NCBI GenBank assembly: GCA_030950085.1 | Contig: JAUZRW010000071.1 | Coordinates: 1 to 41,140, forward strand | DNA: 41,140 bases | Source of the DNA: Anaerolineae bacterium | GTDB taxonomy: Bacteria > Chloroflexota > Anaerolineae > Aggregatilineales > Phototrophicaceae | Reading direction: 5' to 3' | Shown here: positions 1 to 41,140 of the stretch, in pieces | How positions within the stretch are numbered: position 1 is the stretch's first letter | How the letters are laid out: each line of letters begins with the position of its first letter | The notes under the pieces: generated by a model | Seen by the model: only the letters and a program-made list of their open reading frames with translations | Told to the model about the DNA's origin: nothing | Database searches by the model: none | Made by a program: the position numbers and the translations under genes

Positions 1-91
1 AATTGCTCGCGTATCTCATTCATGTTTCAGATTGTACCATCTTTTCTCAATTTCCGTTACAATACCCCTGAGCAGTTACGAAATTACTATA

Positions 92-188
92 TAGTACACG
101 ACCAAAAAAGTTTTTATGTAGGGGCGCAAGGCATTGCGCCCGAAAAACACAAATCTAATCATCAAGAATTAAATTGGTCAAGTAATAG
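92..188 (+). repeat. 97-bp intergenic repeat, copy A, with REP-like hairpin
   Basis: This stretch matches 7298-7394 at 91 of 97 positions without gaps. Its centre is a perfect hairpin: GGGCGCAA (122-129), loop GGCA, TTGCGCCC (134-141). The right end lies only 11 bases before the preferred start of the lipoprotein gene. No transposase is nearby, so this is a non-coding dispersed element. Positions 1-91 hold nothing I can name beyond a possible -10 hexamer (TACAAT, about 59-64). Confidence 0.85.
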
Positions 189-199
189 GGATGAAGCAC

Positions 200-1390
200 A
201 TGGTTCGATTGCGATTTTGGCTATGGATAATATTGCTTATATTAGCCGGGTGTACAGAAGGCGCTGTTGTTTTCGCGCCGACTCCGCTACCACCTGAACT
301 TGTGCCATCAGTCTATGACCATCCTAGCGGCGCATTTCGTATTTTATTGCCGCGCACATGGTCATTGTATGAACAGGCGAATACCTCTTTTGCGGCGGCA
401 TCTTTTTCTGCCCCGAACAGCACTGCGCCTGTTGTTCAAGTTTATGCGGTCAATTTTGGTCGTCCAATTGTAGCAGATGAACTTGGCGGCTTGATGGATT
501 TGTATCAGCGCCAATTTCGCCCCGATTTAGCACGCTATTCTGAACAAGATAGACAAGCAATGGGTGATGGCAGTTGGCGCATCACAGGGGTCAGACAAAC
601 ACCATCCGGCGCAGCGCAGCAAGTGAATACATTTATCCAACGTAACGGGACGCTGCTGGCTATTATTGAAATTACACTGCCGACAGATGCCACACAACGC
701 TCACAAGTACAAACCTTTATCAACACATTTGAATTACGCGCAGAAGCCGATTTGCCGATTGCCGATATGTCTATATTTTCGATGATTGCGCCTATCGAAT
801 TAGAAGTCGTGAATATCACCACATGGACAACGCTTGATGGTGTATTTTTTGTGACAGGCGAGGTGGCGAATCATTCTGATAGACCGCTTGCCAATGTGCC
901 GATTCGAGCGATTTTGCAGACAGCCGATGGCACACCTGTTGCCGATGCCCTCAATATTGTCATGGGACACGCGATTGAACCCGACGGATTCGCGCCTTTT
1001 GGTATTCGTTTTGGGCAGGGGCAACCTGTTAATGCGCTCAATTATACCGTCATTGTGGGCAGCAGTGATTTTCAGCCACAAGATATTCGAGTGATTACTG
1101 CGCCTGTCCTGACATGGACGGATGACATTCAGTATACGCCGGATGGTGGCTTATTCATCATTGGCACAATCTCAAATCGCGGCTCGGCAGACGTGCAAAT
1201 GCCGCGTGCTACAGCAACCGTCTTTGACGAACGCGGACGTGTCATTGGGGCGGGTTTTGTCGATACTGATATGACTGTGCTACCTGCAAATGGCGAAACA
1301 CCGTATACTATTCTCATCTCGGATTTGGGCGGAACAGCCGCGAATTATATTGTTAATGTTCAGGCGTTGCCCTGTGATGATGATTGCTAG
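200..1390 (+). CDS. Secreted lipoprotein with PsbP-like N-terminus and two FxLYD-like repeats
   Basis: The N-terminus has two Arg, a hydrophobic helix and the lipobox LAGC with Cys18, so a lipid-anchored extracellular protein is expected. A short Thr/Pro-rich segment follows. Residues about 35-180 (SGAFRILLPRTW...) resemble the PsbP/DUF1795 type fold. Two beta-rich repeats (from about residues 205 and 305) have the pattern GxVxN...P...A.....G.v, as in FxLYD domains. I chose ATG 200 over ATG 191 because AGGG at 187-190 is suitably spaced for it and nothing is for 191. The gene converges on serA, and the two stops overlap in one CTAG. The substrate and role are unknown. Confidence 0.75.
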   Translation: MVRLRFWLWIILLILAGCTEGAVVFAPTPLPPELVPSVYDHPSGAFRILLPRTWSLYEQANTSFAAASFSAPNSTAPVVQVYAVNFGRPIVADELGGLMDLYQRQFRPDLARYSEQDRQAMGDGSWRITGVRQTPSGAAQQVNTFIQRNGTLLAIIEITLPTDATQRSQVQTFINTFELRAEADLPIADMSIFSMIAPIELEVVNITTWTTLDGVFFVTGEVANHSDRPLANVPIRAILQTADGTPVADALNIVMGHAIEPDGFAPFGIRFGQGQPVNALNYTVIVGSSDFQPQDIRVITAPVLTWTDDIQYTPDGGLFIIGTISNRGSADVQMPRATATVFDERGRVIGAGFVDTDMTVLPANGETPYTILISDLGGTAANYIVNVQALPCDDDC

Positions 1391-2988
1391 TCCGAATTTA
1401 TCCATAACTGATGAGCATGGCGGATAAAATCCAGTTGCTCTAATTCATAGATAACATTTTCCGGTAAAGCCTCATCGAGTGTGAGAACCGATAGCGTGTT
1501 GCCGCCGGGTCCTGCCCGTCCAGTATACCATCCTGCAATATTGACATTATTTTCACTGAGTAACGTCCCCACGCGCCCGATGACACCCGGTTTATCGTAG
1601 CTCCCCATCAATAATAAATGACCATGTGGCACAAAATTCATGCGATATTGGTTAATTTGAATCACATAAGGTTCCGATTTATCGAGTAATGCGCCAGTCA
1701 TCGTGATGATTTCGCCATCATCTAATGTGACTTGTAGGTTAATGACATTAGAATATGCCGCCGCCCGTAACCCTTTCGCCTGTGTGATTTGCCAGCCACG
1801 TTCGTTTGCCAGTAGTGGGGCATTGACACTGTTAACCTTCGCGCCAAGAATCGGTTGTAATAAGCCTTTGAGAACACCGACAGTCAGTGGCTTGATGAGT
1901 CCGCTCATGTCGTTGCCACGTACCTCAAGCGCCACACGCCGTATCGGAGTCCGCGATAAGGAATGCAGGAGTAATCCCATGCGTTCCGCGAGTCTCATGT
2001 AGGGGCGTATCGTTTCATAATCGACACCCGGCAGCATCGGCAAATTAATCACGTTGCGATAATCTTTATCATGCAGCGCATCTAACACTTGACGCACGAC
2101 TCGCAATGAAATATCTTGTGTCGCCTCGACGGTATTGTCGCCCACATGCGGCGTATGCACTACATTATCGAGACCAATTAAGGGACTATTATAGGGTGGC
2201 TCTTCACTGAAAGCATCAATCCCTGCACCAGCCAAATGACCCGATTTAAGGGCCTCGGCAAGGGCGTGTTCATCCACAATGAGACCATGTGCTGTGTTGA
2301 TGAAGCGTGCGCCTATTTTCATCTGTGCGATAGATTCTGCGTTTAACATGCCTTCTGTCTCGCGGGTGAGGGGGACGTGTAAACTGACAAAATCACTGTG
2401 TTGGAGCAACTCTTTGAACCCCACTAATTGGATACGGTCATCGACGCTATCTTCGCTAATGTAGGGGTCATAGGCAAGAATTGTCATACCAAAGGCGAGG
2501 CAACGTTGGGCAACAATCGCTCCCACACGACCTAAGCCAATTAAGCCAATTGTTTTGTCGTAGAGTTGTGTGCCGACTTGCCGACTTCTATCGAGCAACC
2601 AGTAACCTTCGCGTAGACTATTATGGACAGTCGGAATACGCCGACTGACTGCCAACATCAGTGTAAGCGTATGTTCGCCAGCCGCAATCGCGCTGACTCC
2701 CGGTGTATTCATGATGAGGATACCGCGCTTGGTCGCTGCTTCAACATCCACATTATGGAAGCCGACAGACATCCGCGCCACAACTTTTAAGTTTGGGGCA
2801 TGTTCTAGCATTGGGGCATCGACACGCATCTCATCACGGGTGATGAGCGCATGAGCATCGTGTAGATTATCGCGCACAACCGCCGTTTTCGGCGCGACTT
2901 CTTTCACGATAATATCATCTGCCGCACGCAATAATGCTTTTGCCTCTTCGGTGACTTCGGTAGCGATTAAGATGGTGTATTGAGTCAT
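1387..2988 (-). CDS. serA: D-3-phosphoglycerate dehydrogenase-like protein (long form, ASB + ACT)
   Basis: At 533 aa it matches long-type phosphoglycerate dehydrogenase, the first enzyme of serine synthesis. An N-terminal substrate half is interrupted by the Rossmann domain (GLGRVG at 151-156, Asp174 ending the second strand). An intervening ASB-like domain (about 320-450) and a C-terminal ACT domain (about 455-533, GVIGRVGTLLSENNVNIAGW) follow. The ACT domain normally senses serine. Conserved Glu263 and His281 are present. The catalytic Arg expected in the NTARG motif is His234 (NTAHG, codon CAT at 2289-2287), and the substrate loop reads MSVGFHNVD instead of the usual AGVGxDNVD. It may therefore be a variant or a different 2-hydroxyacid dehydrogenase. 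A SerB-like phosphatase lies upstream on the same strand, which supports a serine role. Confidence 0.8.
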   Translation of the reverse strand: MTQYTILIATEVTEEAKALLRAADDIIVKEVAPKTAVVRDNLHDAHALITRDEMRVDAPMLEHAPNLKVVARMSVGFHNVDVEAATKRGILIMNTPGVSAIAAGEHTLTLMLAVSRRIPTVHNSLREGYWLLDRSRQVGTQLYDKTIGLIGLGRVGAIVAQRCLAFGMTILAYDPYISEDSVDDRIQLVGFKELLQHSDFVSLHVPLTRETEGMLNAESIAQMKIGARFINTAHGLIVDEHALAEALKSGHLAGAGIDAFSEEPPYNSPLIGLDNVVHTPHVGDNTVEATQDISLRVVRQVLDALHDKDYRNVINLPMLPGVDYETIRPYMRLAERMGLLLHSLSRTPIRRVALEVRGNDMSGLIKPLTVGVLKGLLQPILGAKVNSVNAPLLANERGWQITQAKGLRAAAYSNVINLQVTLDDGEIITMTGALLDKSEPYVIQINQYRMNFVPHGHLLLMGSYDKPGVIGRVGTLLSENNVNIAGWYTGRAGPGGNTLSVLTLDEALPENVIYELEQLDFIRHAHQLWINSD

Positions 2989-3015
2989 TTAGGTTTTCAT
3001 TTGTGATTTGATTGC

Positions 3016-3615
3016 TTAGTCGGTTTTCTTTACAGCGAAAACATTTTTGATAGCAAGTGTGAAATCGGGCAACACATCTTCACCACTCAGCATATCATCT
3101 TTGGTCATTTCAGTAATTTTCATTGTCTTGTTTTCAGTCAATCGGCAAACATCAACTGTTTCGCTTTTAGGATAGACAATCCAGACCAGTTTTGTCCCTG
3201 CTGATAAATACACTTCCGCTTTGTCCTGAGTCTGCGATTTTGAATCATACGGCGATATAACTTCAACAGCCAAATCCGGTGCTTTCGGGACAAACCCTGT
3301 CTCTTTAGCTAGAGCCTGATTTTCATACGATATAAAGCCAACATCAGGTTCTAAAGTATTATCATTATTTAGCTCATAAGCTCCATCTGCGCCTGTTAAA
3401 TGCCCAATATCATGTTCAAGGAGGTAATTACCAATGTAAACGATTATTCGTGCTGCAATCATTGAAGGGAGCATACTTGGTGGGGGCATTTTGTAAATTA
3501 AGCCTTCCCGTAGTTCGTATTGATAGGTCATATCAAAAAAACGCGACAAATCAAAGAATTGGTCTTTGGTGTAGTGTTTTTCGCTTGTTTGGATAGGTAG
3601 CGTTTGGACGACCAT
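3016..3615 (-). CDS. Uma2 family putative endonuclease (DUF820)
   Basis: This is a 199-aa protein of the Uma2/DUF820 family, a PD-(D/E)xK nuclease-like fold that is abundant in cyanobacteria and Chloroflexota. Visible hallmarks are EPDVGF, PDLAVEVISP and KLVWIVYP; the Asp, the Glu and the Lys before YLSAGTKL probably form the metal site. I chose ATG 3615 because GAGG lies ten bases upstream; an in-frame ATG at 3633 lacks a ribosome site. It sits 27 bases ahead of serA on the same strand and could be cotranscribed, though no functional link is known. The cellular role of most Uma2 proteins is unknown. A second family member lies at 37215-37784. Confidence 0.85.
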   Translation of the reverse strand: MVVQTLPIQTSEKHYTKDQFFDLSRFFDMTYQYELREGLIYKMPPPSMLPSMIAARIIVYIGNYLLEHDIGHLTGADGAYELNNDNTLEPDVGFISYENQALAKETGFVPKAPDLAVEVISPYDSKSQTQDKAEVYLSAGTKLVWIVYPKSETVDVCRLTENKTMKITEMTKDDMLSGEDVLPDFTLAIKNVFAVKKTD

Positions 3616-3656
3616 GATTGAATAACCTCGCATTGTTACCGATTGATTCTAGTATA

Positions 3657-4307
3657 TCAGTTTTTTAGTTTCGCCAATATATCATCCAGCGATGAATAGA
3701 CGTGCGCTGTGATAGCGGCAAATGCCTCTGGCTTGCTATGCGAATCGGGGACAACATAACAGGTCATGCCTGCCGCAATTGCTGATTTTGCGCCGTTCGG
3801 ACTATCTTCTAGCGCCAAACACTCGGACGGATTCACACCCAATTTTTCCGCCGCATAAAGATAAACATCGGGCGCAGGCTTGCCTTTGGGGACATCATCT
3901 GCGCTGTACAAATGAGGAATCAAGTCATCCCAACCCTGTGCATTGACTGTTGATTCAATAATTGACAGAGGCGAGCTTGAGGCGATGCAATAGGGGATAT
4001 TTTGTGCGGCTGTCCATTCAATAATCGCCTGTGCGCCAGATTTGGGCTTGACCATCGTTGGGATTTTTTCCAACATGCGTTTAACCAATTCTGCCTCTAA
4101 TTCTTGTGGTGCGTGATCTAGATTGAGCATATCAACTAATTTGATGAACATTTCATCAACACGCATCCCGATAATATGCTCCCGAATGTCGTCGGTATAG
4201 GGGATATTGCGTGCTGCAAATAACTCAGCTTCTGCATGATGCCAAATGATTTCACTATCAACGAGTGTGCCGTCCATATCGAAGATGATTCCCTTAAATT
4301 GTGTCAT
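3657..4307 (-). CDS. HAD-superfamily hydrolase, beta-phosphoglucomutase-like (subfamily IA)
   Basis: All four HAD motifs are present in 216 aa: DMDGT with nucleophile Asp10 and Asp12, the motif II Ser run (ASSSP), Lys in GKPAPDVY, and LEDSPNGAKSA. A helical cap sits between motifs I and II, as in the PGM/phosphatase (GPH, PgmB) branch. The exact sugar-phosphate substrate cannot be read from sequence. A GTG at 4313 overlaps the upstream stop as GTGA, but ATG 4307 has AGGAG five bases before it and is preferred. The close coupling suggests cotranslation with the SerB-like gene. Confidence 0.85.
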   Translation of the reverse strand: MTQFKGIIFDMDGTLVDSEIIWHHAEAELFAARNIPYTDDIREHIIGMRVDEMFIKLVDMLNLDHAPQELEAELVKRMLEKIPTMVKPKSGAQAIIEWTAAQNIPYCIASSSPLSIIESTVNAQGWDDLIPHLYSADDVPKGKPAPDVYLYAAEKLGVNPSECLALEDSPNGAKSAIAAGMTCYVVPDSHSKPEAFAAITAHVYSSLDDILAKLKN

Positions 4308-4309
4308 AG

Positions 4310-5248
4310 TCACTCCTGAATGTTGAATGTGTTTGTAAATGTCTCGTGGCTTGTTGTATCTTTGAATAGGACAGCTTGTGATAGGGCAAGATGGATGCCT
4401 TTTTCATAGACTGCTTGATGAACAGTATTTTTGACTTTTTCATAGCCCAATTTTCCAGCAACTAAGGGTAAAACAGGGGCAATAGATAGCGATTGAATGA
4501 AAACGGCGCTCTCATTTTTGACCTTATCACGCGAGACGACACCGCCGTAACCGACAAACAAATCAACCACAGTTTGAGTCGCTAAGTCTGATGAACCATC
4601 GCCAACCATGAAACGTCGCCCGTGACTATCCCCTGCAAGTTCGTTGATAATATTCGGCTTGCCACTCGAAATGGTCAAAGAGTCTGCGATATATTCCAGA
4701 TAACGTTGCTCATGTTGTATTTTCGGTTCATGATAATGCCACCATTCGCCCGACAATTCATTGTATTCCAGTTCGACAGCACGGATATTTTGCGGCGCGA
4801 CTCCTAATCGCCGTCCGAATCCGCGCACAGCATCGACCAATCCGCCACTGATAATGAACACTTTTTTGCCGAGAAAGTGCAATGCCGCAATGACTTCTTG
4901 TGCATCTTCGACAATCGTTTCAGCATACCGTTCTTCTACAATTTTGAGTTGTCCACGAGTTGGACGAATCGCCTGTAATCGCTTGCCATAGACATCTGAA
5001 AGGTCTAAGTCGCCATCCATCGCCTTATTTGTCAATAGACCAACGCGCCCCTCTTTGCCCTTGAGTTTAGCGAGTTCGTCAATACCTTCAATTGTGGATA
5101 AGGTGCTATCGCAATCGAAAAAAATGAGGTCATATGTTGCCCAACGGTCTTTATTCAATCTTGCCTCGTGTGTTCTCTCATGACAATACCGTAGCATTAT
5201 AGTCAGATATGCGTGTTTGTGAAGTCTATCGAAAATGGCATTCTGCAC
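4310..5248 (-). CDS. SerB-like HAD phosphatase (probable phosphoserine phosphatase)
   Basis: The protein has the DxDST signature of phosphoserine phosphatases (DCDST, Asp45 and Asp47 counted from the GTG start), motif II IISGG, a motif III Lys, and motif IV MVGDGSSDLAT. It would dephosphorylate phosphoserine to serine in the cytoplasm, fitting with serA 1.3 kb downstream on the same strand. About 80 residues follow motif IV, so it is longer than E. coli-type catalytic domains; this tail is unassigned. The start is uncertain: GTG 5248 is the longest, and ATG 5197 would remove 17 residues before the conserved core. The next HAD gene begins at its stop. Related phosphatases with other substrates are possible. 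Confidence 0.7.
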   Translation of the reverse strand: MQNAIFDRLHKHAYLTIMLRYCHERTHEARLNKDRWATYDLIFFDCDSTLSTIEGIDELAKLKGKEGRVGLLTNKAMDGDLDLSDVYGKRLQAIRPTRGQLKIVEERYAETIVEDAQEVIAALHFLGKKVFIISGGLVDAVRGFGRRLGVAPQNIRAVELEYNELSGEWWHYHEPKIQHEQRYLEYIADSLTISSGKPNIINELAGDSHGRRFMVGDGSSDLATQTVVDLFVGYGGVVSRDKVKNESAVFIQSLSIAPVLPLVAGKLGYEKVKNTVHQAVYEKGIHLALSQAVLFKDTTSHETFTNTFNIQE

Positions 5249-5289
5249 GGACTTACTTTAGGTGCTTTGTCCAAGTCAGCCGCCATCGC

Positions 5290-5317
5290 TTGACACACTT
5301 GTTCAATAGTTTATAAT
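5290..5317 (+). promoter_or_regulatory. Sigma-70 type promoter for the TetR gene
   Basis: TTGACA (5290-5295) and TATAAT (5312-5317) are both perfect consensus hexamers with a 16-bp spacer. The predicted transcript starts near 5324, about 40 bases before the GTG of the regulator. The small palindrome TTGATTCAA just downstream could be an operator, but that is only a guess. Confidence 0.75.
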
Positions 5318-5364
5318 CTAATCTTGATTCAATTATGGCTTAAAATACATATAAGGGGTCTCTT

Positions 5365-5997
5365 GTGGCGCGTAAACCAGCCGACCAAGCAGTCCATCGT
5401 GATGATATTATTAAAGCGGCGGCAGATGTGTTACGTGAGCATGGCTATGATGCGACGACGATGAAAGATATTGCGGCGCGTGTCAACTTGACGGCAGCCA
5501 GTTTATATCATCATTTTAAGAACAAAGATTTTCTACTGCTTGCTGTTCTCGAACGTGGTCTCTCACTCACAATTGCAACCATCGAACCGATTCAGCAGTC
5601 CGATAAGCCTGCACGCGACAAACTCTCCGCAATGATTGCTGCTCACATTAATGCCATTACCAGCCATCCGGCATCGGGCGCGGCAATGGTTTTTGAAATT
5701 AAGGCTCTGATGAATGTCAACACAGCCGCACGGGGTAATGGCGATAGCAGCGAATTCACGAAACGACGTGATGCCTTCTTTGAACAACGAGACTACTTTG
5801 AAGCCATGTTTCGGGAAACAGTGAAGGAAGGCATATCCAATGGAGAATTTCGTCCAGTCGATGCGGCGATTGTCGCTAAGGCGATGCTCGGCGCACACAA
5901 TTGGGTCGGTGTTTGGTACAAAGCGAGTGGACGGCTTGCTGGTGATGAAATCGCAGCCATTATGATTGATACCTTTGTGACTGCCTTGAAAAAATGA
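5365..5997 (+). CDS. TetR family transcriptional regulator
   Basis: The N-terminal 60 residues form a typical TetR helix-turn-helix domain (DDIIKAAADVLREHGYDATT, then MKDIAARVNLTAASLYHHF). The C-terminal 140 residues are helical and would bind a small ligand. Length (210 aa) is normal for the family. The start is GTG, with AAGGGG six bases upstream. The gene stands divergent from the SerB-like gene and upstream of two SDR relatives and fadN-fadA. By analogy with Bacillus FadR, a TetR repressor of fatty-acid degradation that responds to acyl-CoA, control of the fad genes is plausible but not shown. Confidence 0.9.
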   Translation: MARKPADQAVHRDDIIKAAADVLREHGYDATTMKDIAARVNLTAASLYHHFKNKDFLLLAVLERGLSLTIATIEPIQQSDKPARDKLSAMIAAHINAITSHPASGAAMVFEIKALMNVNTAARGNGDSSEFTKRRDAFFEQRDYFEAMFRETVKEGISNGEFRPVDAAIVAKAMLGAHNWVGVWYKASGRLAGDEIAAIMIDTFVTALKK

Positions 5998-6035
5998 TAA
6001 TTAAATAGTGAGTCCTAAAAATTTTGAAAATGCTT

Positions 6036-6067
6036 AACGCAAAGATGCAAAGGATGGAAGACGCAAA
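6036..6067 (-). repeat. Tandem octamer repeat (NNNGCAAA x4)
   Basis: Four head-to-tail octamers read AACGCAAA, GATGCAAA, GGATGGAA, GACGCAAA. Read on the minus strand this is the TTTGCGNN pattern seen at 16140-16171. The two loci match at 39 of 46 positions in inverted orientation, including an exact 20-bp core (6033-6052). Apart from this and the SDR remnant, the gap 5998-6508 shows no gene. Confidence 0.7.
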
Positions 6068-6141
6068 GATAAGTTTTGAACTTGAATCTCTGTGTTCTCC
6101 ATGTCCTCTGTTGTTCATTTTTCATTTATATTTTACGATAA

Positions 6142-6385
6142 CGACTTATACAACGTGGTGAGGCTATGGCTATCGCGGCTGATGTCACAAAAGATGGTGA
6201 TATTGAAGAATTGATAGGGCAAACCGTGGATACCTATGGCGGCATTGATGTCTTGGTCAATAATGCAGGTTATACGTGGGGAAGAGGCTGCTGGCGCATT
6301 GGTGTTTTTCGCCAGTGATTTATCGAATTATATCAGTGGACAGGTACTCGAAGTCACGGGTGGTATTGTAAGCCTCTTTAATTAA
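6142..6385 (+). pseudogene. Decayed short-chain dehydrogenase/reductase remnant
   Basis: Two conserved SDR pieces lie in neighbouring frames. The first (6142-6280) reads RGEAMAIAADVTKDG ... YGGIDVLVNNAG, the strand-3 to NNAG region. The second (6281-6385) reads EEAAGALVFFASDLS ... GQVLEVTGG and ends in a TAA; it is the usual C-terminus. The dinucleotide-binding start, the catalytic Ser-Tyr-Lys segment and about 100 residues between are missing, and a frame change marks the junction. It is therefore a deletion remnant with no function expected. Its residues differ from the intact SDR just downstream, so it does not look like a recent copy of that gene. Confidence 0.8.
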
Positions 6386-6508
6386 AAGAAACTGGTGCCA
6401 ATTGTCATTCATGAACCCGGCGAGTATAGGAAAACATTCTTCATGCCATTCGTCATTTCAACGGCTTCGTTCGCCCGATAAACGTAAACAAAAACCAAAA
6501 GGTGCTTA

Positions 6509-7210
6509 ATGACAGAACGTATACTTATCACAGGCAGTAATCGCGGTATTGGTCTCGCATTGGTCAAAGAATATCTCAAGCGTGGTGCAAATGTCATCGC
6601 TGCTTGTCGTAAGCCCGATGCTGCCAATGACTTGAATCAGTTGAAAGCAGCAAATTCTGATTCATTAACCATTGTGCAATTAGATATTAGTAATGAAGAA
6701 TCCATAAGCAATGCGGCACAATCTATCAGTGAACAGTTCAACAGTCTTGATGTTCTGATTAATAATGCTGGGATTAACTCTACTGTACCAGAAGCGCGAA
6801 ACCTCGGTCAATTGACAAACGAGGGGATGGGGCAAGTGGTGGTAACGAATGCGATTGCCCCTGTGATTGTGACACAGGCATTGATGAATTTATTACGACA
6901 AGGGACAAACCCACGTATGGTCATGGTATCTTCACGGATGGGGTCTGTTACACACGCCGGAGGAAATGCCATTGCGTATCGTATGAGCAAAGCGGCAATG
7001 AACATGGCAGCCAAGGTCTTATCGCAGCAGATGAATGGTATTACGGTGATTACGACCCATCCCGGTCATGTGGCAACCGATATGGGTGGAGCAAGTGCGC
7101 CTGTCACGCCTGCACAATCGGCTGCCGGTCTCGCAGATGTGATTGACGGACTTATACCGCAGCAAACAGGCAAGTTCTATAATTACACGGGAGAAGAAAT
7201 TCCGTGGTAA
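6509..7210 (+). CDS. Short-chain dehydrogenase/reductase (CsgA/C-factor-like)
   Basis: This 233-aa SDR has the cofactor motif TGSNRGIG (residues 8-15), the NNAG motif (about 85-88), and the catalytic Ser (MVSSRMG) and YRMSK, with Asn in between. The order and short length resemble C-factor-type SDRs. It would carry out an NAD(P)-dependent oxidation or reduction in the cytoplasm; the substrate is unknown. AAAAGGTG precedes the ATG. The gene follows the SDR remnant and precedes fadN, so a link to acyl-chain metabolism is conceivable but unproven. Confidence 0.85.
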   Translation: MTERILITGSNRGIGLALVKEYLKRGANVIAACRKPDAANDLNQLKAANSDSLTIVQLDISNEESISNAAQSISEQFNSLDVLINNAGINSTVPEARNLGQLTNEGMGQVVVTNAIAPVIVTQALMNLLRQGTNPRMVMVSSRMGSVTHAGGNAIAYRMSKAAMNMAAKVLSQQMNGITVITTHPGHVATDMGGASAPVTPAQSAAGLADVIDGLIPQQTGKFYNYTGEEIPW

Positions 7211-7226
7211 GGCATCAATACTCAAT

Positions 7227-7272
7227 CAAAAAATTTAGGATTTTGTAGGGGCTAGGCGTGCCTCGCCCAATA
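7227..7272 (+). repeat. REP-like hairpin element, GGCGTGCC subtype (copy 1)
   Basis: Forty of 46 positions match 19042-19087. The core GTAGGGGC...CGCCC folds as GGGC-T-AGGC-GT-GCCT-C-GCCC. It ends 25 bases before the 97-bp element copy B, so two repeat types are stacked between the SDR gene and fadN. Confidence 0.75.
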
Positions 7273-7297
7273 TACATGAATTCGCATAGTCAAGCAC

Positions 7298-7394
7298 TAG
7301 TACATCACCAAAAAAGTTTTTGTGTAGGGGCGCAAGGCATTGCGCCCGAAAAACACAAATCTAATCGTCAAGAATTAAATTGGTCAAGCACTAG
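7298..7394 (+). repeat. 97-bp intergenic repeat, copy B, upstream of fadN
   Basis: It is collinear with 92-188 at 91 of 97 positions and has the identical hairpin (7328-7335 with 7340-7347). The right end GTCAAGCACTAG (7383-7394) is repeated exactly at 7289-7300, just outside the left end. This could be a target duplication or the scar of a former tandem copy. Confidence 0.85.
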
Positions 7395-7435
7395 AATAGA
7401 TAAAAACAAATCATTTGAAAAGGAAATACATACAC

Positions 7436-9832
7436 ATGACATATAACATACAAAAAGCTGCTGTACTCGGCTCAGGAACAATGGGGAGTGGCATCGCGGC
7501 TCTATTAGCCAGTGTCGGAGTCGATGTTTTGCTGCTGGATATGCCAGCCAAAGATACGAGTTCTGGCGACTCTGCCAGCAAACGAAATGCTATCGTCTAT
7601 GGCAACCTTAAGGCATTAAAAAAGGCACGCCCATCACAGATTTTCAGTGCTGATGATATGAGCCGTATTCATGCAGGCAATTTTGAAGATGATTTAGATA
7701 AATTAGCCGATGCTGATTGGGTGATTGAAGTCATTATCGAAAATCTGGCTATCAAGAAAAGCCTAATGGCAAAAGTCGCCGAAGCGATTGGCGAAGACAC
7801 GATTGTCACAACCAATACATCCGGGTTGCCGATTCATGATATTGCGGAAGATTTGGACGAAAACTTCACACGCCGCTTTATGGGGACACACTTTTTCAAT
7901 CCGCCGCGTTATTTGCACCTACTAGAAGTGATTCCGCATAGCAACACTGACCCTGAACTTGTCGCATTCATGCAAGAATACGGCACAAGCACACTCGGTA
8001 AGGGTGTCGTTATTTGTAAAGATACGCCCAATTTCATTGGCAATCGCTTTATGACGATGACCGGCTCACAGGCAATGAATTACGCGATGGACAATGGCTA
8101 CACTATAGAAGAAGTCGATGCCATTACGGGGCCCCTCATTGGTCGCCCCAAGACAGCCACTTTTAACCTCAATGACCTTGTGGGCTACGATGTGGCGGTT
8201 TATGTCGGACGTAATTTGTACGATGCTATCCCTGATGACCCAGCCCGTGACATTCTCCACAATGAGAAAGTCACTGAACTGTCACAGTATATGCTCGATA
8301 ACAACATGCTAGGGCGCAAAACGGGTGGCGGATTTTATCAGATGCGGCGCGACGGTGGCAAAAAAGAACTCTGGGCGCTGAATCTACAAACGAAAGAATA
8401 TGAAGCTCCGACAAAAGTTCGTTTTGAGAGTGTGGGCAAGCATCGTAAAGTTGAGCCATTGGGCGAACGTATCCGCTTGATGATTAACGAAGATGACCGC
8501 GCCGGACAATACCTCTGGCATCATCACGCCTTCTACCTAGCCTATGCCTCACAACGAGTACCGGAAATCACCGATAGTCTCTTCAATGTTGATAACGCCC
8601 AAAAATGGGGTTTTGCCCATAAAATGGGACCCTTTGAAATCTGGGATGCTATTGGTGTTCGCGAGACTGTGCCGCAATTTGAAGCGGCAGGGTATCCGGT
8701 AGCCGATTGGGTGAAAGAGATGCTTGAAAAAGGTTATGAAACCTTCTATCAGACGAATGATAGTGGCAAAGTGGTCGCTTACTATAGCCCACAAACAGGC
8801 GACTATGTGCCGCTTATACGTGACCCCCGTGAAATCCGTATCGCTGACCTCAAAGCCGAAGGTAAGCAAATCTGGTCAAATGGTGATGGCAATATCTATG
8901 ATATGGGTGATGGCGTGTTGCTCTGGGAATTTGCTACAAAGGGCAATACCATCACGACTGGTTATGTTGAGGCGGGTTACAAGGCGCTTGAATTACTGGA
9001 AGAGAATGATGACTGCGTGGCATTGGTCATTGGCAATGAAGCGAACGATTACGGTTTTGGTGCGAATCTCGATATGAATACGCTGATGGCAAGTGGTAAT
9101 CCGCTTGATGTGATTGAAGAAATGCTCGAAAGCCTACAGCAACTCACGCTTAAGCTGAAATATGGCAAAAAACCAACCATTGCTGCGCCATCAGGACGAG
9201 CATTAGGCGGTAGTTGCGAAATGATTATGGCGGCCAATGCCGTTGTCGCTCACGTTGAAAGCTATATGGGGCAAACCGAAGTCGGGATTGGACTTGTTCC
9301 GGCTGGTGGTGGTTGTAAAGAATTGGTGCGCCGTGTGGTCAATCCGGTTGTGGCGCGAGGCGGCGATGCTCGTCAACCCTTACGACAAGTTTTTGAGACT
9401 TTGGCGACGGCTAAAGTTGCCGAATCAGCCATGCAAGCGCGTGAACTCGGTTTCATTGCAGACGATGATAAAATTGTTATGAACCGTGACTTGCTCCTCG
9501 GTTTGGCGAAAGAATTTGCCATCGGTTATGCCAAAACTTATGAACAACAAGCGCCTGAAAAAGTATGGGCTTCGGGGCGCGATGTTTATGCCGCGATGCT
9601 GCTCGGTTTAGAAGGTTTCCGTGAAGCAGGCTTTGCCTCTGACCATGATAAACTCATCGGGCAAAAGTTGGCAAAAATTGTCACAGGGGGCGCATTAGCA
9701 GAACCGCAGTTTATCAGCCAACAAGTATTCTTGAACCTCGAAAAACAGGTTTTCAAGGAACTCATCACGGAACAGAAAACAATGGAACGTATCATGCACA
9801 CGCTATCGACGGGCAAGCCGCTACGGAATTAA
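7436..9832 (+). CDS. fadN: FadN-type 3-hydroxyacyl-CoA dehydrogenase / enoyl-CoA hydratase
   Basis: This 798-aa bifunctional beta-oxidation enzyme has the domain order of Bacillus FadN, not of E. coli FadB: NAD-binding dehydrogenase first (GSGTMG at 12-17), C-terminal dehydrogenase domains, and the crotonase domain last (about 490-690). His152 in the THFFNP motif is the dehydrogenase catalytic residue. Glu595 (GGSCE) and Glu615 (TEVGIG) are 20 residues apart, matching the two catalytic glutamates of the FadB hydratase. It hydrates enoyl-CoA and oxidises 3-hydroxyacyl-CoA. ATG 7436 is chosen over TTG 7415 because the conserved protein begins there; AAAAGGAAA lies upstream. It forms a pair with fadA. 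Confidence 0.93.
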   Translation: MTYNIQKAAVLGSGTMGSGIAALLASVGVDVLLLDMPAKDTSSGDSASKRNAIVYGNLKALKKARPSQIFSADDMSRIHAGNFEDDLDKLADADWVIEVIIENLAIKKSLMAKVAEAIGEDTIVTTNTSGLPIHDIAEDLDENFTRRFMGTHFFNPPRYLHLLEVIPHSNTDPELVAFMQEYGTSTLGKGVVICKDTPNFIGNRFMTMTGSQAMNYAMDNGYTIEEVDAITGPLIGRPKTATFNLNDLVGYDVAVYVGRNLYDAIPDDPARDILHNEKVTELSQYMLDNNMLGRKTGGGFYQMRRDGGKKELWALNLQTKEYEAPTKVRFESVGKHRKVEPLGERIRLMINEDDRAGQYLWHHHAFYLAYASQRVPEITDSLFNVDNAQKWGFAHKMGPFEIWDAIGVRETVPQFEAAGYPVADWVKEMLEKGYETFYQTNDSGKVVAYYSPQTGDYVPLIRDPREIRIADLKAEGKQIWSNGDGNIYDMGDGVLLWEFATKGNTITTGYVEAGYKALELLEENDDCVALVIGNEANDYGFGANLDMNTLMASGNPLDVIEEMLESLQQLTLKLKYGKKPTIAAPSGRALGGSCEMIMAANAVVAHVESYMGQTEVGIGLVPAGGGCKELVRRVVNPVVARGGDARQPLRQVFETLATAKVAESAMQARELGFIADDDKIVMNRDLLLGLAKEFAIGYAKTYEQQAPEKVWASGRDVYAAMLLGLEGFREAGFASDHDKLIGQKLAKIVTGGALAEPQFISQQVFLNLEKQVFKELITEQKTMERIMHTLSTGKPLRN

Positions 9833-9849
9833 TACGACAAACAAGTAAG

Positions 9850-9881
9850 AGGCATTGTGCCTAAAAACATCCAATCAGTAA
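9850..9881 (+). repeat. Degenerate third copy of the 97-bp element core
   Basis: AGGCATTGTGCCT, followed by AAAAACATCCAATC and AGTAAG, tracks the core and right half of the 97-bp element (AGGCATTGCGCCC, then AAAAACAC...AATC, TCAAG) with several changes. It sits in the short gap between fadN and fadA. The hairpin is reduced to AGGC/GCCT. Confidence 0.5.
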
Positions 9882-9903
9882 GCAAATGAGAAAAGGTTTT
9901 GAT

Positions 9904-11097
9904 ATGGCTGAAATGAAAGAAGCAGTAATTGTCGCAGCAAGCCGTACCGCAGTTGGTAAAGCATTACGTGGCATTACCAAAAATGCGCGTTCCGATGAAA
10001 TGATGGCGACGGTTATCCAAGATTTGTTGAAAAAGACCGATGGCAAACTTGACCCCAGCGAAATTGATGATTTGATTGTCGGTTGTGCTATGCCAGAAGG
10101 CTCACAGGGCTTGAATTTTGCGCGTGTGATTGCTTTGCGTGCTGGTCTCCCTGTTGATGTACCGGGGCAAACTGTCAATCGCTTTTGTTCGAGCGGCTTA
10201 CAAACGATTGCCATGGCAGCCAATAGCATTATGGTCAATCAAGCCGATATTGTGCTGGCAGGCGGGGCAGAGTCAATGTCGAGTGTGCCGATGAGTGGGC
10301 ATCATATCAGCCCCAATCCTTATATGGCAGAAAGTGACCCCCACGTCTATATGAGCATGGGATTGACCGCCGAACGGGTTGCGAGTGAATTTGGTGTTAA
10401 TCGCCAAGACCAAGATGAATTTGCCGCGTGGAGTCATGAAAAAGTAGCCAAAGCCACGGATGCCGGATACTTCGCGCAAGAAATTGTGCCGTTTGAGTGG
10501 GAAGAGACTGTACTCGGTGATGACGGAATGCCTACAACAGTCACGATGCGTCTGACAGAAGATGAGCATTTGCGGCGCGGCACAACAGCCGAGATTCTCG
10601 GTGGCTTGCGCCCTGTTTTCAAACCCGACGGGTCGGTTACAGCCGGAAACAGTAGTCCTCTCAGTGATGGGGCTGCCGGAGTGATTATCATGTCTCGTCA
10701 AAAAGCAGAAGAACTCGGTCTGACACCCTTAGCACGTTTTGTCAGTTTTGCTGTCGCCGGTGTGCGTCCCGAAATTATGGGGGTGGGTCCCATCAAGGCA
10801 GTGCCGAAAGTGCTAGAGCGTACCGGACTGTCACTCGACAATATCGACCTGATTGAACTCAACGAAGCGTTTGCCTCACAATCATTAGCTGTTTTGCGCG
10901 AACTGGAAATTGACCTCGAAAAAGTCAATGTCAATGGTGGCGCGATTGCACTCGGTCATCCCTTAGGTTGCACAGGCGCGAAACTCACCGTCCAACTCAT
11001 CAATGAGATGAAACGCCGCGATAGCAAATATGGCATGGTGACAATGTGCATCGGCGGCGGTATGGGCGCGGCTGGCATCTTCGAGAATTTGAATTGA
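9904..11097 (+). CDS. fadA: Acetyl-CoA acyltransferase (3-ketoacyl-CoA thiolase)
   Basis: This 397-aa thiolase cleaves 3-ketoacyl-CoA in the last step of beta-oxidation. Nucleophile Cys95 lies in NRFCSSGLQ, the His in NEAF context is replaced by the usual NEAFASQ loop, the catalytic His lies in GHPLGCTGAK, and the second Cys in MCIGGGMG. ATG 9904 is preferred because AAAAGG lies seven bases upstream; ATG 9886 lacks a ribosome site. It follows fadN by about 70 bases and ends before a strong terminator, so fadN-fadA is a likely operon. Confidence 0.94.
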   Translation: MAEMKEAVIVAASRTAVGKALRGITKNARSDEMMATVIQDLLKKTDGKLDPSEIDDLIVGCAMPEGSQGLNFARVIALRAGLPVDVPGQTVNRFCSSGLQTIAMAANSIMVNQADIVLAGGAESMSSVPMSGHHISPNPYMAESDPHVYMSMGLTAERVASEFGVNRQDQDEFAAWSHEKVAKATDAGYFAQEIVPFEWEETVLGDDGMPTTVTMRLTEDEHLRRGTTAEILGGLRPVFKPDGSVTAGNSSPLSDGAAGVIIMSRQKAEELGLTPLARFVSFAVAGVRPEIMGVGPIKAVPKVLERTGLSLDNIDLIELNEAFASQSLAVLRELEIDLEKVNVNGGAIALGHPLGCTGAKLTVQLINEMKRRDSKYGMVTMCIGGGMGAAGIFENLN

Positions 11098-11130
11098 TAT
11101 TAAGTAATCACTTCATGTTTTAGACTCAAG

Positions 11131-11159
11131 AGAGCAGCTTCAAGTTGCTCTTTTGTTTT
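11131..11159 (+). terminator. Intrinsic terminator after fadA
   Basis: AGAGCAGC (11131-11138) pairs with GTTGCTCT (11144-11151) through eight pairs, one of them G-U, with a 5-base loop, followed by TTTGTTTT. Confidence 0.8.
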
Positions 11160-11258
11160 ATAATGACTATTGTGCATGAGCGATTTTTATATAAGATTAT
11201 TAACATTAACTTTACTTGTTACACATATTTGAAATGCACCCATTAAATAGGCTAATTC

Positions 11259-14200
11259 ATGTCATCAGAAAATACTAAAGGCTCACTCTGGAACAAATGG
11301 GATTTACATATTCACACCCCCGCATCATATTTTTGGAACGAGAAACATCGTTATAACGAAATTACGGATAGAGAAGTTATCCAAGTCATTGAGAAAATCA
11401 ATGAGATAGATGTTGAAGTTGTTGCTATCCAAGATTATTGGACATTTGATGGCTATATTAGGCTGCGAAAATTTCTTGAAAGCGGCAAATCTGTTACCAC
11501 TGATAAGCTAATTCTTCCGGGCATGGAATTGCGTATTGAGGCTCCAACAGATTACCGACTGAACATACATGTGGTGCTTTCAGATGATTTTAAGGAACAG
11601 GAACTTATAGAATTTCAAAATCTCCTGCGAATTAGAGAGTTAGACCGCCCACCATCACGAGATGCTATGATTCAACTTTGTGATTGGCTTGGTGAGGCCA
11701 AGGCTGCAAGAATTGGGGGTAAAACTCTAAATGACATGACCCAAAATGAAAAACATTTAGTGGGTGCAAGGACAGCCGAAATCACTCTCAATTCACTCGA
11801 GCAAGCACTCCAACGTTTTGAGGGACGAGTATTACTGTTACTTCCATATGATGTTTACCATGGCATAGACAAACTGAATTGGAAAGAACATCCGTTATTC
11901 GATACTCATTTACTGCGTACAGCACATATTTATGAAACAAGAGCTACTGAAACAATACAACTTTTCAATGGTATAAAAACCCCAAAGAATGAAGGGTATT
12001 TTGATGACTTTTACTCATCAATAGGCGAGAGACCCAAGCCTTGTGTTCGTGGAAGTGACGCACATAAATTTGATGAGTATGGACAATTTCATGGAAATCT
12101 TAGAAACATAACATGGATAAAAGCAGAACCTACTTTTGAAGGTCTATTGCGAGCATTGGAGGAACCTGTTGATAGAGTGTTCATGGGCGAAGAACCGGAA
12201 CAACTGCGCCGTGTGCGAAATAATAAAACAAAGTATATTTCCTCACTAACACTTAGCAAGACAGACAATAGCATAGATGATGTATGGTTTGATGGACATG
12301 AATTAGAATTTAATTCTGGCTTAGTTGCCGTAATTGGAAATAAAGGTAGCGGCAAAAGTGCGCTTACAGATATTCTTGCTTTTTTAGGACACTCAGAACG
12401 TGAAAAAGGAGACTTTGGTTTTCTCAGTAAATTTCGTCAGAAATCAACCAAGGGATTAGCTAAAAAATTTGAGGGTATGTTGCAGTGGGTAGATGGTTCT
12501 ATTAGCCAGAATAACTTAGACACTAAAGACAAATCTAGTTCTGAAAGTGTATTATATATACCTCAGCAGTTTTTTGAAACAATTTGTAATGAGACAGAAA
12601 TAAGAGAAGATGGTCGCTTCTATAAAGAACTGAAAAAAGTCATTTTCTCACACGTTGACTCAGGTGAACGACTAGGGTGTGATACGCTTGATGAGTTGAT
12701 GAACAAACGGACTGATGAACGGGTTGATTTTATTCGTTCTTTGCGTCAAGAGCTTGCTCGGCTGAACGAGGAGATAATTGACCTTGAACACAAAGTTTCA
12801 GGTGCTTATTCTCTTGAGATTAAGCAAAAGTTAGATGGAAAATGGAAACAATTGAAAGCCAACAGAACTGCCAGACCTAGTTTGGTTAGCGAACCCAGCG
12901 AAAATCCAGAAATTACCAAAGAAATTGAGGCTAAACGAACCCAAAAACAGTCCATACAAGTGGACTATGATAAATTTAGCCAACTTAAGGGGGTAAACAA
13001 CCAACAACGCAACGCTGCGGAAAAACTATCGACATTGTTAGACCGTTTGCAGAATGGTTACGAACAGTTCAAGAAAAATGCAGAGGATGAATTAGCTGCA
13101 CTCAAAATTGAGGTTTCTAAACTTGTAACTTTTGAAATTCATCATAATATCCTTGATGCAAAGAACGATGAATTGAATCAAGTTAACATAGACTTAGAGA
13201 CAAAAATAGATGGATTCATGTCGCAAATTGAGACACTTGATGAAGAGATTCTGTCTGCTCAAGAGGAATTACATGGCGCTCATGCAGAATATCAAAGCTA
13301 TTTGCAAGAATTACAGAACTGGATGGAATCAAGGCGTACAATAATTGGTAATGAAGATAGGGAAGGGTCACTTCTCTATTACCGTTCGCTACGTTCAAAG
13401 ATAGTCAACAAATACCCAAGCCTTCTTGAAAGAAAAAAGTCGGAACGTTTGAATAAAATGAAAGATATATTCGGTGAAATTGAAAAGCTCAAACAAACGC
13501 AGGAAGAATTGTTTTCGAGGGTACGCGAATATATGCGAAATGAAGTTCACATTATAAATGAATACGATATTTCATTTGAAGTCTCTATAGATATGCAAAC
13601 TGATTTTGTTGATAGGTTTCTGAGGCATATATATCAAGGAATCCGCGGCACATTCTATGGTGCTGATGAAGGTAGAAAAATTACGACTGATTGTGCGAGT
13701 ATCTATGACTTCAATCTATGGGAGAACATCCCAAAATTTATTGAAGATTTGATTGACCGACTTAAATACGATTATCGTGACCACGAAAAACGTGAAAATG
13801 ATGTTAAGCGTCAATTGATGCGAGATGTTTCATTGCAAGAATTGTACGATTTTCTATATGGATTGGACTACCTTAAACCAAACTATATGTTGAAACTTAG
13901 CGGACGTGATTTGGTGCAACTTTCGCCCGGTGAGCGAGGTATATTATTGTTGATTTTCTATCTTTTGATTGACAGAGATGATAGACCACTTCTGATTGAC
14001 CAGCCAGAGGAAAATCTCGATAATCAGTCAATATATGAAATGCTTGTTGATTGTATCAAGGTAGCGAAGCGAAATCGACAGATTATTATGATCACACATA
14101 ATCCAAATCTAGCCGTTGTATGCGATGCTGACCAAATCATTTATGCCGAAATGGATAAAGAAAACAAGAATAAGATTACATATCGAACAGGGGCTATTGA

Positions 14201-14300
14201 AAGCAAGTGGGTTAACAAAAAACTTGTCGATATTCTTGAAGGTACATGGCCTGCATTCATGAAACGGGAAGCGGCTTACCAATCGGGCAATTGTTGGTGA
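11259..14300 (+). CDS. TrlF-type PHP domain / SMC-like AAA ATPase
   Basis: The 1013-aa protein begins with a PHP-type metallo-hydrolase domain (WDLHIHTPASY, His17 and His19; later GSDAH). An ABC/SMC-type ATPase follows, with Walker A GNKGSGKS at 360-367. A long coiled coil (about 500-760) leads to the signature LSPGERG, Walker B LLIDQPEENLD near 911-921, and the ITHNPN switch. This arrangement matches proteins annotated as TrlF family. SMC-like ATPases joined to a hydrolase often act on nucleic acids, in repair or phage defence; that role is inferred. The gene is AT-richer than its neighbours and stands alone between a terminator and a hairpin, which suggests horizontal gain. Confidence 0.8.
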   Translation: MSSENTKGSLWNKWDLHIHTPASYFWNEKHRYNEITDREVIQVIEKINEIDVEVVAIQDYWTFDGYIRLRKFLESGKSVTTDKLILPGMELRIEAPTDYRLNIHVVLSDDFKEQELIEFQNLLRIRELDRPPSRDAMIQLCDWLGEAKAARIGGKTLNDMTQNEKHLVGARTAEITLNSLEQALQRFEGRVLLLLPYDVYHGIDKLNWKEHPLFDTHLLRTAHIYETRATETIQLFNGIKTPKNEGYFDDFYSSIGERPKPCVRGSDAHKFDEYGQFHGNLRNITWIKAEPTFEGLLRALEEPVDRVFMGEEPEQLRRVRNNKTKYISSLTLSKTDNSIDDVWFDGHELEFNSGLVAVIGNKGSGKSALTDILAFLGHSEREKGDFGFLSKFRQKSTKGLAKKFEGMLQWVDGSISQNNLDTKDKSSSESVLYIPQQFFETICNETEIREDGRFYKELKKVIFSHVDSGERLGCDTLDELMNKRTDERVDFIRSLRQELARLNEEIIDLEHKVSGAYSLEIKQKLDGKWKQLKANRTARPSLVSEPSENPEITKEIEAKRTQKQSIQVDYDKFSQLKGVNNQQRNAAEKLSTLLDRLQNGYEQFKKNAEDELAALKIEVSKLVTFEIHHNILDAKNDELNQVNIDLETKIDGFMSQIETLDEEILSAQEELHGAHAEYQSYLQELQNWMESRRTIIGNEDREGSLLYYRSLRSKIVNKYPSLLERKKSERLNKMKDIFGEIEKLKQTQEELFSRVREYMRNEVHIINEYDISFEVSIDMQTDFVDRFLRHIYQGIRGTFYGADEGRKITTDCASIYDFNLWENIPKFIEDLIDRLKYDYRDHEKRENDVKRQLMRDVSLQELYDFLYGLDYLKPNYMLKLSGRDLVQLSPGERGILLLIFYLLIDRDDRPLLIDQPEENLDNQSIYEMLVDCIKVAKRNRQIIMITHNPNLAVVCDADQIIYAEMDKENKNKITYRTGAIESKWVNKKLVDILEGTWPAFMKREAAYQSGNCW

Positions 14301-14308
14301 TTTAGTGA

Positions 14309-14344
14309 GGGTGACAGACATCATGAAATAGGTGTCTGTCACTC
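14309..14344. terminator. Strong hairpin between convergent genes
   Basis: GGGTGACAGACA (14309-14320) pairs with TGTCTGTCACTC (14333-14344) over 12 positions with one G-T, loop 12 bases. The T run on either side is weak, so it may be a bidirectional terminator or a REP-type element. Confidence 0.55.
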
Positions 14345-14410
14345 ATTTTGGATATTGTGTTATCCAATGCAGCACAATTTCCAGAACCGCATGGATTGTA
14401 GTTCTACTAA

Positions 14411-15910
14411 TTAGCGTTCTTGGGCTGTTCCGAGATGGAAGACTGCCACGTAATCGCCAAAAGAATTGTTGCCCGTCATGGTGAAGTTCAGGAATCCGCC
14501 CCATGAATTACTAGCAAGTGGAATATTGAGCATGGCATCAAGGCTGCCGCCGGGTAGCTGGCGATTTTGTGAACGCGAGACATACGAACGCCCTAAAGGT
14601 GCTGATTCACCCCAGCACAAACTGGTATTGCCAGCATCATCACAATAGATAGCTGAACCAGCCTCATCTTGCATGAGATTGTAATCGCCATCAACTAAGG
14701 TAATCACAGCATCAAAAACATTGGTTACAGCGATATTATAGGCTGTTGGTGTCACACCGCTTTCTAGCAAAGCAGGTGAGACATAAAGCGAGAAGGGGTC
14801 GCCCGCACCGTCATTCGATGTTGCAACCATGCCTTCCACAATCACAAGAAATTCGCCACCCATGCCGCCAAATCCGCCTACAGTGAGCGTGATATCGGCG
14901 AAACTGCCGCTATTGTTACTGAAAATCACCTGTGATGAGGTACTGGCTGTGTTGATTTGCCCGGTTGTGGGTAAATTGGCTGAATAGGTTGCCGCAGTGC
15001 TGTCATCGTCATTGCACAGATGATTATTTAATTCATCACGGACGGCTAATACGGGGTCGAAGCCATTAATACCAACGGCTGTAACGCGATATGTTCCACC
15101 GCCACGCTGCTGAATAATAGTCAGGTCGATACCATTTTCGATAACTGTGCCATCCGCACAAGTAAACTGCGTTCCCCATTGCCCTTGATAATCGTTAGCG
15201 CCTGTTGAGCTAGTATCGTTGCCGGAACCACCTTTACCGCCATTACCGCCGGGACCATTGCCGCTACCATCTCCATTACCACTGCCATCTCCACTGCCGC
15301 CGGGCGAAGATGGTGAATTGCTATTGCGAGTGATGGCATACTGAGGAAATTCACCAGCCTCTATACTGGATGGCATCGAGTCAGAGGGTTTGCCTTGCGT
15401 CGTACCCACTAGTTCAACCGCATCAATCTCATTCCAATTGTTAATGCTAGATTGGTCAAGGAAGATGACAACGCCGACAGCTTCTGGTAAGCCACTGGGT
15501 AAATCAATGCTGAACACGCCGGGACAAGCTGTACCGGGGTCAGCACTATTGCGAATCGGAATCGGCTCTCCGCCATCAAGGGGGATAATAGAAATACTGG
15601 TGATGGTGCCGGGATTAAATGTCTGATAGATATTAACCTGTGTCGGCGTGACAGCTTGTTCAAAACCGACAGCAATCGCCTCTTCCGTATCAGTTGTCAG
15701 AGATGCCCACGCATTCGCATTATCTTCACAGGCAAGAACATTCGGTGCGCCTAATGCTTGTTCAGCACTCCATGAGTCATCCGTATATTGACTACTCGCT
15801 TCTGCCGCAGATGCCCACTGTGCAATCTGTATCAGACCGTCACCTTCTTGTGCTGAAACAGCACCAACGGCAACAAAGAGCAGCAGCATGAGTAAAAGTC
15901 GTTTTCTCAT
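14411..15910 (-). CDS. Secreted protein with Gly/Ser linker, unknown function
   Basis: A clear type I signal peptide (MRKRLLLMLLLFVAVGAVSAQ) is followed by a beta-rich domain at about 30-170. It contains SSQYTDDSWSAEQALGAPN and is reminiscent of secreted sugar- or surface-binding modules. A Gly/Ser/Asn-rich linker (about 200-235) leads to a second beta-sandwich-like part with four Cys. GAGGG lies six bases before the ATG. I do not recognise a catalytic motif; an extracellular binding or surface role is a guess. Confidence 0.75.
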   Translation of the reverse strand: MRKRLLLMLLLFVAVGAVSAQEGDGLIQIAQWASAAEASSQYTDDSWSAEQALGAPNVLACEDNANAWASLTTDTEEAIAVGFEQAVTPTQVNIYQTFNPGTITSISIIPLDGGEPIPIRNSADPGTACPGVFSIDLPSGLPEAVGVVIFLDQSSINNWNEIDAVELVGTTQGKPSDSMPSSIEAGEFPQYAITRNSNSPSSPGGSGDGSGNGDGSGNGPGGNGGKGGSGNDTSSTGANDYQGQWGTQFTCADGTVIENGIDLTIIQQRGGGTYRVTAVGINGFDPVLAVRDELNNHLCNDDDSTAATYSANLPTTGQINTASTSSQVIFSNNSGSFADITLTVGGFGGMGGEFLVIVEGMVATSNDGAGDPFSLYVSPALLESGVTPTAYNIAVTNVFDAVITLVDGDYNLMQDEAGSAIYCDDAGNTSLCWGESAPLGRSYVSRSQNRQLPGGSLDAMLNIPLASNSWGGFLNFTMTGNNSFGDYVAVFHLGTAQER

Positions 15911-16139
15911 AAGTTTCCCTCTTTAGTTAAGTTAAGACACTATAACTTTACACCAGAATCGAATACCGTGTACCTTAATAGCATACAAATTGTGTAAATT
16001 CGCTACAGCAAGTGGCAATCAAGCAACGTATCAAGCGTAAGTATCGACTATGACAGTCAGTCTTGTATTCAATACGTCTTTTATTCACCGACGCAATGCA
16101 CACGGTTCAATAGGCATAAAGATTCTTGTTCACATTTTC

Positions 16140-16171
16140 TTTGCGCCTTTTACTCTTTGCATCTTTGCGTT
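16140..16171 (+). repeat. Tandem octamer repeat (TTTGCGNN x4)
   Basis: TTTGCGCC, TTTTACTC, TTTGCATC and TTTGCGTT stand head to tail. The locus is the inverted relative of 6036-6067. The remainder of the gap 15911-16265 shows no gene; a perfect palindrome ATGCCT-GT-AGGCAT (16205-16218) lies 48 bases before lpd and might be an operator. Confidence 0.7.
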
Positions 16172-16265
16172 AAGAATTTTATAAAAACAGAGCGAAGGTT
16201 ACGAATGCCTGTAGGCATGGTAAGATAGACGATATGATTGATGCGAAAATGAGGAGAAATCTTAG

Positions 16266-17666
16266 ATGGCGAAAGATTATGATGTCGTTGTTGTCGGTGC
16301 GGGACCCGGTGGCTATGTTGCCGCGATTCGTGCCAGTCAATTAGGGCTAAAATGTGCGGTTGTGGAGAAGAAATTCTGGGGCGGTGTCTGCCTAAATGTG
16401 GGCTGTATCCCCTCGAAGGCGCTATTGCATAATGCCGAACTTGCGGAGGCTTTCATCCAACATGGCAAAGACTTTGGTATCAGTGGCGATGTCAAGTTCG
16501 ATTATAAGCGAGCATGGGAGCGCAGCCGCGAAGTATCAGCTAAACACGTTAAGGGCGTTCACTACTTGATGAAAAGCAACAAAATCGACGAATATGATGG
16601 TTGGGCAACCTTCAAAGATGCCAATAGTCTTGAAGTCGCTTTGAACGATGGCAAGAAAGAAACACTGAATTTCAAACATGCTGTGATTGCCACAGGTGCA
16701 GTCGATAATACCCTGCCCGGTGTCGAATTCAGTGATAATGTCATCGGCTGGGAAACACAAATCATGACCGATAATCTGCCCAAGAGTATCATCATTGCAG
16801 GCGGCGGAGTCATTGGGATTGAATTCAGCTATATCATGGCGAATTACGGTGTTGATGTCACGATTGTTGAATTTATGAATCAGGTCTTGCCGAATGAAGA
16901 TAAAGATGTTGTTAAACAACTCACCCGTGCGTATAAGAAGTTGGGTGTCAAAATCCTGACAGGAACAGCTGTCAAGTCGATTGAAGACACTGGCAAGGGC
17001 GTTAAGGTCACAGTTGAAGACCGCAAAAAAGGCGAAACCAAAGTCCTTGAGGCAGATAGAGCGATGGTGGCGATTGGCTTCAAGCCGCGCACGACAGGCT
17101 TTGGGCTGGAAAATACAGGCGTGAAACTGACCGAACGCGGCGCAATTGACATCAATAGCAAAATGCAAACCAACATACCGCATATCTACGCCATTGGTGA
17201 TGTAACAGCAAAACTGATGTTAGCCCATGTCGCCGAAACGATGGGGATTGTGGCTGCTGAAAATATCGCAGGCGCAGAAACTGTCGAACTCGATTTTGAC
17301 TTTATGCCGCGTGCAATTTACTGTACCCCACAAATTGCCTCCTTTGGTTACACCGAAGAACAGGCAAAAGAAAAAGGCTACGAAATCAACGTCGCAAAAT
17401 TCCCGTTTCAGGCGAATGGCAAAGCGAGTGGTCTTGGCAACAATATCGGTTTCGTCAAGTTGATTAGCGATAAAAAATACGGCGAAATTCTTGGCGCGCA
17501 TATGATTGGTGTCGGTGTGACTGAATTACTGCCAGAATTGACCCTTGCCCGTCAATGGGAACTGACGGGACACGAAATTGCCCGTAATGTTCATGCCCAC
17601 CCAACTTTGAGTGAAGCTCTCAAAGAAGCGGCACACGGTCTCGAAGGCAAGATGATTAATCTATAG
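16266..17666 (+). CDS. lpdA: Dihydrolipoyl dehydrogenase (E3)
   Basis: This 466-aa flavoprotein disulfide reductase reoxidises the lipoyl groups of 2-oxoacid dehydrogenase complexes with NAD. It shows the FAD motif GAGPGG (11-16), the redox pair Cys42/Cys47 in [13 protein letters not shown], an NAD site GGGVIG, the AIGDV motif, and the C-terminal His445/Glu450 pair of HPTLSE. GAGGAG precedes the ATG by nine bases. The matching E1 and E2 genes are about 4 kb away on the opposite strand, so E3 is transcribed separately and may be shared by several complexes. Confidence 0.95.
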
Positions 17667-17696
17667 CCACGTAGCTTTCAATAATTTGGACTCAGC

Positions 17697-17732
17697 AAAA
17701 ATGGGCATAGCAATCATCTATGCCCATTTTTT
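17697..17732. terminator. Bidirectional terminator between lpdA and the next gene
   Basis: A perfect 14-bp stem (AAAAATGGGCATAG at 17697-17710 with 17718-17731) with a 7-base loop has A and T tracts at its two ends, so it can stop both the plus-strand lpdA transcript and the minus-strand neighbour. Confidence 0.9.
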
Positions 17733-17736
17733 GTGC

Positions 17737-18984
17737 CTATCGACCACGCGGCGGACGGGGTGGGTTTCCGTCAGGTGGTCGTTGACCATCTGGTGGCGGA
17801 TTAATCGGCAAAGGTGAATCGTCGTTGCCAGCAGGAAGTGGCGGTGGTTCATCATCTGGACAAACGGGACGGTCTTCATCCGGCGAAAGCGGCGGGTCAC
17901 CCGGTCTTGGTAAAACAATACACCACCAGCGTTGACTATCTGGACGAGGTGGACGTTCAGTAGGCGGACAAGGCGGGAGATTCTCCCTCTCTTCTCTGAT
18001 ACTTGGTCTATCTGTATCTGTGGCGATACAATTTTCGCCGGCAATAAATTCCATCCCCCATCTATCCGGCGGCAAATGCGGCGCATCGCGCAAAATGGAC
18101 GGTAAGTCCTCACAGGCTGGTAAACCATCGACACCACAAGGCGGCTGACCATCTTGTAAACGACCATGCAATCTTTCAAGGTCACGAGACGGCATAGGCG
18201 ACGAATGGGTAATCCCACGCGGTAAGTGATGTAATGGCAGTGGATTAACGCGTCGTTCATCATATGATTCGGGTAAGCCCGGACGACCTGTGGGCAAGCC
18301 TTGTTCATTGAGCGGTAAGCGTAATTGTGTGCCTGCAATCGCTGGATAAATCTCATCACCAAAATCCAGAATCGCTGTGCCTTCAACAGTCGTAATCGTC
18401 ATTTCTTCATCGGCTTGGAACAATACTGTCGAGCCGATTTGCACATCAACCCCATTGACATTGAACGTGACTTCTTCCACACCATCCGGCGTTTGTATGA
18501 GGAGACCACTTTCGGGTGCTTCCTCACAAGCCGCATCACTGACCCCTGTTCGCAGATAAAATGCCTGCATCGGTGTTTCTTCATCTGATGCGACATTTTC
18601 AATCGTCACATCCCCGAACAAAACAAATGTGACATTCTGACCCGGCAATGAATCCGGAATATCGGCTTGTAAACTGAGAACCGCTAATCCCCATACACCT
18701 TCATCTTCATCAAGCGGACTGAGTTCCATCGTGTCAATATCGCTGACATTGACGATATCACCCAATTCAGAGAAGTTAAATTCTTCAACACCCATTTGTG
18801 CAGTCGCATTAAGCTGTACGTTGCCGTAACAAGCTGTATTACGCCCTAGGTTGGCACACAGCGTATCAACAGCTTCTAGGGCAGTCTCTACAATTTCAGG
18901 GCAGGTCGCGGACTCCGATTGTGCCGACACAACCCCAATGCCAATCAGCAGTGTCAAAAGTACAAATAATACCAGACGGGGCAT
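17737..18984 (-). CDS. Secreted FecR-like protein with Pro-rich tail
   Basis: A signal peptide (MPRLVLFVLLTLLIGIGVVSAQ) precedes a 200-residue region with six or so Cys. It contains a FecR-like beta segment (NVNGVDVQIGSTVLFQADEE, then TITTVEGTAILDFG, AIAGTQLRLPL). The C-terminal 180 residues are rich in Pro, Arg and Asp. I chose ATG 18984 because GGAG lies eight bases upstream and the signal peptide starts there. The long overlapping open frame in the tail region is a codon-bias shadow. The protein is 415 aa long. An envelope scaffold or sensor role is possible; no enzyme motif is seen. Confidence 0.7.
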   Translation of the reverse strand: MPRLVLFVLLTLLIGIGVVSAQSESATCPEIVETALEAVDTLCANLGRNTACYGNVQLNATAQMGVEEFNFSELGDIVNVSDIDTMELSPLDEDEGVWGLAVLSLQADIPDSLPGQNVTFVLFGDVTIENVASDEETPMQAFYLRTGVSDAACEEAPESGLLIQTPDGVEEVTFNVNGVDVQIGSTVLFQADEEMTITTVEGTAILDFGDEIYPAIAGTQLRLPLNEQGLPTGRPGLPESYDERRVNPLPLHHLPRGITHSSPMPSRDLERLHGRLQDGQPPCGVDGLPACEDLPSILRDAPHLPPDRWGMEFIAGENCIATDTDRPSIREERENLPPCPPTERPPRPDSQRWWCIVLPRPGDPPLSPDEDRPVCPDDEPPPLPAGNDDSPLPINPPPDGQRPPDGNPPRPPRGR

Positions 18985-19041
18985 ATTCCAATCTCCAATT
19001 CCTTGTGGCATCTCATAATCGTTTTCTAGGCTATCGCAGAC

Positions 19042-19087
19042 CAAAAAATTCAGGGCTTTATAGGGGCTGGGCGTGCCGCGCCCAATA
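19042..19087 (+). repeat. REP-like hairpin element, GGCGTGCC subtype (copy 2)
   Basis: It matches 7227-7272 at 40 of 46 positions and keeps the GGGCG/CGCCC stem (19069-19083). It lies between two minus-strand genes yet has the same plus-strand orientation as copy 1. Confidence 0.75.
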
Positions 19088-19176
19088 GCCGAAAATTAAA
19101 TGGTTCATAGTCTACTATAGCGATGTTTTCGCCTGAAAACGTGAAAAGATTGTAAAATCTGGAAAGCAAAGCGGTA

Positions 19177-20040
19177 TTATTGACTCGGTTCGGGAACTAG
19201 CAGCGAAATTAACATGCGCCCACTTTCGAGCGTGATGAATTCCAGATTATGGTTGCCTTCACCAAGACGTTGATTGAGAATATCGTTAAAGGCTGTAAAC
19301 ACCGCTTCTGTGACATCACCATAGGCAATCGTCACAAAGGTTTCTGATGGGAAGCTGCCATCTCGCATCACAAATTCATCTGGAGCAACAGGGCGTGCAA
19401 TCACAATATTGTTAAAACCACTGCCATCTAGCGTTCCTGTACTGAGGTCAAAGCGAATCAAGAAGCGTCCGGTTGCAAAGGCATCGCCACCTGTTGCCGT
19501 GAGGTTGATGAAGACTCCTTCTGGTGCCAAAATGACATCTGATTGACTGATATCAGGATTCCCCGTGAGAATACGATTAATCTCTTCTTGAAATTGACCC
19601 TGCGTGATGATGACATCTGCCATTACTTCGGGTGTACCCGTAGAAGTCGGGCGCACAGCCACGATAATACCCGGTGGCAAGGGCGTAAATGTCGAAAATT
19701 GCGGCGCTTCAATCACTTGTGCCGTTGATGTGCCAATAATAGCGTTCGTTGCATTGGGGGTTTCACTCGGAATCGGTGTCCGACTCGGAGTTGGTGTATT
19801 GCTAGGTGTGAATGTCTCGGTTGGGATTTGTGTTGCTGTATCCGTTGCGGTGGGCGCTGCTGTATCCGTTGCGGCAACTGTCTCCGTCGCTGCAACAGTT
19901 TCAGTGGGTTCAGGTGTATCTGTGGCTGTCAATGATGGCGTAGCACTTGGCAACACACGCAAGGTTGGGATTTCATCTGTTGTTTGCTGACAAGCTGCCG
20001 CTAAAAATGCAACAGCAATAAACAATGCGATTCGACGCAT
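19177..20040 (-). CDS. Lipoprotein with long Thr/Pro-rich linker
   Basis: The start ATG 20040 has AAGGA six bases upstream and opens a lipoprotein signal (MRRIALFIAVAFLAAAC, Cys17). Residues about 25-100 are a Thr/Pro/Ala linker with repeats such as ETVAATETVAATDTAAPTAT, typical of surface lipoproteins in Chloroflexota. The C-terminal 150 residues (VIITQGQFQEEINRIL... ) form a compact alpha/beta domain with no motif I recognise. The 287-aa protein is probably tethered outside the membrane, with the linker spanning cell-wall material. The function is unknown. Confidence 0.75.
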   Translation of the reverse strand: MRRIALFIAVAFLAAACQQTTDEIPTLRVLPSATPSLTATDTPEPTETVAATETVAATDTAAPTATDTATQIPTETFTPSNTPTPSRTPIPSETPNATNAIIGTSTAQVIEAPQFSTFTPLPPGIIVAVRPTSTGTPEVMADVIITQGQFQEEINRILTGNPDISQSDVILAPEGVFINLTATGGDAFATGRFLIRFDLSTGTLDGSGFNNIVIARPVAPDEFVMRDGSFPSETFVTIAYGDVTEAVFTAFNDILNQRLGEGNHNLEFITLESGRMLISLLVPEPSQ

Positions 20041-20086
20041 AGAGTATCCTTTATATGGCAATCGTTACGCATTTGGGTAAAAAATT

Positions 20087-20116
20087 GTAGGGGCGTACCC
20101 ATGTGTGCGCCCGAAA
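20087..20116 (+). repeat. REP-like hairpin, GTACCC subtype (copy 1)
   Basis: It differs at one base of 30 from the copies at 26061-26090 and 39105-39134. GGGCGTAC pairs with GTGCGCCC across a 6-base loop. A separate 10-bp inverted repeat, TTACGCATTT (20065-20074) and AAATGCGTAA (20126-20135), brackets this copy. Confidence 0.85.
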
Positions 20117-20228
20117 ACGCCCATTAAATGCGTAAGTCTATTGGCAATCAATTACGTCTCATATTATAACATCATGCACTGTGGAATAAGTGTTAGGATG
20201 ACTTCACAATCAGAACAGGGTAAATAGT

Positions 20229-20248
20229 GGGCAAGGCGCACCCTGCCC
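20229..20248. repeat. Hairpin GGGCA...TGCCC downstream of the E2 gene
   Basis: GGGCA (20229-20233) pairs with TGCCC (20244-20248). It lies 16 bases past the end of the E2 gene, so it may serve as a weak terminator for the minus-strand operon or be another member of the G-rich repeat family. Confidence 0.4.
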
Positions 20249-20263
20249 AAAACGATGTTTTGA

Positions 20264-21571
20264 TTACGACCAATTTTCGAGGATTTGCTTCACACGCATC
20301 AAAAAGCTATCTGCTGCTGCGCCATCTGCCACGCGATGGTCAAATGTCAGCGATAAATAAGCGCAAGGACGAATTGCAATTGCATCATTGATGACTTTGA
20401 CACGTTTTTCAATCATACCCACACCGAGTATTGCCGATTGCGGTTGATTAATAATCGGAGTTGCCAGCAAGCTACCACTGACACCATGATTGGTAATTGT
20501 GAATGTGCCGCCTTGAATTTCACTCGGTTGCAAGTGACGATTACGAGCGCGTTCTGCCAAATCATTAACTTGCCGTGCCAGACCAGCCAAGTTGTAATCT
20601 TGGGCATTCTTGATAACAGGCACAATTAAACCATCATCAATCGCTACTGCCATGCCGATATGCTGCACATGATTCAAGAATAAGCCCTCATCTGTCCAAC
20701 GCGCATTAAGTTCAGGAGCTTCTTGTAATGCCTTTGCACAAGCCGCCACAAAATAAGGCGTAAAAGTCAATTTTACTCCGCGTTTAGCAAAGTCTTCTTT
20801 GTTTGCTGCCCGATGTTGCGTGACATGATGCAAATCGACTTCCATCACAGTCGTCACATGCGGGGCAGTATGCAGCTTACTTTCGACCATATGTTGGGCA
20901 ATCGAACGGCGCATCTTGCTCAGTGCCACCAATTCGCCCGGAACGCCATTTGCTACAGGTGTCGGTTTCGCTTGTGGACGCGATACTTTCGGCTGCGGTG
21001 TCGCTTCTAGCTCATCTTCATAATTGACGGTTGGCTTAAACAAATCGCCACTTGCGGGTATTTCCCACGGGGCGATTTCTGTTTCAGGCGATTTTTGTGT
21101 TTCAAGATAGGCTAAGACATCTTTTTTGCGGATACGTCCGTGACGACCTGTCCCTGTAATTTGCCCTATATCGAGATTGTGTTCTTCAATCATCCGTGCC
21201 ACTACCGGAGTCACATGCCCAGTATCTCCTGATGTTTGCTTTGCACGCATTGGAATCCCAACTGCATCCGATTGAGCAACTTTATGATGTCCGTTGGTTG
21301 TCGTCTGGCTGACACTTTTATCGGCATTTTCACCAACTTCGCCAATCACACCCAATACAACACCGGAATCAACTGTTTCGCCTTCTTCAATCAAGATTTT
21401 GAGCAAGACACCACTTGCCGGAGCCGGAATTTCCGTATCTACTTTGTCGGTACTGATACGCACTATTGACTCAAATTCTTCAACTTGCGCCCCAACTTCA
21501 ATTAGCCATTCGCCCACAGTGCCATCAACGACGGTTTCTCCTAATTGCGGCATAATAATTTTTGTTGCCAT
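20264..21571 (-). CDS. Dihydrolipoamide acyltransferase (E2) of 2-oxoacid dehydrogenase
   Basis: The 435-aa protein has a single lipoyl domain (residues 1-80, modified Lys in STDKVDTE). A flexible linker and the E1/E3-binding domain follow (about 115-155, VTPVVARMIEEHNLDIGQI...). The catalytic domain (about 205-435) ends in the active-site motif TFDHRVADG. It transfers the acyl group from lipoyl to CoA. Its start overlaps the E1beta stop as TAATG, with GGAGG inside the upstream gene, so translation is coupled. With the branched-chain-type E1 upstream it is most likely the BkdB-like E2, though pyruvate or acetoin specificity cannot be excluded. Confidence 0.9.
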   Translation of the reverse strand: MATKIIMPQLGETVVDGTVGEWLIEVGAQVEEFESIVRISTDKVDTEIPAPASGVLLKILIEEGETVDSGVVLGVIGEVGENADKSVSQTTTNGHHKVAQSDAVGIPMRAKQTSGDTGHVTPVVARMIEEHNLDIGQITGTGRHGRIRKKDVLAYLETQKSPETEIAPWEIPASGDLFKPTVNYEDELEATPQPKVSRPQAKPTPVANGVPGELVALSKMRRSIAQHMVESKLHTAPHVTTVMEVDLHHVTQHRAANKEDFAKRGVKLTFTPYFVAACAKALQEAPELNARWTDEGLFLNHVQHIGMAVAIDDGLIVPVIKNAQDYNLAGLARQVNDLAERARNRHLQPSEIQGGTFTITNHGVSGSLLATPIINQPQSAILGVGMIEKRVKVINDAIAIRPCAYLSLTFDHRVADGAAADSFLMRVKQILENWS

Positions 21572-22575
21572 TAGTACGCCTCCAGTTCACGGATTGCAGC
21601 AGCGATTTTGTCTGGATTAATCATGAAAGCCTCTTGTAGCGGATGGCTAAATGGCACACTTGGTACATCGGGCGCAGCGAGGCGCATAATCGGGGCATCC
21701 ATATATTCAAACGCCTCTTCTGCCAAAATTGCCGCGATTTCTGCACCAAAGCCCATCGTCTTATTATCTTCATAGACCACGAGTGCTTTACCCGTTTTCT
21801 TAAAAGATTGAATGAGGGTCTCTTTATCGAGTGGGGCAAGGGTACGAATATCAATCAATTCCACATCAATGCCATCTTGCTTGGCGACACGTTCTACTGC
21901 TATTCGGGCATAATGCGCCATCATTCCATAGGCATAAACGGTTAAATCTGACCCTGTACGCGAGATATTTGCGGGTCCAATCGGTGTAATATAATCGCCT
22001 TCGGGGACAATCCCTTTAATGGCACGATAGCCTTTTTTCGGCTCAAGATAAAGTACCGGATTGGGGTCACGAACCGCCGCTTTAAGCAAGCCTTTGGCAT
22101 CTTCGGGCGTACTCGGAACAACAACTTTTAAGCCGGGGATATGTGCAAAAAATGATTCGATACTTTGGCTATGATACAATCCGCCACCAATACCGCCACC
22201 ATAGGGCGCACGTACCACCATCGGCACATGCCATTGCCCATTACTACGATAATAAAATCGCGCCACTTCGCTCAGGAGTTGGTTAAATGCCGGAAAGATA
22301 AAATCTGCAAATTGAATTTCGCATATCGGCAGGGTATCAGTAATCGCTGCACCGAGACCAATCGCTACGATAGATAATTCTGCTAAGGGTGAATCAACGA
22401 CTCTTTGAGCGCCGTATTTATCAATTAAATTGGTAGTCGCTCGGAAAACACCGCCCCGTCTGCCGACATCTTCACCGACGATAAAAACCCGTTTATCACG
22501 CGCTAACTCTTCATTCATCGCCTCGTGAAGTGCTAAGATGAGTGTTTTAGTTTCTACTTTTGAGGGTGTCGTCAT
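21571..22575 (-). CDS. 2-oxoacid dehydrogenase E1 beta subunit (branched-chain type)
   Basis: This 334-aa subunit has the transketolase-like pyrimidine domain (VFIVGEDVGRRGGVF...) and the C-terminal transketolase domain. Residues such as SPLAELSIVAIGLG, EIQFADFIFPAFNQL and RAPYGGGIGGGLYHSQS are typical of branched-chain and acetoin E1beta. It pairs with the alpha subunit to decarboxylate 2-oxoacids on thiamine diphosphate. GAGGAGGG precedes the ATG, and only three bases separate it from the alpha gene. Confidence 0.92.
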   Translation of the reverse strand: MTTPSKVETKTLILALHEAMNEELARDKRVFIVGEDVGRRGGVFRATTNLIDKYGAQRVVDSPLAELSIVAIGLGAAITDTLPICEIQFADFIFPAFNQLLSEVARFYYRSNGQWHVPMVVRAPYGGGIGGGLYHSQSIESFFAHIPGLKVVVPSTPEDAKGLLKAAVRDPNPVLYLEPKKGYRAIKGIVPEGDYITPIGPANISRTGSDLTVYAYGMMAHYARIAVERVAKQDGIDVELIDIRTLAPLDKETLIQSFKKTGKALVVYEDNKTMGFGAEIAAILAEEAFEYMDAPIMRLAAPDVPSVPFSHPLQEAFMINPDKIAAAIRELEAY

Positions 22576-22578
22576 CGC

Positions 22579-23628
22579 TTATCCCTCCTCAATAGGCTTG
22601 AATGTGTGCATGTAATCTAAATGGTCTGCCGGATTAGGATAATCGGCTGCATCGGCTGCTTGACTCGCTTCATTGACAATCTGCTTGATTCGCGCCTCGT
22701 AGTCGCTGTCAATGTCATCTGTGAGGATACCTTCATTCATCAGATAGGCTCGATACTGCGGCAAGGGGTCATCTGCCTTAATCTCTTTCAATTCTTCCGC
22801 ACTGCGATAACTGCGGTCATCATCATCAGAAGAATGAGGAACAAGGCGGTGACATTTCGCCTCAATGCAGGTCGCACCTTCGCCAGCATAAGCACGCTCC
22901 ACAGCTTCTTTCATCGCATCATACATCTTGAGTGGATTGTTGCCATCCACTATAACGCCCTTGACTCCATAAGCCTCTGCCCGTTCTGCTACTGTACGGC
23001 TCGCCTGTTTCTTATAGGGAACACTAATGGCATACTCGTTATTTTCTACAACGCAGATAAAGGGCAATTGATGAACACCCGCCCAATTCATGCCCTCATG
23101 CCATTCACCCTGACTCGTGCTGCCTTCACCTAATGTACAAAAGGCTAAACGCGGTTGATTCGTGTCGGTAGGGTCTTGTAAACCTTGCTGAATACGATAT
23201 TTGATTCCGAAGGCTGTTCCAGCAGCTTGTGGGACTTGAGTTGCGACAGGGGATGATTGTGTCACAATGCCCATTTTCCGATGACTCCAGTGACTCGGCA
23301 TTTGTCGCCCACCACTCGAAATTTCGCCCTCTTTTCCATAGAGGCTAATGATGAAGTCAGTCGGCGTGACTCCGAGTGCTAAAACTACTGCAAGGTCACG
23401 ATAATAAGGATAGGCGTAATCAATGCCACGATTAATCGCAAACGTCATGCCAACTTGTAATGCTTCATGACCAATACCGCTAACGTGGAATGCAATTTTT
23501 CCCTGACGATGGAGTACCCATGCCCGTTCATCGACACGGCGGGCGAGTAGCATATGCCAGTAGAACTTGAGCAATTCTTCTGAGCTTAATTGCGAAGAAT
23601 ATTGTCCTTCACGGGTTGCTGAAACCAT
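22579..23628 (-). CDS. 2-oxoacid dehydrogenase E1 alpha subunit (branched-chain type)
   Basis: The 349-aa subunit carries the thiamine diphosphate motif GEGSTSQGEWHEGMNW...VVENN and the phosphorylation-loop-like segment of the family. The stretch GGRQMPSHWSHRKMGIV, then TQSSPVATQVPQAAGTAFG, is much closer to branched-chain 2-oxoacid E1alpha (as in Thermus) than to pyruvate E1. AGGAG lies seven bases before the ATG. It is first in the E1alpha-E1beta-E2 operon. The products would be branched-chain acyl-CoAs from valine, leucine and isoleucine. Confidence 0.9.
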   Translation of the reverse strand: MVSATREGQYSSQLSSEELLKFYWHMLLARRVDERAWVLHRQGKIAFHVSGIGHEALQVGMTFAINRGIDYAYPYYRDLAVVLALGVTPTDFIISLYGKEGEISSGGRQMPSHWSHRKMGIVTQSSPVATQVPQAAGTAFGIKYRIQQGLQDPTDTNQPRLAFCTLGEGSTSQGEWHEGMNWAGVHQLPFICVVENNEYAISVPYKKQASRTVAERAEAYGVKGVIVDGNNPLKMYDAMKEAVERAYAGEGATCIEAKCHRLVPHSSDDDDRSYRSAEELKEIKADDPLPQYRAYLMNEGILTDDIDSDYEARIKQIVNEASQAADAADYPNPADHLDYMHTFKPIEEG

Positions 23629-23667
23629 TCAAGAACTCCTAATTTTATCCAACAATAGTTAGCCCCT

Positions 23668-23683
23668 TGTTACCAGTGTAACA
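23668..23683 (-). promoter_or_regulatory. Possible operator TGTTAC-CAGT-GTAACA before the E1-E2 operon
   Basis: A perfect 6+6 inverted repeat lies 40 bases before the E1alpha start. A TATAAT hexamer on the minus strand (23730-23725) lies further upstream, without a convincing -35. A repressor site or an RNA hairpin in the leader are both possible. Confidence 0.35.
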
Positions 23684-23773
23684 TGGCTTTGGTCATAATA
23701 ACCATAAGATGTTGTATACTTTACATTATAAGAGGTTTTCCTTTGCAAAACCATTACTATTTATGCAAAATAA

Positions 23774-23798
23774 CAAAAAACCCTCACTAATCGAGGGT
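23774..23798 (-). terminator. Intrinsic terminator after the EtfD-like gene
   Basis: On the minus strand ACCCTC pairs with GAGGGT across a 7-base loop and is followed by six T. It separates this gene from the 2-oxoacid dehydrogenase operon. Confidence 0.75.
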
Positions 23799-23840
23799 AA
23801 TTTGCACAAATGAACGATTGGAGATAGTGTTGATTAACGG

Positions 23841-25871
23841 TTACAGGCGTTCTGCCAGCATTTCCACAATATCGCGGACTTCGGGTCCATCTGCTTTTTC
23901 TGATTTTGCGGTATTGAACATCTGCATACAGAAAGGGCAGCCGACAGCCAGCGTATCCGCTCCTGTTGCCATCGCTTCTTCATAACGGGCGAGATTGACC
24001 GCTTTTTCGCCGTGTTCTTCTTCTTTCCAGAATTGTGCGCCACCCGCACCACAACAGAAACTATTATTTTTATTGCGTGGCATTTCAATCACAGGTGCGC
24101 CAATAGAGTTGAGTACGTTGCGCGGCTCATCAATGACACCATTATGCCGCCCCAGATAACAGGGGTCATGGAATGTGACATTACTCCATGATGCCGGATT
24201 CGCAGTCGGCGGAATTTTACCTTCACTGATGAGTTCGTCAATCAATTCTGTGTGATGAATGACTTCATATTCGCCGCCGAACTGATGATATTCTTTGCCG
24301 ATATTATGCAAACAGTGAGGGCAAGTTGCAACAATACGAGGTGGCTTGACTTCGTTGAGTGTTTCCACATTTGCCGATGCTAACTCAAAGTACAAATATT
24401 CGTTACCCGCACGACGCGCTACATCGCCCGTACAAGTTTCAGAGTCGCCGAGTATGGCAAAATTCACGCCTGCTTTGTGCATTACTTTCACCAATGCACG
24501 GGCAGTTTCTTGGGCGCGAGGGTCATAACTGACTGCACAACCCGTCCAGTAGAGAATGTCAAAATCGGGATTTTCTTCAATTGTCGGCACATCAAATTCT
24601 AAGCCTTCTATCCAACCGATACGACTACGCCCATCTTGCCAAGGATTACCGTTGCGTTCCATGCCATTGAAGGCATTTTGCAACTGACTCGGAAATTCAC
24701 TTTCCATCAAAACTTGATTGCGCCGAATATCCAAAATATCGTGCATCGGCTCATTGCCTACCGGACACACATCAATACAGGCAGCACAACTGGTACACGC
24801 CCACACTGCCGATTCGCTGATGACGTTGCCAACCAGATTGAAGGATTCAGTGCCGTTGGCTAATCCACTTAAATTATCCTTGATGAAATAACGCTTATTG
24901 ACCTCTAGCGCAGCCGGCGATAATTCTTTGCCCGTTACATAAGCCGGACACACATCTTGACAGCGATTGCACTGAATACAAGCGAAGGCATCGAAAATTT
25001 GCGTTTTGCTCAAATGGAAGAGATTCGCCGCACCAAATTGCTCGATTTCTTCGTTTTCCATATCGAGTGCTTCAAGTTCACCTAAGCTAGTGCGTTTGGG
25101 GCGCGTCAGGAAATTGAGAGGTGCCATCATCAAATGGAAGTGCTTAGTATAGGGGAAATAAGGCGTGAAAATCAAAATGCCGCCCAATGCAACCCACCAC
25201 ATGACATGGCGCAAGACCTCTAGTGTGCTGCCACCAGATGCCGACCAGAGGGGCGATATCGCAGTGGCGAATGGCATGTAAATATCTGCACCCTGTTGTG
25301 CCACAGCAACCGATTCGCCTAAAAAGCGTGCGCCAACATGCAGCAGAATGAAAAAAGCGACAACCATCGAATCATCAAATTGTGCGCCTTTTGCAACTTT
25401 AGGATGCAGCAAGATATTATCGTGATAAGTCAAGTCTTTGCGATTGACTAAAACTGTGCGCCGCAAAATGAAATAGACGACACCGACCAATACAACGACA
25501 CTCAAGACATCCCCAACAAGGCGATACAGGTTAAACACTGTCGCGCCAAAACCGTCTAATCCTGTCAGCCATTCTTCAAAACGAGAAGAAAAGCCGAGTA
25601 TGGTATCGACACCATTGATAAGGAAATAATACGTAAATCCGATTACAACGCCCCAATGTAGTAAACTGGTGACGCGCCGTGTTTTGAGGGTCGTTTCTTG
25701 TGTGACATAAACGCGCAATGCCTTCCATGCCCGTCGGAAAATACCGTCAAAATGGAGTTTGCCTTCTCCTTTGTCAATAACGAGATAGACATCACGGAAG
25801 CCACTATAAGTCGCGCCTACGGCAAACAGAGCCAGTATCAGAAATAACAATCGCTCAAAAGCTGTTAGCAT
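23841..25871 (-). CDS. FadF/EtfD-like membrane Fe-S oxidoreductase (ETF:menaquinone type)
   Basis: The 676-aa protein starts with several membrane helices (about 5-260) resembling the NarI-type cytochrome b part. Two [4Fe-4S] ferredoxin motifs follow (C298IQCNRCQDVC308 and C359TSCAACIDVC369), then two cysteine-rich CCG-type domains (TGCAVSYD...TCPHC, and FCCGAGG...GCPFC). This is the layout of Bacillus FadF and mycobacterial EtfD, which pass electrons from electron-transfer flavoprotein to menaquinone during beta-oxidation. ATG 25871 has AAAGGA seven bases upstream; a TTG at 25889 is rejected. No etfAB or acyl-CoA dehydrogenase lies in the window, so the partners are elsewhere. Confidence 0.85.
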   Translation of the reverse strand: MLTAFERLLFLILALFAVGATYSGFRDVYLVIDKGEGKLHFDGIFRRAWKALRVYVTQETTLKTRRVTSLLHWGVVIGFTYYFLINGVDTILGFSSRFEEWLTGLDGFGATVFNLYRLVGDVLSVVVLVGVVYFILRRTVLVNRKDLTYHDNILLHPKVAKGAQFDDSMVVAFFILLHVGARFLGESVAVAQQGADIYMPFATAISPLWSASGGSTLEVLRHVMWWVALGGILIFTPYFPYTKHFHLMMAPLNFLTRPKRTSLGELEALDMENEEIEQFGAANLFHLSKTQIFDAFACIQCNRCQDVCPAYVTGKELSPAALEVNKRYFIKDNLSGLANGTESFNLVGNVISESAVWACTSCAACIDVCPVGNEPMHDILDIRRNQVLMESEFPSQLQNAFNGMERNGNPWQDGRSRIGWIEGLEFDVPTIEENPDFDILYWTGCAVSYDPRAQETARALVKVMHKAGVNFAILGDSETCTGDVARRAGNEYLYFELASANVETLNEVKPPRIVATCPHCLHNIGKEYHQFGGEYEVIHHTELIDELISEGKIPPTANPASWSNVTFHDPCYLGRHNGVIDEPRNVLNSIGAPVIEMPRNKNNSFCCGAGGAQFWKEEEHGEKAVNLARYEEAMATGADTLAVGCPFCMQMFNTAKSEKADGPEVRDIVEMLAERL

Positions 25872-26060
25872 GAAGCAATCCTTTAACAAGCAATTAAATC
25901 ATCATTCGATTAATGACTCCGAGTGTACCACTGCCGCCGCAAATATCCAACGTATTGCTCACGTTTCGGCACTCACAATATGCACAGGTAAGGATAGTTG
26001 AAATCGGGTTATCTACATAATCGGGTGTAAATACAAATTACTCATGTCAACCCAGAAACT

Positions 26061-26090
26061 GTAGGGGCGTACCCGTGTGTGCGCCCGAAA
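26061..26090 (+). repeat. REP-like hairpin, GTACCC subtype (copy 2)
   Basis: It is identical over 30 bases to 39105-39134 and one base different from 20087-20116. The stem is GGGCGTAC/GTGCGCCC with a loop of six. The rest of the gap 25872-26143 holds nothing I can name. Confidence 0.85.
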
Positions 26091-26143
26091 ATAACATCCG
26101 CATAAGTGCTAAATACAAAATATAGTAGAGAGAGATAAAGCAG

Positions 26144-26743
26144 ATGATAGATTTTTCACCCGTTAGTAATAAAGAGAAAAAATACATCGACCTTTGGCAC
26201 GATAATAATCTCACCGTCGATGATTTGCGTGCTGTGACAAACGAGAGCATTGATTTTCTATTGGAATTAATTTCCGATTTAGAGGATGCCGATATCGTGT
26301 TTGAGCCAAAAGATGATGGTGCAGATGACCCCTACGCAGTCGAAGGGGAAGAGCATATTGGCTGGACACTTGGACATTTGATTGCTCATGTCACAGCATC
26401 CAGTGAAGAAGGGGCTGCGTTTAGCTCACTGTTGGCACGCGGCGTTGAAGAGGTAGCGCATCGTCCACGTTATGAGACCCCTTGGAAAGACATAGATAGC
26501 AAGGCAAAGACCGTACAACGTCTCGAAGAAAGTCGTCGGATGCGTTTAGCCTATCTCGATACATGGCCCGATGAACCACATTATGATAATTTGCGCGTAT
26601 CGCCATCTGAACGTTTTCAGGAATATTTTGGTGATTTGAACGCGCCGGCTAGTTTTCTGGCAGGTCTTGGACACGAAGTCGGCCATTATGACCAAATTAA
26701 AGAAGCAAAACGGCAAGCCCTCGCTGCAAAAGCACAGGCATAA
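26144..26743 (+). CDS. DinB-like metal-binding protein
   Basis: This 199-aa helical protein has the DinB/YfiT four-helix-bundle pattern. The first metal His lies in GWTLGHLIAHVTASSEEG; the other His residues lie in GHEVGHYDQIKEAK near the C-terminus. Such proteins bind a divalent metal and include thiol transferases and stress proteins, but the reaction of this one is unknown. The last helix is Ala/Lys-rich. It lies upstream of hisS, with a 256-base gap holding the attenuator. Confidence 0.8.
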   Translation: MIDFSPVSNKEKKYIDLWHDNNLTVDDLRAVTNESIDFLLELISDLEDADIVFEPKDDGADDPYAVEGEEHIGWTLGHLIAHVTASSEEGAAFSSLLARGVEEVAHRPRYETPWKDIDSKAKTVQRLEESRRMRLAYLDTWPDEPHYDNLRVSPSERFQEYFGDLNAPASFLAGLGHEVGHYDQIKEAKRQALAAKAQA

Positions 26744-26805
26744 TCGCAATTTGGGGCGAGATAATTCCTTCGCCCCTAACCATTATTTCTTGCCTCGCCA
26801 CCCTA

Positions 26806-26834
26806 TTGAAATCTGACCCATTCTGAACGATACT
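26806..26834 (+). promoter_or_regulatory. Promoter of the his leader / hisS transcript
   Basis: TTGAAA (26806-26811) and GATACT (26829-26834) are separated by exactly 17 bp. Initiation would fall near 26841, only about three bases before the leader-peptide ATG, making the leader nearly leaderless. A symmetrical GGGGCGA/TCGCCCC hairpin upstream (26753-26776) could end the DinB transcript. Confidence 0.55.
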
Positions 26835-26843
26835 TGATAGATT

Positions 26844-26894
26844 ATGAAAAATAAGCAAAGCGCATTATGGCGCTCACACCATCATCACAATTGA
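26844..26894 (+). CDS. Histidine leader peptide (16 aa, four consecutive His)
   Basis: The short frame encodes MKNKQSALWRSHHHHN and ends in TGA. The four His codons (CAC CAT CAT CAC, 26877-26888) are followed by one Asn and the stop. An in-frame TAG at 26838-26840 leaves ATG 26844 as the only normal start. No Shine-Dalgarno site is visible, but the predicted transcript start is almost at the ATG. A hairpin AGCGC/GCGCT (26859-26863 with 26870-26874) lies inside it and may pause the polymerase. The peptide itself is not expected to have a function; its translation senses charged tRNA-His. This is inferred from the arrangement with the downstream attenuator and hisS. Confidence 0.85.
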   Translation: MKNKQSALWRSHHHHN

Positions 26895-26904
26895 TAACGC
26901 AAAT

Positions 26905-26939
26905 CAACGTCCCGATAGAAACCGCATGGCGCGACGTTG
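26905..26939 (+). promoter_or_regulatory. Antiterminator of the hisS attenuator
   Basis: CAACGTC (26905-26911) and GACGTTG (26933-26939) form a perfect 7-bp stem. The second half overlaps the 5' arm of the terminator (26926-26934) and its loop, so the two structures exclude each other. A ribosome stalled on the His codons leaves 26905-26911 free. A ribosome reaching the stop codon at 26892-26894 would cover its first bases. Confidence 0.8.
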
Positions 26940-26956
26940 TTTCGCGCTATTTTTTT
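26926..26956 (+). terminator. Attenuator terminator upstream of hisS
   Basis: ATGGCGCGA (26926-26934) pairs with TCGCGCTAT (26942-26950) through nine pairs, one G-U, with loop CGTTGTT, and runs into seven T (26950-26956). It ends 43 bases before the hisS start, with no coding frame of its own to explain it. Confidence 0.88.
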
Positions 26957-26999
26957 GCCTATTAACCAATCCATTCTTTAATCATGAGGAGCTAACACC

Positions 27000-28334
27000 A
27001 TGACCAAAATTGAAGCCCGTACTGCCAAAGGAATGCGCGACTTTCTTCCGGCGGATATGCTTAAGCGCGAGTATGTCATCGGCATTGTTGAAGAGGTGTT
27101 TCAACTCTACGGTTACGAACCTCTGCAAACCCCCATTCTGGAAACATCAGAAACGCTACTCGGTAAATATGGTGAAGAGGCTGAGAATCTGATTTATAGT
27201 GCCAAACACGGACGACAACGTGATAGCAAAGTCGCAATGCGCTATGATTTGACAGTGCCATTGGCGCGAGTCGTGGCACAATACGAAAATCAACTGACGC
27301 TGCCCTTCAAACGTTATCAGATTGCCCCTGTTTTTCGCGGCGAGAATCCGCAACGTGGGCGCTTCCGTGAATTTTATCAGTGCGATGCCGATATCGTCGG
27401 CGTGGCGAATATGTCCGCCGATGCCGAACTCGTTAGCCTTGTAGTCACTGTCGTGCGTCGTTTGGGTTTCGATAAATTCACGGTGAAAATCAATAATCGC
27501 AAGTTACTAACAGGCATGGGGCAATATTCGGGTGTGCCAGATGACCAACTTGCTGATTTGTATCGCAGTGTGGATAAATTCGACAAGATGGGTGCAAAAG
27601 GTGTCGCTGCCGAACTCAAAGAACGGGGTATTGCTGATGATGTCATTGAGCGCATGTTAACGCTGCTGCAAACCAAAGGTGAAGGGATTGAAAGCCTTGA
27701 TAGTGTCGAAGAGGTGATGGGCAATTTCCCCATTGCAGTAGAGGCTATCAATGAATTACGCGAGATGGCAGAAAACCTGAAAATGCTCAATGTGCCATCC
27801 GAAAATTATCAATTCGATTTTACAGTGGTACGAGGTTTAGGCTACTATACGGGTCCCATTTTCGAGACAGTCTTAGATGATGGCAGTATCGGCAGCATTA
27901 GTGGCGGTGGGCGCTATGATGATTTGATTGGTATTTTCCGCAAAAACAGTTTGCCCACAACCGGAGTCTCACTCGGCATTGAACGCATCATTACGATTAT
28001 GGATGAAAAAAATATGTATCCAGCAAATATCGGTGGTACAGTGGTTGATGTGCTAGTAACGGTATTCAACAAAGAGATGCAAGGCGCATCATCCGCACTC
28101 GCACAAGGTCTTCGTAATGCCGGAATCCGTGCGGAACTATACATGACGGATAGCCGCCTCAAATTAGGGAAACAATTCAATTATGCGGATAAAAAAGGTA
28201 TCCCGATTGTGGCAGTTATGGGACCCGATGAAGCCGAAAAAAGCATCGTGCGCTTAAAGCAACTCAGTACAGGAGAAGAAATCACCCTAGCACAAAGCGA
28301 CGCTGCGGCAAAAATCCGCGAAATGCTAAATTAG
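27000..28334 (+). CDS. hisS: Histidyl-tRNA synthetase
   Basis: The 444-aa class II synthetase charges tRNA-His. Motif 2 reads FRGENPQRGRFREFYQCD, and the histidine-specific loops VRGLGYYTGPIFE and the GGGRYDDL/GVSLGIERI motif 3 region are intact. The C-terminal anticodon-binding domain (about 340-444) is present. GAGGAG lies eight bases before the ATG. It stands alone between the attenuator and a terminator, so the leader peptide 150 bases upstream should set its expression according to the level of charged tRNA-His. Confidence 0.96.
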   Translation: MTKIEARTAKGMRDFLPADMLKREYVIGIVEEVFQLYGYEPLQTPILETSETLLGKYGEEAENLIYSAKHGRQRDSKVAMRYDLTVPLARVVAQYENQLTLPFKRYQIAPVFRGENPQRGRFREFYQCDADIVGVANMSADAELVSLVVTVVRRLGFDKFTVKINNRKLLTGMGQYSGVPDDQLADLYRSVDKFDKMGAKGVAAELKERGIADDVIERMLTLLQTKGEGIESLDSVEEVMGNFPIAVEAINELREMAENLKMLNVPSENYQFDFTVVRGLGYYTGPIFETVLDDGSIGSISGGGRYDDLIGIFRKNSLPTTGVSLGIERIITIMDEKNMYPANIGGTVVDVLVTVFNKEMQGASSALAQGLRNAGIRAELYMTDSRLKLGKQFNYADKKGIPIVAVMGPDEAEKSIVRLKQLSTGEEITLAQSDAAAKIREMLN

Positions 28335-28341
28335 ATTGTTC

Positions 28342-28378
28342 AAATCCCCCTTCTTGATGCTTCGAGGAGGGGGATTTT
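28342..28378. terminator. Terminator after hisS
   Basis: AAATCCCCCT (28342-28351) pairs perfectly with AGGGGGATTT (28368-28377). It lies between convergent genes and can act in both directions. Confidence 0.85.
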
Positions 28379-28386
28379 GGGTGGGA

Positions 28387-31335
28387 TTATTCGTCGCCCA
28401 AGAATGTCGCTTCGTAGGGTTCAAAAGCATCAAATGTCGGGATGCGCTCTTCTAGCATTTCTGTTGGGACAATACCCGTACCCCATGTGCCACTGCTGGG
28501 CTTATTCCACACTTTAGCGAGACCATAGCGATAATAACCCAGTGTGAATTGATCCATCTCTGGCAGGTGATGTGTCCCACGCGCTTTCATCATCGCCTTA
28601 GTCGGATAATCTGGGTAGGTTGTACGCCCACTGGGATAACCAATCGTTTCGCCTTGATAAACCTGATAATTGACAAGTCGCTTACTATAGAACAAAAGCG
28701 GATTCCATGGTGTATTGTTGTCCATCGGTTGCACATGGTCATATAGGCTCAACAACTTACGAGGAAATCGGCGGTTTTTCAAATCCATATCACCCGACAG
28801 CAAGTGAACTTCATAATGTAGATGGTCATTGGTTGTCCAGCCGACAGGTGTGCCACCTAAACCGATAACATCCCCAGCTTTGACGACTTCTTTATGAGCG
28901 CGTTCTTTGTTGCTAGACAGATGCCCATAGGCGACTAGCACATTGCTCATCATGCGCCGACCTTTTGAATCACGATATTTTTCCGGCAAAAAGCACCATA
29001 AGCAGGTGGTGACTTCGGCACGATTACTCATGAAAATCCAGTTCTTGATAATCACGCCATCACTGACCGCTAATATTGGAGTGCCAGTTTTCACAATGAA
29101 GTCATAGCCATTGTGCATCCCACCGATTCGACTATACCAATTTGGCCAATTCCACAAAGCAAAGGTATTGGGTCCAAAGCCATTCACTTGCAAACTAGCG
29201 AATATTTCGTCATTGCTAATTTGCACAGGCAGCACATCAAAGGGGTCAGGAAGTCCGAGCTTTTCCTGCTGTGTCCACAGATATTCATAGCCTGATGGAT
29301 AGATTACATCCGGCAGTGCATTGATACGGGCATCGACACCTGCTTGAGTCAAGTTCCGCGATGGGGTGACTAACCATGCCGCCGCATACCCTTGTAGACC
29401 ATTGCTATCTTCAACTTTTATCCACTGATTATCGCTTTTGCTCATGCCTATTTTTTCAAGAACTGTTTCTTCATCTTCCAGAATCTTGAGTGGTGTACCT
29501 TTTGCCAAAATACCAATTGGCGTGTTATCTGTACTAGCATCGCCACGAAAATTGAGTTGCATTGTCGGCACAATAGAGAGTTCTTCTTCAGGCATATCAA
29601 TGATAATAACAGGAGGTTTCGGTTCGGTGTCAGTAGGGTCTGGGTCAATCACAATAGGCGGGTCAATAACGACTGTGACAGTGCCTTTTTCAGCATCCGT
29701 TAAGGGGCGCGACGGTTTCAGATACCACGCTGCGGCATAACCCTGTTGACCATCACTATCTTCAATCAGCACCCATTCTTTGGCACTGGATGGTTTCCCC
29801 ATTTTTTCGACTGCTTGAACGACATCCTCTGCGATTTTAAGCGCAACATTGCGCTCCAAAATACCAAATGATTTAGAATTGGAACGAGCATCAGCCCGAT
29901 AATTGAGCCGCGCTGTTGGAATTGCCATCACGGGGTCTAATGCTGGTTCAGGTGTGACTGTTTTTTCGCCATCAGCATTGTTATCAGTGCTGATATCGTC
30001 ATCCACAGGTGGCGTAATAACATCAACTGGCACGCCTACACTCGGCGAATCGCCGCCCACTTCGGCATCCGACTCGGAATCTGAGTCAGCTTCTGTGCTA
30101 TCACTGGCATCTATCTGTACTGGCTCTACTTTTACGGCGGTTTTAATGAGCTTGTCAAAGTGTGCTGCAAAACTTTCCATCAAATCTTCATAAGTTGCTT
30201 CGCGTCCACTGCCATTGTAATATGACGCAAAGGTGAAGAAGTCGCGTTTTTGTAATGCCTCAATCGCAGGAGATGTTGCCCGCGCTCCCTTGACAAAATC
30301 AAACAAGCCCAAAATTTGAGCATGTGAGCTACGCGCAAAGGCATCATACATTTGTTGGACACTCTCATAACCCAAGCGCGAATAATTGAAGCCCATAATT
30401 TGCGCCCCACCCATGCTGATACTTTTCAGGGCGGCTGTGTTATCTAATGAACGGGCAAATTCTAATATTTCGTGTTCACGGACTTGCCCATTGTGTACCC
30501 AATCCCATTCTTCCTCAGTATTGGCGCGGAATTTGTGTTGCGTCCATCCTTTACGCGCTTCCCGTGAAAATTGGAAATGACGGTTAAAGAGTGTTTCGTT
30601 CAGTTTGCCCCAATATTTGTAGAATTGATGCACTTCAAAGCGGATGGTTACTTTACCGGTATCACGGTGAAAGAAATTACCTGCGCTTTCTGTGCCAATC
30701 ACCCCGACAATCGCCGCTACGGGAATATTGTAACGGTCAGCTATAGCTTTAATCAGATTGCCATTTTCATTCCAGATACGAGCAGTCACTTCGGGACGTT
30801 TGCGTACTTCAAGATTATCAGTAGGGATAATGCGCTCTGGTACAAGTGAGATACTCATGAGTTCTGCGTCTTCAATGAGATAACCGCGTGTGATTTTTTC
30901 GCCCGGCAGAAGTTTACGGGTGAAAGAGGCAAAAATATAGCCATCACGACCTGCGTAACTAATGCGATACCAATCCCCTAATTCTTCTAGCACAGTCACT
31001 GCACGGTCAATTTTGACTGTGCCAATTGCTGCTTTGCTTGTTCCTGCCAATGGACGCACATTCAAACTCTGCGTTGTGATAACCACTTTATACGGTTCAA
31101 AAATGGGTTCAGAGTCAGATGTTACCTCATCTTCGACTTCTTCAATATTCAGATAGTCGCTTGCAACATAAGCTACTGTTCCATCTGCCAGTCGAATTTT
31201 TGCCCAGTTTTCATCACTGTTATCTAGGACATCAACGACTGTTCCCCGTTTGATTTGACCAATCGCTTTTAATGCTGTGCTGGTTGTTTTACGAACATTC
31301 AAGATGGCTGTTGTAACGGTGCCTTTCAGTGCCAT
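28387..31335 (-). CDS. Multidomain peptidoglycan hydrolase: SH3, muramidase, SH3, M23 peptidase
   Basis: The 982-aa protein has two N-terminal SH3b domains (about 5-62 and 83-143). A DUF3380-type N-acetylmuramidase follows (about 170-395, catalytic Glu216 in GTESAG, Glu234 in RFEVH). After an acidic linker come two more SH3b domains (about 475-540, 590-650) and an M23 endopeptidase (Zn ligands His741 and Asp745 in HNGYD, His805 in YGHLS, His840 in HLHYE). It could cut both glycan strands and peptide bridges. There is no signal peptide or membrane helix at the start (MALKGTVTTAILNVRK). GAGAGG lies six bases before the ATG, which makes a missed upstream signal unlikely. Export could use a holin-like or contractile system, or lysis. 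Confidence 0.85.
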   Translation of the reverse strand: MALKGTVTTAILNVRKTTSTALKAIGQIKRGTVVDVLDNSDENWAKIRLADGTVAYVASDYLNIEEVEDEVTSDSEPIFEPYKVVITTQSLNVRPLAGTSKAAIGTVKIDRAVTVLEELGDWYRISYAGRDGYIFASFTRKLLPGEKITRGYLIEDAELMSISLVPERIIPTDNLEVRKRPEVTARIWNENGNLIKAIADRYNIPVAAIVGVIGTESAGNFFHRDTGKVTIRFEVHQFYKYWGKLNETLFNRHFQFSREARKGWTQHKFRANTEEEWDWVHNGQVREHEILEFARSLDNTAALKSISMGGAQIMGFNYSRLGYESVQQMYDAFARSSHAQILGLFDFVKGARATSPAIEALQKRDFFTFASYYNGSGREATYEDLMESFAAHFDKLIKTAVKVEPVQIDASDSTEADSDSESDAEVGGDSPSVGVPVDVITPPVDDDISTDNNADGEKTVTPEPALDPVMAIPTARLNYRADARSNSKSFGILERNVALKIAEDVVQAVEKMGKPSSAKEWVLIEDSDGQQGYAAAWYLKPSRPLTDAEKGTVTVVIDPPIVIDPDPTDTEPKPPVIIIDMPEEELSIVPTMQLNFRGDASTDNTPIGILAKGTPLKILEDEETVLEKIGMSKSDNQWIKVEDSNGLQGYAAAWLVTPSRNLTQAGVDARINALPDVIYPSGYEYLWTQQEKLGLPDPFDVLPVQISNDEIFASLQVNGFGPNTFALWNWPNWYSRIGGMHNGYDFIVKTGTPILAVSDGVIIKNWIFMSNRAEVTTCLWCFLPEKYRDSKGRRMMSNVLVAYGHLSSNKERAHKEVVKAGDVIGLGGTPVGWTTNDHLHYEVHLLSGDMDLKNRRFPRKLLSLYDHVQPMDNNTPWNPLLFYSKRLVNYQVYQGETIGYPSGRTTYPDYPTKAMMKARGTHHLPEMDQFTLGYYRYGLAKVWNKPSSGTWGTGIVPTEMLEERIPTFDAFEPYEATFLGDE

Positions 31336-31448
31336 TATGACCTCTCTTTATGTGATTGTGAATAAAGTAACTCATATTACGCACTTGGCGATTTATCAGA
31401 CATTCGTATTGTAAAGGTGTTTCGCACAGTGATGAGTCGTCAGTTATC

Positions 31449-31513
31449 AGTTTACAGTTTACAGTTAGGCTAATTCCTTATGCTATTCTACTGTAAACTG
31501 TGGACTGTAAACT
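31449..31513. repeat. Doubled inverted repeat AGTTTACAGT / ACTGTAAACT
   Basis: Two overlapping AGTTTACAGT units (31449-31465) face two ACTGTAAACT units (31490-31499 and 31504-31513), so a hairpin of up to 10 bp can form in alternative registers. The surrounding gap 31336-31628 holds nothing else I recognise. Confidence 0.6.
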
Positions 31514-31628
31514 AAAAACTCGAATGCCATGTTCAATACTTTTGCTTTATCCTTCTGATGACCTATAACTGCGTAGCGTCAGTAAAGTAAATATTATTTT
31601 CTACGGTCTATCTTAGGTTGAAAGTGAG

Positions 31629-31880
31629 TTGACTATACACGTCAATCAAACAACGAAACCTAATCAAAAATTAGATTATATCGTATCAACTGTGTGGAAT
31701 GTTGATAAACCGTATCACTATTATAATATATCGTTAGAAAGTTTAGGGGGCATTCTGAGAGCAATTTGGAAAAATATAGGGGGAAGTCGGAATGTATGGC
31801 AACATCCCGACCTAAAATATGACCTATTCGCTGCCCATATCACCCATCATGGTGAATGTATCATAGAAGAATGTGTCTAA
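31629..31880 (+). CDS. Possible small hypothetical protein (83 aa)
   Basis: The frame starts at TTG and overlaps the end of the convergent Met/Asp-rich gene by 57 bases. The translation (DYIVSTVWNVDKPYHYYNIS..., then GGILRAIWKNIGGSRNVWQH) looks protein-like and does not derive from the neighbouring gene over most of its length. It has no clear ribosome site or ATG. It may be a real small gene, a gene remnant or chance. Confidence 0.25.
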   Translation: MTIHVNQTTKPNQKLDYIVSTVWNVDKPYHYYNISLESLGGILRAIWKNIGGSRNVWQHPDLKYDLFAAHITHHGECIIEECV

Positions 31881-32270
31881 TTCTTCCCGTAAAGCTGTAC
31901 AGGCTTCGTCTTCACCGTCAATATTTCCGATAGGCAACATCATGTCGTCCATCATCTCTTCGTCGTCCATCATCTCCTCATCTGCCATCTCATCGTCCAT
32001 CATCTCTTCGTCGTCCATCATTTCCTCGTCATCCATCATCGCCATCATTTCCTCAAAGAGTTCTGCATAGCGCCCTTTATCGAATGTGGAGAGATCCATC
32101 ATTTCTGACTGGAAACCATAGTCGTTTTCAGCGATGTACAGCATTGTGATGAGCGTGGAGTCGCAGACGGGAGTCATCATGTCATCTTGCGCAGAAACAA
32201 ATCCAAATGATGACAAGGACACAATACCGACAAGCAATAGTGAAAGTGTAATGCGAGTAAGTTGCTTCAT
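31824..32270 (-). CDS. Secreted Met/Asp/Glu-repeat protein
   Basis: A signal peptide (MKQLTRITLSLLLVGIVSLS SFGFVSAQ) precedes a 120-residue mature protein. Its middle is a tandem repeat of MMDDEE units (MMDDEEMMDDEEMMDD, interrupted by MADEE) coded by near-identical TCATCATCTCTTCGTCGTCC-like DNA (about 31945-32055 on the plus strand). Two Cys flank the repeat. AGGAGA lies nine bases before ATG 32270; the longer frame to 32327 is rejected. The high density of Met and acidic side chains suggests metal binding, for example copper or calcium, but I know no family for it. Confidence 0.7.
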   Translation of the reverse strand: MKQLTRITLSLLLVGIVSLSSFGFVSAQDDMMTPVCDSTLITMLYIAENDYGFQSEMMDLSTFDKGRYAELFEEMMAMMDDEEMMDDEEMMDDEMADEEMMDDEEMMDDMMLPIGNIDGEDEACTALREELDTFFYDTFTMMGDMGSE

Positions 32271-32477
32271 TTCTAATGTTCTCCTGTGATAAAAGTTAAA
32301 TAGTTTCAACTTGATATAGCACCACAAAGATAACGATGAAATCTATCATTGGCGTTTCAAAAATATGTCATAGAAATTACAATCAGCAAGCGTGTTGAGA
32401 AGCAAGCCCGTAAGCGTTACAATAGCATCCATTCGGAATTTAAGCACTTGGATAGAAATAACACAAAAGGAAAGTTT

Positions 32478-34022
32478 ATGAGTCGCCTGTTTCCACGGTC
32501 TAGTGGCATTTTACTACACCCGACATCCTTACCGGGTAAATTTGGCATCGGTGATTTAGGGGACTCTGCGTTTCGTTTTGTTGATTGGTTGCAAGAAAAT
32601 GGACAATCTATCTGGCAAGTCTTACCGCTTGGACCCACAAGCTATGGCGATTCGCCGTATCAAACCTTATCTGCATTTGCAGGCAATCCGAACTTGATTA
32701 GCCTCAGTCACTTTGTTGAATATGGTTGGTTTGAAGAATCTGATTTAGCTGATGTACCGGACTTCCCGACAGATAAGGTCGATTATGGCTGGGTGATTCC
32801 TTACCATGAAAAAATGTTGACATTAGGCTATCAACGATTCATCAAAAAAGGCACAGATAGCCAGAAAAAAGGCTTTGAGAATTTTGTGGCAGATAACGAA
32901 GATTGGCTAGAAGATTTTGCCTTATTTGCGGCGCTTAAAAAATATTATGGCGGCAAATCGTGGGTGGAATGGGACGATGCCGACTTGCTGCGCTATCAGA
33001 AAAAGGCTCTCGACAAGGCACGTAAAACTCATGTGACAGTGATTGATGAACAGCGTTTTTATCAATGGGTTTTCTTCCGCCAATGGTATCATCTCAAATA
33101 TTATGCCAATCAAAAAGGGGTGCGCTTATTTGGTGATATTCCCATTTTTGTGGCTCATGATAGCTCGGATGTTTGGGCAAACCAAGATTTGTACTTCCTT
33201 GAGGAAAATGGTCAACAAATTGTCGTTGCTGGTGTGCCGCCGGATTACTTTAGTCCGACAGGGCAGCGTTGGGGCAACCCACTTTATCATTGGGATAAGA
33301 TGAAAGAACAGGGTTATGATTGGTGGGCAAAACGCTTCAAGGCGATTTTGACATTTGTAGACTTAATTCGCATTGACCATTTTCGCGGCTTTGAGGCATA
33401 TTGGGAAATTCCGGCAAGCGAACCGACAGCGATGAAAGGCGAATGGCTACCCGGACCCGGTGCAGATTTTTTCCAAGTGATGACCGATAAACTGGGTAAA
33501 CTCCCAATTGTAGCGGAAGACTTAGGCGTGATTACAAAGGGCGTAGAAGCTCTGCGCGATGGTTTTAATCTACCGGGTATGAAGGTACTACAATTTGCAT
33601 GGAGCGATTCCAAAAATCCATTTTTGCCCCATAACCATTCAACAAATTGTGTGGTTTACACCGGAACACACGATAACAATACGACGATTGGCTGGTGGTT
33701 TGATGAAGTCGATGATGCCACGAGAAATTTTATGCAAACCTACCTTGAGCGCGAAATCCATGAAATCAACTGGCGCATGATTCAAGTTGCTATGATGTCT
33801 CCTGCTCATACGGCTATTTTCCCGATGCAAGATATTCTCAATCTTGGCGCAGAGGGGCGCATGAATACACCGGGTATCGAACAAGGGAATTGGACATGGC
33901 GCTTCACACAAGAGGCGTTTGACCATGACGGCAAAAATCGACTCAAGCACTTAACAGGTCTCTATCAGCGCCACCCCGACCAACAAGAAAAAATCTATGG
34001 TGATGCTGCTGTAAAATCATAA
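32478..34022 (+). CDS. malQ: 4-alpha-glucanotransferase (amylomaltase, GH77)
   Basis: This 514-aa GH77 enzyme disproportionates malto-oligosaccharides. Family motifs are present from the start (SGILLHPTSLPGKFGIGDLG) through the nucleophile region RIDHFRGFEAYWEIP, the acid/base region PIVAEDLGVIT, and the transition-state Asp in YTGTHDNNT. ATG 32478 is preceded by AAAAGGAAAG and matches the family N-terminus; the 43 upstream codons of the open frame are rejected. It lies 15 bases before a GH13 gene, forming a maltodextrin or glycogen operon in the cytoplasm. Confidence 0.95.
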   Translation: MSRLFPRSSGILLHPTSLPGKFGIGDLGDSAFRFVDWLQENGQSIWQVLPLGPTSYGDSPYQTLSAFAGNPNLISLSHFVEYGWFEESDLADVPDFPTDKVDYGWVIPYHEKMLTLGYQRFIKKGTDSQKKGFENFVADNEDWLEDFALFAALKKYYGGKSWVEWDDADLLRYQKKALDKARKTHVTVIDEQRFYQWVFFRQWYHLKYYANQKGVRLFGDIPIFVAHDSSDVWANQDLYFLEENGQQIVVAGVPPDYFSPTGQRWGNPLYHWDKMKEQGYDWWAKRFKAILTFVDLIRIDHFRGFEAYWEIPASEPTAMKGEWLPGPGADFFQVMTDKLGKLPIVAEDLGVITKGVEALRDGFNLPGMKVLQFAWSDSKNPFLPHNHSTNCVVYTGTHDNNTTIGWWFDEVDDATRNFMQTYLEREIHEINWRMIQVAMMSPAHTAIFPMQDILNLGAEGRMNTPGIEQGNWTWRFTQEAFDHDGKNRLKHLTGLYQRHPDQQEKIYGDAAVKS

Positions 34023-34037
34023 GGATACCTTAATAAC

Positions 34038-35909
34038 ATGAAACAACTACCACAATGGATGGTCAAACTGCACCACGATGGCTCAGAAGTGTATATCTCC
34101 AACCCTTTGCCCAAAATTGGTACAACGGTCACTGTTAAATTGCGTGCGCCAAAAGATGCCCCTATCAACCTTGTCTTTATACGCGCAATGATTGATGGCG
34201 AGTTTCGTATGGTGAAGATGAAGCGTACAGCAAAGAAAAACAAATTAGCGCAATGGTGGCAAGGGGAATTGCCGATTGAGCAGCCGCGTACCGATTATCG
34301 CTTCAAGCTGATGACCGATGCGGGGGCTTATTTTTATACAGCACAAGGAGCAAGTCGGGCAGATTCGCCGGATTTCGAGAGTTTCATCATTCTCGGTGAT
34401 TATGATGCGCCGTTGTGGGTACGCGATACAGTTTATTATCAAATTTTCCCGGAACGTTTCTGGAATGGCGACCCGTCTAATGATGTGCAAGATGGCGACT
34501 ATTCGCTGATGAAGCATACAACAGTCAAGCGCGAGTGGGGCGAACTTCCAACGAAATGGGAGAAAAGCGGCAGTCTGGATTTTTTCGGCGGCGATTTACA
34601 AGGTATCACCCAAAAACTAGATTATCTTAGTGATTTAGGCATTAACGCCCTTTACTTGTGTCCCATTTTTGAGGCAGATACCAATCATAAGTATGATATT
34701 AAAGATTTTTTCAATGTCGATAAGCACTTCGGCGGCAATGAGGCATTAGCCGAACTCCGCGCAGAATCGCAAAAACGCAATATGAAATTGATGCTCGATA
34801 TTACGCCCAATCATTGCAGTTATCAGCATCCATGGGTGACAGCATTCACCGAAGAGGGCAAGCAAGAAACCGTTGAATATTTCTACTATGATGAGGCAAA
34901 AAAGACATTAGAAACATGGCTTGGTGTGCCACTACTCATCAAACTCAATTACCAGAGTAAAAAACTCCGCAATATCATGTATCGCAATAAAAATAGTGCG
35001 CTCAAAAAATGGCTCAAGCCCCCCTATAGCATTGATGCGTGGCGCTTAGATGTTGCTAATATGACAGGCAATCGCGGCAAATTGCAACTTGACCACGAAG
35101 TCTGGCGTGACTTAAGCGCAGCCGTCAAAGACCTCAAGCCAGATACGTATTTACTGGGCGAATATTTTCAAGATGGCACAATGCACATTCAAGGCGATGA
35201 ACTCGATGCGACGATGAATTATACGGGCTTCAATATGCCAATGCGTCGCTGGCTAGGGGGAGAAGATTTAGCCGCACACGACAAGCAGCCCTATGCCGAT
35301 ACCGTTTTGCTGCCAACTGAAAATCTTGCGAAACAGTGGCAAAATTTTTTGGGAGCAATTGCCTACCCCATCGCGTTACAGCAATTCAATCAACTCGATA
35401 GTCACGATACAACCCGTATTTTACACGTCACGAAGGGCGATAAAGAGCTTGTCAAATTAGGCTTAGGGCTGATGATAGGTTTTCCGGGTGTTCCTTGTAT
35501 CTACTATGGCACAGAAATCGGCATGAATGGCTTCAAAGACCCGGATAATCGGCGCTGCATGACCTTTGATGAAAGTGAATGGGACTCGGATTTGCTGGAT
35601 TTCACAAAGCGGCTGATTCAAGTGCGTCATTCATCACATGCCCTAAAACACGGCAGCTTTGAAGTGCTGTTTGCGGCAGGAGATTTGGTCGCTTTTTTAC
35701 GTCAATCATCTGAACAGACTATGATTGTAGTCGGGTATCGTGGCAAGAAAAAGTTGAAAAAAGCGCGAATTGATATTGCCAATACAGGTTTATCGAATGG
35801 CATACAATTGATAGACCGCCTCAGTGCTGCACAAATCACTATTCAGAAAGGGAAAATCCGTTTACCCAAACTGGCACATGGACAAATCATGTTGCTAGAA
35901 GTGCAATAG
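34038..35909 (+). CDS. Neopullulanase/cyclomaltodextrinase-like alpha-amylase (GH13)
   Basis: The 623-aa enzyme starts with a CBM34-like beta domain (about 10-125), followed by a GH13 barrel. Region I reads DITPNHCS, region II DAWRLDVAN (nucleophile Asp), region III LLGEYF (acid Glu), and region IV QLDSHDT. The motif GGDLQGITQKLDYLSDLGINALYLCPIF is typical of the neopullulanase, maltogenic amylase and cyclomaltodextrinase group. No signal peptide is seen, so it acts in the cytoplasm on maltodextrins or cyclodextrins, working with malQ. AAGGA lies about ten bases upstream of the ATG. Confidence 0.9.
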   Translation: MKQLPQWMVKLHHDGSEVYISNPLPKIGTTVTVKLRAPKDAPINLVFIRAMIDGEFRMVKMKRTAKKNKLAQWWQGELPIEQPRTDYRFKLMTDAGAYFYTAQGASRADSPDFESFIILGDYDAPLWVRDTVYYQIFPERFWNGDPSNDVQDGDYSLMKHTTVKREWGELPTKWEKSGSLDFFGGDLQGITQKLDYLSDLGINALYLCPIFEADTNHKYDIKDFFNVDKHFGGNEALAELRAESQKRNMKLMLDITPNHCSYQHPWVTAFTEEGKQETVEYFYYDEAKKTLETWLGVPLLIKLNYQSKKLRNIMYRNKNSALKKWLKPPYSIDAWRLDVANMTGNRGKLQLDHEVWRDLSAAVKDLKPDTYLLGEYFQDGTMHIQGDELDATMNYTGFNMPMRRWLGGEDLAAHDKQPYADTVLLPTENLAKQWQNFLGAIAYPIALQQFNQLDSHDTTRILHVTKGDKELVKLGLGLMIGFPGVPCIYYGTEIGMNGFKDPDNRRCMTFDESEWDSDLLDFTKRLIQVRHSSHALKHGSFEVLFAAGDLVAFLRQSSEQTMIVVGYRGKKKLKKARIDIANTGLSNGIQLIDRLSAAQITIQKGKIRLPKLAHGQIMLLEVQ

Positions 35910-35960
35910 CTACTGGATAAAAATGGGCTGTGATAAACACCTCTTCGCCTAAAATCACCG

Positions 35961-35989
35961 TTCAATTTAACGCACATTTAGGCTACAAT
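35961..35989 (+). promoter_or_regulatory. Promoter of tRNA-Ser
   Basis: TTCAAT (35961-35966) and TACAAT (35984-35989) with a 17-bp spacer end 12 bases before the tRNA 5' end. Confidence 0.5.
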
Positions 35990-36001
35990 ATATCTTCGTC
36001 T

Positions 36002-36087
36002 GGAGAGGTGCCGGAGTGGACGAACGGGCTCGTCTCGAAAACGAGTGTAGGTACCCCCTACCGTGGGTTCGAATCCCACCCTCTCCG
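36002..36087 (+). tRNA. tRNA-Ser (CGA)
   Basis: The acceptor GGAGAGG pairs with CCTCTCC (36080-36086), followed by discriminator G. The anticodon loop CTCGAAA sits on the stem CTCGT/ACGAG, giving anticodon CGA (36036-36038), which reads UCG. The long variable arm and the T arm GTGGG-TTCGAAT-CCCAC are typical of a class II serine tRNA. CCA is not encoded. A terminator follows at once. Confidence 0.97.
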
Positions 36088-36094
36088 CTTCATG

Positions 36095-36130
36095 AAATGC
36101 CCCGACCTAACAATATTGGTGGGGCATTTT
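36095..36130 (+). terminator. Terminator after tRNA-Ser
   Basis: AAATGCCCC (36095-36103) pairs perfectly with GGGGCATTT (36121-36129) and runs into T. The last codons of the small minus-strand gene overlap this hairpin. Confidence 0.8.
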
Positions 36131-36256
36131 CTTTACATCAGATGTCAATTGCTTCCATAATGCCATGATGCTGTTTTTGTCCTTCTTGGATTGTTTCTCT
36201 AACAACGCCAACAATTGGCGTAAAGTTTTTTCGCTGCTGACTTGTTTATCACTCAT
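36107..36256 (-). CDS. Small hypothetical protein (49 aa), Lys-rich helix
   Basis: The frame reads MSDKQVSSEKTLRQLLALLE, then KQSKKDKNSIMALWKQLTSD, and ends VKKMPHQYC. GGAG lies six bases before the ATG. It is basic and amphipathic with leucines at heptad-like spacing, and most of it falls outside any other feature. The stop lies within the tRNA-Ser terminator. No known family is recognised. The good ribosome site and codon pattern argue for a real gene. Confidence 0.5.
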   Translation of the reverse strand: MSDKQVSSEKTLRQLLALLEKQSKKDKNSIMALWKQLTSDVKKMPHQYC

Positions 36257-36470
36257 TATTTTCTCCGCCTCTTCTGACGTTTTAACAAGAATAGTCTCTT
36301 GCTATCTATAACGTATCACACAACCAATAAGTTCCAAATGAAGATGACGAAAAATTGTAAAGGTAATTTTGCGCTCTATGTGAAATTATTGACAAGTTGC
36401 AAATAGCATCTTGAATTTTGATTAAGCACATGAATAGCTTTCGGTAAGCCAATTTGCCCTATAGATTATT

Positions 36471-36494
36471 TTGGCGACTTGGCGCTTTGGCGGT
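36471..36494 (+). repeat. Tandem octamer repeat (TTGGCGNN x3)
   Basis: TTGGCGAC, TTGGCGCT and TTGGCGGT stand head to tail, related to the TTTGCGNN octamers at 6036 and 16140. The rest of the gap 36257-36594 shows a TATAAT hexamer at 36531-36536, a possible -10 for the DUF1684 gene, and no coding frame. Confidence 0.55.
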
Positions 36495-36594
36495 TCAACA
36501 AAGAAAAAGAGCAATCTCGCACAAATTCCGTATAATCAGAAGCACTGAGTACGTCTACACAGCATAAATAACAATATCTTGGAGTGATTCACAG

Positions 36595-37125
36595 ATGGAT
36601 GCACAACACTTGATACACCTTCGCGCACAGAAGGATAAGTTTTTCAAAGAACACACCCAATCACCATTAACTGCCGAACAGCAGGCTAAATTTTCTGGTT
36701 TGACGTATTTTGTCGCCATGCCAAAACTCGATTTAGTCGTTGATGTGCATGAATTTGAGAAACCAGAAAATGTGCAAATTCAGACCACAACAGGCGATAC
36801 TCGTTGGTATCTGCGCTGGGGAGAATTTACATTTACAGTCGGGAACGAAGAGGCTCGCTTGACCATCTACAAGATGCCGCCTGACCACTTCTTCTTGCCC
36901 TTTGTCGATACCTTAGCAGGTAAAGAAACTTATCCCGCAGGTCGCTATCTTGAACCTGAACTATTAGCGGATGGCAAGTTCCGCATTGATTTCAATCAGG
37001 CATATAATCCCTATTGTGCCTATGCGCCAACATGGAATTGCCCGATTACCCCCACAGAAAACCGCTTAAAAGTTGCCATCCGTGCTGGAGAAAAATTGCC
37101 CGATGATGCTTGGGCGATTAAATAA
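36595..37125 (+). CDS. DUF1684 family protein
   Basis: The 176-aa protein matches the DUF1684 pattern throughout: an early RAQKDKFFKEHTQSPLT block, FSGLTYFVAMP, a central beta region, then GKETYPAGRYLEPE, DFNQAYNPYCAYAPTWNCPI and ENRLKVAIRAGEK. The NPYCAY...CP segment holds two conserved Cys that may bind metal or form the active site. The function of the family is not established. The gene is followed by a terminator, so it is probably monocistronic. Confidence 0.9.
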   Translation: MDAQHLIHLRAQKDKFFKEHTQSPLTAEQQAKFSGLTYFVAMPKLDLVVDVHEFEKPENVQIQTTTGDTRWYLRWGEFTFTVGNEEARLTIYKMPPDHFFLPFVDTLAGKETYPAGRYLEPELLADGKFRIDFNQAYNPYCAYAPTWNCPITPTENRLKVAIRAGEKLPDDAWAIK

Positions 37126-37153
37126 ACCACCCTTCCATCATATTGTCCATATA

Positions 37154-37179
37154 AGGGCGTACTGCGATGCGCTCTTTTT
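37154..37179 (+). terminator. Terminator after the DUF1684 gene
   Basis: AGGGCGTA (37154-37161) pairs with TGCGCTCT (37168-37175) through eight pairs, two of them G-U, followed by TTTT. The GGGCG/GCGC core is also close to the REP-like hairpins, so it may derive from one. Confidence 0.65.
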
Positions 37180-37214
37180 GCTATAATAGAGACAGTTATA
37201 GTGAGGATTTGCCA

Positions 37215-37784
37215 ATGGTCATCAAACAACAAATCATCAATGCCGATGTTTTCTGGGACTTATTACAAGAGCCAGAATATGCCGATAAGTCGTGGGAATT
37301 GCTTGAAGGGGAAATGGTTGAAATGTCTAAGCCGGGTGGAAAACATGGTGTCATTACAATGCGGATGGGTCGTCATATAGCCAATTATGTCGAAGAACAC
37401 AAACTGGGTTATGTGACAGCCGCAGAGACTGGTTATATCCTCAAGAAAAACCCCAAAGGCAGAGATACTGTTCGTGGCTTGGATGTTGGCTATGTGAGTC
37501 AAGAGCGTGCGCCGAAAGGTCTTCCTGACAAACATATTCCCTTTGCCCCCGATTTAGCTGTTGAAGTGATTTCGCCGCGTAATAGTGCAGAAGATATTCA
37601 CAATAAGATAATAGAGTTATTTGATGCCGGAGCAAAATTAGTTTGGATAGTTTATCCCTCGTCGCAAACTATCGTTGTTCATACAGGTGATAGTTCAACA
37701 ACCTTGAGAATTGATGATACCCTCAGTGGCGGTGATGTACTATCGGGCTTTGAACTCCCTGTGCGCGAAATTTTTGCGGACTAA
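37215..37784 (+). CDS. Uma2 family putative endonuclease (second copy)
   Basis: This 189-aa relative of the gene at 3016-3615 has the same motifs: RGLDVGYVS (Asp), PDLAVEVISPRNSAED (Glu) and GAKLVWIVYP. ATG 37215 has GAGGA seven bases upstream; ATG 37167 is rejected. A TATAAT at 37182-37187 lies just behind the preceding terminator and gives the gene its own promoter. The two copies differ clearly at their N-termini, so they are old paralogues, not a recent duplication. Confidence 0.85.
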   Translation: MVIKQQIINADVFWDLLQEPEYADKSWELLEGEMVEMSKPGGKHGVITMRMGRHIANYVEEHKLGYVTAAETGYILKKNPKGRDTVRGLDVGYVSQERAPKGLPDKHIPFAPDLAVEVISPRNSAEDIHNKIIELFDAGAKLVWIVYPSSQTIVVHTGDSSTTLRIDDTLSGGDVLSGFELPVREIFAD

Positions 37785-37853
37785 TTCGTGATACACCCTT
37801 TCCCGACTATCAAGTACAATCCATTCTGAATGAACACAACTAGGAGAATTTGA

Positions 37854-39092
37854 ATGCGCCTTGTGAAGCCGCATTTTTACGCGGTATTGTTGCTAGTGTT
37901 GATGTTGTCAGGTAGTGTCATCGCGCAAGATGTCTCTCCGACACCCACAGAAGAACCGACTCCACAACTGCTCAAAGTTTGGTGGCCCGATGTACTGGCT
38001 GCACCAGATAACGAAGTGGTTCAAACCCTGTTACAGTCTCAGACCGATGACTTTGCTAGTAACTATGACAACCTCACAGTCGAATCGCGCTTGCGTCGAG
38101 TTGGTACAACAGGCGGCATCATGTCCACATTACGAACCGGTAGCCTTGTCGCGCAAGATGGACTCCCAACTGTGACTCTGATTCGGCGGCAAGATTTGGT
38201 ATTGGCAGAACTTGCCGGATTGTTGCAATCTATGGAAGGTCTCGTGCCATCAGCTATACAAGGTGATTTGGATACTGCCTTGCAACTAGGGCAAACCAAT
38301 GGCGAATTATACGGTGTGCCGTATATGCTAGAATTACAGCATGTCGTTTATCGCCAAAGTGAAAATTTAGACTATAGCACTTGGTCTTATACTGACCTCC
38401 TGACACGCAACCAACCCTTCGTTTTCGCTGCCGGAAGAGATGGCGGACTCAGTGATGTTGTCTTGCTGCAATATTTAGCCGCAGGGGGTCGTCTCAACCG
38501 AGAAGGGCAATTGCTACTGAATGAGGATGCTCTGCGAACAACACTTGAATTCTACGAGAACGCCAGTGATTTAGGTGTGATTGATGGCTTTACATTGAAC
38601 TTTGTCACAGCAAATGATTATCTGACTGCCTTCGTTGAGGGCGATTATGATGCAGGGGTGTTCACATCAACACAATATTTAGAACTCTATCAGGCTGATA
38701 ATAGCCTACAAGTTGCGCCGATTCCGACTCCAACAGGGGAGGTAACGGGTGTCCTTAATGGTTGGATGTGGGTACTCATCGCGCAAGAACCAGAGCAGCA
38801 ACAATTAGGCTTAGACTATATTATGTGGATGCTAGACTCTACAAATCAAGCGGAAGTGGCACAAGCGGTTCATATGTTGCCCTCGCGTCGTTCGGCACTC
38901 GCAGAAGGCTCAACAGGCGGTGTCGATATTGACCCCTTTATCAACCTGCTCGATAACGCGATTCTGCCGATTACTGAAAGTGACGGTGGCGCACTCGCTC
39001 GTACAATGCAAGATGCCTTATCATCTGTATTGACCACCGAGCGCACCGCCGAAGCAGCAATAGAGTATGTCTTAGACCAGCAAACTGAATAA
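37854..39092 (+). CDS. Extracellular solute-binding protein (sugar-type, family 1)
   Basis: A signal peptide (MRLVKPHFYAVLLLVLMLSG, cleavage near IAQD) and a short Thr/Pro-rich spacer precede a 370-residue fold like MalE-type binding proteins: VTLIRRQDL...GELYGVPYMLELQHVVYR, FAAGRDGG, EGDYDAGVF, VLNGWMWVLIAQ. No lipobox is seen, which is unusual for a Gram-positive or Chloroflexota type binding protein. No permease or ATPase genes are adjacent, so it is an orphan component. AGGAGA precedes the ATG. The ligand is unknown; maltodextrin is conceivable given malQ nearby. Confidence 0.8.
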   Translation: MRLVKPHFYAVLLLVLMLSGSVIAQDVSPTPTEEPTPQLLKVWWPDVLAAPDNEVVQTLLQSQTDDFASNYDNLTVESRLRRVGTTGGIMSTLRTGSLVAQDGLPTVTLIRRQDLVLAELAGLLQSMEGLVPSAIQGDLDTALQLGQTNGELYGVPYMLELQHVVYRQSENLDYSTWSYTDLLTRNQPFVFAAGRDGGLSDVVLLQYLAAGGRLNREGQLLLNEDALRTTLEFYENASDLGVIDGFTLNFVTANDYLTAFVEGDYDAGVFTSTQYLELYQADNSLQVAPIPTPTGEVTGVLNGWMWVLIAQEPEQQQLGLDYIMWMLDSTNQAEVAQAVHMLPSRRSALAEGSTGGVDIDPFINLLDNAILPITESDGGALARTMQDALSSVLTTERTAEAAIEYVLDQQTE

Positions 39093-39104
39093 CACCTAGA
39101 AACC

Positions 39105-39134
39105 GTAGGGGCGTACCCGTGTGTGCGCCCGAAA
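39105..39134 (+). repeat. REP-like hairpin, GTACCC subtype (copy 3)
   Basis: Thirty of 30 bases are identical to 26061-26090. It lies between two convergent genes, 13 bases past the stop of the solute-binding protein gene, and so might have a role as a terminator or mRNA end. Confidence 0.85.
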
Positions 39135-39160
39135 GCCACAATCAACTGCAAAACCCTAAG

Positions 39161-40351
39161 CTATTTCAATTTTTTCTCATAGAAACGATGGGTCTTATAG
39201 GGATTCGCACCCAATTTAAGGCTCATCTGTGTTAAGGGATTACTTTCGAGAATCCAGCCGCAGTCAATGAATTCATACTGTGCAGGGATATTATCGAAGT
39301 TTGCAGTGAGTAGAATCGTATGGATACCCATATCACGAAATTCTTCTTTGACTCCCATGAAGGGCAAACGAACTCCTTTAGCCGTTTTTCTAACTTTCCA
39401 ATGCCAGCCAACTTGTAACAATGTCCACAATTCTGGAACACCCGGACGTGGATATGCCTTGTGCAGCATCTCATTAAAATCGGGTACAGCGAGTGAAAAT
39501 CCGGCAGGTTCACCATCGACATAGGCGAAAAAAGCCATCTCTGGTTCAACAAACATGCCGAGACTTTCAATCAGAGCATCCAATTCTTTATCGTTCATGG
39601 GTACGAAGCCCCAATTCTTGTCCCATGCTTGATTATAGAGGTCACGAAATAGGCGAAATTCAGAGGTTTTATTCTTCGCGTCCAATTTACGAATCGTAAT
39701 CTTGTTGCGCTTCATAGACCAGTCTGCTAATTTCTTGAGCCGCGCGCCCATGCCTGTCGTTTTTTCCATATCACGATGGAAATACATACTCACAATGTCC
39801 ATGGCTTTCTCGAAACCCGCCGCTTCGATATGCGCCTGATAGTAGGGCGGATTGTAGGGCATCATAATTACAGCCGGTTGAAAGCCATCAATCAGCAAAC
39901 CTGTTTCTTCATGAGTGGTGAAACTTTGCGGACCCCGTATCGCATCATAACCACGCTCTTTGACCCACTGTGTCGCAGTTTCGAGTAATGCCTGTGATGT
40001 TTCGCTATCATCGTAAAACTCGAATGTCCCAAACCAGCCAATATGCTCATTCCAAATGTCGTTATGGCGATGATTCACCAACGCTGTAATTGTGCCAACT
40101 AGCGTATCGCCGCGCCATGCCCCAAAATACTGTCCTTCCATATAGTCCCATGCAGGGTTCCTTTGCTTATCAAGCAATTCGCGCCGCATCGAGAGCAAAG
40201 GCGGAATCCAATGTGCATCATCTTTATAAAGTTGCCACGGAAATTCAAAAAATTGTCGAAACTCTGCTTTTGTCTCTATCGGACGTACTAAAACAGGATT
40301 TGCCAAGACAGCAGTTGATAATGTTTTGTCATCAATTTTACTTTTTGTCAT
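39161..40351 (-). CDS. GNAT-fold acyltransferase-like protein
   Basis: The protein (396 aa from ATG 40351) begins with VLVRPIETKAEFRQFFEFPW and carries a GNAT-like region (YFGAWRGDTLVGTITALVNH) plus a C-terminal half with EMAFFAYVDGEPAGFSLAVP. This suggests two GNAT-like domains, as in the uncharacterised YghO-type family. The substrate is unknown. The open frame continues upstream to 40453, but the additional residues are Lys/Arg-rich and overlap the tRNA-Asn promoter, so the shorter start is preferred with some doubt; 40393 is an alternative. Confidence 0.75.
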   Translation of the reverse strand: MTKSKIDDKTLSTAVLANPVLVRPIETKAEFRQFFEFPWQLYKDDAHWIPPLLSMRRELLDKQRNPAWDYMEGQYFGAWRGDTLVGTITALVNHRHNDIWNEHIGWFGTFEFYDDSETSQALLETATQWVKERGYDAIRGPQSFTTHEETGLLIDGFQPAVIMMPYNPPYYQAHIEAAGFEKAMDIVSMYFHRDMEKTTGMGARLKKLADWSMKRNKITIRKLDAKNKTSEFRLFRDLYNQAWDKNWGFVPMNDKELDALIESLGMFVEPEMAFFAYVDGEPAGFSLAVPDFNEMLHKAYPRPGVPELWTLLQVGWHWKVRKTAKGVRLPFMGVKEEFRDMGIHTILLTANFDNIPAQYEFIDCGWILESNPLTQMSLKLGANPYKTHRFYEKKLK

Positions 40352-40446
40352 ATCAAATTTTAGCCTATGTTTAGAACGATACGCTACCATCACCATCTTA
40401 CCGCAAAAATTTTTACAATTTAGACTGATTTTTCTGGATTTTCCCC

Positions 40447-40475
40447 TTGACACGCCATTACGCTTTTGCTATTAT
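40447..40475 (+). promoter_or_regulatory. Promoter of tRNA-Asn
   Basis: TTGACA (40447-40452), a 17-bp spacer and TATTAT (40470-40475) give a near-consensus sigma-70 promoter 22 bases before the tRNA. Confidence 0.85.
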
Positions 40476-40497
40476 TTTTAGCGTAAGAAGCAAATAT

Positions 40498-40569
<72 letters not shown>

Positions 40570-40575
40570 CAACGA

Positions 40576-40603
40576 CCTCGCCACACGCGGGGGTTTTTGT
40601 TTT
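40576..40603 (+). terminator. Terminator after tRNA-Asn
   Basis: CCTCGC (40576-40581) pairs with GCGGGG (40587-40592), one T-G, with a 5-base loop, followed by T-rich sequence. Confidence 0.7.
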
Positions 40604-40634
40604 TTCAGCAGAAATACATCGAAAGTGCCATACA

Positions 40635-41140
40635 TTATGCTTCTCGGCGCTTTGAGTAGGCTTTCAGAACGCTTTGCAATTTCTCCAATGACCACTTTTC
40701 ATTTAACGCTTTTTGCATCATTTGTTGCCCTGTTTCGGGTGCATTACCACCAATCGGTGGGTCAGAATCAAGATTAGTCGGGAAAGAATAGCCATCACCG
40801 ATTGCTGCAATCGTATCGTGAACTTCGCGTTCGCTAATTGTTCCAGCTTCGATACGCGCTAAGAGGGCAGGATAAACGGCTTCAATCATAGCGATATTAT
40901 CAATCGTCTCCATTGTGCGACCAAATGCCGACGAAATTTGCACAAGGTTTGCCAGACGGTCTGAATCAATAGTATTCGTTCCTGCACCATGAAAGAGTGC
41001 CGGACTGAAAAATACCATATCGCCCTTTTCAAACGGCACTTGTGATTTGTGTTCATCAAAATAAGCGACAAATTCCGGTAGTTTATACGCCATATAACCC
41101 GACTCATACTGATGAGAGAAGGGCAGCAGCAAAGTCGGAC
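40635..41140 (-). CDS. Phytanoyl-CoA dioxygenase-like protein, cut by the window edge
   Basis: The frame is open to the window end, so the N-terminus is missing. The visible part reads LLLPFSHQYESGYMAYKLPE, then FSPALFHGAGTNTIDSDRLANLVQ. The His of FHGAGTN would be the second iron ligand and Arg in DRLANL the 2-oxoglutarate contact of PhyH-type oxygenases; the first HxD ligands lie beyond the edge. The C-terminal 60 residues are helical. The substrate is unknown. Confidence 0.75.
   Translation of the reverse strand, partial: PTLLLPFSHQYESGYMAYKLPEFVAYFDEHKSQVPFEKGDMVFFSPALFHGAGTNTIDSDRLANLVQISSAFGRTMETIDNIAMIEAVYPALLARIEAGTISEREVHDTIAAIGDGYSFPTNLDSDPPIGGNAPETGQQMMQKALNEKWSLEKLQSVLKAYSKRREA

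Follow-up and report, generated by a model that had tools for sequence, protein, structure and literature searches.

A putative histidine leader-peptide attenuator upstream of hisS in an order of Chloroflexota

Is the gene for histidine--tRNA ligase (hisS) in members of the class Anaerolineae placed under a transcription attenuator that reads the supply of histidine? This question is raised by a stretch of 41,140 nucleotides, referred to here as the window, that comprises positions 1 to 41,140 of contig JAUZRW010000071.1 in the assembly of an Anaerolineae bacterium of the order Aggregatilineales (GenBank GCA_030950085.1). An earlier note, made from the sequence of the window, described a short reading frame with four adjacent His codons between a promoter and hisS, followed by an intrinsic terminator and a competing antiterminator. 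All of these parts, with the promoter as a promoter-like site, were found where the note had placed them (Table 1). The product of the downstream gene scores 389.4 bits against the NCBIfam model TIGR00442 (cut-off, 286.75), as expected of a histidine--tRNA ligase equivalog, and among the best 80 of 594 matches in named records, the nearest hisS sequences (66% to 57%) are labeled Anaerolineae, a class of Chloroflexota. The gene that would be controlled belongs to the metabolism of histidine, the very amino acid encoded by the codon run of the leader. The heptanucleotide CAACGTC behind the leader frame is the exact complement of GACGTTG, which sits in the left arm and loop of the terminator, so that the two helices are mutually exclusive.

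Table 1. Parts of the hisS leader region and neighboring genes in the window
Feature	Position	Strand	Basis or remarks
-35/-10-like site (sigma-70-type promoter-like)	26806-26834	+	TTGAAA 26806-26811, 17 nt, GATACT 26829-26834
Leader peptide frame, 16 codons plus stop, MKNKQSALWRSHHHHN	26844-26894	+	ATG 26844, TGA 26892-26894; His-rich short frames at the same place in relatives
Small hairpin AGCGC/GCGCT within leader frame	26859-26874	+	Folding; possible pause hairpin
His codons CAC CAT CAT CAC (proposed stall sites)	26877-26888	+	Sequence
Antiterminator 5' arm, CAACGTC	26905-26911	+	Folding; covariation of homologous arm
Intrinsic terminator	26926-26956	+	Stem 26926-26950 (9 pairs, loop 7), six T 26951-26956; covariation
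Antiterminator 3' arm, GACGTTG, within terminator 5' arm and loop	26933-26939	+	Folding; covariation
GAGGAG, likely hisS Shine-Dalgarno	26986-26991	+	Sequence reading
hisS, histidine--tRNA ligase, 444 aa	27000-28334	+	NCBIfam TIGR00442
DinB superfamily protein, upstream neighbor, outside the switch	26144-26743	+	PF12867

The favored reading, to which a probability of about 0.9 is assigned, is that hisS is controlled here by a ribosome-mediated transcription attenuator that responds to histidine. Transcription would start just ahead of the short frame, which would be translated by a ribosome following the polymerase. With ample charged His-tRNA, the ribosome would reach the stop codon and mask the beginning of the antiterminator, upon which the terminator would form and RNA polymerase would halt before hisS. 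With charged His-tRNA in short supply, the ribosome would stall at the first His codons, the 5' arm of the antiterminator (along with pairs further out) would bind its 3' arm, the terminator could not form, and hisS would be transcribed, restoring the charging of the tRNA; hisS mRNA levels would in this way respond to histidine.

Taken alone, the signals in the window are modest and near chance, and it is the comparison with relatives that decides. Between positions 26300 and 27300, there are three promoter-like sites (1.3 ± 1.1 in shuffled sequence) and two terminator-like sites (1.2 ± 1.1), the folding energy of the leader is ordinary (z-score, -0.81), and the pattern (CAY)4 occurs 107 times in the 5.1-Mb genome of the window, as against 23 occurrences of the reversed-pattern control. 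Such numbers leave room for a reading in which the hairpin simply ends the transcripts of the DinB-family gene that lies upstream and the His frame has arisen by chance: terminator-like sites are present in nearly the chance number, four consecutive His codons are not rare in this genome, and the stem begins approximately 180 nt past the DinB-family stop codon, in the orientation of that gene. The comparisons described below make that reading very unlikely, as His-run frames far exceed their expected number, promoter-like sites of one type (chosen without a control) precede many of the leaders, and there is covariation between antiterminator arm and terminator loop, which a plain terminator would not need. 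Transcripts of the DinB-family gene could also end at the same terminator.

The search for hisS covered 61 genomes, 58 of which had a match; 55 of these, all from the same order, provided the 56 loci at which the upstream region was read. Genomes G004, G017, and G024, with fragments or distant paralogues, were left out, two of the loci (L022 and L136) are contigs of a single genome, and some of the hisS-like matches with less than 40% identity may represent different proteins of the hisS family. A His-rich short frame (two or more His within seven residues) followed by a terminator lies directly 5' of hisS at 26 of the 56 loci, i.e., in 25 of the 55 genomes, which come from families f1 (16 genomes), f2 (2), f3 (1), f4 (4), and f6 (2). 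The element is also present on a public contig (L036), bringing the number of loci in the later tests to 27. The directly adjacent frame and terminator are absent from 30 of the 55 genomes of the order, in some of which hisS, by reading, lies close behind the upstream gene (e.g., at L028, L113, and L127). The element loci do not include L006 and L131 (terminator without a His frame), L017 (dropped, with one His), L032 (too short), or L021 (hairpin without a T run); the terminator of L135 was added by hand.

Frames with three His in six residues, started by ATG and ending 60 to 140 nt before hisS, were found at 20 of 55 loci, compared to a mean of 0.26 and a maximum of 2 in 100 shuffles of the same upstream stretches; a chance origin of the His frame was rejected on this count. 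No residue other than His exceeded its shuffled maximum at these 55 loci, the 6 loci with Ser being equal to the maximum for that residue. The His codons of the 27 frames comprise 56 CAT and 32 CAC; such mixing at the third base is what codons, as opposed to a fixed DNA site, would be expected to show. Judging from the sequences compared, the combination of leader, terminator, and antiterminator at hisS is conserved across relatives far beyond chance. The earlier note had proposed aligning hisS upstream regions of related genomes and looking for conserved His runs and for compensatory changes in both stems; roughly half of the relatives read have a His run, a terminator, and an antiterminator at the corresponding position, and the covariation tests reported below reveal compensatory changes in both stems.

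Several variants of this arrangement were encountered. In G038, a member of family f3, the same arrangement (locus L209), with the frame MRQRHHHSHHSANG, is found one gene upstream of hisS, the intervening gene looking, by reading, like one for a low-molecular-weight phosphatase or ArsC, and in another f3 genome, G056, a covariance model match lies approximately 1.4 kb before hisS. Locus L003 (genome G005), with the hisS most similar to that of the window (69%), has a His-rich frame, MIIFNIHPHQHHPHSH, from 177 to 126 nt before hisS, and the terminator search upstream of this hisS found no terminator; it is perhaps a decayed or a translational variant.

The start of the leader is best considered in the light of these loci. 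In the window, the GATACT box ends 9 nt before the leader ATG and, because of this short distance, the leader frame may be leaderless, with a putative transcription start about three bases ahead of the ATG; no clear Shine-Dalgarno sequence for the leader frame was seen by reading. At 19 of the 27 loci, the box that fits best in the 70 nt preceding the frame is an exact TATACT. TTGCAA stands 17 nt before the chosen box at 11 of the 27, and the chosen ATG is 24 to 39 nt away from it at 21, these boxes having been picked as best matches without a shuffle control. Promoter-like sites of the form TTGCAA-17-TATACT recur before the hisS leaders of this family.

Covariation of the two helices was assessed in an alignment (A1) of 24 of the 27 loci, with L129, L132, and L134 left out for their divergent spacing or hairpins. 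Pairing extends to 92.3% of the cells of the terminator helix, versus 88.0 ± 0.9% in shuffled alignments (0 of 500 shuffles reach this value), and five of its pairs changed on both sides, a number reached by 5 of 500 shuffles. For the antiterminator helix, the fraction of paired cells is 77.8% (69.7 ± 1.6% shuffled), the number of cells changed on both sides is 27 (11.2 ± 3.3), and the covariation score is 0.374 (0.242 ± 0.025), with 0 of 500 shuffles reaching the observed value in each case; these columns were chosen from a single row, L018, and the shuffles do not keep the relatedness of the sequences. Sliding the antiterminator partner by one to three columns leaves at most 45.2% of cells paired. 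The numbers of antiterminator pairs changed on both sides (reached by 186 of 500 shuffles) and of pair types (459 of 500) are not above those in shuffled alignments. An alignment-free test, in which the spacer of each of the 27 loci was paired with its own terminator loop, gave a mean score of 15.4, compared to 13.6 ± 0.56 with swapped loops; 20 of 20,000 permutations reach the observed score, a figure that is not a clean probability because some of the loci are close relatives. The exact complementarity in the window and the covariation in relatives thus bear out the earlier claim of an antiterminator that excludes the terminator.

The placement of the antiterminator relative to the leader frame varies. 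Its first columns coincide with letters of the stop codon in 14 of the 24 aligned rows, such as uGACCAACG with CGUUGGUC at L018 and uaGCUGAC with GUCAGC at L015, and a best-helix search had the arm start inside the stop codon at 7 of 27 loci; the arm of the window begins 10 nt past the leader stop.

Folding of the window leader with the ribosome modeled as a mask, leaving out a stall at the third His codon, predicts a structural switch. With the ribosome at His codon 1, the probability of the terminator is 0.006 and that of the antiterminator is 0.989; at His codon 2, the respective values are 0.031 and 0.963, at His codon 4, 0.954 and 0.014, and at the stop codon, 0.967 and 0. On its own, the antiterminator region (-9.4 kcal/mol) is less stable than the terminator (-12.5 kcal/mol), and it prevails only with the help of outer pairs near 26898-26903, which are partly covered by a ribosome at codon 4 and wholly covered by one at the stop. 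As codon 4 already favors the terminator, stalling in this model must occur at the early His codons. By folding, a stall is thus predicted to free the antiterminator arm at His codons 1 and 2 but not at codon 4, and completion of the frame is predicted to mask it. Among all 27 loci, a predicted switch above 0.5 is seen at 15, compared to 2.2 expected with shuffled spacers; footprints of 10, 12, 14, and 16 nt yield switches at 11, 13, 15, and 17 loci, respectively, with approximately 2 expected in each case, and 3 of ten further loci show the predicted switch (0.18 expected). The 12 loci with no predicted switch, 11 with a terminator probability above 0.6 under both conditions and one (L011) below 0.2 under both, indicate that the thermodynamic model does not account for all of the loci. 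With no ribosome, the window leader is predicted to favor the antiterminator (probability of 0.993), as are the untranslated leaders of 12 of the 27 loci, the window included (terminator probability below 0.5). In contrast, the untranslated trp and his leaders of enterobacteria terminate.

Two further readings accept the leader frame and assign it a different role. According to one of these, the His-rich nascent peptide would sense a metal or another ligand and itself stall the ribosome, with tRNA charging playing no part. His runs do bind metals in general, but the gene behind the leader is hisS in five families, its product being the one demanded by histidine shortage, and apart from His runs that range from HH to HHHHH no common motif was seen in the peptides, which makes metal sensing extremely unlikely. 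According to the other, the leader would act on the translation of hisS, or by reinitiation, and not by transcription termination. The L003 variant, with its His-rich frame and no terminator found, would fit such a scheme, and the hairpin ends as close as 22 to 50 nt before hisS at 21 of the 27 loci. On the other hand, a run of at least four T residues follows the hairpin at 26 of 27 loci (all except the hand-added L135), although the terminator search rule itself demanded such a run, and the hairpins of the window do not include the hisS Shine-Dalgarno region, so that translational control is most improbable as well. Transcription attenuation by a translated His leader is the reading retained here.

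To what extent this element has spread was examined with a covariance model built from the 24 loci of alignment A1. Run on 154 genomes of the order (E ≤ 0.01), the model matched 50; for 20 of these no locus was fetched, and the partial, weak matches there, confined to model positions 57 to 87, may be plain terminators. At 29 of the 30 fetched loci, tblastn detected hisS behind the match, and the thirtieth (L171) is cut by the contig end and reads into the start of hisS. Eleven of the 30 fetched loci come from genomes outside the training set, although their independence is limited because nine belong to genus g13, which has three training genomes. A script found a His-rich short frame before the terminator at 9 of 10 examined nontraining loci, with TTG as the start codon in one case; the remaining locus, L157, was misparsed and enters the count as a miss. 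Reading revealed a His frame and a terminator in at least four genomes that the model failed to match: G025, from the training set, and G041, G055, and G060. In the genome of the window, hisS is the one high-scoring match (E = 4.9e-11), and the second of the 14 matches has an E value of 0.14; five of these matches (L141 to L145) were read as possible further copies and looked like plain terminators or chance.

A class-wide run of the model matched 12 of 298 genomes, and none of the five matches outside the order (L204 to L208) was, by reading, at hisS. The reading of hisS upstream regions outside the order covered 48 genomes (151 were searched and 49, including that of the window, matched at E ≤ 1e-30), and 2 of the 48, L175 (G266) and L198 (G255), combined a frame in which three of seven residues are His with a terminator-like hairpin, a count that covers frames of this kind and leaves out His pairs. 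Both are from genomes of other classes in the phylum. As the class-wide matches are not at hisS and only these two cases were found by reading, the element is, on the sequences searched, mainly a feature of this order, many members of which are without it. A second use within the window genome, at hisD, was considered and rejected: a terminator-like hairpin precedes hisD and no His-rich frame was found. At this locus (L229), a GC-rich hairpin with a T tract begins at position 1330, and the likely start of hisD is at 1387.

Attenuation of this kind has well-described counterparts. The his operon leader of Proteobacteria (RF00514) has the same tandem His codons, terminator, and antiterminator; however, it controls biosynthesis and not a synthetase, and the window leader is set apart from it by the antiterminator predicted in its untranslated state. 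The RF00514 model had no match at the gathering threshold in the window, nor one up to E = 10 in the region from 26700 to 27100. In Firmicutes, attenuators with leader peptides that contain three to five consecutive His codons and with terminator and antiterminator hairpins precede histidine biosynthesis operons (PMC9413887), whereas here the gene is hisS of an order of Chloroflexota; in that paper, hisS is absent from the text and Chloroflexi appear only in the reference list. Closer still are the bacilli, in which His leader peptides with attenuators have been predicted before hisS* and hisZ (Naville and Gautheret 2010, PMC2965389): these leaders likewise combine a short frame that contains a His stretch, a predicted attenuator, and a hisS-family gene, but sit on duplicated hisS and on hisZ, with the first hisS of bacilli with a duplication carrying a T-box; the main text of that paper does not name Chloroflexi.

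T-boxes (RF00230) are the other principle by which synthetase genes are controlled by amino-acid supply, and they differ in that they sense uncharged tRNA directly, while the hisS leader appears to be of the leader-peptide type. No T-box match was found in the window and no Rfam family matches the hisS leader region; a T-box or another Rfam element at hisS was rejected on these absent covariance model matches. At the same time, T-box matches were found in all 61 genomes searched, in 60 of them over the cut-off. Two of the three matches in the window genome were read: to judge from the translations, L138 (C230:39017-39277) lies before trpE, and L139 (C189:71492-71735) before an operon of a methyltransferase-like gene and valS. 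With T-boxes at these genes and the putative His leader at hisS, two principles of amino-acid sensing would operate side by side.

The earlier note had suggested that a His attenuator at hisS in this group may be new. No published report of a His leader in Chloroflexota (Chloroflexi) was found in a literature search that covered few subscription papers, nor was a Chloroflexota case found when leader peptides were sought together with hisS or its enzyme; a 2010 survey of bacterial attenuation by Lopatovskaya and others, cited in PMC4833913, may contain a prior prediction. For the phylum, T-boxes are named in a survey of cis-regulatory RNAs that included five Chloroflexi genomes and that, in the passages available, lists the His leader as an Rfam family with no tie to Chloroflexi (PMC3766115); another paper (PMC4833913) mentions Chloroflexi as a group with a noisy diagram for lack of genomes. 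The suggestion may hold for the phylum and has to be narrowed, as a 2010 study had already predicted His leaders ahead of hisS paralogues in bacilli (PMC2965389). On the sequence evidence, the present case appears to extend a known mechanism, the new element being leader-peptide attenuation at hisS in an order of Chloroflexota.

The A1 alignment and the model derived from it allow annotation of hisS leaders in these lineages. The attenuator would work only if the ribosome closely trails RNA polymerase, which makes transcription-translation coupling in this phylum testable. A broader proposal, for which the odds are judged to be even, is that these leaders represent a minimal, order-wide form of leader-peptide attenuation, in which the stop codon would lie within the antiterminator arm in many members, some would need no hairpin to protect that arm, and the leader can be almost leaderless. 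Should this minimal form prove true, it would imply tight coupling of transcription and translation in the phylum, along with the presence of T-boxes beside leader peptides in one and the same cell.
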